Notes under the pieces: generated by a model | Database searches by the model: none | What the model saw: the letters and a program-made list of their open reading frames with translations, nothing else | Told to the model about the DNA's origin: nothing | Part shown: positions 1-64,000 of the stretch, one piece after another | How the letters are laid out: each line of letters opens with the position of its first letter | Position numbering within the stretch: position 1 is the first letter of the stretch | Source: Blattabacterium cuenoti | GTDB taxonomy: Bacteria > Bacteroidota > Bacteroidia > Flavobacteriales > Blattabacteriaceae | Assembly (NCBI RefSeq): GCF_014252355.1 | Contig: NZ_CP059217.1 | Coordinates: 351,273-415,272 of the forward strand | DNA length: 64,000 nt | Reading direction: 5' to 3' | Program-made: the position numbers and the translations under genes

Positions 1-30
1 ATTTTCTTTTTTAAAAAAGATTTCATAATA

Positions 31-726
31 TTAAATCAATATTTTTTCACCAGTTTTTAATAAAAAAAGTTTGATTCCTTTTTTTAAAAATTGATTTTTT
101 ACAATTTTATTATCAATTTTAATATCGGAAAAAGTATTATAATGAACTCCTAATATTTTATTAGATTTTAATAATTCAGCAGCTATAATTGCTTCTTCAT
201 AATCCATAGTATATCTACCACCTATAGGTAAAATAGAAAGATCTAATGTTACAAATCTAGGAAGTAACATCATATCATAATGTAAAGCTGTATCTCCAGC
301 AAAATATATATTTTTTTTGTCTATTGTAGATAATAAAAAACCACCTGGATTTCCACCATAAGTTCCATCATTGAAAACACTAGAATGAGTTGCCCAAATA
401 TATTTTATTTTTCCAAATGGAAAATTAATAAAGGCTCCATAATTTATTCCATAAGTTATCAATCCTTTTTTTTCAAAAAACATAGAAATTTCATAATTGG
501 ATATAATAGTTGAGTGATATTTTTTTGCAAAATATTCTACATCACAAACATGATCAAAATGTGCATGACTTACTAAAATATAATGTATTACATCAATATT
601 ATTAAAATATTTATGATAATCATTATTTTTGAAAATAGGATTTTTTGATAAAAAAGGATCTATTAATAAATAAAATTTATCTATTTTTAATAAACAAGTA
701 CTGTGTGATAAAAATTGAATTATCAT
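31..726 (-). CDS. UPF0173-type metal-dependent hydrolase (metallo-beta-lactamase fold)
   Basis: A 231-residue soluble protein of the metallo-beta-lactamase fold. The zinc-binding motif HAHFDH lies at residues 54-59, with further candidate metal ligands at His113 (ATHSS), Asp145 (FAGDT) and His195 (GVHYNTF). The PIGGRYTMD segment at 167-175 is typical of the UPF0173/YtkL-like branch. The substrate is unknown. In many flavobacteria a hydrolase of this branch sits among the menaquinone genes, and here it directly follows menA (15 bp gap) on the same strand, so it is probably in the men operon. Length is normal for the family and no signal peptide is visible. Confidence 0.85.
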   Translation of the reverse strand: MIIQFLSHSTCLLKIDKFYLLIDPFLSKNPIFKNNDYHKYFNNIDVIHYILVSHAHFDHVCDVEYFAKKYHSTIISNYEISMFFEKKGLITYGINYGAFINFPFGKIKYIWATHSSVFNDGTYGGNPGGFLLSTIDKKNIYFAGDTALHYDMMLLPRFVTLDLSILPIGGRYTMDYEEAIIAAELLKSNKILGVHYNTFSDIKIDNKIVKNQFLKKGIKLFLLKTGEKILI

Positions 727-741
727 AATAATATTATAATT

Positions 742-1650
742 TTATAAAAAACATCCAAATCCAATAATGATAGTATACAAAACTATTATTACAATTAATT
801 TTTTCAATTCTAAATTAAAATATTGAATATTTGTTATTTTTAACATACAATTGATATGATCAATCAATAATAATATTATTAACGTAAATAATATACAATG
901 ATAAAAATAATTTTTATTATTCATTATAATAAAAATTATTCCTATTATTACAGATAATATAATTAATATAATATGATATATTTTAGCATATTGATTACCT
1001 AATAAATTAGCTATAGTCAATTTATTATGTTTTAAATCTGTTTCAATATCTCTTATATTATTTATATTTAAAACAGCGACATTCATAAATCCTATTGATA
1101 ATGATAATAAAAATATATCTAAAGATAGTCTTGTTGTGTATAAAAAATAACTTCCATTAATAGATACTATTCCAAAAAATATCATTACAAATAAATCACC
1201 TAGTCTTCTATATCCATATGGATTATGTCCAATAGAATAATTTATAGAACTATAAATACATATTAAAATACCTAAAAAATATAAAAAAAAAATATAAAAA
1301 TTTTTCAAAAAATCAATAGAATTGATAATTAATATTAATCCAAATAAAAAAGATAATAAAGAAAATAATTTAATAGCATTTATGATTTGTTTCAATGAGA
1401 TTAATCCATTTGAATTTATTTTTCTATCTAAATTATTATATTTTGCATATAATATTTTTATATTATCTCCATAATAATTAGAAATATTCGATAAAATCTG
1501 TAGAGATAATGCTGTTAATAAAGATAATAAATAAGTTATCAAATTTACATATACCCTAGACTTAGAAATTAAAAAACTTAAAGTAATTCCAGAAAATGAT
1601 AAACATAAAGTATGTAAACGAATAACATACATCCATTTATTTATTTTCAT
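742..1650 (-). CDS. menA: 1,4-dihydroxy-2-naphthoate polyprenyltransferase
   Basis: An integral membrane UbiA-family prenyltransferase of 302 residues that joins a polyprenyl chain to 1,4-dihydroxy-2-naphthoate, giving demethylmenaquinone. The first Asp-rich motif is modified ([11 protein letters not shown], residues 55-65) and the second is NNIRDIETD (197-205). The rest is a series of strongly hydrophobic helices. The start codon overlaps the menB stop by 4 bp, which indicates translational coupling, and the men neighbourhood makes MenA more likely than another UbiA member. Length is normal. Confidence 0.93.
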
Positions 1651-2468
1651 AAAAATTTTTTAAATTTTTTAAAATTTGGATTTCTTTTTTCTAAAAAAGC
1701 ATTTTTACCCTCTTGAGATTCTTCTGTAAGATAAAACATTAAAGTAGCATCTCCTGCTAATTGCATTAATCCATGTTGTCCATCTAATTCTGCATTTAAA
1801 CATCTTTTAATCATTCTTAAAGACATAGGACTTCTTTTTTGAATTATTTGACACCAATTTAACGTAATTTTTTCTAAATCTTTTAAAGGTACTACTTTAT
1901 TGATTAATCCCATTTGTAATGCTTCTTTTGCAGAATATTGACGAGATAAAAACCACATTTCTCTTGCTTTTTTTTGCCCGATAATTCTTGCTAAATAGGA
2001 AGATCCAAATCCTCCATCAAAAGACCCTACTTTAGGTCCTACTTGACTAAAAATTGCATTATCAGATGCTATTGTTAAATCACAAACTACATGTAATACA
2101 TGTCCACCTCCTATTGAATATCCATTAACCATGGCAATTACTGGTTTTGGTAGTTCACGTATTTTTTTATAAAAATCTAAAATATTTAATCTAGGAATAC
2201 CATCTTGACCAAGATATCCACCTAACCCTCTAGTTTTTTGATCACCTCCAGAACAAAATGATTTATTGCCATATCCAGTAATTATTACTATATCAATATC
2301 TGTTCTATTTTTACATATATTTATAGCATCAATCATTTCATCTACTGTTTCTACACGAAAAGCATTATGACATTTTGGTCTATGAATCTCTATTTTAGAT
2401 ATTCCTTTCCATAAAAAAAATCTAATATCTTTATATGTTTTTATTGTAATCCAATTTATATTTGACAT
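1647..2468 (-). CDS. menB: 1,4-dihydroxy-2-naphthoyl-CoA synthase
   Basis: A crotonase-fold enzyme of 273 residues that cyclises o-succinylbenzoyl-CoA to 1,4-dihydroxy-2-naphthoyl-CoA in menaquinone synthesis. Visible MenB marks are CSGGDQ (72-77), the oxyanion-hole segment NGYSIGGGH (115-123) and [11 protein letters not shown] (147-157) with the catalytic Asp region. It is the first gene of a minus-strand unit menB-menA-hydrolase. menD, which often lies upstream in flavobacteria, is not here; the next gene upstream runs the other way. Confidence 0.96.
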
Positions 2469-2509
2469 TGATGTTTACTATAAAATAAAAAAAATACTTT
2501 TTCAAAACT

Positions 2510-2908
2510 ATGTATAAAAATTTATTTGCAGTTTTATTAGGAATTTTTTGTAGTTTTGTTGGTCTTATTTTTTTTATACAATGGTTAAATATTTTGTTTA
2601 TAGAAACAAAACGTATTCCTTTAATGAAGATACAAAAAATATTATTATATAATACATATAAATTTTATATAATATTATTAATATTTTATATAATCAGTAT
2701 TATATTAGGATGTTCTATGACAGCATATATTGTATTACATGCAAAAACTGCTTATTCTATATTAACAGGATCAATTATGATTTGTATTAACTTTTTTTTA
2801 TGGATATTTCCTATTTGGTTTAAAATAATTATTATTCCAATAATTTTTCAATTAGCATATTTAAGTGGAGAATTTATAACATTTGTTACAAAAACAAAGT
2901 TAAATTAA
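2510..2908 (+). CDS. small integral membrane protein of unknown function
   Basis: A 132-residue protein with about four hydrophobic helices (roughly residues 5-27, 47-72, 80-103 and 104-127) and no recognised catalytic motif. It diverges from menB (41 bp gap) and its 3' end overlaps the 3' end of the convergent nhaD gene by 9 bp. The pattern of helices, with a Gly/Ala segment followed by a Pro-Trp-Phe stretch, loosely resembles small four-helix membrane proteins common in Bacteroidota, but I cannot assign a family. Retention of an intact reading frame in such a compact genome suggests it is functional. Confidence 0.7.
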   Translation: MYKNLFAVLLGIFCSFVGLIFFIQWLNILFIETKRIPLMKIQKILLYNTYKFYIILLIFYIISIILGCSMTAYIVLHAKTAYSILTGSIMICINFFLWIFPIWFKIIIIPIIFQLAYLSGEFITFVTKTKLN

Positions 2909-4159
2909 CATATATATAAATCCAGATATATATCCTATTAAAGCTAAATAACTAATATATTTTAAATACCAAAAAAAATTTATTTTTTCCATTCCCATAG
3001 CAGCAACACCTGAAGCAGATCCTATTAATAATAAACTACCACCTGTACCTGAAGTATAAGCTATAAAATTCCAAAATTCATGATTTAATGGATAAGAAAA
3101 CATAGATATCGTAGAAGCAACTAATGGAACATTATCTATAATAGATGATATTAATCCAAATAATAATGTAGTTGGTTTCCATTCTAATATAGAATTATTA
3201 ATCCAATTTGATAATTGATATAATACGCCAATTGATTCTAATGAAGAAATAGAAAGTAAAATTCCTAAAAAAAATAATATACTGGAAAAATCAATTTTAT
3301 TAAAAATTGTTTCTATAGAAATGATTTGTTTAGGAATATTAAGAATTGTATATAAAAGACTAAAAGTAAACATCATTCCCATATAAGGTGGAATTCCTAT
3401 AAATGTTTTTAATATTGGTACAATTAATATCATTAACAATCCCATTTGAAATACAATAATTCCAGTTTTTAATTCTCTATTAGAAAAATGATTATCTGAT
3501 ATTTTAAGTTGTCCATTAAAAATAGAATATCTAGATATTATAAAAGTTGATATACTCATACATAATATAGATGGAAAAAATATTTTTTGTATTATATTAT
3601 AAGTTGTTACTTTATTAGATATCCATAACATAGTTGTAGTAATATCCCCTATTGGGGACCATACCCCTCCAGCATTAGCTGATATTATAATAGCACCTAA
3701 ATAATATAATCTTTCTTTATCATTTAAAATAATTTTCCTTAATAAAGTAATAATTACAATAGTAGCTGTAAGATTATCTATAATGGCAGATAAAAAAAAT
3801 GATAAAATATTTATAATCCATAAAAATTTTCTTTTAGTAGTATTAGAAAAAAATACATTTTTTAAAGCATCAAATCCAGAATATATATCTATAATACAAA
3901 TTATAGACATCGCTCCTATTAGAAAAAAAACAATTTCCGAAACTTTTCCTATATGGAATAGGAGTAAATTATTAGGAGTATTCCATATTATTAAATTTTT
4001 TTCTAATTGAAAAACTGGAATTTGAAAATAAAAAATTATTCCCCATAAACAAGATGCCATTAATATGGATAAAATAGATTTATTTAAAAATGTTAAATAA
4101 TCTGCTGTTATTAATAATAAATAACCAATAATAAAAACTAAAATCATAAAAGATTCCAT
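2900..4159 (-). CDS. nhaD: NhaD-type Na+/H+ antiporter
   Basis: A 419-residue polytopic membrane protein of the ion transporter superfamily that exchanges Na+ for H+ across the inner membrane. The NhaD hallmarks are IDNLTATIVII in the first half (about residues 125-135) and NAGGVWSPIGDITTTMLW (about 161-178), with a second-half repeat containing IIDNVPLVAS and SGTGGSLLLIGSASG. Length fits the family. It is 18 bp downstream of eno on the same strand and may be transcribed at the tail of the ribosomal superoperon. Confidence 0.92.
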   Translation of the reverse strand: MESFMILVFIIGYLLLITADYLTFLNKSILSILMASCLWGIIFYFQIPVFQLEKNLIIWNTPNNLLLFHIGKVSEIVFFLIGAMSIICIIDIYSGFDALKNVFFSNTTKRKFLWIINILSFFLSAIIDNLTATIVIITLLRKIILNDKERLYYLGAIIISANAGGVWSPIGDITTTMLWISNKVTTYNIIQKIFFPSILCMSISTFIISRYSIFNGQLKISDNHFSNRELKTGIIVFQMGLLMILIVPILKTFIGIPPYMGMMFTFSLLYTILNIPKQIISIETIFNKIDFSSILFFLGILLSISSLESIGVLYQLSNWINNSILEWKPTTLLFGLISSIIDNVPLVASTISMFSYPLNHEFWNFIAYTSGTGGSLLLIGSASGVAAMGMEKINFFWYLKYISYLALIGYISGFIYMLI

Positions 4160-4177
4160 AGTTTTTTGATGTTAAAA

Positions 4178-5479
4178 TCATATTTTAATTTTTCCAGAAA
4201 AAAATGAATCCTTTCCAAGATCATTTTCAATTCTTAATAATTGATTATATTTTGAATTTCTTTCAGATCTACAAATACTGCCAGTTTTTATTTGGCCAAT
4301 ATTAAAAGCAACAGATAAATCAGCTATAAAAGAATCTTCTGTATCTCCAGAACGATGAGAAATAATATTATTATACTTATGTTCTTTTGCTAGATTAATA
4401 GTTTTTATTGTTTCCGTAAGTGTTCCTACTTGATTAAGTTTAATAAGAATCGCATTTGCAATTTTTTTATCAATTCCTAATGTTTGTAATCTATCTATTT
4501 GTGTAACAAATAAATCATCTCCTACTAATTGAATATCTATACCTAATTCTTCTGTTAAAGATTTCCATCCTATTAAATCATTTTGATCCATTCCATCTTC
4601 TATAGATATAATAGGATAACGTCTAGTTAAAAAAGATAAATAACTAATATGTTCTTCTAAAGTTTTGGTTATTTTTTCTTTATTATTCATCATTCCAAAT
4701 TTAGAATAATTATATTTTTTTTCTTCTTTTTGATAAAATTCAGATGCTGCACAATCTATTGCAATTCCTATATCTTTATATGGTTCATAATTTGATAAAT
4801 GTATAGATTCTAACATATTATCTAAAATAGTTTCTATATTATTAAAATTAGATGAAAATCCACCCTCATCACCTACATTAGTTGAAAATCCTTTTTTTAA
4901 TAATAAATCTTTTAATTGATAAAATATTTTATGTCCTATTTGAATAGCTTCAAAAAAAGTTTTTGCTACCGTTGGTATAATCATAAATTCTTGAAATGGA
5001 ATTGAAGAATATGCATGTTTTCCTCCATTTATAATATTAATTAATGGAACTGGTAAAACATGTGAGCATACTCCACCTATATATTTATAAATAGGGATAT
5101 TTAATGTATTAGATGCTGCTTTAACAATAGCTAATGATACTCCTAAAATTGCATTAGCTCCTAATCGACTTTTATTTTTAGTGCCATCTAAATCTAACAT
5201 CATATGATCAATTTTAATTTGATCTAATACTGATATTCCTATTAATTCAGGTGCTATAATTTTATTTATATTATAAATTGCTTTTTGAACTCCCTTTCCT
5301 GAAAATTTACTTTCATCACCATCTCTTAATTCAAATGCTTCATATTCTCCTTTAGACGTACCTGATGGGACCGATGCTCTTCCTAAAACATTATCTTCTG
5401 TAAGAATATCTACTTCGATTGTTGGAATCCCTCTTGAATCTAATATTTGTCTTGATAATATTTGTTTGATTTTACTCAT
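4178..5479 (-). CDS. eno: Enolase (phosphopyruvate hydratase)
   Basis: A glycolytic enzyme of 433 residues interconverting 2-phosphoglycerate and phosphoenolpyruvate. It shows the mobile loop SGTSKGEYE (39-47), NGGKHA (151-156), the catalytic GDEGGF (203-208), the metal ligands in ISIEDGMD and VGDDLFVT, and SHRSGDTED near the C-terminus, where the usual SGETED has Asp for Glu. The eno gene after rplQ is a known Bacteroidota arrangement, and the spacing (15 bp) suggests co-transcription. Confidence 0.98.
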   Translation of the reverse strand: MSKIKQILSRQILDSRGIPTIEVDILTEDNVLGRASVPSGTSKGEYEAFELRDGDESKFSGKGVQKAIYNINKIIAPELIGISVLDQIKIDHMMLDLDGTKNKSRLGANAILGVSLAIVKAASNTLNIPIYKYIGGVCSHVLPVPLINIINGGKHAYSSIPFQEFMIIPTVAKTFFEAIQIGHKIFYQLKDLLLKKGFSTNVGDEGGFSSNFNNIETILDNMLESIHLSNYEPYKDIGIAIDCAASEFYQKEEKKYNYSKFGMMNNKEKITKTLEEHISYLSFLTRRYPIISIEDGMDQNDLIGWKSLTEELGIDIQLVGDDLFVTQIDRLQTLGIDKKIANAILIKLNQVGTLTETIKTINLAKEHKYNNIISHRSGDTEDSFIADLSVAFNIGQIKTGSICRSERNSKYNQLLRIENDLGKDSFFSGKIKI

Positions 5480-5494
5480 AATTTATTTTAATGC

Positions 5495-5977
5495 TTATAA
5501 TTTCTCTTTTTTCTGATTATTATTGATATTATTTTTAATTATTTCTACTAATTTATTAGACTGTTTATTTTTGCTTCTTCTAATTTTTTTTCTACTACTA
5601 CTATTATGTTGATCAATATTATTAAAATCTAATAATTCTAGTAAAACTATCTTTGATATATCTCCAAGTCTATATCCAATTTTTATAATTCTTGTATATC
5701 CTCCATAACGTTGTTTTACTTTTTCAAAAGACTTTGTAAATAATTCTGCGACTGCATATTTATCTCTTAATAAAGAAAATATAATTCTTTTAGAATGAGT
5801 TGTATTAATTTTTGATTTTGTTATAATAGGTTCTATATATCTTTTTAATGCTTTTGCTTTAGATAAAGTTGTAAAAATATGTTTATTTTTAATTAATGAA
5901 GAAGACATATTAGATAATATAGATTTTTTATGTCCAACTTTTATACCAAAAAGTATTTTTTTTTTTCTATGATTCAT
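5495..5977 (-). CDS. rplQ: 50S ribosomal protein L17
   Basis: A 160-residue L17 with the conserved N-terminal core (MNHRKKKILFGIKVGHKKSIL, matching the usual H-R-K-x-x-x-L-G-R pattern in weakened form) and the YTRIIKIGYRLGD segment near residue 95. The C-terminal tail of about 45 residues is Lys/Asn/Ser-rich and longer than in E. coli, as is normal in Bacteroidota. It sits 3 bp after rpoA at the end of the alpha operon. Confidence 0.96.
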   Translation of the reverse strand: MNHRKKKILFGIKVGHKKSILSNMSSSLIKNKHIFTTLSKAKALKRYIEPIITKSKINTTHSKRIIFSLLRDKYAVAELFTKSFEKVKQRYGGYTRIIKIGYRLGDISKIVLLELLDFNNIDQHNSSSRKKIRRSKNKQSNKLVEIIKNNINNNQKKEKL

Positions 5978-5980
5978 AAA

Positions 5981-6991
5981 TTATGAATGTATTTTATATT
6001 CAGTAATATCCATGCCAAAATATAAACCATTTTTTTTCATTTTTTCTTCTAATTCTTCTAATGATTTTTTTCCAAAATTTCTCATTTGTAACATATTAGA
6101 TTTAGTTTGAATAACTAAATCTGCTATATTTTCAATTGATGCTGTTTTTAAACAATTTTTAGTTCTTACTGATAAATCCATATCATTTAATTTAGATTTT
6201 AATAATTCACGCATTCTCAAAAATTCTTCATTATATTTTTTTTCTTTATTTATTATTGGTTTCTCATTGATAATATTTTCAATTTTTTCACAAGAAAATA
6301 TTGAAAAATATTGAATTAAAATTTTTGATGCCTCCATTAATGCTAATTTAGGAGTAATAGATCCATCAGTTTTAATTTCAATAGATAAATTTTCAAAATC
6401 AGTTTTTTGTCCTACTCTACAATTATCTATTGTATATTTTACATTTTTTATAGGTGTAAAAATAGAATCTATAGCAATATTCCCAATTATATCATTATTA
6501 TTTTTTTTATTTTCTTCTGAAGGAACATATCCTCTTCCTTCTTCTATTATAAAACTAAATTCTAAAGGAATAGATTTATCTTTATGACAAATTACTAAAT
6601 CAGTATTGATAATTTCAAAATTAATAATAAACCTATTTAATAATTTACCAGTAATTTTATCATCATTATTGTTTATTTTAACATTTACTATTTCTTTATC
6701 TTGTAATAATGTTTTTCTTTTAAATCGAATTTTTTTAAAATTTAAAATAATTTCAGTAACATCTTCAATTACTCCTTTAATAGAGGAAAATTCATATTGT
6801 ATATCCTTAATTTTAATAGAAGTTACTGCAATTCCTTTAATAGATCCTAAAAGAACTCTTCTTAAAGCATTACCTAATGTTAATCCATATCCAGGCTCTA
6901 AAGGTTTTAAATGAAATAATCCTTTTATTTCTGACAATTCAGATGTAATAATTTTTTCTGGTTTAATAAAATCAAAAATCGATATAGACAT
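5981..6991 (-). CDS. rpoA: DNA-directed RNA polymerase subunit alpha
   Basis: A 336-residue alpha subunit that assembles RNA polymerase. The N-terminal assembly domain contains LEPGYGLTLGNALRRVLL (about 32-49), and the C-terminal domain carries SVRTKNCLKTASIENIADL followed by MRNFGKKSLEELEEKM, so the DNA- and activator-contacting domain is retained. It lies between rpsD and rplQ as usual in the alpha operon. Length is normal. Confidence 0.98.
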   Translation of the reverse strand: MSISIFDFIKPEKIITSELSEIKGLFHLKPLEPGYGLTLGNALRRVLLGSIKGIAVTSIKIKDIQYEFSSIKGVIEDVTEIILNFKKIRFKRKTLLQDKEIVNVKINNNDDKITGKLLNRFIINFEIINTDLVICHKDKSIPLEFSFIIEEGRGYVPSEENKKNNNDIIGNIAIDSIFTPIKNVKYTIDNCRVGQKTDFENLSIEIKTDGSITPKLALMEASKILIQYFSIFSCEKIENIINEKPIINKEKKYNEEFLRMRELLKSKLNDMDLSVRTKNCLKTASIENIADLVIQTKSNMLQMRNFGKKSLEELEEKMKKNGLYFGMDITEYKIHS

Positions 6992-6999
6992 ATTAGTTA

Positions 7000-7611
7000 T
7001 TATTTTGAATATAATTCAACAATTAATTGTTCTTTTATTTTTTCAGGAATTTGTATTCTTTTTGGCATTAATCTGAATATTCCATACATATTTTTATGAT
7101 CTAAAACAAGCCAATTTACCATTGGATTATTTATATTTTTATTTATTGAATCTAATATTACAGGATGATTTCTTGATGTTTTTCTAACTCCAATTTTATC
7201 TCCTGGTTTTAATCTACAAGATGGAATATTTACAATATGATTATTAACAATAATATGTTTATGAGAAATTATTTGACGAGCAGAAGATCTAGATGGAGCA
7301 AATTTTAATCTAAAAACAATATTATCAAGACGTGATTCACAGGCTTGTAAAAGAAGTTCACCTGTAATTCCTTTTTTCTTAGATGCTTCAATAAATAATC
7401 TTTTAAACGATTTTTCTAATATTCCATATAAATATTTAGCTTTTTGTTTTTCTAATAATTGAATAAAATACTCAGAACGTTTTCCTCGTCTACGATAATT
7501 ACCATGTTGACCTGATGGATATTTTCTTCTTTCAAAATATTTATCTTCTCCGTATAAACAATCTCCAAATTTTCTAGAAATTTTTGTTTTTGGTCCTATA
7601 TATCTTGCCAT
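7000..7611 (-). CDS. rpsD: 30S ribosomal protein S4
   Basis: A primary 16S rRNA-binding protein of 203 residues with an S4 RNA-binding domain ([22 protein letters not shown] and the following HKHIIVNN). The start is placed at the ATG giving [10 protein letters not shown], the universal S4 N-terminus. The open frame extends 15 codons further upstream, but that part overlaps the end of rpsK and does not resemble S4. The gene is third in the alpha cluster rpsM-rpsK-rpsD-rpoA-rplQ. Confidence 0.97.
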
Positions 7612-7625
7612 AATAATTGTATATC

Positions 7626-8027
7626 TTAAACTCTTCTTCTTTTTGGAGGCCGACACCCATTATGAGGTAATGGTGTAATATCTTGTATAAGTGTAATAAT
7701 AATACCAGAATTACTTAATGCTCTTATTGCGGCATCTCTTCCTGCACCTGGACCATTAACTTTAACTTCTACTTTTTTTATACCAGCGTTTAATCCTTTT
7801 TTTGCAACATTTTCAGCAGCAATTTGAGCTGCATATGGTGTATTTTTTTTGGATCCTTTAAAATTCATTTTTCCAGCTGAAGACCAGGCAATTACATCTC
7901 CTATTTTATTCGTTAATGTAATAATAATATTATTAAAAGTAGATTTAATATGTGCAATTCCTAATGCATCTACTATTACAGATTTGTTTTTTATTTTTTT
8001 TATAGAAGATTTAGATTTATTTAACAT
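7626..8027 (-). CDS. rpsK: 30S ribosomal protein S11
   Basis: A 133-residue platform protein of the small subunit. It has the characteristic [40 protein letters not shown] and [13 protein letters not shown] segments and ends in [11 protein letters not shown]. It lies 14 bp downstream of rpsM and 14 bp ahead of rpsD. Confidence 0.98.
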
Positions 8028-8041
8028 ATTATTGTATTGAC

Positions 8042-8419
8042 TTACTTAATAGACCGTTTTTTATTAGCTATAGTTTTTTTCTTACCTTTTCTTGTTCTAC
8101 AATTATTTTTAGTTTTTTGTCCTCTTAATGGTAATTTTTTTCTATGTCTAATTCCTCTATAACATCCTATATCCATTAATCGTTTAATACTTAATTTAAT
8201 TTCTGATTTTAATTCTCCCTCTATTTTTAAATTATTAGATATATATTTTCTAATATTGATAACGTCTTTATCTGACCAATTTTTAACTTTTATATTTTTA
8301 TCAATGCCTATTGAATTTAAAATTTGTTCAGATAAACTTTTATTAATTCCATATACATAAGTTAGGCCTATTACTCCTCGTTTAGTTTTTGGAATATCTA
8401 TACCTGATATTCTAACCAT
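8042..8419 (-). CDS. rpsM: 30S ribosomal protein S13
   Basis: A head protein of the small subunit, 125 residues, beginning [15 protein letters not shown] and containing the signature [20 protein letters not shown] near the C-terminus. The basic tail is typical of the family. It follows rpmJ in the alpha cluster. Confidence 0.98.
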
Positions 8420-8456
8420 AATAGCAATTTATTATTATATAATTCACTTTAATAAA

Positions 8457-8573
8457 TTAACCTTGTTTTTGTTTAAATCTTGGATTTTTTTTATTAATAA
8501 TCCTTAATCTACCTTTTCTCATAATAATTTTACAATCACTAGTTCTTTTTTTTAATGATGTTTTAACTTTCAT
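8457..8573 (-). CDS. rpmJ: 50S ribosomal protein L36
   Basis: A 38-residue protein found by translating the gap between infA and rpsM. It begins [16 protein letters not shown] and ends [11 protein letters not shown], the Bacteroidota L36 pattern. Of the zinc-finger cysteines of the classical form only one Cys remains (residue 14), which fits the zinc-less Bacteroidota type. The position between infA and rpsM is the conserved one. The stop is TAA at 8457-8459. Confidence 0.96.
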
Positions 8574-8589
8574 ATATCATATATTAATA

Positions 8590-8805
8590 TCAATATCTAT
8601 ATGTAATTCTACCCCTTTGTAAATCATAAGATGACATTTCTAATCTAACTTTATCACCAGGTAATATTCTAATATAATGCATTCTCATTTTTCCTGAAAT
8701 ATGCGCTTTTACAATACAACCATTTTCCAATTCAACACGAAACATCGCATTTGGTGATGATTCTATTATTGTTCCATCTACTTCTATATGTTTCTGTTTT
8801 GCCAT
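8590..8805 (-). CDS. infA: Translation initiation factor IF-1
   Basis: A 71-residue OB-fold protein that binds the ribosomal A site during initiation. Its sequence [20 protein letters not shown] followed by [21 protein letters not shown] and RGRITYRY is diagnostic. The MAKQ start is chosen over an ATG four codons upstream. It lies between secY and rpmJ; map, which sits in this interval in some bacteria, is elsewhere here. Confidence 0.97.
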
Positions 8806-8868
8806 AATCAATAACAAATATAAAAAATAAGTTTTATGTTTTCAAGTTTTCAAATTATAATTATTAAA

Positions 8869-10263
8869 TTAGTTTTTTAAATTATATCTATTACTTTTTA
8901 ATATCATTAAATTATCATAATAATAATTTAATAAATATATATCAACTTGTTGAAGTAAATCTAAAATTACTCCTACTACAATTAATAATGATGTTCCACC
9001 ATAAAATAAAGAAAAATTTTGAGTAATTCCTAATCTGCATACTATAGCTGGTAAAATAGCAATAATAGCTAATAATATAGCACCAGGTAATGTTATTCTA
9101 GATAAAATTATATCTAAATAATTTGCTGTTTCTTTTCCAGGCATAATTTTTGGTATATAGCCCCCATTTCTTTTTAAATCATATGAGATTTGATTAACTG
9201 GAATTGTAATAGCAGTATAAAAAAATGTAAAAATAATGATTAAACAAATAAAACAGAAATTATACCAAAAACCATAAATATTTTGAAAAATATAAAATAT
9301 ATTTTTTATTTTATTATTATGAACATAATTATAAAAAAATAATGGAAATAACATAATAGATTGAGAAAATATAATAGGCATTACTCCTGCAGCTGTCATT
9401 TTTAATGGTAAATATTGATGTTTTTTTTGAATTAATTTAAAGTTTTTATAAAAATTCATTGATCTATAATGAGATACATATTGAATAGGAATTTTTCTAA
9501 CTGCTTGAATTAAAATAATAGTAAATAAAATTACTAATATAAAAAATATACATTCAATATTAAAAATTAATAATCCAATAATTTTATTATGATATTTTAA
9601 TTTCATAATTAATTCTTTTGTTATAGCACTTGGAAAACGTACTATAATTCCTGACATAATAATTAAAGAAATTCCATTTCCTATTCCATTTTCTGTTATT
9701 TTATCTCCAATCCACATTGTAAATAATGTTCCACAAGTCAACATTATTATTCCAAGAATCCAAAATAAAATTTGATCATGTAATACATTCATATTTAATA
9801 AATATGAAGAATAAAAAGAAGATATAGGAAGAAATTGTTTAGTTAAAGAAATTAAATAAAATGGAGCTTGTATTAAACAAACTCCTAATGTTAACCATCT
9901 AGTTAAAATATTAATTTGTTTTTTTCCACTTTCTCCATCTTTTTGTATTCTATTTAAATTAGGTATAATAATACACATTAATTGTACTATAATTGAAGCA
10001 GATATATATGGCATAACTCCTAATGCAAATATTGAGGCTCTATTAAATGCACCACCTGTAAAAGAAGATAAAATTTGCATTAAACCTTTAGATCCAGAAT
10101 GTAAATGATTTAAAAAATTATTTATTGCCAAAGGATTTATTCCAGGGAGTGGAATATATGCACCAAAACGATAAATTAACAATAAATTAATTGTATTAAA
10201 TATTTTATTTCTTAAATCTTTATTATTCCAAATATTACATATAGAAATAAATAAATGATTCAT
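8869..10263 (-). CDS. secY: Protein translocase subunit SecY
   Basis: The main channel subunit of the Sec translocon, 464 residues with about ten hydrophobic helices. Marks include FRFGAYIPLPGI-like RFGAYIPLPGINP near residue 32, the plug region GGAFNRASIFALGVMPYISASI (about 70-91), and KRNGGYIPKIMPGKETANYL near residue 370. The partner SecG is encoded at 47.3 kb; SecE is not in the window. The gene is 12 bp after rplO in the spc cluster. Confidence 0.97.
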   Translation of the reverse strand: MNHLFISICNIWNNKDLRNKIFNTINLLLIYRFGAYIPLPGINPLAINNFLNHLHSGSKGLMQILSSFTGGAFNRASIFALGVMPYISASIIVQLMCIIIPNLNRIQKDGESGKKQINILTRWLTLGVCLIQAPFYLISLTKQFLPISSFYSSYLLNMNVLHDQILFWILGIIMLTCGTLFTMWIGDKITENGIGNGISLIIMSGIIVRFPSAITKELIMKLKYHNKIIGLLIFNIECIFFILVILFTIILIQAVRKIPIQYVSHYRSMNFYKNFKLIQKKHQYLPLKMTAAGVMPIIFSQSIMLFPLFFYNYVHNNKIKNIFYIFQNIYGFWYNFCFICLIIIFTFFYTAITIPVNQISYDLKRNGGYIPKIMPGKETANYLDIILSRITLPGAILLAIIAILPAIVCRLGITQNFSLFYGGTSLLIVVGVILDLLQQVDIYLLNYYYDNLMILKSNRYNLKN

Positions 10264-10275
10264 AAATATATTATA

Positions 10276-10734
10276 TTACTTATATAATAATTTTCCACCT
10301 GCATTTTTTATATATAATATTGATTTTTTACTAAATTTAGATGCTTCAATTGTAATTAATGATTTAAAATGGCCTTTACCTGCTAAAATTTTTATTAATT
10401 TACAATTTCTTTTTAGTAAATTATATTTTATTAATACTTCTTTATTCACTAAATTATCAACTATAATTTTTTTATCTATTAAATTTTGAATAGTATCTAA
10501 ATTAATACAACAATATTTTTTTTTATTTCTATTTTTAAATCCAAACTTTGGAAGTCTTCGTTGTATTGGATTTTGACCTCCTTCAAATCCTAATTTCTTA
10601 GAATATCCAGAACGAGATTTTGCTCCTTTATGTCCTCTTCCACAAGTTCCTCCTTTTCCACTACCTTGTCCTCTTCCTAATCTCATTTTTTTTTTACTAG
10701 ATTTTTTATTTGGTTTCAAAAAATTTAAATACAT
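10276..10734 (-). CDS. rplO: 50S ribosomal protein L15
   Basis: A 152-residue L15 with the Gly-rich N-terminal arm (RLGRGQGSGKGGTCGRGHKG, about 18-37) and the C-terminal domain ending in AGGKLLYK. It starts 13 bp after the rpsE stop. The rpmD gene (L30) that usually separates rpsE and rplO is missing; this gap is far too small to hold it. Confidence 0.97.
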   Translation of the reverse strand: MYLNFLKPNKKSSKKKMRLGRGQGSGKGGTCGRGHKGAKSRSGYSKKLGFEGGQNPIQRRLPKFGFKNRNKKKYCCINLDTIQNLIDKKIIVDNLVNKEVLIKYNLLKRNCKLIKILAGKGHFKSLITIEASKFSKKSILYIKNAGGKLLYK

Positions 10735-10747
10735 TTTTTATATATAA

Positions 10748-11272
10748 TTATATTATTATACCATTATAAACTTCTTCAATAGAAATTCCTCTTTGTTTAG
10801 AAATAATATTAACATCTCTTATTAAATCTAATGCTTTAATTGTAGCTTTTATTACATTATGTGGATTTGATGATCCTTTAGATTTAGATAATACATTTTT
10901 TAATCCTACAGCTTCTAAGACTGCTCTTAATGATCCACCCGCTATTATTCCTGTACCTTCTGATGCTGGTTTTATTAAAATTCTTGCTCCTCCATATTTA
11001 GCTTCTTGTGCATGAGGAATAGTTCCATTTGAAATACAAATTTGATGTAAATTTCTTTTAGCTTGTTCTCCAGCTTTATGAATAGCATCAGTAGCTTCTT
11101 TAGATTTTCCAAAACCATATCCTACTAATCCATTTTCATTACCCTTAATTACAATAGCACTAAAACTAAAATATCTTCTACCTTTTGTAACTTTACAAAC
11201 TCTCGTAACTCCTACTAATTTTTCTTTTAATTCAAAATTAGAATATTTTTTTTTTTCTATTAATGAACTCAT
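10748..11272 (-). CDS. rpsE: 30S ribosomal protein S5
   Basis: A 174-residue S5 important for decoding accuracy. The N-terminal double-stranded RNA-binding domain holds GRRYFSFSAIVIKGNENGLVG, followed by the conserved GIIAGGSLRAVLEAVGLKNVL segment. It is followed directly by rplO and preceded by rplR with a 4 bp gap. Confidence 0.98.
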   Translation of the reverse strand: MSSLIEKKKYSNFELKEKLVGVTRVCKVTKGRRYFSFSAIVIKGNENGLVGYGFGKSKEATDAIHKAGEQAKRNLHQICISNGTIPHAQEAKYGGARILIKPASEGTGIIAGGSLRAVLEAVGLKNVLSKSKGSSNPHNVIKATIKALDLIRDVNIISKQRGISIEEVYNGIII

Positions 11273-11276
11273 TTTT

Positions 11277-11591
11277 TTAAAAATTTAATCCCATTTTTCT
11301 AATTCCATTTGCTAATGATTTTACTCTTCCATGATACATATATTTACCTTTATCAAAAACTACTTTTTTTAATTTCAATTTTTGAGCTTTTATTCCTAAT
11401 AATTTTCCAACTTCATATGATATTTCTATTTTAGTTTTATGTTTAATTTGATCATTTTTTTTTAAAACTTCAACAGAAGAAGAAGATGTTAAAGTAGTTT
11501 TAAGATTATCATCAATTATTTGTACATATATATGTTTATTACTTCTAAAGACAGAAATTCTTAAATTTTTATTTATATTATATTTTTTCAT
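11277..11591 (-). CDS. rplR: 50S ribosomal protein L18 (short N-terminus)
   Basis: A 5S rRNA-binding protein of 104 residues. The core is clear: LRISVFRSNKHIYVQIIDD near the start and a C-terminal region resembling FDRGxYxYHGRVKALAxGxR. Compared with the usual 115-120 residues, about 12-15 residues of the basic N-terminal tail are missing. There is only a 19 bp gap to the rplF stop, so an upstream start cannot restore it. Confidence 0.95.
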   Translation of the reverse strand: MKKYNINKNLRISVFRSNKHIYVQIIDDNLKTTLTSSSSVEVLKKNDQIKHKTKIEISYEVGKLLGIKAQKLKLKKVVFDKGKYMYHGRVKSLANGIRKMGLNF

Positions 11592-11610
11592 TTGTTTAAA
11601 ATATTATTAT

Positions 11611-12159
11611 TTAAGCAGATTTACCAGTTTTTTTTCTAATATATTCATTTAAATATCTAATTCCTTTTCCTTTATATGGTTCAGGTTTTCTTAATAAACG
11701 TATTTGTGAAGCAATTTGTCCTACAAGTTGTTTATTAATAGAATCTAAAATTAGAATAGTATTTTTATCTTTAGTAATTTGAATGTTTATGTTAATTTCT
11801 TTAGGAACTTCAAGTATAATATTATGGGAATAACCTAAATGAAATTCTAATAAATTATCAAATATTTTAGATACTCGATATCCTATACCTACTAATTCTA
11901 ATTTTTTTTTAAATTTATGTTGGACACCAATTATCATATTATTTATTAATACACGATATAACCCATGCATAGATTTATATTTTTTATCTTCTTTTTCTCT
12001 TTTTAAGAATAAAAAATTATTTTTTATTTCTAATTTAATATATTTAGAAATTATTTGACTTAATCTTCCAAATTGTCCAATAATATCAATTTTATTATTA
12101 TTAATTTCTATACTAACGTTAGTTGGAATTAAAATAGGTAAATTTCCAATTTTTGACAT
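11611..12159 (-). CDS. rplF: 50S ribosomal protein L6
   Basis: A 182-residue L6 with its two related domains. It starts MSKIGNLPILIPTNVSIEI, contains LVGIGYRV and GYSHNIILEVP, and ends with the signature RKPEPYKGKGIRYLNEYIRKK. It lies between rpsH and rplR in the spc cluster. Length is normal. Confidence 0.97.
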   Translation of the reverse strand: MSKIGNLPILIPTNVSIEINNNKIDIIGQFGRLSQIISKYIKLEIKNNFLFLKREKEDKKYKSMHGLYRVLINNMIIGVQHKFKKKLELVGIGYRVSKIFDNLLEFHLGYSHNIILEVPKEININIQITKDKNTILILDSINKQLVGQIASQIRLLRKPEPYKGKGIRYLNEYIRKKTGKSA

Positions 12160-12183
12160 TTTTTATAATTAATTATATAAGAA

Positions 12184-12579
12184 TTAATAAATATAACATA
12201 GAATTTCTCCACCTAATTTATTTTTTCTAGCTTTTTTATCAGTTAAAAGACCAGATGATGTAGAAATTATAGCTATTCCTAATCCATTTAATACTCTAGG
12301 TAAATTTTTATATTTTGTATATTTTCTTAACCCTGGTTTACTAATTCTAATAAGATTTTGAATAACAGATTTATTTTTATAATATTTTAATGCAATTTTA
12401 ATAATTTTAATATTATTAGTATTATTTACTATTTTAAAATCTAAAATATAACCATTTTGTAATAATATTTTAGATAAATTTTGTTTTAATTTAGAATAAT
12501 AAATTTCTAAAAATTTATGTTTTACTTTACTTGCATTTCTAATTCTAGTTAAAAAATCAGAAATAGGATCTGTATTCAT
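12184..12579 (-). CDS. rpsH: 30S ribosomal protein S8
   Basis: A 131-residue primary 16S rRNA-binding protein, starting [16 protein letters not shown] and ending with the characteristic [33 protein letters not shown]. It follows rpsN with a 4 bp gap and precedes rplF. Confidence 0.97.
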
Positions 12580-12583
12580 AATA

Positions 12584-12853
12584 TTACCAACTTACTTTTT
12601 TAACTCCTGGAATTAATCCTTGAGAAACTAAATGTCTAAACATAATTCTAGATATACCAAATTTCCTCATATATCCTCTACAACGTCCTGTAATAGAACA
12701 TCTATTTCTTAATCTTACTGGAGATGCATTTCTAGGTAATTTTTGTAATAATTTATAATTATTAGATAATTTTAATCTTTTTCTAATTTTTGCATATTTT
12801 AATACAATCTTTTCTCTTTTTTTTTGTCTTGCTTTAATAGATTCTTTAGCCAT
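12584..12853 (-). CDS. rpsN: 30S ribosomal protein S14
   Basis: An 89-residue S14 of the zinc-independent type: the C-terminal half reads [21 protein letters not shown] and ends [10 protein letters not shown]. The start is set at [10 protein letters not shown], just after the rplE stop. The frame continues eleven codons upstream into rplE, without S14 similarity. The order rplE-rpsN-rpsH is standard. Confidence 0.96.
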
Positions 12854-12854
12854 T

Positions 12855-13412
12855 TTATTTATTATTTTTTTTAAATGGAATACCAAAATGAGATAACAGT
12901 TCTTTAGCTTCTATATCATTTTTAGCAGAAGTTACAAATGTAATATTCATTCCAATACTTTTTTTAATTTCATATAAATTTACTTCTGGATAAATAATTT
13001 GATCCTCTATTCCAAGATTATAATTTCCCATACCGTCAAAACTACTATTTTTTACTCCATTAAAATCTCTAACTCTAGGTAATGCAACTTTAATTAATCT
13101 TTCTAAAAATTCATACATTTTTGATCTTCTTAAAGTTACTTTTATACCAATTGGCATTCCTTTTCTTAATTTAAAACCAGCTTCATCATGTTTTGATAAA
13201 CATAAAATTGCTTTTTGTCCAGATATAGAAGTTAATTCCATAATTGATTGATTAATTATATTTTTATCATATATTATAGAACCAATACCTTTATGAATAA
13301 TAATTTTATTTAATTTAGGAACTTGCATATAAGAACTATATTTAAATCGCTTCATTAAGTTTATAATAATCTGCTCATTATATAATTTTTGTAATTTAAT
13401 TTGATATTTCAT
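12855..13412 (-). CDS. rplE: 50S ribosomal protein L5
   Basis: A 185-residue 5S rRNA-binding protein with [14 protein letters not shown], the [16 protein letters not shown] motif and RVRDFNGV. It ends in the usual FGIPFKK. The start codon lies inside the end of rplX, with a 17 bp overlap, so the two genes are probably translationally coupled. Confidence 0.97.
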
Positions 13413-13644
13413 TTTTTGAATTAGATATTTTTTTTAAATTAGATATATGTATAGCAGATTCTATTTTAATAATTCCTCCTTTAGTATTTTTTGAATTAGG
13501 TTTAATATGTTTTTTGACTAAATTAATACCCTTAATTATTGCTTTATTTTTTTTTTTAATAACTTTTAGAACAATACCATTAGATTTTTTATTATCTCCT
13601 GATAAAATAAATACTTTATCACCTTTTTTAATAGATTTATTCAT
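13396..13644 (-). CDS. rplX: 50S ribosomal protein L24 (short C-terminus)
   Basis: A KOW-domain protein that initiates 50S assembly. The 82 residues include [14 protein letters not shown] and the [13 protein letters not shown] and [14 protein letters not shown] segments, but the protein then ends in a short Asn/Ser/Lys tail. The usual family length is about 100-110, so 20-25 C-terminal residues are lacking. The shortened end overlaps rplE by 17 bp, and its start overlaps the rplN stop by 4 bp. Confidence 0.95.
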
Positions 13645-14012
13645 AATACTTCTTGAGCTAAAGATATAATTTTCATATATTGTTTTTCCCTTAATTCCCT
13701 AGCTACTGGCCCAAAAACTCTTGTCCCTAATAATTCCCCAGTATCATTAATTAACACACAAGCATTATCATCAAAACTAATATAAGATCCATCTTTTCTT
13801 CTAGTTTTTTTTTTTGTTCTTATTATTACTGCTTTAGATATTTTACCTTTCTTAATTAAATTTCCACTAGTACTAGATTCTTTAATAGTAACTACTATCA
13901 TATCTCCTAAATATGCATATTTTTTATTAGAACCACCTAACACACGAATTATTAAAGCAGTTTTAGCTCCAGTATTATCTGATACTTTACATATAGATTC
14001 TTGTTGTAACAT
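13641..14012 (-). CDS. rplN: 50S ribosomal protein L14
   Basis: A 123-residue L14, highly conserved: [20 protein letters not shown], the [16 protein letters not shown] segment and [15 protein letters not shown] near the C-terminus. It overlaps rplX by 4 bp and follows rpsQ after 12 bp. Confidence 0.98.
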
Positions 14013-14024
14013 CTTATAAAAATA

Positions 14025-14318
14025 TTATAACGATTTTTTTAAAATAGAAACTAATCTCCAACATTTATTTTTACTAATTGGTCGTGTTTCCATAATACAA
14101 ACTATATCTCCATTTTTTGACGAATTATTTTCATCATGAACCATATATTTTTTTCGTACTAAAATATTTTTTCCATAATATTTATGTGTTGTTTTTTGCA
14201 TTTCATTAACAATAATAGTTTTATTCATTTTATCGCTAATTACTATACCACTTCTTTGTTTTCTAATATTTATTCTATTATTTGTTATCTGATTATATTT
14301 TTTTTTATTCTTCAACAT
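14025..14318 (-). CDS. rpsQ: 30S ribosomal protein S17
   Basis: A 97-residue OB-fold protein that binds 16S rRNA. The core runs from GIVISDKMNKTIIV to ETRPISKNKCWRLVSIL, which is the S17 signature. The N-terminus (MLKNKKKYNQITNNRINIRK) is about ten residues longer than in most relatives and Lys/Asn-rich. It follows rpmC directly (1 bp gap). Confidence 0.96.
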   Translation of the reverse strand: MLKNKKKYNQITNNRINIRKQRSGIVISDKMNKTIIVNEMQKTTHKYYGKNILVRKKYMVHDENNSSKNGDIVCIMETRPISKNKCWRLVSILKKSL

Positions 14319-14319
14319 T

Positions 14320-14505
14320 TCAATCTTTTTGATTTAATTTTGTTTTTAATCTAGCAATAATTTTTCTTATAGATAATATTTCTAAAGGATTTTTATTTAA
14401 ACCAAATGTATGATTAAATATTGCTTTTTTATATAATTTACGAAATTGTTCTAATTTTTTTTCAATTTCTTTAACAGATAAAAGATTTATTTCAGAATAT
14501 TTCAT
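14320..14505 (-). CDS. rpmC: 50S ribosomal protein L29
   Basis: A 61-residue two-helix protein near the polypeptide exit tunnel. It begins MKYSEINLLSVKEIEKKLEQ and ends with IRKIIARLKTKLNQK, matching L29. Its place between rplP and rpsQ is the conserved one. Confidence 0.95.
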   Translation of the reverse strand: MKYSEINLLSVKEIEKKLEQFRKLYKKAIFNHTFGLNKNPLEILSIRKIIARLKTKLNQKD

Positions 14506-14514
14506 ATTAATAAA

Positions 14515-14937
14515 TTATTTATTAATAAATTCTTTTGAAAAGATAAATTTCATTTTTATTGGAAATTTTTGAGCAGCTAATCTTAATGCTTCTCTAGCTA
14601 TTTCCATATTTACTCCATCAATTTCTAATAAAATTTTACCCATTTTAACAACAGATACCCAAAATTCTACTGGACCTTTTCCTTTTCCCATTCTCACTTC
14701 TTGTGGTTTTTTAGTTGCTGGTTTATCTGGAAAAATATTAATCCATAATTTTCCTTCTCTTTTCATATATCTAGTAGCAGCTACACGTGCAGCCTCTATC
14801 TGTCTAGATGTTATCCAAGAAGATTCTAAAGCTTTAATTCCATATAATCCTCTAGTTAATAAAAAACCATTAGATGCATTACCACGCATACGTCCTTTTT
14901 GTTGTTTTTTATATTTTGTTTTTTTTGGTTGTAACAT
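14515..14937 (-). CDS. rplP: 50S ribosomal protein L16
   Basis: A 140-residue L16 with the strongly conserved start [19 protein letters not shown] and the [18 protein letters not shown] and [19 protein letters not shown] segments. It lies between rpsC and rpmC. Length is normal. Confidence 0.98.
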
Positions 14938-14951
14938 AAAAAATCATATTG

Positions 14952-15671
14952 TCATTTTGACAAATTACGATTTTTTTTTCTATGAAAAATTGAATGTTGT
15001 TTATTTACTTTATGTCTTTTATGTATCCGAAATAATGGATATAAATCTCTTTTTCCATAAATTTCTCCTTTCATAATCCAAACTTTAATTCCTATACTAC
15101 CATACATTGTATGAGCTACTGCCATATGATAATCCACATCTGCACGAAACGTTCCTAATGATATTCTTCCTTCTTTATAATATTCACATCTAGCCATTTC
15201 AGCTCCATTTAATCTTCCAGACATTTGAATTTTAATTCCTTTAGCATTCATTCTCATTGCAGAAAAAATAGAAATTTTAATTGCCTTTTTATAAGAAATC
15301 CTATTTTCTAATTGTTTAACTAAATTTTTTGCTACCAAAGAGGCATCTAATTCTGGACGTTTTACTTCAGATATATTAATTTGAATTTCTTTTTTAGTAA
15401 TTTTTTTTAATTCTTTTCTCACTGTATCTACTTCTTCACCTCCTTTTCCAATTACAATAGCAGGACGAGAAGTTCTAATAGTTACAGTAATAAATTTCAT
15501 AGTTCTTTCTATAAAAATTTTAGATATAATCCCTTTAGGAAACCTAGCTTCAATATATCTTCTAACTTGAAAATCTTCTTTTATTCTTTCTTTATAATTT
15601 TTACACCATGAAGATTGCCATCCAATAATAATTCCTAAACGATTCATAATTGGATTAGTTTTTTGTCCCAT
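14952..15671 (-). CDS. rpsC: 30S ribosomal protein S3
   Basis: A 239-residue S3 with an N-terminal KH domain ([20 protein letters not shown], about 75-94) and the C-terminal domain with [23 protein letters not shown]. It begins MGQKTNPI. The coding sequence ends inside a palindrome (TTGTCATTTTGACAA at 14949-14963), described separately. Confidence 0.98.
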
Positions 15672-15673
15672 AA

Positions 15674-16078
15674 TTATTTACTATATTGATTACTTATACA
15701 TATAATAATATTACTTGATTTTTTTCTTATTTTATGTCCTCTTCCTTGTGGAACAGGCCGTATTCTTTTTAACATTTTTCCTTGATTGACCATAATTTTA
15801 TGTATAAATAATTCATTATGTTGTATATTTTGTTGTTTTCTATTCCAATTAGATATTGTAGAAATAATTAATTTACTTAAACAAATTGAAATATTTTGTT
15901 TTTTAGTATATCTTAATATACATAATGCATCTTCTACTTTTTTATATCTAATTATATTAGCTATTAATCTAATTTTTCTTGGAGCTATTCTTATTCCATT
16001 TAAAATAGAACATACACTATAATATGATTTATTTGATTTATCTAAAAACAATTTATTAAATTTTAATTGTTTCTTCAT
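15674..16078 (-). CDS. rplV: 50S ribosomal protein L22
   Basis: A 134-residue exit-tunnel protein. [21 protein letters not shown] and the tunnel-loop region [23 protein letters not shown] are diagnostic. The beta-hairpin residues are kept. It is separated from rpsC by 2 bp and abuts rpsS with no gap. Confidence 0.96.
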
Positions 16079-16363
16079 TTAATTTTTAGATTTTAATCTA
16101 TTTTTATTACCAGAATGTCCTCTAAATATACGAGTAGGAGAAAATTCTCCTAATTTATGTCCAATCATATTTTCAGTAATATATACGTTAATAAATTTTC
16201 TTCCATTATGAATAGCAAATGTTTGACCTACAAAATCAGGAATAATAGTAGTTGATCTGGACCATGTTTTAATAATTTTTTTTTTACCTAATTTAATATT
16301 TTGCAATACTTTTTTATATAATTTATGATATACATATGGTCCTTTTTTTAAAGATCTAGGCAT
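16079..16363 (-). CDS. rpsS: 30S ribosomal protein S19
   Basis: A 94-residue head protein with [40 protein letters not shown] and [19 protein letters not shown], all canonical. It lies between rplB and rplV in the S10 cluster. Confidence 0.98.
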
Positions 16364-16376
16364 ATAATTTAAAAAT

Positions 16377-17201
16377 TTATTTTTTTATTTTTTTTAAAAT
16401 ATATTTATTAGAATATTTATTTTTAGAACGAGTTCTAAAACCTTTAGATGGAATTCCTTTTCTACTTCTAGGAATTCCACCAGATGCTTTTCCTTCACCA
16501 CCTCCCATAGGATGATCAACAGGATTCATTGCAACACCTCTTGTTCTAGGTCTTTTACCTAAATAACGATTTCTTCCAGCTTTACCAAGCATTACTAATT
16601 GATGATTTGAATTAGAAACTATACCAATAGTTGCCATACAATCTAACATGATCATTCTAATTTCTCCAGATGGAAATTTTAATGTAGCAAATTTTTGATC
16701 TTTTGCAAATAATTGAGCATAACTTCCAGCACTTCTAGCAATTTTAGCTCCTTGACCAGGTAATAATTCTATACAAGATACATTAGTTCCTAATGGAATT
16801 TCTCTTAAAAATGAAGAATTCCCTATATTAAAAGGAATTTTTTTTCCAGAAATTATTTGTTGTCCTATTTTAAATCCTTCCATAGCTATAATATAACGTT
16901 TTTCACCATCTGCATAATGTAATAAAGAAATTAAGGATGATCGATTAGGATCATATTCAATTGACTTTATTGTAGCATAAATATCAAATTTTTTTCTTTT
17001 AAAATCAATTATTCTATATTTTTTTTTATGGCCTCCTCCACAATATCTAATAGTTCTTCTTCCAACATTATTTCTACCACCTGTTTTCTTTTTACCTAAA
17101 GTAAGAGATTTTTCAGGAATATATTCTGTAATTTTTTTAAATTTATTAATAACTCTAAAACGTTGACCTGGAGTTATGGCTTTTAATTTTTTAATTGACA
17201 T
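16377..17201 (-). CDS. rplB: 50S ribosomal protein L2
   Basis: A 274-residue L2 needed for subunit association and peptidyl transfer. It has the two RNA-binding domains and the highly conserved loop [22 protein letters not shown] (about 223-244) holding the key His. Basic N- and C-terminal tails are present. It follows rplW after 6 bp. Confidence 0.98.
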
Positions 17202-17207
17202 AACATT

Positions 17208-17522
17208 TTATTTATTTAAATTTTTAGAATTATTTTTTTGATATAATAAATCAATAGATTCATTATCATTTAATTGAATAATAACTTTTTTAAATGTTTT
17301 ACTTTTTCCTTGTATTAATCCTTTTTTAGTATATTTTGATTTATTTTTTTTATAATAAATCATAGTTCTAATATTTTTAACTGTAATTCCAAACATTTCA
17401 TAAAATTCTTTTTTTAATTCAATTTTATTACTATTTAATCGTATTAAAAAAGTATAACATTTATTTTTTTCTTGAATAATAGATGATTTTTTAGAAAAAA
17501 AAGGTTTAATAATTAAATTCAT
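17208..17522 (-). CDS. rplW: 50S ribosomal protein L23
   Basis: A 104-residue exit-site protein that docks SRP and trigger factor. It starts [14 protein letters not shown], keeps VKNIRTMIYYKKN and KKVIIQLNDNE, and has a Lys/Asn-rich C-terminal tail. Sequence is more diverged than for its neighbours. Its start overlaps the end of rplD by 4 bp. Confidence 0.95.
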   Translation of the reverse strand: MNLIIKPFFSKKSSIIQEKNKCYTFLIRLNSNKIELKKEFYEMFGITVKNIRTMIYYKKNKSKYTKKGLIQGKSKTFKKVIIQLNDNESIDLLYQKNNSKNLNK

Positions 17523-18154
17523 ATTTTTTTCTTAAAAAAATTAAATACATTAATTAATGAACTTTCAGTAAAAATAATATAATAATATTTTAATAATAAA
17601 TAACTATTTAAATCATTGATAGACAATAATTTAAAATTTGTTAAATTTCTAGAAGATAAATATAAATTTTTATTTTTATCATTAATAATTAGTAATGATT
17701 TTTTATTATTTAATTTTAATGTAGTTAAAATTTTAACTAAAGTTTTCGTACTAGGATTTGTTAATGTAATATCTTCTATTACAAAAACTGTATTTGTTTT
17801 TAATTTATATTCTAAAATATATTGTCTAACTAAATGTTTAGTTATTTTATTTGTTTTTTTTATATATTTTCTTGGTATAGGACCAAAGATTCGTCCTCCT
17901 CCTCTAAATATAGGATTTTTGATACTTCCTTTTCTAGATCCACCAAGACCTTTTTGTTTATGTAATTTTCTATTACTTCCAATTATTTTACTTCTATTTT
18001 TACTATCATGAGTTCCTTGACGTTGTGCAGAAAGATATCTTTTAATTTCTAAATAAATACAATGATCATAAGATTTTGTTGAAAATATTAAATCTTTAAA
18101 ATCTATTTTTTTATCAGTAATATTTCCATTTTTATTTAAAACATTTAATTTCAT
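17519..18154 (-). CDS. rplD: 50S ribosomal protein L4
   Basis: A 211-residue L4 with the tunnel-loop signature [20 protein letters not shown] and [19 protein letters not shown] (about residues 42-90) and the IFGPIPR segment. The C-terminal half is diverged, with runs of Leu/Asn/Lys. The start overlaps rplC by 4 bp and the end overlaps rplW by 4 bp. Confidence 0.96.
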
Positions 18155-18810
18155 TTTTGTTTTTTAATAATTAAATATGAATATTTATTGCCTGGAACTG
18201 ATCCTTTAATAATTAATATTTGTTTTTCTATATTTATTTTCAATATTTTTAAATTCTTAATTGTAACTTTTTGATTACCCATTCTTCCTCCCATTTTTTT
18301 ACCTTTAAATACTCTAGATGGATCAGACCCTGCTCCTATTGAACCTGGAGCTCTTAATCGATTATGTTGTCCATGAGTTTTTTCTCCTACCCCAGAAAAT
18401 CCATGTCTTTTTACTACACCTTGAAATCCTTTTCCTTTAGATAAAGATTGAATATTTACTAATTCTCCAACTGAGAATAATGTATTGATATTATTATTAA
18501 TACATAATCCAATTTTAATATCTGTATCAGGTAAAGATGAAAAAGTTTTAACTTCTATCAGTTTTTTTTTAGGAGAAATCCCTGATTTACAAAAATGGCC
18601 TAATAAAGGTTTATTAGTATGTTTTTTTTTTTTGTTTAAAACACCTAATTGAATAGCTTCATATCCATCTTTTGTTAATGTTTTTATTTGTATAATATAA
18701 CATGATTTAAATTGTATTAAAGTACACGGAATATTATAACCTGTTTCAGAAAAAAAACTAGTCATTCCTAAATTAAATCCTATTAATTCTTTTACTCTTA
18801 ATTTTAACAT
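18151..18810 (-). CDS. rplC: 50S ribosomal protein L3
   Basis: A 219-residue early-assembly protein. The [10 protein letters not shown] start region and the signature [20 protein letters not shown] followed by [22 protein letters not shown] are clear. The first ten or so residues ([10 protein letters not shown]) are slightly longer than typical. It follows rpsJ by 4 bp. Confidence 0.97.
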
Positions 18811-18814
18811 ATCA

Positions 18815-19120
18815 TTATACTTTAATTTCTGCTTCTACTCCACTTGGTAATTCTAATTTCATTAATGCATCAACGGTTTTAGAAGATGCATTATGTATAT
18901 GTAATAATCTTTTATGAGTAGGTAAAATAAATTGTTCTCTAGATTTTTTATTAACATGTGGTGATCGTAAAACAGTATATATTTTTTTTTCCGTAGGCAA
19001 TGGAACTGGTCCATTTAATATTACTCCAGTCGGTAATACCGAATTTACAATTTTTTCTGCAGATTTATCTAACAGATTATAATCATAAGATTTTAACTTA
19101 ATTTTTATATTATGACCCAT
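18815..19120 (-). CDS. rpsJ: 30S ribosomal protein S10
   Basis: A 101-residue head protein and NusB partner in antitermination. It contains [41 protein letters not shown] and [14 protein letters not shown]. The gene directly follows fusA, with no tuf gene between, as in Bacteroidota. NusB is encoded at 52.4 kb. Confidence 0.98.
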
Positions 19121-19135
19121 ATTTTATTTTTAATC

Positions 19136-21217
19136 TTAATTATTTATAATATTATTTACAATATTTTTTGGAACCGAATCATAATGAGAAAATTCCATAC
19201 TTGATGTTCCACGTCCAGATGATAATGTTCTTAATACTGTAACATATCCAAACATTTCTGATAATGGAATCATAGCTTTAATAATTTTTGTATTATTTTT
19301 ATCAATCATATTTTGAATAATTCCTCTTCTTTTATTTATATCTCCTATAATATCTCCCATATTTTCTTCTGGGACTATAACTTCTAATTTCATAATTGGT
19401 TCTAATAATATTGGATTAGTTTTTTTAGCAGCAGCTTTAAATCCTAATTTGCCTGCTATTTCAAAAGATATTTGATCAGAATCAACTGAATGATATGACC
19501 CATCTAAAATTGTAATTTTAGCATTATCAATTTCATAACCAGATAATGGTCCATTTTTCATCATATCTCTACATCCTTTTTCTATAGAAGGTAAATACTC
19601 TTTTGGAATATTTCCTCCTTTTATTTTACTAATAAATTCTAATCCTTGTTTTCCATAATCACCTGGTTCTAATTTAAATAATATATCAGCAAATTTACCT
19701 CTTCCTCCAGTCTGTTTTTTATAAATTTCTCTATGTTTAACACCTATTCTTAATGCTTCTTTATATTCTACTTGAGGATTTCCTTGATTAACTTCTACTT
19801 TAAATTCTCTTTTCATTCTATCTACAATAATTTCTAAATGTAGTTCCCCCATTCCAGAAATAATAGTTTGTCCTGTATAACTATCTGTTCTAACTTGAAA
19901 AGTTGGATCTTCTTCCATCAATTTAGAAAGTGCTAAACTCATTTTATCAATATCAGATTTTAATTTGGGTTCAATAGCTAACCCAATTACTGGTTCGGGA
20001 AATGATATATTATCTAATAAAATTGGATAATTTTCATCACATAAAGTATCTCCAGTTTTAATATTTTTTAATCCAACAATAGCAGCAATATCACCAGCTC
20101 CTATTTTTTTAATAGGAATTTGTTTATTTGCATGCATTTGATAAATTCTAGAAATTCGTTCTTTATTTTTAGATCTAACATTAAAACTATAAGATCCAGC
20201 ATGTATTTGACCAGAATATACTCTAAAAAAAGCTAATCTACCAACAAACGGATCACTAGATATTTTAAATGCTAATGCAGAAAATGGATCATTATTATTA
20301 GGCGCTCTAATTTCTTGGTTTTTACTAATTGGATTAATTCCTATAATATTTTTTACTTCTAATGGAGAAGGTAAATACATACATATAGCATCTAGTATTG
20401 TTTGAACACCTTTATTTTTAAAAGAAGATCCACAAAAAATAGGAATAATATTCATATTAATAGTATTTTTTTTTAATGAACAAATTATTTCTTTTTCAGA
20501 AATAGAATTTTGATCATATAAAAATTTTTCCATAATTTTATCATCATATTCTGATAATGATTCAATTATATTATTATAATAAACTTTTACTATTTCTTTC
20601 ATATTATATGGAATAGGAATTTCTTTAAATGTTAATCCATAATTTTCATCATTCCAAATAATTCCTTTTTTTTTAATTAAATCTACTATTCCAATAAAAT
20701 TATCTCCTGATCCAATGGGAATTTGTAATGGAACTGAATTAGCTCCTAACATCTTTTTAATTTGTAAACAAACATTAAAAAAATCTGAACCTTGTCTATC
20801 CATTTTATTCACAAAAGCTATTCTTGGAATAGAATATTTATTAGCTTGTCTCCAAACAGTTTCAGATTGTGGTTCAACGCCCTCTACCGCACTAAATAAT
20901 ACTATCATTCCATCTAAAACTCTTAAAGATCTTTCTACTTCAACTGTAAAATCTACATGACCAGGTGTATCAATTATATTAATATTATATTCATTATTTT
21001 TATATTTCCATCTACAACATGTAGCAGCAGAAGTTATTGTAATTCCACGCTCCTGTTCTTGTAACATCCAATCCATTGTAGCTGCTCCATCATGAACTTC
21101 TCCAAGTTTATGATTAATACCAGTATAAAATAAAATTCTTTCTGTTGTTGTTGTTTTTCCAGCATCAATATGAGCTGCTATTCCTATATTTCTAGTATAA
21201 TTTAAATTTTTACTCAT
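19136..21217 (-). CDS. fusA: Elongation factor G
   Basis: The translocation GTPase, 693 residues. The G domain has the P-loop [12 protein letters not shown] (about 16-27), the switch region [18 protein letters not shown] (about 84-91) and NKMD (about 138-141). Domains II-V follow, including the domain IV segment GGRGKFADI. Length is normal. It lies between rpsG and rpsJ. Confidence 0.98.
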
Positions 21218-21219
21218 AA

Positions 21220-21708
21220 TTAAAATCTAAAATGAGAAAATGCCTTATTAGCTTCTGCCATTTTATGAATATTTTCTTTTTGTTTAAACGCTTCACCTTG
21301 TGAATTAAATGCATCCATAATTTCGAAAGCTAATTTATCAGACATAGTTTTTTCATTTTTTCTCCTAGAAGCACATGTAATTAATAATTTAATAGATTTG
21401 GTAATTTTATTATTAGAAGAAATAGGTACAGGAATTTGAATATTAGTTCCTCCCATACGACGATGTCTAACCTCTACATGAGGCATAACATTACTTAATC
21501 CTTCTTTCCAAATTTCTAATGCTGTTTTTTTATTATTCTCTTTATGAGAATTCATAGAATCAATTTTATCCATAGCATTATAAAAAATTTTATAAGCTAA
21601 ATTTTTTTTACCATTTTTCATTAAATGATTTATAAATCTACTAACTAAAGGTTCATTAAATTTTGGATCTGGAAAATATATTTTTTGTTTTTTCCTTATT
21701 TTTCTCAT
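21220..21708 (-). CDS. rpsG: 30S ribosomal protein S7
   Basis: A 162-residue 16S-binding head protein. Key segments are [19 protein letters not shown], the signature [22 protein letters not shown] and the C-terminal [14 protein letters not shown]. It is 2 bp ahead of fusA and 8 bp after rpsL in the str cluster. Confidence 0.98.
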
Positions 21709-21716
21709 AATAATAA

Positions 21717-22106
21717 TTACTTATTTATATTTTTTTTATTAGGAATTTTAGCACCATATTTACTTCTACTTTTTTTTCTACCATTGACTCCAGCTGTATC
21801 ACGAGCTCCTCTAACAATTTTATATTTTACTCCTGGTAAATCTTTAACTCTACCTCCTTTAACAAGAACAATAGAATGTTCTTGAAGATTATGACCTTCT
21901 CCTGTTATATAACTAATAACTTCTTTTCCATTTGTAAATCTAACTCTTGCGACTTTTCTCATTGCAGAATTTGGTTTTTTTGGAGTAGTTGTATATACAC
22001 GAATACACACTCCACGTTTTTGAGGACATAATCCTAGAGCAAGCGATTTTTTTTTTTTTGAAATTGAATTTCTTCCTTTTCTTATTAATTGTTGTATTGT
22101 TGGCAT
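21717..22106 (-). CDS. rpsL: 30S ribosomal protein S12
   Basis: A 129-residue decoding-centre protein. It starts [12 protein letters not shown] and holds the conserved [19 protein letters not shown] and [21 protein letters not shown]. The first loop Lys of TPKKPNS, linked to streptomycin response in other bacteria, is the wild-type residue. It is the first gene of the str cluster. Confidence 0.98.
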
Positions 22107-22131
22107 AAATTATATGATTAACATAAATTTT

Positions 22132-22938
22132 TTATATTTGAAATGGATATTCTTCTATAATAGAATTTATATTTAATTCTTCATAAATATAACGAAAAGT
22201 AGAAAGTAAATATGGATTTTCATTTATAATTGCAATATTATGTTCAAAATGAGCAGATAAACTATTATCTTTAGTTGTTATTGTCCATCCATCTTTATGA
22301 AAAATTACTTCTGATCTACCTTTATTCACCATTGGTTCTATTGAAAGAACAAATCCATTTTTTAATTTTATTCCTTCTCCTTTTGTTCCGAAATTTGGAA
22401 TTTCGGGATCTTCATGCATTTCTTTTCCTAATCCATGTCCTACAAAATCTTTAACAATAGAATATCCACTTGTTTCTATAAAAGATTGTATAGAATTTCC
22501 AATATCTCCAATATAATTTCCAGTTTTACATTTAGAAATACCTATATATAAAGATTTTTTAGAACGATTTACAAATTGTTTTATATCATCTTTGACCTCT
22601 CCAACTTCAAAAGTATATGCATGTTCTCCATAAAATCCATTCATATATACACCACAATCAATAGATATTATATCTCCTTCACATAAAGGATCATTATTTG
22701 GTATTCCATGTACAACTTGATTATTAGGAGATACACATAATGTATTTGGAAAATTATATAATCCTAAAAATGCAGGTTGACCACCATGATCACGAATAAA
22801 TATTTCAGCTAAATTATCTAAATAAAGTGATGTAATTCCTGGTTTAATTTTTCCAGCTAACATTCCTAATGTTTTAGAAGCTAATAATGCACTTTTTTTA
22901 ATTAATAAAATATCTTCTAATGTTTTTAATTGTATCAT
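22132..22938 (-). CDS. map: Methionine aminopeptidase, type I
   Basis: A metalloenzyme of 268 residues that removes the initiator Met from new proteins. The pita-bread fold metal ligands are visible: ISIDCGVYMNGFYGEH (two Asp), FVGHGLGKEMHEDPEIPNF (His) and SIEPM (Glu) followed by a final Glu in the FEHN segment. It sits between gpmI (4 bp overlap) and rpsL rather than next to secY. Confidence 0.96.
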   Translation of the reverse strand: MIQLKTLEDILLIKKSALLASKTLGMLAGKIKPGITSLYLDNLAEIFIRDHGGQPAFLGLYNFPNTLCVSPNNQVVHGIPNNDPLCEGDIISIDCGVYMNGFYGEHAYTFEVGEVKDDIKQFVNRSKKSLYIGISKCKTGNYIGDIGNSIQSFIETSGYSIVKDFVGHGLGKEMHEDPEIPNFGTKGEGIKLKNGFVLSIEPMVNKGRSEVIFHKDGWTITTKDNSLSAHFEHNIAIINENPYLLSTFRYIYEELNINSIIEEYPFQI

Positions 22939-24467
22939 ATTTTATTTATTAAATGATGATTCATTATATTAGGAATTTTTAAATTCATTAATTTTAAAAT
23001 TGTAGGGGCTACATCACATAAACTAGATTCTTTATCTTGTATTAAACAATTTGTTTCTTTTTTATATTCTAAATCTATAAGAATAAAAGGAACTAAAGAA
23101 TTAGTATGAGATGTATTTGGACTTCCATCATGATTGATCATATAATCTGCATTTCCATGATCACCAACAATAATAATAGAATACATATTTTTCATTGCAA
23201 TATAATAACATATTTTAACACAATAATCTATATATTCACAAGCTTTTATAGTTTGTAACATATTTCCTGTATGACCAACCATATCTGGATTAGCAAAATT
23301 TAAACATATAAAATCGTATTGTTTACTATTTAATTCTGGAATGATCATTTTTACTATATTATTAGCACTCATTTTAGGAGATAAATCATATGTAAGAACT
23401 TGAGGCGATAAACAAATTTTTCTTTTTTCTCCTATAAAAAGAGATTGTTGATATCCTGAAAAGAAGTATGTAACATGTGGATATTTTTCAGTTTCAGCAA
23501 TTCTAAGTTGTTTTTTCCCTTCATATTCTAATACCGCCCCTAAAGTATTAGATAACTTTTTTCGATTAAAAAGAACATGTATATTTTTATATTTTAAATC
23601 ATAACAAGTCATAGTAATATAATAAAGATTTAATCTAGGTTTATCATTCATTAATAATTTAGTAATTTGTTTTGAACGATCTGGACGAAAATTAAAACAA
23701 AAAACAACATCGCCTGTTTCTATCCTAGAAATAGGATTATCAGATTTATCTACTATAATTGATGGATACAAAAATTCATCTGTAGTTCCATATTTATAAG
23801 ATTTTTCAATATAATCAAAAATATTTCTTATTTTAATACCTTTTGCATTAACCATTGCTTCAAATGCCATTTGTGTTCTATCCCATTTATTATTTCTATC
23901 CATGGCATAATATCTACCAATTACAGTAGATAATTTTCCAACAGTTTGGTCCATTACATTTAATAATTTTTTTATATAAAAAATTCCTTTTTTAGGATCA
24001 GAATCTCTACCATCTGTAAAAACATGAACAAATACTTGTGATAAATGTTTATTATTTGCTAATTTGAGTAAATAAAATAAATGATTCATATGAGAATGGA
24101 CCCCACCATCGGATAATAATCCAATAAAATGTAATTTTTTATTATAAAATAAAACATAATTTAAAATATGATTAATTTTATATGCTAAATAATTATTTTT
24201 TATAGCAAAATTAATAGTTTCCAAACTTTGTTTTACTTTTCGTCCAGCTCCTAAATGTATATGACCAACTTCTGAATTACCAGCCTGATTAAAAGGTAAT
24301 CCAACATGTAATCCAGATGCATGTATATTACTATATGGATATTTATTAAAACAATAATCTATAAATGGAGTTTGAGCTTGTGCTATTGCAGAAGCATGAA
24401 TATTTTCTTGATTAGATATTCCCCACCCATCTAATATTATCAACATTATTTTTTTACTATTACTCAT
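22935..24467 (-). CDS. gpmI: 2,3-bisphosphoglycerate-independent phosphoglycerate mutase
   Basis: An alkaline-phosphatase-superfamily enzyme of 510 residues interconverting 3- and 2-phosphoglycerate, one step before enolase. It shows the metal site ILDGWGIS (12-19), the phospho-Ser region GNSEVGHIHLGAGR (about 62-75), VHVFTDGRDSDP, NFRPDR, and the second metal cluster NPDMVGHTG and GDHGNADYM. It overlaps map and tsf by 4 bp each, which ties glycolysis to the translation operon. Confidence 0.96.
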   Translation of the reverse strand: MSNSKKIMLIILDGWGISNQENIHASAIAQAQTPFIDYCFNKYPYSNIHASGLHVGLPFNQAGNSEVGHIHLGAGRKVKQSLETINFAIKNNYLAYKINHILNYVLFYNKKLHFIGLLSDGGVHSHMNHLFYLLKLANNKHLSQVFVHVFTDGRDSDPKKGIFYIKKLLNVMDQTVGKLSTVIGRYYAMDRNNKWDRTQMAFEAMVNAKGIKIRNIFDYIEKSYKYGTTDEFLYPSIIVDKSDNPISRIETGDVVFCFNFRPDRSKQITKLLMNDKPRLNLYYITMTCYDLKYKNIHVLFNRKKLSNTLGAVLEYEGKKQLRIAETEKYPHVTYFFSGYQQSLFIGEKRKICLSPQVLTYDLSPKMSANNIVKMIIPELNSKQYDFICLNFANPDMVGHTGNMLQTIKACEYIDYCVKICYYIAMKNMYSIIIVGDHGNADYMINHDGSPNTSHTNSLVPFILIDLEYKKETNCLIQDKESSLCDVAPTILKLMNLKIPNIMNHHLINKI

Positions 24468-25267
24468 AAAATACTAATTCTTTTATATTTATTAATTTTT
24501 ACATCTTTAAATTTGTTTAAATATTCTTTAATAATAATTTGATTATTTTTAATATATTTTTGATTTATTAAAGTATTATTCATTATAAATTTGTTAATTT
24601 TACCAGAAATAATAGAATTTTTAATATTTTCTGATACATTTTTATTTTTTATTTGATTTTTAATAATTTCTAACTCTTTATCTATTAAATCTTTTGGAAA
24701 ATCATGTTTATCAATAGAAATTGGATTCATTGCAGTAATATGAAGAACTATATTTTTAAGATCATTAATATTATTAGATTTTGGATTTTTTGATAAAAAT
24801 CCAACTAAAGTGGCTATTTTATAATAATGAGTATAACTTAATACAAGTGGAGAATGAATTTGTTCAAAAATTGTTAATTCTATTTTTTCACCAGTAATTA
24901 CAATTTGATCATAAATCAAATCTTGAATTTGATTCAAAAAAAAATTTTTATTATTATATAATAACGATATGTTGGTAATTTTATTTAAAAAAGAAATAAA
25001 TTCTTTACTTTTAGAAAGAATATCAGTTTCGCAACTTAAACCGATAATATTTCCAATCGTTTTATTTTCATTAGTAATAGCAACAATAGCTCCATTTTGT
25101 ATTTTATCAATTGATTTTTTTAAAGCAATTTCTTTACCTTGTTTTCTTAAAAAAAAAATTGCTTCTTCAAAATTACCATTGGATTTAATAAGAGCATTTT
25201 TACAATCTAAAATACCTACTCCAGTTATTTTTCTCAATTTAGCAATTTGATCAATAGTAATTATCAT
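24464..25267 (-). CDS. tsf: Elongation factor Ts
   Basis: The EF-Tu nucleotide-exchange factor, 267 residues. The N-terminal UBA domain reads IAKLRKITGVGILDCKNALIKSNGNFEEAI, followed by FLRKQGKEIALKK. The core subdomains are diverged (ISLLYNNKNFFLN replaces the usual residues) but HITAMNPISI is kept. It lies directly after rpsB, the conserved pairing. Confidence 0.95.
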   Translation of the reverse strand: MIITIDQIAKLRKITGVGILDCKNALIKSNGNFEEAIFFLRKQGKEIALKKSIDKIQNGAIVAITNENKTIGNIIGLSCETDILSKSKEFISFLNKITNISLLYNNKNFFLNQIQDLIYDQIVITGEKIELTIFEQIHSPLVLSYTHYYKIATLVGFLSKNPKSNNINDLKNIVLHITAMNPISIDKHDFPKDLIDKELEIIKNQIKNKNVSENIKNSIISGKINKFIMNNTLINQKYIKNNQIIIKEYLNKFKDVKINKYKRISIL

Positions 25268-25270
25268 AAT

Positions 25271-26569
25271 TTATTTATTTTCAATACTTGATGATCTTTT
25301 AAGTATGTTTGTAATAATTTGTAAAATTAAATTAATAGATTTAGAAGAATCATCATTAGATGGAATTGGAAATTGAATACTATTTGGATTAGTATTTGTA
25401 TCTATCATTGCAAAAATTGGAATTCTTAATTTAATAGCTTCAGATAATGCAATTTTTTCTTTATATGGATCAATTAAAAATATTCCCCCTGGTAATTGAG
25501 TCATTGAAGAAATACTACCTAAATTTTTATATAATTTTAAATATATTCTATTTATTAGTAAACGTTCTTTTTTAGATAATGTATCAAAAGTTCCATTTTT
25601 TTTCATTTTTTCTATATTATTCATCTTTTTTATTGATTTACGAATAGTAGAAAAATTTGTTAATAATCCTCCTAACCATCTTTCTGTTACACACGGCATA
25701 TTTAAAATTTTGGCATATAAAACAACTTTTTCTTTAGCTTGTGCTTTAGTTCCTACTAATAAAATTTTTTTTCCAAGAGATATAATTCTTTTTAATTCTT
25801 GACATGCTGCATTTAACTTAATAATTGTTTTTGATAAATCTATAATATGAATTCCTTTTTTTTTCATAAAAATAAATTGTCTCATATTAGGATTCCATTT
25901 TCTTGCAAGATGTCCGAAATGAACTCCTGCTTTTAATAAATCTATCATATCAAACTTAGTACCTGGTATTATTGGAATATTTATATTATCTTTTTTTTCT
26001 TCTATAACATTATTTTTTATTCCTTCTGATTTTATTTCTTTTTCTTCTTTTTTTATTGTTGAAATAGTAGTAGGAGGAGGAGTAGAAATAGGATGAGTAT
26101 TATTATCCTTTATCATTCCTTCTGATTTTATTTCTTTTTCTTCTTTTTTTATTGTTGAAATAGTAGTAGGAGGAGGAGTAGAAATAGGATGAGTATTATT
26201 ATCCTTTATCATTCCTTCTGATTTTATTTTTTTTTCTTCTTTTTTTATTATTGAAATAGTAGTAGGAGGAGGAGTAGAAATAGGATGAGTATTATTATCC
26301 TTTATCATTCCTTCTGATTTTATTTTTTTTTCTATTTCTATTGGCGTAGTATTAGTAGTATTAATAGGAAAACTATTATTATCCTTTATCATTTCTTCTG
26401 ATTTTATTTGTTTTATTTTGTTGTCTGTTGGCGTAGTAGTATTAGTAGTCATAATAGGAAGACCATTATTATCCTTTATCATTTCTTCTGATTTTATTTG
26501 TTTGTCTTCTTTTTTGATGATATAAATAATATGATTGATTCCTTTTTTTTGTTTATTATTTTTTAACAT
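25271..26569 (-). CDS. rpsB: 30S ribosomal protein S2 with long tandem-repeat N-terminal extension
   Basis: The C-terminal 225 residues are a normal S2: MIDLLKAGVHFGHLARKWNP begins at residue 208 and is followed by WLGGLLTNF and FPIPSNDDSSKSI. The preceding 207 residues are foreign to S2. They are Lys/Glu/Thr/Pro/Asn-rich and contain six IKSE-containing units, at residues 25, 55, 83, 115, 147 and 179, the last three spaced exactly 32 apart. An internal start at Met208 (25946-25948) would give a standard S2. The open frame across the repeats favours real coding, but the true start is not proven. Confidence 0.92.
   Translation of the reverse strand: MLKNNKQKKGINHIIYIIKKEDKQIKSEEMIKDNNGLPIMTTNTTTPTDNKIKQIKSEEMIKDNNSFPINTTNTTPIEIEKKIKSEGMIKDNNTHPISTPPPTTISIIKKEEKKIKSEGMIKDNNTHPISTPPPTTISTIKKEEKEIKSEGMIKDNNTHPISTPPPTTISTIKKEEKEIKSEGIKNNVIEEKKDNINIPIIPGTKFDMIDLLKAGVHFGHLARKWNPNMRQFIFMKKKGIHIIDLSKTIIKLNAACQELKRIISLGKKILLVGTKAQAKEKVVLYAKILNMPCVTERWLGGLLTNFSTIRKSIKKMNNIEKMKKNGTFDTLSKKERLLINRIYLKLYKNLGSISSMTQLPGGIFLIDPYKEKIALSEAIKLRIPIFAMIDTNTNPNSIQFPIPSNDDSSKSINLILQIITNILKRSSSIENK
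26021..26308. repeat. three 96-bp direct tandem repeats inside rpsB
   Basis: The phrase TCCTTCTGATTTTATTT recurs at 26021, 26117, 26213 and 26309, exactly 96 bp apart, and the intervening sequence is nearly identical. Each unit is 32 codons of rpsB. Two more diverged units of 84 and 90 bp continue to about 26497. Multiples of three throughout keep the rpsB frame open. Confidence 0.93.
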
Positions 26570-26594
26570 GGTTTATGTATACAGAATAATAAAA

Positions 26595-26975
26595 TTAACG
26601 TTTTGAAAACTGAAATTTTTTTCTTGCTTTTTTTTGTCCAAATTTTTTTCTTTCTACTTCACGAGAATCTCTAGTTAACAATCCATTTTTTTTTAATAAT
26701 TCCTTATTATTAGAATTGAAAATACAAAGAGCTCTAGAAATTGCTAAACAAATAGCTTCTGCTTGACCATTAAATCCTCCTCCAATAACTTTAATATCAA
26801 TATCAAATTTATTATTATAATCTAGAATTTGAAATGGATGCAAAATTTTATTTTGAGTATATTGTGAAAAATATTTTCTATAATTTATAGAATTAATCAT
26901 AATTTTTCCATTTCCGTATGTTAAATAAATTCTAGCAAGTGATCTTTTTCTTCTACCTATAGTGTGAATTTTCAT
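26595..26975 (-). CDS. rpsI: 30S ribosomal protein S9
   Basis: A 126-residue protein whose C-terminal tail reaches the P-site tRNA. It begins MKIHTIGRRKRSLARIYL, holds GGGFNGQAEAICLAISRAL and ends with the conserved KKFGQKKARKKFQFSKR. It abuts rplM with no gap (26975/26976) in the standard rplM-rpsI order. Confidence 0.98.
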   Translation of the reverse strand: MKIHTIGRRKRSLARIYLTYGNGKIMINSINYRKYFSQYTQNKILHPFQILDYNNKFDIDIKVIGGGFNGQAEAICLAISRALCIFNSNNKELLKKNGLLTRDSREVERKKFGQKKARKKFQFSKR

Positions 26976-27422
26976 TTATTTACTTTTATTTAATTTGTTT
27001 TTATTAAGATTTAACTGATGATGTTTATGTATATTACCTGAATATATATGAAGATTTTTTATTAATTTTTTTCTTAATTTATTTTTTGGTAACATTCCAA
27101 AAACTGCTTTATGTATTAATAAACAAGGATTTTTTTTAAAAATATTTTTAGCTAAAATTTGTTTTTGTCCACCAGGATATCCTGTATAATGAATATATTT
27201 TTTGTACATCCATTTTTTACCAGATAATTGTATTTTAGCAGAATTAATAACAATTATATGATCACCACAATTTAAATGTGGAGAAAAATTAGGTTTATGT
27301 TTACCTCTTATTTTGAATGCTATTATAGAGCATAAACGTCCTAGTTTTTTACCAGTGGCATCCATAATAATCCATGATTTTTTATTTATTTGATATGTTG
27401 TTTTAAAACTTAAATAATCCAT
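26976..27422 (-). CDS. rplM: 50S ribosomal protein L13
   Basis: A 148-residue L13 and the first gene of the minus-strand translation cluster. It shows WIIMDATGKKLGRLCSIIA, the GDHIIVINSAKIQLSGKKW segment and FGMLPKNKLRKKLIKNLHIY. Its promoter must lie in the 168 bp shared with divergent dnaK. Confidence 0.98.
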   Translation of the reverse strand: MDYLSFKTTYQINKKSWIIMDATGKKLGRLCSIIAFKIRGKHKPNFSPHLNCGDHIIVINSAKIQLSGKKWMYKKYIHYTGYPGGQKQILAKNIFKKNPCLLIHKAVFGMLPKNKLRKKLIKNLHIYSGNIHKHHQLNLNKNKLNKSK

Positions 27423-27463
27423 TTTGTTATAATTTTGTAAATTAAGATAAAAAATAAAATTAA

Positions 27464-27478
27464 ATGACTTTTTGTCAT
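27464..27478. promoter_or_regulatory. inverted repeat upstream of dnaK
   Basis: ATGAC-TTTTT-GTCAT is a perfect five-base inverted repeat in the divergent rplM-dnaK intergenic region, centred at 27471 and about 62 bp upstream of the GG of a possible -24 element. A related palindrome lies at 47518-47532 upstream of groES. It could bind a regulator for either divergent gene; this is inference. Confidence 0.4.
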
Positions 27479-27531
27479 ATAAAAAATAATTTTTTTATTT
27501 ATTAACATAAGTATTAACATTTAATATATTA

Positions 27532-27547
27532 TGGCATAATCATTGGA
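27532..27547 (+). promoter_or_regulatory. weak sigma-54-like -24/-12 element upstream of dnaK
   Basis: TGGCATAATCATTGGA compares with the consensus TGGCAC-N5-TTGCW: the -24 GG and the TTG of the -12 box match at correct spacing, but the -12 GC is GG. It ends 43 bp before the dnaK ATG. The 168 bp region holds no other gene. A sigma-70-type promoter could equally serve dnaK. Confidence 0.35.
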
Positions 27548-27587
27548 GTATTTTAAATATTAAGGATAAATTAAAAAAAATACTTAA

Positions 27588-29549
<1,962 letters not shown>

Positions 29550-29565
29550 TTTAAATTTATTATAT

Positions 29566-29617
29566 AAATACTAATTCTTCTTAAGTTAAAAAATTCGTTG
29601 AATTAGTATTTTTTTAA
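29566..29617 (+). terminator. rho-independent terminator after dnaK
   Basis: AAATACTAATTC (29566-29577) pairs perfectly with GAATTAGTATTT (29600-29611), a 12-bp stem with a 22-nt loop followed by a T run. It begins 16 bp after the dnaK stop and lies just before the end of the convergent cdsA remnant. Confidence 0.75.
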
Positions 29618-30426
29618 TTTTTTAGTAAATTTTTAAAAAAATAAATTATTGTAATAATTGGTATTACAATAATATAACTATCAAATCTATCTAAAAAACC
29701 TCCATGTCCAGGAAATAATATTCCAGAATTTTTTATATTATAAGATCTTTTAATTATAGATTCTATAAAATCACCTATTGTAGCAAATATAGAAATGATA
29801 ATAGATAAAAAAATCCACTCAATATCTACTATCAATCAAATATTTAAGTATAAACTTAATATAAAAGAACATAATATCCCTCCACAAACTCCTTCTATAA
29901 TTTTTTTAGGATATATGAATATAGACATTATATGTGTACCAAATTTTTTACCAATTAAAAATGAACAAGTATCATTAGTCCAAATGATAATAAAAGTATT
30001 AAAAATAATATTTTTTACTTGATCAAAATTAGAATAAATAATATAAAATAAATAAAAAGGAATGATTACATAAACTAAATAGTTTATGAATTATTTGAGT
30101 AATTTTATCTTTATAAGATAAATTTAAAAACATTAAATAAACAATAAAACATATTATAATATAGAATAAAACATATTATATATAATTTTTTTGTCATTAT
30201 TAAATCAATGAATATTGAAAATATTAAAATATATGAAGATATTTGAATAAATGTAATATGTATTTTACATATAATTAATAATTAAAAAAAACAACAATAA
30301 GACAATATCATCATCAAAATTCTAAAAAATTTTTTTTCCTTAGTTAATAGAAAAAAATATTAATAATATATAAATTATTCCTGTTATTAATCTAATAAAT
30401 AATTCATATTTAATGTTATACAACAT
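29614..30426 (-). pseudogene. cdsA: cdsA pseudogene (phosphatidate cytidylyltransferase)
   Basis: A decayed CDP-diacylglycerol synthase gene. The C-terminus is well kept (GDFIESIIKRSYNIKNSG, FPGHGGFLDRFDS, encoded below 29836), and the middle reads WTNDTCSFLIGKKFG and PKKIIEGVCGG in the same frame, separated by an in-frame TGA at 29836-29838. A plausible N-terminus starts at the ATG at 30424-30426 (MLYNIKYELFIRLITGIIYILL) and meets a TAA at 30340-30342. Another stop lies at 30091-30093, and the part between is frameshifted. The span is 813 bp, the length of a full cdsA. It follows ftsH, as in relatives. The roughly 600 bp from 29836 to 30443 hold nothing else. Confidence 0.88.
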
Positions 30427-30443
30427 TTTTTTATTAATATAAA

Positions 30444-32378
30444 TTAAATATGAGTTACTTTTTTTAATAAATTTTCTACTACATCATCAACAAATGGTCT
30501 ATCTCCAAAAATATTTTTTAAATCTTCTCTAAAAATAACTTCTTTTTCTAATAATTCATTTGCAAGTCTAGAAAGTTTTTCTTTATTGTTATTTAATAAA
30601 TATTTTGCTCTATTATATTGTTCTGTAATAATTTTTAATATTTCTTCATCTATAGTTTGTGCAGTTTTTTCACTATAAGGTTTAGAAAATGAATATTCAT
30701 TTTGTCCAGTAGAATCATAATAAGATATATTACCTACTTTATCATTTAATCCAAAAATAACTACCATAGATTGAGCTTGTTTTGTTACCCGTTCTAAATC
30801 ATTTAATGCACCAGTAGATACATTATTAAAAATAATTTCCTCTGCACATCGACCAGCTAATAAAGCACATATTTCATCTTTCATTTGTTCTGGAGTAGTT
30901 AATTGTCTTTCTTCAGGTAAATACCATGCAGATCCTAATGATTTACCTCTAGGAACTATTGTTACTTTAACTAAAGGAGATGCATATTCTAATAACCAAC
31001 TAATAGCAGCATGTCCAGCTTCATGATATGCTATACGTTTTTTTTCATTGGGTTTAATAATTTTATTTTTTTTTTCTAATCCTCCTATAATTCTATCTAT
31101 TGCATCTAAAAAATCTTGATGTTGAATTTTAGATCTATTTTTTCGTGCGGCTATTAATGCTGATTCATTACAAATATTAGCTATATCAGCTCCACTAAAT
31201 CCTGGTGTTTGTTTAGCTAAAAAATCAATATCTACTTTTTTTGATAAAACTAATTTTTTTAAATGAACTTTAAATATATCTTTTCTCTCATTTAATTCAG
31301 GTGTTTCAACTAAAATCGTTCTATCAAAACGTCCAGGACGTAATAAAGCTTTGTCTAAAATATCAGATCTATTAGTTGCTGCTAAAACTATTACATTAGT
31401 TTTAGTTCCAAATCCATCCATTTCTGTTAATAATTGATTTAAAGTATTTTCTCGTTCATCATTTGATCCAGCAATATTATTTTTACCTCTAGCTCTACCT
31501 ATAGCATCTATTTCATCAATAAATATAATACAAGGAGCTTTTTCTTTAGCTTTTTCAAATAAATCTCTTACTCTCGATGCACCTACACCTACGAACATTT
31601 CTACAAAATCTGATCCAGATAATGAAAAAAATGGAACTTTTGCTTCTCCCGCTACTGCTTTTGCTAATAATGTTTTACCTGTTCCTGGAGGTCCCATTAA
31701 AAGTGCTCCTTTTGGAATTGTTCCACCTAATTTAGTATATTTTTTTGGACTTTTTAAAAATTCAACAATTTCTTGTATTTCTTCTTTTGCTTCTTCTAAT
31801 CCAGCTACATTTTTAAATGTAATTTTTATATTATCATTTTCATTAAATAATCTAGCTCTAGATTTTCCTATATTAAAGATTTGACCACCTGGGCCACTTC
31901 CAGAAGAACCAATTTTACGAAAGATAAAAATCCAAAAAATTACTAATAATATTAAAAATATTCCATAATCAAAAAAAAATTTAGTTATAGTATAATCTTG
32001 TTGATTTTTAAAATCAATTAAAGTATTTAAATGATATTTTTTTTTATAATCTTCAAATTTTTTTTGAAAAAATTGCAAATCTCCTATTTCAAATTCATAT
32101 TGAAGATATGGATTCATAAATTTTCTATGATGTTTTAAAAAATTTTTAGAATTATAATATGCAAATTCTTTTTTTAAATAAACATGAACTATTTCTTTAT
32201 GTTTAACAATAATTTTTTGTATTTTACCTTTTATAAGGATATTAAAAAATGTATCTTGATCAATTTTTGTTGGATTAGAAAATGAATATTTAAATAAAAA
32301 AATACCTAAAAATATAACTAAAATAGCTATATATATCCACAAAAAGTTATTTTTACTTTTTACTTTTTTATTTATCAT
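30444..32378 (-). CDS. ftsH: ATP-dependent zinc metalloprotease FtsH
   Basis: A membrane-anchored AAA+ protease of 644 residues that degrades misfolded membrane proteins. It has two N-terminal membrane segments (about 11-31 and 134-153), Walker A GPPGTGKT (229-236), Walker B IIFIDEID, the second region of homology [19 protein letters not shown], and the zinc-site HEAGH (452-456). It follows rsfS after 30 bp, the standard Bacteroidota pair. Confidence 0.98.
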
Positions 32379-32408
32379 AAATTATATTTAATTATTAACT
32401 AACATAAA

Positions 32409-32735
32409 CTAATTCCAATCTGTATTTTTCCATAGATTTTCTAAATTATAATATGATCGTATTTTATCTTGAAATATATGTACTACAATAGTAGTATAAT
32501 CAATTAAAATCCATTCTTGATTTTTAATTCCTTCTACATGCCAAGGACTTGTTTTAAATTTTTTTATAATATAATTTTTAATAGATTGAAAAATAGCATA
32601 AACTTGATTTTTGGATTCTCCACTACAAATAATAAAATAATCACAACTAAAATTTAGTTTTTGTTTTAAATTTAAAATAGTTATATTTTTTCCTTTAACC
32701 ATTTCAATTCCTTCTATAATTCCTTTTAATAACAA
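32409..32735 (-). CDS. rsfS: Ribosomal silencing factor RsfS
   Basis: A 108-residue protein that binds L14 and blocks subunit joining when translation must slow. The family segments are CDYFIICSGESKNQVYAI, SPWHVEGIKNQEWILIDYTTIVVHIF and YYNLENLWKNTDW. No ATG fits; the frame is taken to start at TTG (32733-32735), giving an N-terminus about ten residues shorter than usual. The rplN target is in this window. Confidence 0.92.
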   Translation of the reverse strand: MLLKGIIEGIEMVKGKNITILNLKQKLNFSCDYFIICSGESKNQVYAIFQSIKNYIIKKFKTSPWHVEGIKNQEWILIDYTTIVVHIFQDKIRSYYNLENLWKNTDWN

Positions 32736-32810
32736 AATAAAATTTTATTTATATTATGCTTAACAAAAATAAGTTTTTCAATTAAATTAATTTTTTTAAA
32801 ATCAAATATT

Positions 32811-33599
32811 TTGAATAAACTAATTTGGCCAATTAATTTAATTCAATTAGATAGATTAACATCTACTAATAAATATGCAGCACAATATATTATATCTAAT
32901 ATTATAAAAAATTGGACTATTATTAATGTAATAAATCAAACAAATGGAAAAGGTACGAACAATAATCATTGGTATTCAGAAAAAGGTAAAAATTTAACTT
33001 TTAGTATTATATTAGAATCATCATTTTTACATTTTATGTCATACTTCTTTACAAAAGTATATATACATAATATTATTATATGTAATGCAATTCATAAAAT
33101 ATTATTTTATTATACTAATCATTGTTGGATAAAATGGCCGAATGATATAATATTATATGATAAAAAAATAGTAGGAATTTTAATAGAAAATAATATTACA
33201 TATAATTCAAAAAAATATATAATTATAGGAATTGGATTTAATGTTAATCAAATATTATTTGATCCTAAATTAAAAACATCATCATTACGTCTATTTTTCA
33301 AAATTAAATTTAATTTAAAATCATTACTATTGAAAATTATTAGTTTTATACAAAAAGAATATTTGTATATATATATGTATAACACATATAGTCATGCTAT
33401 TAATTATTATAATACATTTCTTTATAAACGAAATCAAATGTCATATTTTATAATTAAAAGAAAAAATCATAAAATAGTAAAATATTATTCAAAAGGTATT
33501 ATTAAAAATATCACAAATAATGGTCATTTAATAATTAAAATAAATAATAATAAAAAATTATTTTTTTTTTCTAAAAATGATATAAAATTTTTATTTTAA
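32811..33599 (+). CDS. birA: Biotin--[acetyl-CoA-carboxylase] ligase
   Basis: A 262-residue ligase that attaches biotin to carboxyl carrier protein. It keeps STNKYA near the start, a modified biotinyl-AMP loop (NGKGTNNNHWYSEKGKNLTFSI), KWPNDIILYDKKIVGILIE and IIGIGFNVNQ. There is no N-terminal helix-turn-helix, so it is not a repressor type. The likely start is TTG at 32811. The C-terminal third is diverged. It is transcribed away from rsfS. Confidence 0.9.
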   Translation: MNKLIWPINLIQLDRLTSTNKYAAQYIISNIIKNWTIINVINQTNGKGTNNNHWYSEKGKNLTFSIILESSFLHFMSYFFTKVYIHNIIICNAIHKILFYYTNHCWIKWPNDIILYDKKIVGILIENNITYNSKKYIIIGIGFNVNQILFDPKLKTSSLRLFFKIKFNLKSLLLKIISFIQKEYLYIYMYNTYSHAINYYNTFLYKRNQMSYFIIKRKNHKIVKYYSKGIIKNITNNGHLIIKINNNKKLFFFSKNDIKFLF

Positions 33600-35326
33600 A
33601 TATTATGTGAAATTTTTTTATATATTTTTTTTCTATTTAAAAAATATTTTCTAATAAAAGATAATAATCCAATATTAATAATATTAGATATAAAATAATA
33701 CAGTGATAATGCAGATGCATAACTATTAATAAATAATAACATAATAATTGGCATTACATAAGATAAAAACATACGTAATTCTGCTGAATTATCTTCTACT
33801 TTTGTATCATCATCATTATATTTATTATTAGTAGTAGTAAAATCACTATTATTTAATTTAGTATAAATTAATAATGCGATTGAATACAATAATGTTAATA
33901 AACTAACATGATTTCCATAAAATGGAATAGAAAATGGTAATTGCAAAATAGAATCATAGGACGTTAAATCCTCTACCCATAAAAATGATTGTCCTCTAAT
34001 ATTAATTAAATTTGGAAAAAATTTAAATAAAGAATAAAATATAGGTATCTGCAATAATGTTGATAAACATCCTGATAATGGAGTAATTCCCGCTTTTTTA
34101 TATAATTCCATAATAGATTTTTGTTTATCTAAAGGATGTACGTTTTTTAATTTATGATTTAATTTGTCAATTTGTGGTTTAATAATTTTCATTATTGCAT
34201 TTAACTTATATTGAGTATAAGTCATAGGAATTAAAATAATTTTTACAACTAAGGTCATTAATATGATAATAATACCATAATTAAGATTAGTTTTTTCTAA
34301 TAATATAAAAATTGGTAAAAAAAAATATTTATTAATTAATTTTAAAAATCCCCATCCAAATGGAATAATATTTTCTAATTTATTTTCAAATTTTTGTAAA
34401 TATTTTATGTCTAATGGTCCAAAATATAATTTAAAAGATATATTAAATTCGTCTTTTATACTATTTGTAACTTTAAACCAAGTTATTGATTTAATTTTTT
34501 TTAATACATTTCCTGAATATATATTGTCAGATGACACAAAAAAATTATTTAATGGTTTATTAGGAATAATAATAGAAGAAAAAAATTGTTGTTTATGAGC
34601 AATCCAATTTAAATTATTGATTTTTATATTTTCATAATGTTTTTCAGATAAAGATTTAATATTAGAATAAGTTATTTTATTTTTTTTTTTATTATAAGAA
34701 TAATAGACTTGAGTATATGAATTTTCCCAAATTTTATCTTTTTCTAAAGAATATAAATATTGTTCAATATTTAAATAAATAGGATATTGTTTATTGAGTT
34801 CATAATATAAATTTTTTGTTTTAATCATAAAATTAATATTATAATCATTTGGTTTTAAAATATATTTATATTCTATAAATCCTTGTCCATATGGATTATT
34901 AGCTTTCATTATCAAAACTGAATTTCCATTTTTTACATAAAAATATGGAGAAAAATATAAAAATTGAGTATTAATTTTATGATGTTTTTTATCAAAAAAA
35001 ATAAAATTATATTCTAAACTAGAATTTTTTATTAAGAATAAATTTTTTTTATGTGAAAAATTATTAAAATCATAAACTTTATATTTTTTTAAACATACTT
35101 CATTTATTATTCCACCTATATTGGAAATACCAATTTTAATTAATTTATTTTCTAAAATAGAATTATTTTTATATTGTTTTTTTTTTATAAAAAAAGTTTG
35201 TTTTTTATTATTAAAATTATTATTAATTATTGGATAATTCCAATAAGTAAAACTAATTATAATTAATAATATTAAAATAATTCCTATTATAGAATTATAA
35301 TCCATATTTTTTCTATCATTATTCAT
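33596..35326 (-). CDS. yidC: Membrane protein insertase YidC
   Basis: A 576-residue inner-membrane insertase. It has an N-terminal anchor (about 9-27), a large periplasmic domain, and the C-terminal insertase core with LEKTNLNYGIIIILMTLVVKIILIPMT and the KAGITPLSGCLSTLLQIPIFYSL signature. The expected hydrophilic-groove residues were not checked. Its 3' end overlaps birA by 4 bp (convergent). It lies 12 bp after pyrG. Confidence 0.95.
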   Translation of the reverse strand: MNNDRKNMDYNSIIGIILILLIIISFTYWNYPIINNNFNNKKQTFFIKKKQYKNNSILENKLIKIGISNIGGIINEVCLKKYKVYDFNNFSHKKNLFLIKNSSLEYNFIFFDKKHHKINTQFLYFSPYFYVKNGNSVLIMKANNPYGQGFIEYKYILKPNDYNINFMIKTKNLYYELNKQYPIYLNIEQYLYSLEKDKIWENSYTQVYYSYNKKKNKITYSNIKSLSEKHYENIKINNLNWIAHKQQFFSSIIIPNKPLNNFFVSSDNIYSGNVLKKIKSITWFKVTNSIKDEFNISFKLYFGPLDIKYLQKFENKLENIIPFGWGFLKLINKYFFLPIFILLEKTNLNYGIIIILMTLVVKIILIPMTYTQYKLNAIMKIIKPQIDKLNHKLKNVHPLDKQKSIMELYKKAGITPLSGCLSTLLQIPIFYSLFKFFPNLINIRGQSFLWVEDLTSYDSILQLPFSIPFYGNHVSLLTLLYSIALLIYTKLNNSDFTTTNNKYNDDDTKVEDNSAELRMFLSYVMPIIMLLFINSYASALSLYYFISNIINIGLLSFIRKYFLNRKKIYKKISHNI

Positions 35327-35338
35327 AATAATTATTTA

Positions 35339-36964
35339 TTAATTTGTATTTAATTTTTTATTTATATAATCTTTTGATTCTTTAACAAAAGAAATAAAAA
35401 TTGGATGAGGATTAATAACAGTACTTTTATATTCAGGATGAAATTGTACACCAATAAAAAAAACATGATGTTCTAATTCTATAACTTCTACTAATGATGT
35501 ATCAGGATTTATTCCTGATGCTTGCATACCATAAGTTGCAAAAGATTTTAAATAATCATTATTAAATTCATATCTATGACGATGTCTTTCTATAATTTTT
35601 TCTTGACCATAAATAGAAAATATTTTAGAATTTTTTTTTAAAATACATTTTAAATTACCTAATCGCATAGTCCCTCCTTTATTTTTGATATTTTTTTGAT
35701 TTTTTATTAAAATAATAATTGGATCTTTTGTATATGGATTAATCTCACAACTATCAGCTTGTGGTATTTTTAACACATTTCTAGCAAATTCAATCATTGC
35801 TACTTGCATTCCTAAACATATTCCTAAAAAAGGAATTTTATTCCGTCTTGCATATTCTGAAGCTAAAATTTTTCCTTTTATTCCTCTATTTCCAAAACCA
35901 GGAGCTATTAATATTCCTGAAATACCATTAAATATTTCAATAATATTTTTCGTTTTAATTATACATGAATTAATCCATTTGATATTTACAAATATTTTTT
36001 GAAAAGTTCCAGCATGAACTAAAGATTCTTTAATAGATTTATATGAATCATGTAATGATACATATTTACCAACTATAGCAATAGTAATTTGATATTTTGG
36101 ATTTTTATATTGTTGTATAAAATTTGTCCATGCATTTAAATTAGGTTTTTTTAAAGAAATTAAATTTAATTTTTTTAAAACTTTTTTATCAAAATTTTGA
36201 ATATGTAATAAATTAGGAAGATCATAAATAATTTTTGTATTAATTGATTCAATTACATTATGTGGACTAATATTACAAAATAATGATAATTTATTTATAA
36301 TTTTATTTGAAATATGTTTTTCTGTTCTACAAACTAAAAAATCAGCTTGAACTCCATTTTCCATTAAATTTCTTACCGAATGTTGTGTAGGTTTAGTTTT
36401 TAGTTCTCCTGTTGCCAATATATATGGTAATAAAGTAAGATGAATAACTATACTATTAGTATATCCTAATTCCCATTTTAATTGACGAACAGTTTCTATA
36501 TAAGGTAAAATTTCAATATCTCCAACTGTTCCACCAATTTCAACTATAATAATATGATAATTATTAATTTTTTCTAAAATTTTTATTCGTCTTTTAATTT
36601 CATTAGTAATATGAGGAATTACTTGAACAGTTTTCCCTAAATATTTACCTTCTCTTTCATTATCTATAACTGTTTTATATATTAATCCAGAAGTTACATT
36701 ATTTTCATGAGTAGTTATTTGATCTAAAAATCTTTCATAATGACCAAGATCTAAATCAGTTTCATATCCATCTGATGTAACAAAACATTCGCCATGTTCA
36801 TAAGGATTTAATGTTCCAGAATCAATATTTAAATATGGATCTAATTTTTGTATAGTAATTTTGTACCCTCTACTTTTTAATAACACTCCTAATGATGAAG
36901 AAAGTATGCCTTTACCTAAAGATGAAGTTACACCTCCAGTGACAAAAATATATTTTGTTTTCAT
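35339..36964 (-). CDS. pyrG: CTP synthase
   Basis: A 541-residue glutamine-dependent enzyme converting UTP to CTP. The synthetase domain has VTGGVTSSLGKGILSSSLG (8-26) and DPYLNIDSGTLNPYEHGE. The class I glutamine amidotransferase domain carries GICLGMQ (nucleophile Cys) and FHPEYKS. Length is normal. It supplies CTP, which is also the substrate of the now broken cdsA step. yidC lies downstream, as in flavobacteria. Confidence 0.97.
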   Translation of the reverse strand: MKTKYIFVTGGVTSSLGKGILSSSLGVLLKSRGYKITIQKLDPYLNIDSGTLNPYEHGECFVTSDGYETDLDLGHYERFLDQITTHENNVTSGLIYKTVIDNEREGKYLGKTVQVIPHITNEIKRRIKILEKINNYHIIIVEIGGTVGDIEILPYIETVRQLKWELGYTNSIVIHLTLLPYILATGELKTKPTQHSVRNLMENGVQADFLVCRTEKHISNKIINKLSLFCNISPHNVIESINTKIIYDLPNLLHIQNFDKKVLKKLNLISLKKPNLNAWTNFIQQYKNPKYQITIAIVGKYVSLHDSYKSIKESLVHAGTFQKIFVNIKWINSCIIKTKNIIEIFNGISGILIAPGFGNRGIKGKILASEYARRNKIPFLGICLGMQVAMIEFARNVLKIPQADSCEINPYTKDPIIILIKNQKNIKNKGGTMRLGNLKCILKKNSKIFSIYGQEKIIERHRHRYEFNNDYLKSFATYGMQASGINPDTSLVEVIELEHHVFFIGVQFHPEYKSTVINPHPIFISFVKESKDYINKKLNTN

Positions 36965-37083
36965 AATGAAAATTCAATAAACTTCCCATTTTAAAAGTAA
37001 TTCTATCATTAGAATAAATAAATATTATAAAGTAATTATAAATAATTTATAATTTTTTTTTATATTTACAAAAAAACTATTTA

Positions 37084-37183
37084 GAAGCAAGTTCTACGTA
37101 GTCAGCTCCCTATATAATCCTCCAGGGTGGGAACACAGCAAAGGTAATTAGGTTGTAGCGACATGATGTAGATAACTTGCTTC
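37084..37183 (+). ncRNA. ffs: signal recognition particle RNA (4.5S type)
   Basis: A roughly 100-nt RNA whose ends pair perfectly over ten bases (GAAGCAAGTT with AACTTGCTTC). The apex holds the SRP domain IV signature in the right order: CAGG, a GTG/CAC stem closed by a GGAA tetraloop, then AGCA, forming the symmetric Ffh-binding loop. It is markedly GC-richer than its surroundings. A T run follows at 37182. It lies alone between pyrG and clpX; ffh is not in the window. Confidence 0.92.
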
Positions 37184-37190
37184 TTTTTTT
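37174..37190 (+). terminator. terminator of the SRP RNA
   Basis: The closing stem of the SRP RNA ends directly in a run of seven or more T residues, so the RNA's own terminal helix probably serves as the intrinsic terminator before clpX. Confidence 0.55.
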
Positions 37191-37242
37191 AATATGTTCA
37201 ACAACTTTTTAAATTTATAATTTTGTTGGATAATTTATTAAT

Positions 37243-38484
37243 ATGGATCATTTATTAACATGTAGTTTTTGCGGAAGAAAAAAAAATGAAATTACCTTAA
37301 TTGTATCAGGTATTAATGGAAATATATGTAATGATTGTATAGAACGAACATATTCCATAATTCATAGAAAATTTTCTTCAAGATCTGAAGATCAAACACA
37401 AAAAAATAATAAAAATCAAGAAGAAGAAAAAAAAGAAATTAGTATACAAATACCAAAACAAATTAAACAATTTTTAGACGATTATATTATTAACCAAGAT
37501 AGAGCAAAAAAAATTATTTCTGTTGCTATTTATAATCATTATAAAAGAATTAAATTATTAAAAGAAGAAAATTGTGAAATTGAAAAATCAAATATTTTAT
37601 TAATAGGAAATACAGGAACAGGTAAAACATTATTAGCAAAAAGCATTTCAAAATTTCTTAATTTACCTTTTGCAATAGCAGATGCTACTACTTTAACTGA
37701 AGCAGGATATGTAGGTGAAGATGTAGAATCAATTTTAACAAAATTATTACAATCTGCTAATTATAATGTTAATCTAGCAGAACAGGGTATTATTTTTATT
37801 GATGAAATAGATAAAATTGCAAGAAAAACAAATAATCCATCTATTACTAGAGATGTATCCGGAGAAGGTGTACAACAAGCATTATTAAAAATATTAGAAG
37901 GAGATATCATTAATGTTCCACCACAAGGCGGAAGAAAACATCCAGATCAAAAAATGATTAAAATAAATACTCATAATATATTATTTATAGCAGGAGGAAC
38001 ATTTGAAGGATTAACAAGAATTATTAATAATAGAATTAATCAAACATCTATTGGTTTTGCTGCTTATGAAAAGAAAAAAACTTTTAATAATCAAGAAAAA
38101 TTTACTTGTCATGAAATTACATATCATGATTTAAAAATATTTGGATTAATTCCTGAATTAATAGGACGGTTTCCCATTATCACTTATTTACATCCATTAA
38201 ATAAATCTATGTTAAAAAAAATTTTAACAAATCCAAAGAATTCTTTAATTAAACAATATAAAAAATTATTTGAAATGGATGAAATATTAATGCAAATTTC
38301 AGAAGAAGCTTTAGATATTATTGTAGAAAAAACTTTAGAATTAGGATTAGGAGCAAGAGGATTAAGAACTTTTTGTGATAAATTATTTTTAGATTTTATG
38401 TTTAATATTGATATTTTAAAACAAAATAAAATATTAAATATAGATAAAGATATACTTATTAAACAATTATCTAAATATTATTAA
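37243..38484 (+). CDS. clpX: ATP-dependent Clp protease ATP-binding subunit ClpX
   Basis: An AAA+ unfoldase of 413 residues. The N-terminal zinc-binding domain has Cys7, Cys10, Cys29 and Cys32. The ATPase shows Walker A GNTGTGKT (122-129), the pore loop GYVGED, and [11 protein letters not shown]. The ClpP-docking tripeptide IGF is present (NQTSIGFAAYEKKK), so it is built to work with ClpP. clpP, usually the neighbouring gene, is not here. Confidence 0.97.
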   Translation: MDHLLTCSFCGRKKNEITLIVSGINGNICNDCIERTYSIIHRKFSSRSEDQTQKNNKNQEEEKKEISIQIPKQIKQFLDDYIINQDRAKKIISVAIYNHYKRIKLLKEENCEIEKSNILLIGNTGTGKTLLAKSISKFLNLPFAIADATTLTEAGYVGEDVESILTKLLQSANYNVNLAEQGIIFIDEIDKIARKTNNPSITRDVSGEGVQQALLKILEGDIINVPPQGGRKHPDQKMIKINTHNILFIAGGTFEGLTRIINNRINQTSIGFAAYEKKKTFNNQEKFTCHEITYHDLKIFGLIPELIGRFPIITYLHPLNKSMLKKILTNPKNSLIKQYKKLFEMDEILMQISEEALDIIVEKTLELGLGARGLRTFCDKLFLDFMFNIDILKQNKILNIDKDILIKQLSKYY

Positions 38485-38490
38485 TTATTA

Positions 38491-39468
38491 TTATGAATTA
38501 ATTAATTGCAATAATTTTTGTTTTAATTTTAAAATACCTTCTTTTGTAAAAGAAGAAATAAATATAATTTTTTCTGTTTTAAAATCATTTATTATTTTTT
38601 GTTTTATTATTTTAGTTTGAATTAAATCAGCTTTAGATATAACAATTAATCTTTTTTTATTTAATAATTTGGGATTAAATTGATTTAATTCATTTAATAA
38701 AATTAAATATTCAATTTTAGTATTCTGACTTTCAGAAGTAATTAAAAATAATAAAATAGAATTTCTTTCTATATGTTTTAAAAAAAAATATCCTAATCCT
38801 TTTCCTTTATGAGAATTTTGTATTATTCCTGGAATATCTGCTATTGTATATGTTTTACCATATCCATATTTCATTACACCTAAATTAGGTTGTTTAGTAG
38901 TAAATGAAAAATTTCCTATTTTTGGTTTTGCATTAGTTATTATAGAAAGTAATGTTGATTTTCCTACATTTGGAAATCCAATAATTCCAATATCTGCTAA
39001 AATTTTTAATTCTAATGTTACCCAAATTCCTACTGTTTGTATTCCAGATAATGAATGAAATTTCATTTTATGTTTTAAAATTTTACTACCTTTTCCACCA
39101 AATCCTCCTTCTAATAAAATTTTTTTTTCTTGATTTAAAATAATTTCTGCTAATATATTTTTATTATTATCTTTAACTATAGTTCCTAAAGGTACTTTTA
39201 TATATAAATCATTTCCATTTAATCCAGTTTTATTATTTCTACTACCTATATATCCAGATTCTGCTATAAAATGTTTTTTAAATTTTAAATGATAAAATGT
39301 ACGATAATGAGATGTTCCTAAAAGAATAATATTACCGCCTTTTCCACCAGATCCTCCATCTGGAATCCATTTATTTAATTTTCTAACCTTTTTTATATGA
39401 CTAGAACCAAATCCACCATTACCACTTTTACAAAAAATATTTATAAAATCTATAAAATTATTTTTCAT
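38491..39468 (-). CDS. obgE: GTPase Obg (CgtA)
   Basis: A 325-residue ribosome-assembly GTPase. The Gly-rich Obg fold is at the N-terminus (GGFGSSHIKKVRKL, DGGSGGKGGNI, GGFGGKGS), followed by the G domain with GFPNVGKSTLL (G1), DIPGI (G3) and SKADL (G4). The C-terminal domain found in longer versions is absent, as is common in Bacteroidota. It overlaps adk by 4 bp, which suggests coupled translation. Confidence 0.97.
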   Translation of the reverse strand: MKNNFIDFINIFCKSGNGGFGSSHIKKVRKLNKWIPDGGSGGKGGNIILLGTSHYRTFYHLKFKKHFIAESGYIGSRNNKTGLNGNDLYIKVPLGTIVKDNNKNILAEIILNQEKKILLEGGFGGKGSKILKHKMKFHSLSGIQTVGIWVTLELKILADIGIIGFPNVGKSTLLSIITNAKPKIGNFSFTTKQPNLGVMKYGYGKTYTIADIPGIIQNSHKGKGLGYFFLKHIERNSILLFLITSESQNTKIEYLILLNELNQFNPKLLNKKRLIVISKADLIQTKIIKQKIINDFKTEKIIFISSFTKEGILKLKQKLLQLINS

Positions 39469-40040
39469 AAATTAATAATTTGTTTTTCTATAAAAAAAGA
39501 TATATCTTGAATAGAATATGAAGCATTTAATTTTATAAGATATTTTTTCCATTTTTCATTATTCCAAATAAAAGAAGTAACATTATTATATTCTTTTATT
39601 CTTTTATTAACAATATTAATATTAATATCATCATATCTATTGCTAATTTTACCTCTTGTTAATAATCTTTTTATTAGTAACTTTTTTTTTATATAAAAAT
39701 AAAAAATTATATTAATTCTTCCTAAAGAAAAATGATTTAATATTTTTTCTAAAGAAATAACTTGATCTTTAGTTCTTGGATATCCATCATAAATAATTCC
39801 AGTAGATCCAATATATTTTTTAATTTCTAATTGTAATAAATTGGTAGTAATATCATCTGGAACTAAAATTCCTTGATTAATATAATTATCAACAACTTTT
39901 CCAAGTTGTGTTTTATTTAACATATGATGTCTAAAAATATTACCTGTAGATAAATGTATAAATCCAAATTTTTTTGATAAAATTTTACCTTGAGTTCCTT
40001 TTCCGCATCCAGGTGGCCCAAACAATATAATATGTAGCAT
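39465..40040 (-). CDS. adk: Adenylate kinase
   Basis: A 191-residue enzyme balancing AMP, ADP and ATP. The P-loop is GPPGCGKG (8-15), followed by STGNIFRHHM and YDGYPRTKDQ. The LID is the short type without a zinc-binding domain (TRGKISNRYDD). It starts the adk-obgE pair. The 170 bp upstream (40041-40210) shows no gene and is shared with a divergent transaldolase. Confidence 0.95.
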   Translation of the reverse strand: MLHIILFGPPGCGKGTQGKILSKKFGFIHLSTGNIFRHHMLNKTQLGKVVDNYINQGILVPDDITTNLLQLEIKKYIGSTGIIYDGYPRTKDQVISLEKILNHFSLGRINIIFYFYIKKKLLIKRLLTRGKISNRYDDININIVNKRIKEYNNVTSFIWNNEKWKKYLIKLNASYSIQDISFFIEKQIINL

Positions 40041-40210
40041 AGAAACATCTTTTGTTATATGTAAATAATTTAAAATTGGAAAAATTTATAAAAGATTGTA
40101 TTTAATTATTGTAATTTTTATTAAAAAAAACAATAATTTTAAACATAATTTTTTTATTTATAAATTTACAAAAATTTATTATCTATTTTATTTTTTAAAA
40201 ATTTTATTTC

Positions 40211-40879
40211 ATGAAATTTTTTATAGATTCAGCTAATTTAAAAGAAATCAAACAAGCAAAAATATTGGGATTATTAGATGGAATTACTACTAATCCATCT
40301 TTAATATCAAAAGAAAATGTTGTAAATAAAAAACAACTATATAATCATTATATATCTATCTGTAATTTATTAGATAATCTAAATATAGATATAAGTATAG
40401 AAATTATTAGTACAAATTATGATAATATGATTGAAGAAGCAATAAAAATATCTAATTTACATAAAAAAATTGTAGTTAAAGTTCCAATAATTAAAGACGG
40501 AATTCGTGTTATAAAATATTTATCTAATAAAGGCATTAAAACTAATTGCACTTTAATTTTTTCTCCATTACAATCTATATTAGCCGCCAAATCTGGAGCA
40601 ACATATGTTTCTCCATTTTTAGGAAGATTAAATGATATTGCTTATAATGGAATATCTGTTATTAAAGAAATTAAACAAATTTATGATAATTATAATTTTA
40701 CAACCAAAATTTTAGTTGCATCTATTAGAAATCCAATACATATTTTAGAATGTGCTAAACTTGGGGTATATGCTATAACTTCTCCTTTAAATATACTATT
40801 AAAAAGTTTTTATCATCCTATGACTGATATTGGATTAAATAATTTTTTAGAAGATTATAATGAAAAAATTAAGTTTTAA
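40211..40879 (+). CDS. tal: Transaldolase (short TalB/FSA-like type)
   Basis: A 222-residue class I aldolase. The start MKFFIDSANLKEIKQA and GLLDGITTNPSLI are typical, and the Schiff-base Lys is Lys90 in KIVVKVPI. SPFLGRLND is also present. This short subfamily includes both transaldolase and fructose-6-phosphate aldolase; the pentose phosphate role is more likely in a reduced genome. Its end overlaps rpoZ by 11 bp (convergent). Confidence 0.9.
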   Translation: MKFFIDSANLKEIKQAKILGLLDGITTNPSLISKENVVNKKQLYNHYISICNLLDNLNIDISIEIISTNYDNMIEEAIKISNLHKKIVVKVPIIKDGIRVIKYLSNKGIKTNCTLIFSPLQSILAAKSGATYVSPFLGRLNDIAYNGISVIKEIKQIYDNYNFTTKILVASIRNPIHILECAKLGVYAITSPLNILLKSFYHPMTDIGLNNFLEDYNEKIKF

Positions 40880-41189
40880 TTATTAATTTATCTTGTATTA
40901 AATATTGAATGGCTATAGATGTTGCTTTTGGTAATGCTTCATAAGATTTAGATAATTCTATTTGTTCCTTATTTTCAATAGTTTCTTCTAAACTATTTGT
41001 ATCTAAAAAATGAAATTTTTCTAATTTATTATCTAAATTATTTTTAATATTTTGATCAAAAATTTTAGAAATTTTTTCTAAAATACAAATAGTTTCATAT
41101 ATATTTTTACCTGATTTTTGTTCTAAAGTTGAACGATCAATTGTTTCTGTATTTAAAGGTGTAGATAATATATCAAAATTCAAATTCAT
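40869..41189 (-). CDS. rpoZ: RNA polymerase omega-like subunit (Rpb6 family)
   Basis: A 106-residue protein of the Bacteroidota omega family that promotes RNA polymerase assembly. It shows NIYETICILEKISKIF, an acidic middle with ENKEQIELSKSYEALPK and ATSIAIQYLIQDKL at the end. Its start overlaps the stop of the upstream lipoprotein gene by 4 bp. Assignment rests on motif resemblance and gene context near dapA. Confidence 0.85.
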   Translation of the reverse strand: MNLNFDILSTPLNTETIDRSTLEQKSGKNIYETICILEKISKIFDQNIKNNLDNKLEKFHFLDTNSLEETIENKEQIELSKSYEALPKATSIAIQYLIQDKLIIKT

Positions 41190-41557
41190 TGGTATAATAA
41201 TTTTTGTAAAAAAATTTTTATCATTTTAAATAAGTTATTATTTTTTTTAGATTTTGGTATGGATTTTTGTGGTGTATTTATTTCCATTTCCACGTTAGAT
41301 TTTTCTTTTTTCGCTGTTTGAGGTTTTATTTTTTTATAATTTAAAAGATTATTTGGATTATAAGGTCTCATATTTATAATATTTTTATTTTTATAAAACA
41401 TTTTTTGTTTATGAAAATTATATGTATACTTTTTATAAGTATCAATATTTACCATATTATTTGATCCATCAATATCATCAAATAACAACATATCTTCATC
41501 ATCACACGCTATTAATAAAAAAATAGACAATAAAAAAAGGATGATTTTAATTTTCAT
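41186..41557 (-). CDS. putative lipoprotein of unknown function
   Basis: A 123-residue protein with a lipoprotein signal peptide: positively charged start, hydrophobic core and lipobox LIAC with Cys18. The residues after Cys are acidic (DDEDMLLFDD), resembling the charged lipoprotein-export signals described for Bacteroidota. The rest is Lys/Asn-rich with no recognised domain, and no TPR pattern. In relatives bamD (a longer TPR lipoprotein) sits between dapA and rpoZ, so this could be a severely shortened descendant or an unrelated gene. It overlaps rpoZ by 4 bp. Confidence 0.65.
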   Translation of the reverse strand: MKIKIILFLLSIFLLIACDDEDMLLFDDIDGSNNMVNIDTYKKYTYNFHKQKMFYKNKNIINMRPYNPNNLLNYKKIKPQTAKKEKSNVEMEINTPQKSIPKSKKNNNLFKMIKIFLQKLLYQ

Positions 41558-41636
41558 ATTAAAGATTTTTTCACTTGTTTTTGTATTGGTATTGGTATTG
41601 TATTATTATTTATTAAGTTATATTATTTAATTTATT

Positions 41637-42149
41637 TTATTTATGAGAATATTTGATGATATCTTTATCAAATAAATACCATCCACTTTTATCTTCTCCA
41701 ATTAATTTAATTTTATCTAAATATTTTTTAATTAAATTTTCTTCTTCTATTTGTTCTTCTATATACCATTGTAAAAAATGATATGTAAAATAATCATCTT
41801 CTTTTAATGATAATTTTACTATATAACTAACTTGTTCAGATATTACTTTTTCATGTTCAAATAATTGTTGAAATACTTCTTGTATTGAATTACATGTAAT
41901 ATTATTATTAATATTTAATAATTTAATATTATTAAAATCTGCATATCCACCTCTCTTATTAATGTATTGAATTAATTTCATCATATGTATATTTTCTTCT
42001 TCTGAATGATGATATAAAAAATTTGATATTCCATCAAATTCTCCATAATGGTGTTCAACCCAAGATGCCATAGATAAATATAAAAGTGATGATTCTAATT
42101 CTCTATTAAATTGTTTTTTTAATTCTAATTCTATAATATGTTTTATCAT
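41637..42149 (-). CDS. ftnA: Ferritin (non-haem, FtnA-like)
   Basis: A 170-residue four-helix iron-storage protein. The ferroxidase ligands are in ELESSLLYLSMASWVEHHY (Glu near 17) and HHSEEENIHMMKLIQYINKRGG (Glu and His near 50-53). A later helix holds QWYIEEQIEEENLIKKYLDK. It sits 10 bp after dapA and may be co-transcribed with it. Length is typical. Confidence 0.95.
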   Translation of the reverse strand: MIKHIIELELKKQFNRELESSLLYLSMASWVEHHYGEFDGISNFLYHHSEEENIHMMKLIQYINKRGGYADFNNIKLLNINNNITCNSIQEVFQQLFEHEKVISEQVSYIVKLSLKEDDYFTYHFLQWYIEEQIEEENLIKKYLDKIKLIGEDKSGWYLFDKDIIKYSHK

Positions 42150-42159
42150 TTATTTTTTT

Positions 42160-43047
42160 TTATAAAAATTGATTGATGTTTTCTAAACATTTTTTCATTT
42201 TTGTTATTAATGTTGTTGTCCCATGTAATAATGGTAATCTTACATAATTATGACAAATCCCTATAATACTCAAAAGAGTTTTTATTCCAACTGGATTTCC
42301 TTCTTCATAAAGATATTTAATTATATCTAAAATATTATAATAAATATAAAAAGCTTCTTTCACTTGATGATTAATAACTAAAGAAACCATTTTAGATACT
42401 GCTTTAGGTAATCCTTGTGCTATAACAGAAATAACTCCATCTCCACCACCTAATATTATAGGTAATGTAATAAAATCATCTCCAGAAATTACATAAAAAT
42501 TTTTTGGTTTTTGTGCTATAATTTGATATGATTGTAAAATACATCCAGATGCTTCTTTTATACCTATAATATTTTTATAATCTCTAGCTAAACGAATCAC
42601 TGTTTGAGGATGTACATTTACACCAGTTCTTTTAGGAACATTATATATAATTATATTATTATTAGTATGCATAGATATATATTTAAAATGTTGATATATA
42701 CCTTCTTGAGTAGGATTATTATAATAAGGAGAAACTGATAAAATAGCAATAAATTCCGATAAATCAAAATTATTAATTTTTTTTACAATGTCCTTAGTAT
42801 TATTTCCTCCTATACCTAAAACTAATGGTAATTTTTTATTGTTGATTTTTTTAATACAATTAATAATTTCTTCTTGTTCTTTTTTATTTAAAGTGGGATA
42901 TTCTGAAGTTGTTCCTAATATTACTAAATAATCTACTTTTTCTTTTACATATTTGACTAAATTTATTATTCCATCAAAATCAACTTCTTTATTTTTTTTA
43001 AATGGAGTAACTAATGCTACACCTGTTCCACCAAAAAATTTTTTCAT
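42160..43047 (-). CDS. dapA: 4-hydroxy-tetrahydrodipicolinate synthase
   Basis: A 295-residue class I aldolase and first committed step of lysine/diaminopimelate synthesis, condensing pyruvate with aspartate semialdehyde. TTSEYPTLNKKEQ, YYNNPTQEGIYQHF and IYNVPKRTGV are typical, and the Schiff-base Lys lies in IIGIKEASG (about 164). It supports peptidoglycan and lysine supply. Confidence 0.97.
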   Translation of the reverse strand: MKKFFGGTGVALVTPFKKNKEVDFDGIINLVKYVKEKVDYLVILGTTSEYPTLNKKEQEEIINCIKKINNKKLPLVLGIGGNNTKDIVKKINNFDLSEFIAILSVSPYYNNPTQEGIYQHFKYISMHTNNNIIIYNVPKRTGVNVHPQTVIRLARDYKNIIGIKEASGCILQSYQIIAQKPKNFYVISGDDFITLPIILGGGDGVISVIAQGLPKAVSKMVSLVINHQVKEAFYIYYNILDIIKYLYEEGNPVGIKTLLSIIGICHNYVRLPLLHGTTTLITKMKKCLENINQFL

Positions 43048-43091
43048 ATTTATTTTTAATTAATTTTGCAGATGTAGGATTAATATCAAAT

Positions 43092-43379
43092 TTAAAAAAT
43101 TTTTTTATTTTTTTGTTTTGCAACAGATACAACTATATTTCTTCCCATTAATTCTGTTCCATTTAATTTTTCTATAGCTTTTTTTGCTTCCTCTTCATTA
43201 GACATTTCTATAAATCCAAATCCTTTACTTCTTTTTTTATATGATGAATCATCAAAAATAATTTTTGCATTAATTACATTACCTATAGATGATTCAAAAT
43301 GATCTTTTAATTCTTGTTCTGTAATATTATATGATAAATTTCCAACATATAATTTCGTATTTAATTTTGTATTTTTCAT
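43092..43379 (-). CDS. RRM-type RNA-binding protein
   Basis: A 95-residue protein consisting of one RNA-recognition motif: RNP2 LYVGNLSY (11-18) and RNP1 KGFGFIEM (about 51-58), with GRNIVVSVAK closing the fold. Small stand-alone RRM proteins of this kind are common in Bacteroidota and may take the part of cold-shock or RNA-chaperone proteins. The target is unknown. It has its own upstream gap of 62 bp. Confidence 0.88.
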   Translation of the reverse strand: MKNTKLNTKLYVGNLSYNITEQELKDHFESSIGNVINAKIIFDDSSYKKRSKGFGFIEMSNEEEAKKAIEKLNGTELMGRNIVVSVAKQKNKKIF

Positions 43380-43441
43380 AAATGAATTTTTTTAAAATAA
43401 AAACAAATTTAGAAAAATATATTGAATATATTTTGATTTAA

Positions 43442-44626
43442 ATGAATATTCCTATTATTTCATCATTATTAGATAATGATTTTTATAAATTTACTATGCA
43501 AAATGCAGTATTGAAATTATTTCCTAATGTTAAAGTACAATATAAATTTATAAATAGAGGTTCTCATTGTTTTCCAAAACATTTTGGAGAAATTTTAAAA
43601 GAAATATTATCTTATATGCAAAATTTAAAATTAACTAATCAAGAACGATTATATTTAGAACAATATTGTCCATGTTTTGATTCTTTTTATTTAAATTTTT
43701 TAACTAATTATCGATTTGATCCTAAAGAAATCACTATTATACAAAAATACACTAATATCAAAATTTATATTGAAGGATTATGGAGTAGAACAATTTTATG
43801 GGAAGTTCCATTATTAGCATTAATAAGTGAATTATATTATAAATTAACTTATTTAAAACATATTTCATACGAAAAAATTATTTATTCAACAATCAAAAAA
43901 TTAATACAATATCAAAATTTAGATGTTAAAATAGGAGAATATGGTACTAGAAGAAGATTTTCTTATAAAGTACATAAAATAATTTTAAAAATTCTTAATA
44001 AGAAAAAATATACATCCTTCATTGGAAGTAGTAATCTTCATTTTTCTAAAAATTTTTCTATTAAACCAATAGGAACACAAGGACATGAATGGATTATGTT
44101 TCATGCAGCAAAATATGGTTTTTATAAAGCTAATAAATTTGCCATGATAAATTGGATTAATATTTATAAACATAAATTATATAATATAGCTTTATCTGAT
44201 ACTTATACAAGTCCCCTTTTTTTTAAAAATTTCAATAAAAAATTATCAAATCAATTTGAAGGTATTAGACATGATAGTGGAGATCCATTTATATTTATTA
44301 ATAATACACTAAAACATTATAATAAATTTAAGATTAATCCATTAAATAAAACTATTATATTTTCAGATAATTTAAATCCAAATAAAGTTGCTAATATTTC
44401 ATTTTTTTGTAAAAAAAAAATTAATACATTATTTTGTATAGGAACTAATTTTACTAATGATGTTGGAGTTCCATTTTTAAATATAGTAATTAAAATAATT
44501 AACACACAATATAAAAAAAATAAATGGATATATGTAGTAAAATTATCGGATAATAAAACTAAATCAACAGGAGACAAAAATATGATTATGTTAGCCAAAA
44601 AAATAGTTAAAAAATGTTTATTATGA
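43442..44626 (+). CDS. pncB: Nicotinate phosphoribosyltransferase
   Basis: A 394-residue enzyme making nicotinate mononucleotide from nicotinate and PRPP for NAD. Family segments are SLLDNDFYKFTMQNAVL (8-24), GEYGTRRRFS (165-174), SNLHFSK, GTQGHEWIMFH with the regulatory His215, and IRHDSGDP. This implies salvage of nicotinate, perhaps host-supplied. The TGA stop lies inside a direct repeat noted separately. Confidence 0.95.
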   Translation: MNIPIISSLLDNDFYKFTMQNAVLKLFPNVKVQYKFINRGSHCFPKHFGEILKEILSYMQNLKLTNQERLYLEQYCPCFDSFYLNFLTNYRFDPKEITIIQKYTNIKIYIEGLWSRTILWEVPLLALISELYYKLTYLKHISYEKIIYSTIKKLIQYQNLDVKIGEYGTRRRFSYKVHKIILKILNKKKYTSFIGSSNLHFSKNFSIKPIGTQGHEWIMFHAAKYGFYKANKFAMINWINIYKHKLYNIALSDTYTSPLFFKNFNKKLSNQFEGIRHDSGDPFIFINNTLKHYNKFKINPLNKTIIFSDNLNPNKVANISFFCKKKINTLFCIGTNFTNDVGVPFLNIVIKIINTQYKKNKWIYVVKLSDNKTKSTGDKNMIMLAKKIVKKCLL

Positions 44627-44637
44627 CATAATGACAT
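44623..44637. promoter_or_regulatory. ATGACAT direct repeat upstream of miaB and the sigma-54 activator
   Basis: ATGACAT-A-ATGACAT differs at one base from the palindrome ATGTCAT-A-ATGACAT upstream of groES. It overlaps the pncB stop codon and lies 41 bp before miaB. No -24/-12 element is visible in the intervening sequence. A regulatory role is speculative. Confidence 0.3.
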
Positions 44638-44677
44638 TATATTTTATATACCTTTATATATAACAATATCTTTTTTT

Positions 44678-46012
44678 ATGTTAAATACAATTAATAATAA
44701 TCTGTTTTATCTTGAAACTTATGGTTGTCAAATGAATATTTCAGATAGTGAAATTATAATTTCTATATTATTAAAACAAGGATTTTATTTAACATATAAT
44801 ATAGAAAAAGCTAATATAATTTTATTAAATACTTGTGCTATACGAGAAAATGCCAAAATGACTATTTTAAATAGATTACAATATTTAAAATCATTATATC
44901 AACATAAAAAAAAAATATTTGGAATTATTGGTTGTTTATCTAAAATAGATAACGAATTTTTCTCTAAAAAACTTGTAAATTTTTCAATAAATCCAAATTC
45001 TTATAAAGAAATTCCAAAAATTATTAATTATATAAAACAAGGAAAAAAAATTGAATTTCATAAAAATAATAAAATAGAAACTTACGAAAATATATATCCA
45101 TTTAGACAACAATATAAAGTTACTGCATTTTTAAGTATTATTAGAGGATGTAATAATATGTGTACATTTTGTATTGTACCTTTTACAAGAGGACGAGAAA
45201 TAAGTATAAGTCCATATTCTATTATTAACGAATGTAAAAAATTATATAATAATGGATATAAAGAAATAACATTATTAGGCCAAAATGTAGATTCTTATTC
45301 TTGGAAAGAAACTAATAAAAAAAATAATTTAAATTTTGCTAAATTATTAAATATGTTAGCTATTCAATTACCATTTATGAGAATTCGATTTACAACCTCT
45401 AATCCTCATGATTTTTCTGATGAAGTAATTAATATTATATCTAAATATTCTAATATTTGTAAACATATTCATTTACCAGTTCAATCTGGAAGTAATAAAA
45501 TGTTAAAATTAATGAATAGAAAGTATACCAGAGAAAGTTATATATATTTAATCAAAAAAATTAAAAATACAATACCTGAATGTTCTATATCTCATGATAT
45601 TATGACTGGATTTTGTAACGAAAATGAAGAAGATCATAAATATACAATTAGTTTAATGAATGAAATTAAATATCATTATGGATATATGTTTATTTATTCT
45701 CCAAGACCTGGAACGTATGCTTATAGACAATTATCTGATAATGTTCCATATAAAACAAAACAAAAAAGATTACAAGAAATTATTAATCTTCAAAAAGAAC
45801 ATTCTTATTTTAACATGAAACAATATATAGGACAAATACAAGAAGTTTTAATTGAAGGAAGATCTAAAAAAAATGATTTGTATTGGTATGGAAAAAATAC
45901 ACAAAATATTACAGTAGTTTTTCCAAAAAAAAATTATAAAATTGGCAATTTTGTTAATGTAAAAATATTAGATTTTACATCAGTTACATTAATAGGCAAT
46001 ATTATAAATTAA
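44678..46012 (+). CDS. miaB: tRNA-2-methylthio-N6-isopentenyladenosine synthase
   Basis: A radical-SAM methylthiotransferase of 444 residues modifying A37 of tRNAs. The N-terminal cluster Cys are Cys17, Cys53 and Cys86, and the radical-SAM CxxxCxxC is Cys158, Cys162 and Cys165 (RGCNNMCTFCIVPFTRGRE). A C-terminal TRAM domain follows. Its prerequisite enzyme MiaA begins at 63888. It lies 6 bp ahead of a sigma-54 activator gene. Confidence 0.96.
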   Translation: MLNTINNNLFYLETYGCQMNISDSEIIISILLKQGFYLTYNIEKANIILLNTCAIRENAKMTILNRLQYLKSLYQHKKKIFGIIGCLSKIDNEFFSKKLVNFSINPNSYKEIPKIINYIKQGKKIEFHKNNKIETYENIYPFRQQYKVTAFLSIIRGCNNMCTFCIVPFTRGREISISPYSIINECKKLYNNGYKEITLLGQNVDSYSWKETNKKNNLNFAKLLNMLAIQLPFMRIRFTTSNPHDFSDEVINIISKYSNICKHIHLPVQSGSNKMLKLMNRKYTRESYIYLIKKIKNTIPECSISHDIMTGFCNENEEDHKYTISLMNEIKYHYGYMFIYSPRPGTYAYRQLSDNVPYKTKQKRLQEIINLQKEHSYFNMKQYIGQIQEVLIEGRSKKNDLYWYGKNTQNITVVFPKKNYKIGNFVNVKILDFTSVTLIGNIIN

Positions 46013-46018
46013 TTGTAA

Positions 46019-47269
46019 ATGGAGCATATTATTCAAAATATCAAAAGGAAACTTAATATTATTGGAAATGATTATGTATTACATAGAGCTTTAAAAAAAT
46101 CTATTCAAGTTGCTCCAACTGATATTTCAGTATTAGTTTTAGGCGAAAGTGGAGTCGGTAAAGAATTTATTCCAAAAATTATTCATCAATTTTCATACAG
46201 AAAACATTCTCCATATATTTCTATTAATTGTGGAGCTATTCCAGAAGGAACTATTGATAGTGAATTATTTGGACATGAAAAAGGATCTTTTACTGGTGCT
46301 AATAAGATGAGAAAAGGATATTTTGAGGAAGCTAATGGAGGAACTATTTTTTTAGATGAAGTTGGAGAATTACCAATTTCTACTCAAATACGTCTTTTAC
46401 GAATATTAGATTCTGGAGAATTTATTAAAGTTGGATCTTCTAAAATTCAAAAAACTAATATTAGAATCATTGCTGCTACCAATTTAAATATGCAAAATTC
46501 AATTCAAAATGGTAAATTTAGAGAAGATTTATATTATAGATTAAATACTGTTGAAATTACTATACCAGCATTAAGATTTAGAAAAAATGATATTAGATTA
46601 TTAATCAAAAAATTTGCTCATGATTTTTCTGAAAGATATAATATGCCATTTATACAATTTACAGAAGAATCTATACAATATTTAGAAGAATATCCTTGGC
46701 CTGGCAATATTAGACAATTAAAAAATGTAATAGAACAAATTTCTGTGGTAGAAATAAAAAGAAAAATTTTTTTAGATAAATTAAAAGAATATTTACCAAA
46801 TAATATTCCATCTATTACTCATTCTCCTCAGTCTCATTATGAGAATATTTTTTCTAATTTTTCTAATAATGAAAAAGATTTTTTATATCAATTGTTATTT
46901 GATATTAAAAGTAATTTAAATAATTTAAAAAAATTAATATTTCAATGGATTAAAAAAGATGATATTTTTTTAAAAAAAAATAAACATTTAATAGAAACAA
47001 TATTTGGAAATATATTTCATTCATCTATTTCTGAAAAAAAATATGATTCTATTTATCAATTAATAAATTCATCATCATCTTCTTCATTATCAAAAAATAA
47101 TATTACTGTAAAAAACAATGAATTGAATTCTTTTTCACTTCAACATAAAGAAGTTGAATTTATTCAAAAAGCTTTAATTAAACATAGAGGAAAAAGAAAA
47201 CAAGCTGCAAAAGATTTAGGAATTTCTGAACGAACATTATATAGAAAAATTAAACAATATGGATTATAA
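46019..47269 (+). CDS. sigma-54-dependent transcriptional activator (AAA+ and Fis HTH)
   Basis: A 416-residue enhancer-binding protein. The AAA+ domain has Walker A GESGVGKE (42-49), the sigma-54 contact loop GSFTGA (89-94, a variant of GAFTGA) and Walker B GGTIFLDEVGEL (107-118), followed by YPWPGNIRQLKN. The C-terminus is a Fis-type helix-turn-helix (KRKQAAKDLGISERTLYRKIKQYG). There is no N-terminal receiver or sensor domain. secG follows, then groES with a sigma-54-like promoter. Targets are not proven; rpoN is outside the window. Confidence 0.93.
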   Translation: MEHIIQNIKRKLNIIGNDYVLHRALKKSIQVAPTDISVLVLGESGVGKEFIPKIIHQFSYRKHSPYISINCGAIPEGTIDSELFGHEKGSFTGANKMRKGYFEEANGGTIFLDEVGELPISTQIRLLRILDSGEFIKVGSSKIQKTNIRIIAATNLNMQNSIQNGKFREDLYYRLNTVEITIPALRFRKNDIRLLIKKFAHDFSERYNMPFIQFTEESIQYLEEYPWPGNIRQLKNVIEQISVVEIKRKIFLDKLKEYLPNNIPSITHSPQSHYENIFSNFSNNEKDFLYQLLFDIKSNLNNLKKLIFQWIKKDDIFLKKNKHLIETIFGNIFHSSISEKKYDSIYQLINSSSSSSLSKNNITVKNNELNSFSLQHKEVEFIQKALIKHRGKRKQAAKDLGISERTLYRKIKQYGL

Positions 47270-47280
47270 CATGAAAATTT

Positions 47281-47511
47281 ATGTATAAAATTATATTACT
47301 TAGTATATTTATGATTTTAATATGTTGTTTACTAATTATTACCATTTTAATTCAAAATCCTAAAAAAGGAATGTTTCATCAACCATTTATTGAAAATAAA
47401 ATCAAATTTTTTGGTATAAAAAAAACTAATTTATTATTAATAAATATAACATGGATATTATCAATTCTTATTTTTTTTTCTATTTGTTTATTTAATTATT
47501 TATTAAAATAA
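47281..47511 (+). CDS. secG: Protein translocase subunit SecG
   Basis: A 76-residue protein with two membrane helices (about 3-25 and 51-74) and the linking segment IQNPKKGMFHQPF, where the second part departs from the usual Gly-rich form. It pairs with SecY in the translocon. It begins 11 bp after the sigma-54 activator and probably shares its transcript. Confidence 0.85.
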   Translation: MYKIILLSIFMILICCLLIITILIQNPKKGMFHQPFIENKIKFFGIKKTNLLLINITWILSILIFFSICLFNYLLK

Positions 47512-47517
47512 TGGATT

Positions 47518-47532
47518 ATGTCATAATGACAT
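47518..47532. promoter_or_regulatory. palindrome upstream of groES (candidate activator site)
   Basis: ATGTCAT-A-ATGACAT has perfect seven-base arms. It is centred at 47525, about 40 bp before the -24 GG of the candidate sigma-54 promoter. That is a short but conceivable distance for an enhancer-binding protein. It begins 6 bp after the secG stop. Confidence 0.45.
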
Positions 47533-47563
47533 TTTTATAAAAAAAAAATACAATTTTATTATT

Positions 47564-47579
47564 TGGCATGTTTTTGGCT
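47564..47579 (+). promoter_or_regulatory. sigma-54-like promoter of groES-groEL
   Basis: TGGCATGTTTTTGGCT fits the consensus TGGCAC-N5-TTGCW with the invariant GG (-24) and GC (-12) at correct spacing and only two mismatches. It ends 38 bp before the groES ATG. In an 80 percent AT background two GG/GC islands at this spacing are unlikely but not impossible by chance. Confidence 0.55.
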
Positions 47580-47617
47580 TTAATATAAATTAACCGTAAA
47601 CTTTAAAAAAAATTAAT

Positions 47618-47896
47618 ATGGTGGACGTAAAGATTAAACCTTTAGCAGATCGTGTATTAATATTACCTGATCAAGCTGAAACACAAACAGCTTCAGGAAT
47701 CATAATACCTGATACAGCTAAAGAAAAACCTCAAAAAGGAACTGTAATTGCAATTGGTCAAGGAAAAAAAAATGAACCTATTACTTTAAAAAAAGGAGAT
47801 AGAGTCTTATATGGAAAATATTCAGGAACAGAATTAAAATGGGAAGAAAAAGAATATTTGATTATGAGAGAATCTGATATAATAGCAATTATATAA
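47618..47896 (+). CDS. groES: Co-chaperonin GroES
   Basis: A 92-residue lid for GroEL. It has [12 protein letters not shown], the mobile loop [21 protein letters not shown] and [13 protein letters not shown]. It lies 29 bp ahead of groEL in one operon, with a candidate sigma-54 promoter upstream. Confidence 0.98.
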
Positions 47897-47919
47897 ATAT
47901 TACTTAAAAAAAATAATAA

Positions 47920-49569
<1,650 letters not shown>

Positions 49570-49601
49570 TACTACATATAATAAAAACTATTATATATAA
49601 A

Positions 49602-49640
49602 AAAAAATAGTGTCTATTTTAAGACACTATTTTTTTTTAT
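49602..49640. terminator. bidirectional terminator between groEL and kdsC
   Basis: AAATAGTGTCT (49605-49615) and AGACACTATTT (49622-49632) form an 11-bp perfect stem with a 6-nt loop, flanked by an A run on one side and a T run on the other, so it can stop both the groESL transcript and the convergent kdsC transcript. Confidence 0.85.
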
Positions 49641-49645
49641 TATTA

Positions 49646-50146
49646 TTAATTCCAATTATTTTGAATTTTTAATGTTTGTTCTATGACATCTCTTACACAA
49701 CCTTTGCCTCCTTTTTTTGGAGAAATATATTTAGAAATTGCTTTTATTTCTGATACAGCATCAAACGGAGAACAAGGTAAAGCAACAGATTTCATAATTT
49801 CAAGATCTGGAAGATCATCTCCCATATATAATATTGTTTTTTTAGAAATATTTAACATATTACAATATTCATCAAAATATGGTTTTTTATTATTTATACC
49901 TTGATAAATATGATTAATATTTAATTCTCTTAACCGTTTAAATATCATAATATCAGAATTTCTTGTCATAATACATATATTATATCCTTTATTTTTGGCT
50001 AATTTCATTGCAAATCCATCTTTAATAGACATTTTTTTCCCTATATATTCATGTGCATATAAATATACAGTACTATCAGTTAGTACTCCATCAACATCAA
50101 ATATAAAAGTATAAATATCCTTCATAATATTCAGATAATGTTTCAT
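49646..50146 (-). CDS. kdsC: 3-deoxy-D-manno-octulosonate 8-phosphate phosphatase (KdsC-like HAD)
   Basis: A 166-residue HAD phosphatase without a cap domain. The nucleophile motif is DVDGVLTD with Asp17 and Asp19, motif II is MTRNS (60-64), and motif III is YMGDDLPDLE. KdsC removes phosphate from Kdo-8-phosphate for lipopolysaccharide. An alternative start at Met8 would give the common N-terminus. The related sugar phosphatases YrbI/NeuA-C share this fold, so substrate is probable, not certain. Confidence 0.85.
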   Translation of the reverse strand: MKHYLNIMKDIYTFIFDVDGVLTDSTVYLYAHEYIGKKMSIKDGFAMKLAKNKGYNICIMTRNSDIMIFKRLRELNINHIYQGINNKKPYFDEYCNMLNISKKTILYMGDDLPDLEIMKSVALPCSPFDAVSEIKAISKYISPKKGGKGCVRDVIEQTLKIQNNWN

Positions 50147-50253
50147 AAGAAAAAATATTTTATTAATACTTATGAAGTATATATTATACTATTATAAATA
50201 CAAATAATAATTTTTAACAATTACAATGTGTAAATGTTGTTTATCCTGATGTT

Positions 50254-50604
50254 TTATTTTGATTTAATATTATTATTTTGATTAAAAGATTGAGATTGTC
50301 CTTTAAAATCTTTTTGATGACGTTCTGAAATGACTTCTTCTCCTTTTTCATTAATAATGAATCTAATCATATTATCTAATATACTTTTAAATTTAGCAAA
50401 ATCTTCCTTATATAAATAAATTTTATGTTTTTTATAAGTAATTTCTCCTGTTTCAGAAAAAGTTTTTTTACTTTCTGTAATAGTTAAATAATAATCACCT
50501 GCTCTAGTTTCTCTTGCATCAAAAAAATAAGTACGACTTCCAGTTTTCAAAGTACGTGAACATATTTCATTTCTTATATTTTCTTTTTCTTCCATTTCTT
50601 TCAT
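50254..50604 (-). CDS. PUR-family nucleic-acid-binding protein (DUF3276)
   Basis: A 116-residue protein typical of Bacteroidota: SRTLKTGSRTYFFDARETRAGDYYLTITESKK, then KHKIYLYKEDFAKFKSIL, the PUR-alpha-like fold that binds single-stranded DNA or RNA in related proteins. Function in the cell is not known. The C-terminus is Asn/Ser-rich. A gene for an ABC exporter lies upstream, the usual neighbour. Confidence 0.88.
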   Translation of the reverse strand: MKEMEEKENIRNEICSRTLKTGSRTYFFDARETRAGDYYLTITESKKTFSETGEITYKKHKIYLYKEDFAKFKSILDNMIRFIINEKGEEVISERHQKDFKGQSQSFNQNNNIKSK

Positions 50605-50688
50605 TAATTTAAAAATATAATAAAAATAAGTAAAACAAATCTAAATAAAAAAAATGGTCTATAAAAAAATCATTTTATATTATGTATA

Positions 50689-52386
50689 TTATTTTGTTTT
50701 TAAAAAAAAAAGTAAATCAAAATTAGATATATAAGATATATCATTAGTAATTATAACAATAGTTGAATTTTTCATTTTTTTTTGTAAAAAATGAATGATT
50801 AATTTTTTTTTGAAAAAATCTATTGCAGAAAAATTATCATCTAAAATAATAATTTTTGGATTTTTTATAATAGCTCTTGCTAAACATATTCTTTGTTTTT
50901 GTCCTACAGATAATGTTATTCCATTTTTTCCTATTATTGTATGATATCCATTTTTAAATTGTATAATTTCTTGATCTATCATTGCATTTTTAGCTGCTTC
51001 ATAAACTTGATAAGGATAAATTTTTTTATTTATACTTCCAAAAGCAATATTATTATATATAGTATCTGAAAATAAATATGTTTCTTGAGAAACATAACTA
51101 ATATTTTTTCTAAAAAAATATAAACTATAATTTTTTAATGAAATATTATCAATTAATATTTTTCCACAATATGAATCATAGAATTTAGACATTAATTTTC
51201 CTATAGTTGTTTTTCCAGACCCAGTTTTTCCAGTGATAATTAAAGTTTTACCTTTTGTAATAGAAAATGAAAGTTTTTTAAAAATATATTGTTTTTGATT
51301 ATAAATAAAACTAACATTTATAAATTGTATTTTTCCATAAATTTTTTTTTTTATTAAATGTTTATTAATACTTATAGAAGTGTTTTTAAAAAATTGATTA
51401 ATACGTTTTATTGATATTTTGGCTTTTTCAAAAGTTAAGATTATCCAATTTAAAATAAAAAAAGGAAAAATAATAATATTAATATAAGTAAAAAATTCGG
51501 CTAATATTCCTATTTCTTTTATTTCTCCATTAAGAAATTTTTTACCTCCAAAAAAAAGAATTAATATATTACAATTACCAAGAAAAAAAATAATAATTGA
51601 TGATAATATTGTATTAACTTTGGATAACGTAATATGTTGATTTTTATAATTTATAATGATTTTTTTATATTTTTTATATAAAAAATTTTCAGAAGAAAAT
51701 AACTTAATTAAATGAATTCCAGAACAAAATTCTTGAATAAAAGATGAAATAATAATTTTATTTTCTTGTATATTTTTAATTGTTGGAAATAAATATTTTC
51801 TGATATAACAAACAATAATACAAAGAATAGGAATAGGTATAATTACATATAAAGATAATGATTTATTAAGACGGAACATTTGAATAAAAACCATAATTAA
51901 TAAAATAATTAAATTTAAAATATACATTAATGCTGGTCCTAAGTATTGTCTAATATGAGCAACATCTTCCGTTAATCTATTTATTAAATCTCCCGTTGAA
52001 TGTTCTTTATAAAAAGATAAATTTAATTTTTGATAATGTGCAAAAATTTCATTTTTTATATCACATTCAATCATTCTAGATGTTGTCATAAAACATTGTC
52101 TCATATGATATTTAATTATACCACAAAACATTGGAATAATTGAAATAATTATAGCATATATCACAATTGTTATTTTTAATTTATTAGGAGTATTATATTG
52201 AAAAATATCAATTTTATGTTTAACAAAATCAGAAAAAATAATTTTTATAATCTTGATAGATTTTCCTATATAAGGAATAGGTAATAAAGTAAATATATTT
52301 GATATTATAATTAATAAACATCCTAGAAAAAAACGATATTTATATTTTAAAATATATTTTGTACTAAACCAAAATAATCTCATCAT
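50689..52386 (-). CDS. ABC exporter, fused membrane and ATPase domains, altered catalytic residues
   Basis: A 565-residue half-transporter: six membrane helices up to about residue 320, then an ATPase domain with Walker A GKTGSGKT (386-393). The signature is LSVGQ (492-496, usually LSGGQ), the Walker B is followed by Asp517 in place of the catalytic Glu (IIILDDNFSAID), and the H-loop position is Asn548 (IITNDIS) in place of His. Such sites occur in the degenerate half of heterodimeric exporters. Substrate unknown; lipid or drug export is possible. Confidence 0.9.
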   Translation of the reverse strand: MMRLFWFSTKYILKYKYRFFLGCLLIIISNIFTLLPIPYIGKSIKIIKIIFSDFVKHKIDIFQYNTPNKLKITIVIYAIIISIIPMFCGIIKYHMRQCFMTTSRMIECDIKNEIFAHYQKLNLSFYKEHSTGDLINRLTEDVAHIRQYLGPALMYILNLIILLIMVFIQMFRLNKSLSLYVIIPIPILCIIVCYIRKYLFPTIKNIQENKIIISSFIQEFCSGIHLIKLFSSENFLYKKYKKIIINYKNQHITLSKVNTILSSIIIFFLGNCNILILFFGGKKFLNGEIKEIGILAEFFTYINIIIFPFFILNWIILTFEKAKISIKRINQFFKNTSISINKHLIKKKIYGKIQFINVSFIYNQKQYIFKKLSFSITKGKTLIITGKTGSGKTTIGKLMSKFYDSYCGKILIDNISLKNYSLYFFRKNISYVSQETYLFSDTIYNNIAFGSINKKIYPYQVYEAAKNAMIDQEIIQFKNGYHTIIGKNGITLSVGQKQRICLARAIIKNPKIIILDDNFSAIDFFKKKLIIHFLQKKMKNSTIVIITNDISYISNFDLLFFLKTK

Positions 52387-52416
52387 ATTAATAAAAATTT
52401 TTTCTATTTATAAAAA

Positions 52417-53385
52417 ATGTTAATTAGACGGCACTTTAGAATAAAAAGTTTGCAATTTTTATATGCACAATACTTATCTAAAATGGATTATAAACAAGTA
52501 GAAAAAAATATGCTTCATAGCATTGAAGAATTACATTATTTATATATTTCTCTTCTATGTTTAATATTACAAATTCAAAAATTTGCTGTTTTAAAAATTC
52601 AAGAAAATCAAAAATTATTAAATAATAAAATGATTAAACAGTTTGCATATAATTCTATTATTAATCTTTTATCAAAGAATAAATATCTACTTGAATATAA
52701 TTTAAAAAAAAATTGTAAATATTTTTTTTGGCAAACAGATGAAAATTATATTTATATTTTATTACAAGAGATAATAAAACTTAATTATGATAATATTTTT
52801 ATTAATAATCACAATCATGTATCCTCTTTTCAAAAAGAAAAAGATTTTATTATAACATGTTATAATAAATGTTTTATTACAAATAAAAAATTCATAGAAT
52901 TTATAGAAGATTCATATACAATAATTACAAAAATTGATTTATTTATAGCTCATAAAATGGTATGTAAAACATTAAAATATATTAAATTATATACACCAAC
53001 TAATTTTAAATTATTTGATATTTATGAAAATCATAATAATAAACAATTTATTATTGATTTATATAGAAAAACTTTACAACATAAACATGAATTCAATAAA
53101 TTAATAGAATCTATTTCTAAAAATTGGGCAATCAAAAGAATATCTATTATAGATTTAATCATATTACAAATGGCAATTTGTGAATTTTTATATTTTCCAC
53201 ATATTCCACCAAAAGCAACAATAAATGAATATATTGAAATTACAAAAATATTTTGTATGGAAAAAAGTAAAATTTTTGTAAATGGAATTTTAGATAAAAT
53301 TTTACAATTATTAAATAAAGAACAAAAATTAAAAAAAAAATTAATTATAATAAATTATAATGTTGATAAAGATGAAGTAATTTGA
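52417..53385 (+). CDS. nusB: Transcription antitermination protein NusB
   Basis: A 322-residue protein. The long N-terminal part (LIRRHFRIKSLQFLYA onward) and C-terminal NusB helices (WAIKRISIIDLIILQMAICEFLY, then ATINEYIEITKIF) match the extended Bacteroidota form of about 310 residues. Its partner S10 is encoded in this window. It is first in a nusB-yajC-coaE-thx unit. Confidence 0.93.
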   Translation: MLIRRHFRIKSLQFLYAQYLSKMDYKQVEKNMLHSIEELHYLYISLLCLILQIQKFAVLKIQENQKLLNNKMIKQFAYNSIINLLSKNKYLLEYNLKKNCKYFFWQTDENYIYILLQEIIKLNYDNIFINNHNHVSSFQKEKDFIITCYNKCFITNKKFIEFIEDSYTIITKIDLFIAHKMVCKTLKYIKLYTPTNFKLFDIYENHNNKQFIIDLYRKTLQHKHEFNKLIESISKNWAIKRISIIDLIILQMAICEFLYFPHIPPKATINEYIEITKIFCMEKSKIFVNGILDKILQLLNKEQKLKKKLIIINYNVDKDEVI

Positions 53386-53400
53386 TTAAATTATTATACT

Positions 53401-53739
53401 ATGTATATATATTCTAAATTATTACAAAATTCTACAACAGGAACTGTTTGGATGTTTGCTTTAATATTTATTGTTTTCTATTTTTTTATGATAAGACCTC
53501 AAATAAAAAAACAAAAAATTGAAAAAAAATTTCAGGAAAATTTAAAAACAGGAAATTATATTGTAACAACTTCAGGATTACATGGTAAAATTATTGAAAT
53601 ATCAAAATATTTTTGCATATTAGAAACAGTAGTAGGAAAAATTAAAACAGAAAAAAATACTATTTCAAAAGATTTAACTTATTTAAGATATGGAAAAAAT
53701 AATCCAAAAATATTATATAAAGAAATTAATAATTTATGA
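53401..53739 (+). CDS. yajC: Sec translocon accessory protein YajC
   Basis: A 112-residue protein with one N-terminal membrane helix (about 16-32) and the YajC core FMIRPQIKKQKIEKKFQENLKTGNYIVTTSGLHGKI. In other bacteria it associates with SecDF and SecYEG. The end overlaps coaE by 4 bp. Confidence 0.94.
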   Translation: MYIYSKLLQNSTTGTVWMFALIFIVFYFFMIRPQIKKQKIEKKFQENLKTGNYIVTTSGLHGKIIEISKYFCILETVVGKIKTEKNTISKDLTYLRYGKNNPKILYKEINNL

Positions 53740-54359
53740 AATTACCAACTTATTTAATAGGAATCACTGGACAAATAGGAACAGGAAAAAGTGTATTATC
53801 TAATTTTTTTAACATTATGGGTATTCCAGTATATCAATCTGATATATATTCCAAAAATTTAATGAATAATAATATTTTTATTAAAAAACAAATTATTAAA
53901 TATTTTGGTCAACAATCTTATAAAAAGAATAAAATAAATTCAATTTTTATATCTAACATTATTTTTAATAATAATGTTTCAGCCTTAAAATTATTATGTA
54001 AAATTATATATCCTTGGATGATATTACATTTTCAAATTTGGCAAAATTATCATCATAAAAGTTTATACTTAATAAAAGATTCTGCTTTATTATTTGAAAG
54101 TGGTTCATATAAAAATTGTAATTTAATTATTAATATACATTCTTCTACAGATAAAATTTTAGAACGAGTCAATAAAAGAAGTAATTTAACTTACAATCAA
54201 ATTATTAATCGTTTAAAATTACAAATTACAAATAGAGATAGAATAAAATATTCTAATTTTTATATAAAAAATAATGAATCAAATATCAATTATTTAAAAT
54301 ATAAAGCAATAAATATTCATAATTTAATTATTAATAAATTAAAAAATGGGAAAAGGTGA
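53736..54359 (+). CDS. coaE: Dephospho-CoA kinase
   Basis: A 207-residue kinase for the last step of CoA synthesis. The P-loop is GITGQIGTGKSVLSNFF (about 9-25), with YQSDIYSKNLM and DSALLFESG typical of CoaE. The second half is diverged. It overlaps yajC by 4 bp and the THX gene by 14 bp. Confidence 0.92.
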   Translation: MKLPTYLIGITGQIGTGKSVLSNFFNIMGIPVYQSDIYSKNLMNNNIFIKKQIIKYFGQQSYKKNKINSIFISNIIFNNNVSALKLLCKIIYPWMILHFQIWQNYHHKSLYLIKDSALLFESGSYKNCNLIINIHSSTDKILERVNKRSNLTYNQIINRLKLQITNRDRIKYSNFYIKNNESNINYLKYKAINIHNLIINKLKNGKR

Positions 54360-54447
54360 TAAAAAAACCAGACGAGGTAAAATCATTAATAAAACATATG
54401 GAAAACGAAGACCAAATCCAAGAAATTCTAGAAAAAAAATAAAATAA
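54346..54447 (+). CDS. 30S ribosomal protein THX (bTHX)
   Basis: A 33-residue basic protein found by translating the end of coaE in the +1 frame. It begins MGKGDKKTRRGKIINKTYGK and continues with RRPN, closely matching the THX family that fits into the head of the 30S subunit. The ATG lies inside coaE and 14 bp before its stop; the TAA is at 54445-54447. The gene is too short for routine gene calling. Confidence 0.88.
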   Translation: MGKGDKKTRRGKIINKTYGKRRPNPRNSRKKIK

Positions 54448-54455
54448 TCACATGA

Positions 54456-55172
54456 TTATCGATATTTTTTATTTTTTAAGTTTATTTTATTCATTTGATT
54501 AATTAAAAATGATATAAAATAAATTAATTGTGCTAAATTGCTAATAGCAGATATCATATATGTCATAGATGCCCAAAATAAAGAATTTTTTGTATAATTA
54601 TATTCTTTTTCATTTAAAATGTGGTTATTTTTTAACCAGTCTAATGCTTTTTGACTAGCATTCAATTCAATTGGTAGAGTAATAAGAGCAAACATAACCA
54701 CTACAGCAAATAATAGTATACCAAATTTTAAAAGTATAGTATTTGCACCATTAGATGTGTAATATGTAGTCATTCCTGACATTATAAATAAATTAGTCAT
54801 TCTAGAACTAAAATTTATAACAGGAACTAATAAAGTTCTAATTTTTAACATTTGATATCCTAAATGATGTTGTAAAGCATGTCCACATTCATGAGCAGCT
54901 ATTGCAACAGATGTTGTATTGGTTTGATAATACACATCTTTACTTAAATTAATAGTTTTATCTATAGGATTATAATGATCTTGAAGAAATTCTTCTACAA
55001 TACATATATTAACATTTGATATTCCATTATCTTGTAACATTTTTTGAATAATTTCATTTATTGTTATTTTTTTAAATAAATTAAATTTAGCGTAAAATTG
55101 AAATTTTTTTTTTAATATTTTATTCACTATAACACTAATAATAAAACTAATTCCAATAATAATATAATACAT
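54456..55172 (-). CDS. YugP-like zinc metallopeptidase, membrane-bound
   Basis: A 238-residue membrane protein with hydrophobic segments at both ends (about 2-18, 119-140, 148-170, 205-226) and the zinc motif HECGH (94-98). This is the neutral zinc metallopeptidase family 2 (YugP). Its physiological substrate is not established. It is convergent with the THX gene. Confidence 0.88.
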   Translation of the reverse strand: MYYIIIGISFIISVIVNKILKKKFQFYAKFNLFKKITINEIIQKMLQDNGISNVNICIVEEFLQDHYNPIDKTINLSKDVYYQTNTTSVAIAAHECGHALQHHLGYQMLKIRTLLVPVINFSSRMTNLFIMSGMTTYYTSNGANTILLKFGILLFAVVVMFALITLPIELNASQKALDWLKNNHILNEKEYNYTKNSLFWASMTYMISAISNLAQLIYFISFLINQMNKINLKNKKYR

Positions 55173-55312
55173 AATACATCATATATATATCATAAAAAAT
55201 ATGTAATTATATACATAAATTTTTAATAAAAAATTTTTTTTATATAAAAAATGAAAATATTTTTTATAACTTATTATATTACATAATAAATTTATAGTTC
55301 AAATAATTGACT

Positions 55313-56620
55313 ATGAATATTCCTATAGATGAAAAACTAAAACGTGTTGTTATTATTGGTGCTGGCTTTGCTGGATTACAAGTAGCAAAAAAACTGAAAC
55401 GACATAAATTTCAAGTTATATTAATTGATAAAAATAATTATCATACTTTTCAACCTTTATTATATCAAGTAGCTACTTCAGGATTAGAACCAGATTCTAT
55501 TGCTCATTCTATAAGAACAATTATCAAACAAACCCATAATTTTTTTTTTAGATTAGCTCATGTACATGATATCAATATAAAAGAAAATAAAATTTATACA
55601 AATGTTGGTTATATTAAATATGATTATTTAATTATTGCTGTAGGATCTGTAACAAATTATTTTGGAAATAAAAATATTGAAAATTTTTCATTACCAATGA
55701 AATCTATTCCTGAAGCATTAAATTTACGAAGTACTATTTTACAAAATTTTGAATATGCATTATTAACTAATAATAAAAAAGAAAAAGAAAGATTAATGAA
55801 TTTTGTAATTGTTGGTGGTGGGCCTACAGGAGTAGAATTAGCTGGAGCTTTAGCAGAAATGAAAAAATATGTTTTACCTTATGATTATCCTGATTTAGAT
55901 ATTCAAAAAATGAATATTCATCTATTACAAGCCTCTCCAAGATTATTAGATGGAATGTCTACACATTCTGCAAAACAAGCTTTTAATAATCTTAAAGATT
56001 TAGGTGTAAATATTTGGATAAATTGTTTAGTAAAAGATTATGATGGTAAAGTTGTATTTACAGCAACAGGACACAATATAGAATCTTTTAACGTTATATG
56101 GGCTGCTGGGGTAAAAGGTGCTATGATTAAAGGATTTTTTAAAGAAGATATCAATAGTAAAGTAGACAGAATTTTAGTAAATAATTATTTAAGAACTTTA
56201 AAATATGACAATATATTTGCTATTGGAGATATTGCATATATGGTATCAAATAAATATTATCCTAATGGACATCCAATGACAGCGGCTCCAGCAATACAAC
56301 AAGGTAATTATCTTGCAAATTATTTTAATAATTGTTTATTAGAAAAAGATAAAATAAATATAAAACCTTTTATATATAAACATTTCGGATCTATGGCAAC
56401 GATTGGAAGAAATAAAGCAGTGTGTGATTTTAATTCTTTAAAATTAAAAGGGTTTTTAGCATGGATTGTTTGGATGTCAGTTCATTTATTTAGTTTAGTA
56501 GGATTTAGAAATAGAGTAATAGCATTAATGAATTGGATTATTCAATATTTTCAATATCATAAAAGCGTACGATTAATAATAAGACCTTTTAATAGGAAAA
56601 AAGAAAAAAATAATAAATAA
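55313..56620 (+). CDS. ndh: NADH dehydrogenase, type II (NDH-2)
   Basis: A 435-residue single-subunit flavoprotein passing electrons from NADH to menaquinone without pumping protons. It has the FAD dinucleotide fold VVIIGAGFAGLQVAKKL near the N-terminus, a second fold FVIVGGGPTGVELAGAL and FAIGDIA. A C-terminal amphipathic stretch with WIVWMSVHLFSLVGF attaches it to the membrane. The start is the ATG at 55313 rather than an in-frame TTG two codons upstream. Confidence 0.95.
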   Translation: MNIPIDEKLKRVVIIGAGFAGLQVAKKLKRHKFQVILIDKNNYHTFQPLLYQVATSGLEPDSIAHSIRTIIKQTHNFFFRLAHVHDINIKENKIYTNVGYIKYDYLIIAVGSVTNYFGNKNIENFSLPMKSIPEALNLRSTILQNFEYALLTNNKKEKERLMNFVIVGGGPTGVELAGALAEMKKYVLPYDYPDLDIQKMNIHLLQASPRLLDGMSTHSAKQAFNNLKDLGVNIWINCLVKDYDGKVVFTATGHNIESFNVIWAAGVKGAMIKGFFKEDINSKVDRILVNNYLRTLKYDNIFAIGDIAYMVSNKYYPNGHPMTAAPAIQQGNYLANYFNNCLLEKDKINIKPFIYKHFGSMATIGRNKAVCDFNSLKLKGFLAWIVWMSVHLFSLVGFRNRVIALMNWIIQYFQYHKSVRLIIRPFNRKKEKNNK

Positions 56621-57691
56621 TTATTTATTGTTAAATCTTAAATTTGTAAATACGTTTTTTATTTTATTTTCTGTTTCTAAATACTCTAGATATGCATTAC
56701 TTTTTGCAGTAATGCCACTACCAGCATAAATAATAATTTTATTATTTTTAATATTAATATTAGCACATCTTAAATTTAAATATAATTCTATTTTATTTTT
56801 ACTGACAGGACCAAAATATCCAGTATAAAAATATCTATTATATCCTTCATATTTTATTATAAAATCTAAAGCTTTGTTTTTTGGATATCCACATATAGAA
56901 GGTGTAGGATATATGTGATTTAAAAAATCAAATATATTTTGATTTTTTTTAAAAAGAAATTTAATAGTAGTTTTTAAATGAAATAAACTTCCAATATTTA
57001 TAGTTTTAGTTTTTTCTATTGAAATAGATCCATCATATTGATTTTGTAATATATTTTTAATATAGTCAATCACTATTTGATGTTCTTCAATTTCTTTATT
57101 TGTCCAATGTATAATTTTATTAATATTACTTTTTATTATAGTTCCTGCTAAAGCTACTGTAATTAATTTTTTTGTACAAAATTCATATGTTATTAATAAC
57201 TCTGGAGTAGCACTAATCCAAAAGTCATGATTTAAATTATACCAAAGAACAACAAAAGTATTAGGAAAAGCAATAATAAAATTTTGAAAAGTTTTTCGTA
57301 AAAAAATATTTTTACAATCAATTTTTACACATTTAGATACAACAATTTTATTTAAAAATCCAACTTTTATAAGTTTAATTGCTTGTTTTATTAATTGATT
57401 ATATTGATATGATTTTTTAATAAAAAAAATATTATTTTTTTTATTAAAAGATTTAAACTTTTTGTCAAATTTAAAAAAATAAATTTGTTTCGTATATATT
57501 TTAATAATTGATTCTTGATTAAAACTGCTAATTAAAAAAAAATCTTCTTTATTTGTTGAATAAATATTATTTTGTGTAGAATAAAAAAAAATTTTATTTT
57601 CATTTGGTTTTTTAAATAAAACAAATCTTTTTTGAGAATAGTAATGTTCAATAATTTTTTTATATAAATCTTTTATTTTAATTTCTATCAT
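56621..57691 (-). CDS. menF: Isochorismate synthase
   Basis: A 356-residue chorismate-binding enzyme giving isochorismate, the first step to menaquinone. The motifs LAGTIIKSN, HPTPSICGYPK-like YPTPSICGYPKNKA, YTGYFGPV and IYAGSGITAKSNAYLEYLETENK are diagnostic of the MenF/EntC branch. The N-terminal third is diverged. Its start overlaps the thioesterase gene by 14 bp. Chorismate comes from aroC (62.8 kb). Confidence 0.93.
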   Translation of the reverse strand: MIEIKIKDLYKKIIEHYYSQKRFVLFKKPNENKIFFYSTQNNIYSTNKEDFFLISSFNQESIIKIYTKQIYFFKFDKKFKSFNKKNNIFFIKKSYQYNQLIKQAIKLIKVGFLNKIVVSKCVKIDCKNIFLRKTFQNFIIAFPNTFVVLWYNLNHDFWISATPELLITYEFCTKKLITVALAGTIIKSNINKIIHWTNKEIEEHQIVIDYIKNILQNQYDGSISIEKTKTINIGSLFHLKTTIKFLFKKNQNIFDFLNHIYPTPSICGYPKNKALDFIIKYEGYNRYFYTGYFGPVSKNKIELYLNLRCANINIKNNKIIIYAGSGITAKSNAYLEYLETENKIKNVFTNLRFNNK

Positions 57692-58142
57692 TATTATGTG
57701 AAATCTTCTTTGAAATAATTATATTCGTCATTTTACAAAAACTAATAATATGTTTATTATTATTCAATATTTTTACATTGATACAATGTAAAGTTTTTCC
57801 TTTATGAATCATTTTGGCTACTGCAAATAAAATTCCTGTTTTAATATTTTTAATATGATTAACAGAAATTTCTATATTAAATACATTAAATAATGTTTGA
57901 TTAACGTATATTAATGATAAAGAACTTCCAATACTTTCAGCTAAAGAGGTAATAATTCCTCCATGAAGAAATCCTTCAGGTTGAAAAAAATTTTTATTTG
58001 TGTCAATAATCATTTTCCCTATTAATGAATCATGATTAATATTAATGTATTTGATTTGTAAAAACTTCATTAAAGTTTTTTTTGTCGTTAAACTATTTAA
58101 ATAAAATAATAAATGATTTTTATTTTTAACATTTATCTTCAT
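57678..58142 (-). CDS. menI: hotdog-fold thioesterase, probably DHNA-CoA thioesterase
   Basis: A 154-residue PaaI-type hotdog protein. GFLHGGIITSLAESIGSSL (about 57-75) carries the conserved Gly-Gly and catalytic Glu. It overlaps menF by 14 bp, so it most likely removes CoA from 1,4-dihydroxy-2-naphthoyl-CoA before MenA. This function is inferred from context; other acyl-CoA substrates are possible. Confidence 0.8.
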   Translation of the reverse strand: MKINVKNKNHLLFYLNSLTTKKTLMKFLQIKYININHDSLIGKMIIDTNKNFFQPEGFLHGGIITSLAESIGSSLSLIYVNQTLFNVFNIEISVNHIKNIKTGILFAVAKMIHKGKTLHCINVKILNNNKHIISFCKMTNIIISKKISHNNDRN

Positions 58143-58242
58143 ATTAACAATACAATTACAATTAGTTTGTAAATAAAAATAAAACCTAATTAAATTTACA
58201 ATATTTAATAATGATCAAAAATCAGATAGTTAATAAACCGAA

Positions 58243-58779
58243 ATGAGCAAGCAAATATTTATTCCTTTATTAGGAAAAAATCAAAAAATTATTGGGTTTG
58301 AAGAAAAAAATATAATTCATATAAAAGGATTATTTCATCAAGCAGTTTCTATTTTGATTTTTCATCCAATACAAAAAATGGTTATGTTACAAAAAAGATC
58401 TTATAATAAATATCACTCTTCTCTTTTATGGACTAATACTTGTTGTAGTCATCCAATACAAAATGAATCTATTTTAACAGCAGCTCATAGATGTTTAATA
58501 GAAGAAATGGGATTTGATTGTTATTTAGAAAATAAATTTTATTTTACTTATTATAAATTATTTAATAATGGTTTAATAGAAAATGAATTAGATTATGTAT
58601 TTATTGGATATTATTCTAAATCTCCGATGATTAATACACAAGAAGTAGATAATTGGAAATGGATAGATTTAAATTCTTTAATTCAAGATATTAATCGTTA
58701 TCCTAATTCTTATACTATTTGGTTTAAAATTATTATGAAATATTATTTAAATAAATTAAATATTAAATTTTATAATTAA
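58243..58779 (+). CDS. idi: Isopentenyl-diphosphate delta-isomerase, type 1
   Basis: A 178-residue Nudix-fold enzyme interconverting IPP and DMAPP for prenyl chains. LLWTNTCCSHP (61-71) holds the active-site Cys and His, AAHRCLIEEMG is the Nudix helix, and ENELDYVFIGYY carries the catalytic Glu. It supplies precursors for the MenA side chain and for MiaA. Confidence 0.95.
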   Translation: MSKQIFIPLLGKNQKIIGFEEKNIIHIKGLFHQAVSILIFHPIQKMVMLQKRSYNKYHSSLLWTNTCCSHPIQNESILTAAHRCLIEEMGFDCYLENKFYFTYYKLFNNGLIENELDYVFIGYYSKSPMINTQEVDNWKWIDLNSLIQDINRYPNSYTIWFKIIMKYYLNKLNIKFYN

Positions 58780-58814
58780 TTATAATACTATATCATTATT
58801 TTATTTTTTTCTAT

Positions 58815-59924
58815 ATGAAAAAAACTATATTATACAATAATCACATTCAATTGAAAGCAAAAATGATTATATTTTCTGGATATCATATGCCTCTTCAATA
58901 TATTTCTTCTATAAAAGAACATCTTTCTGTAAGAACTTCAGTTGGATTATTTGATATTAGTCATATGGGAAAAATTATTCTAACAGGAAATGACGTAAAA
59001 AATTTTCTTCAATATTTAACAACAAATGATTTATTCCAACTTAAATCTTATCAAGCACAATATTCTTGTATGATTAATTATAAAGGAGGTATTATAGATG
59101 ATTTAATAATTTATCAAATTTCAAATAATAAATTTTTATTAATAGTTAATGCTATTAATACAGAAAAAAATAAAAAATGGATTCTTGATCATATTAAATT
59201 ATATAATCCAAATAATATATATCTTTTAGATATTACTCATAAATATTCTATTCTATCTATACAAGGACCAAAATCTATCATGACTCTTCAAAAAATAACA
59301 AATATTGATTTAGAAAACATGCCATTCTATCATTTTGAAATAGGGACATTAGCAGGAATAAAAGAAGTATTAATATCTAGAACAGGATATACCGGATCTA
59401 TAGGATTTGAAATTTATATACAAAATAAATATTCTAATTTTATTTGGAATAAAATATTAGATATAGGGCATATATTTAATATCCACCCATGTGGATTATC
59501 CTCTAGAGATTCACTTAGATTAGAAATGGGATATAGATTATATGGAAACGAATTATCAGAAAATATTACACCAATAGAAGCAGGATTATCTTGGATAACT
59601 AAATTTAATAAAAAATTTATATCTAGAGATTTATTACAAAAACAAAAAACTGAAGGCAAACATAAAAAATTGATTTCTTTTATAATTAATGATAAAAGAA
59701 TTATAATTCCAAGAAATGGACATATTTTAAAAAATCAAAATAATATTCCAATTGGAACAGTTACTTCTGGATGTTATTCTCCAATTTTAAAAAAAGGAAT
59801 TGGATTAGGATTTATAGAAAATATAAATATGATCATATATAATTCAACAAATTATTTTATTTCTATAAAAAATAGTAATATTCCTATTAAAATAGTTAAA
59901 TTACCTTTTATAAAAAAGGTGTAG
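58815..59924 (+). CDS. gcvT: Aminomethyltransferase (glycine cleavage T protein)
   Basis: A 369-residue folate-dependent enzyme of glycine cleavage. VGLFDISHMGKI, YKGGIIDDLIIYQ, SRTGYTGSIGFEIY and the C-terminal GTVTSGCYSPILKKGIGLGF are typical GcvT. The partner genes gcvH, gcvP and lpd are not in the window. It is followed 5 bp later by a MATE exporter. Confidence 0.96.
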   Translation: MKKTILYNNHIQLKAKMIIFSGYHMPLQYISSIKEHLSVRTSVGLFDISHMGKIILTGNDVKNFLQYLTTNDLFQLKSYQAQYSCMINYKGGIIDDLIIYQISNNKFLLIVNAINTEKNKKWILDHIKLYNPNNIYLLDITHKYSILSIQGPKSIMTLQKITNIDLENMPFYHFEIGTLAGIKEVLISRTGYTGSIGFEIYIQNKYSNFIWNKILDIGHIFNIHPCGLSSRDSLRLEMGYRLYGNELSENITPIEAGLSWITKFNKKFISRDLLQKQKTEGKHKKLISFIINDKRIIIPRNGHILKNQNNIPIGTVTSGCYSPILKKGIGLGFIENINMIIYNSTNYFISIKNSNIPIKIVKLPFIKKV

Positions 59925-59929
59925 TATTT

Positions 59930-61306
59930 TTGATTAAAAAAAATAACTCAATAAGTTTATACATATATCAATTTAAAAAAAATTTATTATTAGCTATTCC
60001 TATATTTTTTACTCAATTAGGTGTAATTATTATTGGCATATCTGATAATATTATGATTGGTTTTTTTGGTAAAAAAGCATTAGCTTCAATTTCTTTAGCT
60101 AATTCAATATTTTTTATTATTATTATATTTGGATTTGGAATATCTTCTGGAATTTCTTCTTTAATAGCATCTTCTGATGCTAAAAATGATTATGAATATG
60201 GTGCTAAAATTTTTTATCATGGATTAATAATAAATTTTATATTATCTATTATAATGTATGTTTTTATACATTTTTTTATATTATTAATTTTACCATATTT
60301 AGGACAACCTAAAGAAATTTTAGAACAAACTACATCTTTTTTAAAAATTCTAGCTTTATCTTTTATTCCTTGGATGATTTTTGAAATGTTTCGTAAATTT
60401 TCAGAAGGATTATCTTTACCAAGTCCTAGTTTAATTAGCACTTGGATATCCGCTTTTATAAATATTATTTTCAATTTTTCATTTATCAATGGATTTTATT
60501 TTATGCCAAAATTAGGATTTTTAGGTGTGGGATATTCTACTTTAATATATCGTATTATTATGTCAATAAATATTTTTTTTTTATTAAAAAAACATAAAAA
60601 AACAAAAATTTATTTTCACAATTTGAAATATTTTTGGTTAGAAAAAAAATATGTAAAAAAAATATTAAAAATAGGTATTCCTTCTGGAATTTACATGTTT
60701 TTAGAAATGAGTGCATTTGCCATTTCTTCTTTTATTTCTGGACAATGTGGAATAAAAGAATTAGCTGCACATCAAATAATCATTAATCTAGTATCTTCTA
60801 CTTTTATTTTAAATACTTGTTTTTCTATTCCTGCTACAGTAAGGGTCGGAAATCAATTAGCATTAAAAAATTATTCTGATTTAATAATAATAGGATGGTC
60901 TGTAATCTTTATGGGAACCATATTCCTTTCTATTTGCAGTATATTATTAATTTGTTTAAGAGATTATATTCCATTATTGTATATTAAAAATGATAAAGAA
61001 GTAGAATATATGGTACACAATATGATGATCATTGCAAGCATTGTTCAATTATTTGATGGAATACAAAGCATTTTTATGGGAATATTAAGAGGCTTACAAG
61101 ACGTATATATTCCATTATATATTAGTTTATTTGCTTATTGGATTTTAGCTTTACCAATAGGATATATTTTATCTATTAAATTTCACATAGGTGTTATAGG
61201 TGTTTGGATAGGATTAGGGATAGGTGTAATAGTCTCCTCAATTTTATTGCTAATTAGATTTCAAAAAATTACAAAAAAACTTTTAAATACTATTAATAAT
61301 CATTAA
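59930..61306 (+). CDS. MATE-family efflux transporter
   Basis: A 458-residue membrane protein with about twelve helices in two halves, the first containing LGVIIIGISDNIMIGFFG and the second ELAAHQIIINLVSSTFIL. This is the MATE fold, close to the NorM branch. Substrate is unknown. The only fitting start is TTG at 59930, 5 bp after gcvT. Confidence 0.9.
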   Translation: MIKKNNSISLYIYQFKKNLLLAIPIFFTQLGVIIIGISDNIMIGFFGKKALASISLANSIFFIIIIFGFGISSGISSLIASSDAKNDYEYGAKIFYHGLIINFILSIIMYVFIHFFILLILPYLGQPKEILEQTTSFLKILALSFIPWMIFEMFRKFSEGLSLPSPSLISTWISAFINIIFNFSFINGFYFMPKLGFLGVGYSTLIYRIIMSINIFFLLKKHKKTKIYFHNLKYFWLEKKYVKKILKIGIPSGIYMFLEMSAFAISSFISGQCGIKELAAHQIIINLVSSTFILNTCFSIPATVRVGNQLALKNYSDLIIIGWSVIFMGTIFLSICSILLICLRDYIPLLYIKNDKEVEYMVHNMMIIASIVQLFDGIQSIFMGILRGLQDVYIPLYISLFAYWILALPIGYILSIKFHIGVIGVWIGLGIGVIVSSILLLIRFQKITKKLLNTINNH

Positions 61307-61357
61307 ATATCTATATTTGGTGTTTAATCATATAATAAAATAATTCTGGATTTTATT

Positions 61358-61380
61358 ACTAATATTTTGATTAGTTTTTT
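61358..61380 (+). terminator. weak hairpin with T run just before deaD
   Basis: ACTAAT (61358-61363) pairs with ATTAGT (61370-61375) around a 6-nt loop and is followed by T residues to 61380, 3 bp before the deaD start codon. The stem is only 6 bp and nearly all AT, so it may be a poor terminator for the gcvT-MATE transcript or a leader element for deaD. Confidence 0.35.
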
Positions 61381-61383
61381 GTT

Positions 61384-62769
61384 ATGAAAACATTTTATAA
61401 TTTGTTAAATAAACATATTTTACGAGCTTTAGAAGATTTAGGATTTATAAATCCTACTCAAGTTCAGCAAAAAGTAATTCCATATATATTAAAATCTGAT
61501 AAAGATTTGATTGCATTATCACAAACTGGTACAGGAAAAACTGCAGCTTTTGGAATTCCGATTATACAAAAAACCAAATTAAATCTTTACCATCCACAAA
61601 CTTTAATTTTATGTCCAACTAGAGAATTATGTCTTCAAATTACTAGTGATTTACGTGGTTTTGCAAAATATATTCCGATACAAGTTATTCCTTTATATGG
61701 AGGAATGAATATTAATCAACAAATTATTTATCTTAAAAAACATGTACATATTATTGTTGGAACTCCAGGCAGAATTAATGATTTAATTAGAAGACGTAAA
61801 TTGTCTTTATATAATATAAAATATCTTATTTTAGATGAAGCAGATGAAATGTTAAATATGGGATTTAAAGAAGAATTAGATACTATTATTATAAAATTAC
61901 CTAAACAAAGACAAAGTTTACTATTTTCTGCAACAATGTCTAATCACATTAACATTATTGCCAAAAATTATCTTATAGATCCTATTGAAATTATTATAGG
62001 AGAAAAAAATATTGGATCTAATGATGTCAAACATATTTATTACGTAGTAAATAAAAAAAATAATAAATATTTTACTTTAAAAAAAATAATGGATGTTAAT
62101 CCAAATATATATGGAATTATTTTTTGTCAAACAAGAAAAAAAACTAAAGAACTAGCTAATTCTTTAATTAAAGATGGATATAATGCTGATGCATTATATG
62201 GAGATTTAACTCAATTTCAAAGAGAATCAGTAATGAATAGATTTAGAAATAAAACTTTACAATTACTTGTAGCTACAGATGTAGCATCTCGTGGATTAGA
62301 TGTTCACGATATAACTCATGTTATAAATTATAATATTCCAAATGAAAGTAAAATTTATGTTCATAGAAGTGGAAGAACTGGAAGAGCTGGAAATTCTGGT
62401 ATTTCAATATGTATTCTTCATACTCATAAAGAAACTCGTTATTTAAAAGAATTTGAAAAAAAAATTGGAACAAGTTTTCAAAGAATTACTATACCAACAG
62501 ACAAAGAAATATGCGAAAAACAATTACTAAATTTTATCGATAAAGTTAAAAATGTATCTGTAGATAATAAATTAATAAACATTTTTTTACCAACCATAGA
62601 AAATCAATTAGGATCCTTCAATAAAGAAGAATTAATAAAACGTTTATTTTGGATTGAATTTAGTCGATTATTTTATATTTATAAAAATTCTAAAGAAGCA
62701 GTATTATCTAAATCATCGTGTGTAGTAAAAAAAAGTGCATCTAGATCAACAAAAAAAGTAAACTATTAA
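61384..62769 (+). CDS. deaD: DEAD-box ATP-dependent RNA helicase
   Basis: A 461-residue helicase with all core motifs: Q motif GFINPTQVQQKVIP, SQTGTGKTAAFG (motif I), PTRELCLQI, GTPGR, LDEADEML (motif II), SAT (motif III), VATDVASRGLDV and HRSGRTGRAG. The C-terminal tail is shorter than in the long flavobacterial forms and has a Lys/Ser end. Likely role: ribosome assembly or mRNA unwinding. The exact DeaD/CshA/RhlE assignment is uncertain. Confidence 0.93.
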   Translation: MKTFYNLLNKHILRALEDLGFINPTQVQQKVIPYILKSDKDLIALSQTGTGKTAAFGIPIIQKTKLNLYHPQTLILCPTRELCLQITSDLRGFAKYIPIQVIPLYGGMNINQQIIYLKKHVHIIVGTPGRINDLIRRRKLSLYNIKYLILDEADEMLNMGFKEELDTIIIKLPKQRQSLLFSATMSNHINIIAKNYLIDPIEIIIGEKNIGSNDVKHIYYVVNKKNNKYFTLKKIMDVNPNIYGIIFCQTRKKTKELANSLIKDGYNADALYGDLTQFQRESVMNRFRNKTLQLLVATDVASRGLDVHDITHVINYNIPNESKIYVHRSGRTGRAGNSGISICILHTHKETRYLKEFEKKIGTSFQRITIPTDKEICEKQLLNFIDKVKNVSVDNKLINIFLPTIENQLGSFNKEELIKRLFWIEFSRLFYIYKNSKEAVLSKSSCVVKKSASRSTKKVNY

Positions 62770-62802
62770 GTTATTATTATCAAAATTAAAAATTTTTATT
62801 TA

Positions 62803-63879
62803 ATGTCTGGAAATACATTTGGAAAATTATTTAAAATAACGACTTTTGGAGAAAGTCATGGAAAAGCATTAGGTGGAATTATTGATGGATGTCCATCTGG
62901 ATTAAAACTAAATATCCATTTTATTCAAGAAGAACTTAATCGAAGAAAACCAGGTCAATCTTCTATTGTTACTTCAAGACAAGAATCAGATCAAGTCATT
63001 TTTTTGTCTGGACTTTTCAATGAAATCACTACAGGAGCTCCAATTGGATTTATTATTTATAATAATAATCAAAAATCTAAAGATTACGAACATATTAAAA
63101 ATGTATATAGGCCTTCACATTCTGATTTTACTTATGAAAAAAAATATGGTATAAGAGATTATAGAGGGGGAGGGAGATCATCTGCTAGAGAAACAATATG
63201 TAGAGTTGTGGCAGGTTCTATTGCAAAACAATTAATAAAAAAAATTAAAATTATATCTTACGTTTCTTCTGTTGGACAAATATATGTAGATAAATCTTAT
63301 AGTGATCTCAATTTTGAAAATATAGAAAAAACTCCTATTAGATGTCCAGATATAGATATAGCAAAAAAAATGATATCAAAAATTAAAGAAGTAAAAAAAG
63401 ATGGAGATTCTATAGGAGGAACTATTACTTGTATTATTCAAAATGTTCCAATAGGGTTAGGAGAACCTGTTTTTGATAAACTACATGCAGAATTAGCGAA
63501 AGCAATGTTATCAATTAATGCAGTAAAAGGATTTGAATATGGTAGTGGATTTTTTGGATCTACATTAACAGGATCAAAACATAATGATTTATTTAATCAA
63601 GATGAAAGTACTAAAACTAATTTTTCTGGTGGAATACAAGGTGGAATATCAAACGGAATGGATATATATTTTAAAATAGCGTTGAAACCAGTTGCTACAA
63701 TTATGAGAACACAACAAACTATTGATCAAAATGGAAATATAGTATTTATGAAAGGAAAAGGAAGACATGATCCTTGTGTTTTACCTAGAGCTATTCCTAT
63801 TGTAGAAGCCATGACTGCATTAGTTTTAGCAGATTATTGGATGTTGTATAAATTATATAAATATTTTGCAATCAAATAA
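62803..63879 (+). CDS. aroC: Chorismate synthase
   Basis: A 358-residue enzyme making chorismate from EPSP. Marks include [19 protein letters not shown] (about 16-34), [29 protein letters not shown] and [14 protein letters not shown], and RGRHD-like [20 protein letters not shown] near the C-terminus. The product feeds menF and, in complete pathways, aromatic amino acids and folate. It is 8 bp ahead of miaA. Confidence 0.97.
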
Positions 63880-63887
63880 ACAATAAC

Positions 63888-64000
63888 TTGAAATATAATT
63901 TTTTAGTTGTTATTCTAGGTCCAACGAGTATTGGTAAAACACAAGTTGCTCTTTTTTTAGCAAAAAAATTTAGGACTCAAATTTTATCTTGTGATTCTAG
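63888..64000 (+). CDS. miaA: tRNA dimethylallyltransferase (N-terminal part, cut by window end)
   Basis: The first 37 or so codons of MiaA, the enzyme that prenylates A37 before MiaB acts. The translation reads LVVILGPTSIGKTQVALFLA, the P-loop (GPTxxGKT), followed by ILSCDS, which matches the family's (I)ISxDSRQ. No ATG fits; TTG at 63888 is taken as start, 8 bp after aroC. The rest lies beyond the window. Confidence 0.85.
   Translation, partial: MKYNFLVVILGPTSIGKTQVALFLAKKFRTQILSCDS

What the first reader, a model, noticed from the sequence alone, without database searches (positions are those of the whole stretch)
47518..47617. Sigma-54-like promoter with an upstream palindrome in front of groES-groEL, next to an orphan sigma-54 activator
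Seen: TGGCATGTTTTTGGCT (47564-47579) has the invariant GG and GC at sigma-54 spacing, and a perfect 7-bp-arm palindrome lies about 40 bp upstream. Known: sigma-54 promoters need an activator with an AAA+ and GAFTGA loop. Such a protein is encoded at 46019-47269, just upstream. Inference: this reduced genome may keep sigma-54 control for chaperonin expression, with the activator gene, secG and groESL forming a regulatory neighbourhood. This is the best candidate for an undescribed regulatory circuit in the window.
Basis: partly seen in the sequence, partly recalled or inferred. Interest (0 to 1): 0.75.

Follow-up and report, generated by a model that had tools for sequence, protein, structure and literature searches.

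The report
Sigma-54 chaperone switch in insect symbiont
This heavily reduced flavobacterial insect symbiont (most likely Blattabacterium) seems to have kept an entire special transcription system, sigma-54 plus its only activator protein, to switch on its protein-folding machinery, and the same switch with the same DNA landmarks is found across the phylum Bacteroidota.

Summary
A -24/-12 box (47564-47578) and a palindrome (47518-47532) lie before groES. By letters alone the box is weak evidence; comparison makes it strong. The box occurs in 36 of 37 same-genus genomes and in 22 of 22 named Bacteroidota loci tested (shuffle control 0.9%). rpoN is intact, and the neighbouring bEBP is the genome's only one.

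The operator TGWCA-N3-TGWCA plus a box also precedes dnaK (window 27465-27546) and grpE (elsewhere in the genome). Operator-to-box distances step by about one helical turn. The same operator, without a box, precedes the activator's own miaB-bEBP-secG operon, where across the phylum it overlaps the -33 element of a primary-sigma promoter: the layout of autorepression. Within the family, three endosymbiont genera lack rpoN, the bEBP and all boxes; the six that keep rpoN keep the bEBP and at least one box.

Sigma-54 start sites at groESL, dnaK and grpE-dnaJ were already mapped in Flavobacterium psychrophilum, so the regulon is not new. New here: activator assignment, operator, phasing, autorepression layout, co-loss. 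They explain retained RpoN by proteostasis rather than nitrogen. The inducing signal is unknown; nothing was tested at the bench.

The parts
47518..47532 (.). Operator/UAS (ATGTCATAATGACAT; core TGTCATAATGACA 47519-47531), proposed activator binding site
   Evidence: position; and 44 genome-wide rarity; TGWCANNNTGWCA with at most 1 mismatch upstream of groES in 34 of 37 same-genus genomes
47564..47578 (+). Sigma-54 -24/-12 box of groESL (TGGCATGTTTTTGGC)
   Evidence: letter-identical in 35 of 37 same-genus genomes, one-variant in a 36th; box in 22 of 22 named Bacteroidota groES loci (shuffle null 0.9%)
46019..47269 (+). bEBP gene (416 aa; AAA+ from residue 14, Fis-type HTH at the C-terminus, no N-terminal sensor domain), proposed activator and autorepressor
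   Evidence: only bEBP in the genome
47618..47896 (+). groES, target
   Evidence: TSS predicted about 47590 from the box position (inference)
47926..49569 (+). groEL, target, same operon
27465..27477 (.). Operator upstream of dnaK (TGACTTTTTGTCA, 1 mismatch to TGWCANNNTGWCA)
27532..27546 (+). Sigma-54-like box of dnaK (TGGCATAATCATTGG)
   Evidence: box present in 15 of 15 same-genus genomes sampled
27591..29549 (+). dnaK, target
44624..44636 (.). Operator (TGACATAATGACA) upstream of the miaB-bEBP-secG operon, no -24/-12 box; proposed autorepression site
   Evidence: conserved in 25 of 37 same-genus genomes and 29 of 30 named Bacteroidota loci
44649..44656 (+). Putative -7 element of the primary-sigma promoter of miaB-bEBP (TACCTTTA, cf. 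TANNTTTG)
   Evidence: TAnnTTTG is the mapped -7 consensus in F. psychrophilum (PMC9723704)
44678..46012 (+). miaB, first gene of the activator operon
47281..47511 (+). secG, downstream of the activator gene
   Evidence: PF03840

Best explanation
This is the activator gene and chief target promoter of a conserved Bacteroidota proteostasis circuit, kept in a reduced endosymbiont (most likely Blattabacterium). A PspF-like enhancer-binding protein (46019-47269) binds the operator TGWCA-N3-TGWCA upstream of groESL, dnaK and grpE, and its ATPase opens promoters bound by sigma-54 RNA polymerase. The operator sits on a fixed face of the helix relative to the -24/-12 box. The same protein binds the same operator over the primary-sigma promoter of its own miaB-bEBP-secG operon and so limits its own synthesis. 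Shown by sequence: sites, conservation, phasing, co-loss with rpoN and bEBP. Inferred: binding by this protein, activation, autorepression, stress as trigger. In this genome I found no other sigma-54 target, so chaperone control is the likely reason rpoN survives.
For: Intact rpoN; a single bEBP per genome in all 37 same-genus genomes tested. groES box in 36/37 and in 22/22 named Bacteroidota groES loci, null 0.9%; box plus operator 18/22, null 0. Blind genome test: of 77 box-like sites, the operator within 100 bp is perfect at only two, groES and grpE, and has one mismatch at three, dnaK plus two sites inside CDSs. Operator-to-box spacings cluster at about 25, 35, 45, 55 (groES) and 25, 34, 45 (grpE), p about 1e-4 on distinct values. 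Family natural experiment: genera g21, g23, g24 lack rpoN, the bEBP orthologue and all boxes; g1, g20, g22, g25, g26, g27 keep rpoN, the bEBP and at least one chaperone box. Operator over the primary-sigma promoter of miaB-bEBP: 25/37 in genus, 29/30 in named Bacteroidota (null 2.8%), with TANNTTTG at near-fixed distance in 25/30 (null 0). Independent experiment: sigma-54 TSSs at groESL, dnaK, grpE-dnaJ in F. psychrophilum (PMC9723704).
Against: No binding, transcription or 5'-end data for this organism. The dnaK operator has one mismatch and variable spacing (55-90), and its -12 element here ends GG rather than GC/GA. grpE has lost the box in 7 of 37 same-genus genomes, including the closest relative G036; groES has lost it in G026 and in genera g26 and g27. 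The miaB operator is lost in 12 of 37. Genomes are phylogenetically dependent, so the p-value for phasing is approximate. The inducing signal is unknown, and the protein has no sensor domain. Two of the five exact operators in the genome (inside a peptidase gene, and at the rpsC/rplP junction) have no known role.
Confidence: 0.85

Rival explanations
1. The box is functional sigma-54 DNA, but the palindrome belongs to another regulator (for example a repressor), and the neighbouring bEBP acts from solution or on other genes.
For: No binding data. The operator sits only about 20-50 bp upstream of the box, closer than typical enhancers; PspF sites lie further out (general knowledge).
Against: One bEBP per genome, so any sigma-54 promoter here must use it. 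Helical phasing between operator and box fits an activator contacting polymerase. The operator also marks the bEBP's own operon, typical of an autoregulator. It is lost in genera that lost the bEBP.
Confidence: 0.08
2. The conserved 18-mer is part of a primary-sigma promoter (TTTG -33 element), not sigma-54.
For: TTTGGC contains the TTTG -33 word.
Against: By my reading no good TANNTTTG lies 19-21 bp downstream. Conserved letters include the GG/GC doublets at sigma-54 spacing in the genus, with G-C/A/T at -12 in relatives. The box disappears exactly in genera without rpoN that still have groESL. The free-living relative has a mapped sigma-54 start there (PMC9723704).
Confidence: 0.03
3. The elements are decaying relics of a free-living ancestor, without function in the endosymbiont.
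For: grpE and miaB sites are lost in several same-genus genomes; one genome lacks the groES box.
Against: The groES box is letter-identical in 35 of 37 genomes while flanking intergenic DNA has diverged. rpoN and bEBP are intact in every genome of the genus checked, despite strong genome reduction.
Confidence: 0.04

Closest known systems
Sigma-54 (SM4) chaperone regulon of Flavobacterium psychrophilum (PMC9723704)
   Same: Sigma-54 promoters at groESL, dnaK, grpE-dnaJ; flavobacterial relative
   Different: There the regulon is wider (lon, htpG, clpB, skp, gliding genes), three bEBPs exist, and the text says clusters might correspond to distinct activators without naming which; the word 'palindrom' does not occur in it. 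Here one bEBP and three chaperone targets were found
PspF (phage shock activator, enterobacteria)
   Same: bEBP without N-terminal regulatory domain, AAA+ plus Fis-type HTH; operator shared between an activated sigma-54 promoter and its own repressed promoter (PspF autorepression: general knowledge)
   Different: Targets are cytosolic chaperones rather than psp genes; the operator lies closer to the box; no PspA-type inhibitor was identified here
Bradyrhizobium groESL3 under NifA and RpoN (general knowledge)
   Same: A chaperonin operon driven by sigma-54
   Different: The activator there is NifA, tied to oxygen and nitrogen fixation; here a sensorless bEBP of another type
Phylum-wide sigma-54 regulon prediction (PMC12316311)
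   Same: Predicts GroEL/GroES/GrpE/DnaK enrichment of sigma-54 promoters in Bacteroidota, strongest in Flavobacteriia
   Different: In the passages I read: a statistical prediction, with no operator, activator or endosymbiont analysis

Membership tests
Sigma-54-dependent promoter | GG and GC at -24/-12 with 10-bp spacing | tested here: met
   conserved in 36/37 genus genomes
Sigma-54-dependent promoter | rpoN encoded in the genome | tested here: met
   AID, CBD and DBD all above cut-off
Sigma-54-dependent promoter | Transcription start about 12 nt after the GC doublet, rpoN-dependent | not testable with these tools
   No RNA data; start mapped only in F. psychrophilum (PMC9723704)
bEBP (sigma-54 activator) | AAA+ domain PF00158 with GAFTGA-type L1 loop, Walker A and B | tested here: met
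   (221.9 bits); GESGVGKE, GSFTGA and GGTIFLDEVGE in the translation and alignment
PspF-like (sensorless) bEBP | No N-terminal regulatory domain; C-terminal Fis-type HTH | tested here: met
   AAA+ starts at residue 14; HTH_8 at 378-414; same layout in orthologues aligned
PspF-like (sensorless) bEBP | Autorepression through the shared operator | tested here: inconclusive
   Operator over or beside the -33/-7 region conserved; repression itself not tested
PspF-like (sensorless) bEBP | Activity restrained by a PspA-type partner | not tested
   No search for a partner was made
HrcA/CIRCE control of groESL | CIRCE element TTAGCACTC-N9-GAGTGCTAA | tested here: not met
   No match with up to 3 mismatches in the window

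The most novel reading that the evidence does not exclude
In reduced flavobacterial endosymbionts the whole sigma-54 system has collapsed to a dedicated chaperone switch: one sigma factor, one autorepressing sensorless activator, about three promoters. The activator's activity would be set by protein-folding state itself, for example by chaperone binding to its conserved linker (E-x-x-L-Y-x-x-L-F-D-M-x-x-D-L-N-D-L-K), making it a sigma-54 counterpart of the sigma-32/DnaK and HrcA/GroE feedback loops.
Probability: 0.2. Interest if true: 0.85.

Novelty: new variant of a known kind. Interest (0 to 1): 0.68.

Why it matters
Retention of RpoN in flavobacterial insect endosymbionts has been called unusual and tentatively tied to nitrogen (PMC3971599). 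The data here point instead to chaperones: the only sites found that combine box and operator outside coding sequence are at groESL, grpE and dnaK, and sigma factor, activator and boxes are kept or lost together. For free-living Bacteroidota it names the likely master activator of the chaperone regulon, gives a specific operator with helical phasing, and predicts autorepression. All of this is directly testable in Flavobacterium johnsoniae and bears on how this phylum controls its chaperone genes.

Tried and rejected
The first named-genome scan with the single protein found nothing; the alignment query worked. The four other exact box matches in the genome were rejected (in trpB antisense, rRNA, a CDS, a tRNA). 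Two one-mismatch operator plus box pairs at G000:C1:265059 and 455930 were rejected because they lie inside open coding sequence. clpB was tested as a further target: no Clp_N domain is detected in this genome, and no box plus operator was found in same-genus clp genes. CIRCE not found. The weak bEBP hit in G075 is a different AAA+ protein (37% identity over 223 residues, different sequence and neighbours), so it was not counted as the orthologue. Structure prediction was not run, as it would not decide the question. PMC2780778 and the Dokdonia paper were not held, so a citation in PMC12316311 could not be checked.

Full report
WHAT WAS CHECKED. The window lies in a 567,420-bp single-contig genome. 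The box TGGCATGTTTTTGGC is at 47564-47578 and the palindrome ATGTCATAATGACAT at 47518-47532. groES starts at 47618. The bEBP gene at 46019-47269 has an AAA+ sigma-54 interaction domain from residue 14, a lid and a C-terminal Fis-type HTH, and no N-terminal sensor domain. rpoN is intact. The bEBP is the only one in the genome and in each of 36 same-genus genomes.

CHANCE. On letters alone the box is weak evidence: with up to three mismatches about one is expected per window. The genome has five exact TGGCAYN5TNGC sites; the other four lie in genes or structural RNAs. The palindrome is rarer: TGYCANNNTGRCA occurs three times in 567 kb.

CONSERVATION OF THE groES SITE. In 37 same-genus genomes the 15-letter box is identical in 35, one-variant in a 36th, and lost only in G026, the smallest genome. 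Flanking intergenic DNA has diverged in sequence and length. An operator with at most one mismatch to TGWCANNNTGWCA precedes it in 34. In other Flavobacteriales a TGGCAY box with the -12 G precedes groES in most genomes where groES was found, often with an operator. In a set of named Bacteroidota contigs found through the bEBP alignment, all 22 with groES in reach have the box within 160 bp (0.9% in shuffles), and 18 of 22 have box plus operator (0 in shuffles).

MORE TARGETS. The operator search led to grpE: TGTCACTATGACA with box TGGCAAAAATTTTGC 26 bp further on, at G000:C1:78032-78072. The same arrangement, at 24-26 bp, is in most same-genus genomes (box in 30 of 37) and in other families. 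dnaK, in this window at 27591-29549, has the operator TGACTTTTTGTCA at 27465-27477 and the box TGGCATAATCATTGG at 27532-27546; the box is kept in 15 of 15 same-genus genomes sampled. As a blind test I took all 77 box-like sites in the genome (one mismatch allowed) and scored the 100 bp upstream. Only groES and grpE have a perfect operator. dnaK and two sites inside coding sequence have one mismatch; the rest have two or more.

PHASING. Operator-to-box distances cluster at about 25, 35, 45 and 55 bp for groES and 25, 34 and 45 for grpE. A Rayleigh-type test on distinct values gives p about 1e-4 for a 10-10.5 bp period. The values are not fully independent, and dnaK fits less well (55-90). This is what an activator on a fixed helix face would leave. 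The distances are short for an enhancer.

NATURAL EXPERIMENT. In the family, rpoN is present in all 49 genomes of the own genus searched and in genera g20, g22, g25, g26, g27; it is absent in g21, g23 and g24. The bEBP orthologue follows exactly; a weak hit in G075 is another AAA+ protein. Genomes without rpoN still have groESL, grpE and dnaK where these were found, but none has a box upstream of any of those examined. Every rpoN-bearing genome outside the own genus has at least one: groES in g20 and g25; grpE and dnaK in g26 and g27; all three in g22, the 1.3-Mb genome.

AUTOREGULATION. Another exact operator lies at 44624-44636, before miaB, first gene of the miaB-bEBP-secG operon, without a -24/-12 box. 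It is kept in 25 of 37 same-genus genomes. In named Bacteroidota, 29 of 30 loci with miaB in reach have it (2.8% in shuffles), and 25 of 30 have TANNTTTG 20-35 bp from the operator start (0 in shuffles), mostly at 29-34. TAnnTTTG is the mapped -7 element of the primary sigma factor in F. psychrophilum (PMC9723704). The second half-site, often TTTGTCA, then falls on the -33 element. This is the layout of a repressor site. That the bEBP represses its own operon is inferred; PspF does this (general knowledge).

WHAT IS KNOWN. F. psychrophilum has mapped sigma-54 starts at groESL, dnaK, grpE-dnaJ, htpG, lon and clpB, and three bEBPs not assigned to clusters (PMC9723704). A 2025 survey predicts chaperone control by sigma-54 in Bacteroidota (PMC12316311). 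A paper on Walczuchella calls RpoN retention in Walczuchella, Uzinura and Blattabacterium unusual and suggests nitrogen (PMC3971599). In ten literature searches I found no description of the operator, the activator assignment, the autorepression layout or the endosymbiont circuit; subscription journals are mostly not held.

VERDICT. The finding is real and belongs to a phylum-wide circuit. The regulon is known; the activator, operator, phasing, autorepression layout and co-loss are new as far as I could search. Binding, activation, repression and the signal remain to be shown at the bench.

Noticed in passing
window 47269-47281 versus loci L004-L030: In most same-genus genomes groES lies about 0.5 kb further from the bEBP gene than here, as if a gene between bEBP and secG (in flavobacteria usually lptE, from general knowledge) has been lost here and in G036, G035, G015, G017. 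The gene itself was not identified.
   Followed up: no
window 14950-14962: A perfect operator TGTCATTTTGACA overlaps the end of rpsC, just upstream of rplP in the ribosomal-protein operon, with no -24/-12 box; conservation was not tested.
   Followed up: no
G000:C1:55287-55299 (L206): A perfect operator TGACATAATGACA lies inside a coding frame that looks like an M16-type peptidase; probably chance.
   Followed up: partly
L039, L044, L046, L047 upstream of groES: In free-living relatives the distal operator half-sites upstream of groES are part of a terminator-like hairpin (for example TGCCAGC...GCTGGCATTTTTT) that may end the secG transcript.
   Followed up: no
bEBP residues about 283-310 (alignment A1): A conserved segment (E-x-x-L-Y-x-x-L-F-D-M-K-x-D-L-N-D-L-K) lies in the otherwise variable linker between AAA+ and HTH; it could be a regulatory or partner-binding element.
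   Followed up: no
G000, G036, G026 genomes: No Clp_N domain (ClpB/ClpC type) was detected in these three same-genus genomes, though the other twelve tested have it.
   Followed up: no
G089 and G090 (genera g26, g27): These about 300-kb endosymbionts keep boxes at grpE and dnaK but have lost the one at groES, the reverse of the loss pattern in the own genus.
   Followed up: partly
PMC12316311, reference 80: This paper cites the Blattabacterium genome paper for sigma-54-dependent GrpE/GroES transcription in B. thetaiotaomicron and F. psychrophilum; the citation looks misplaced but could not be checked.
   Followed up: partly
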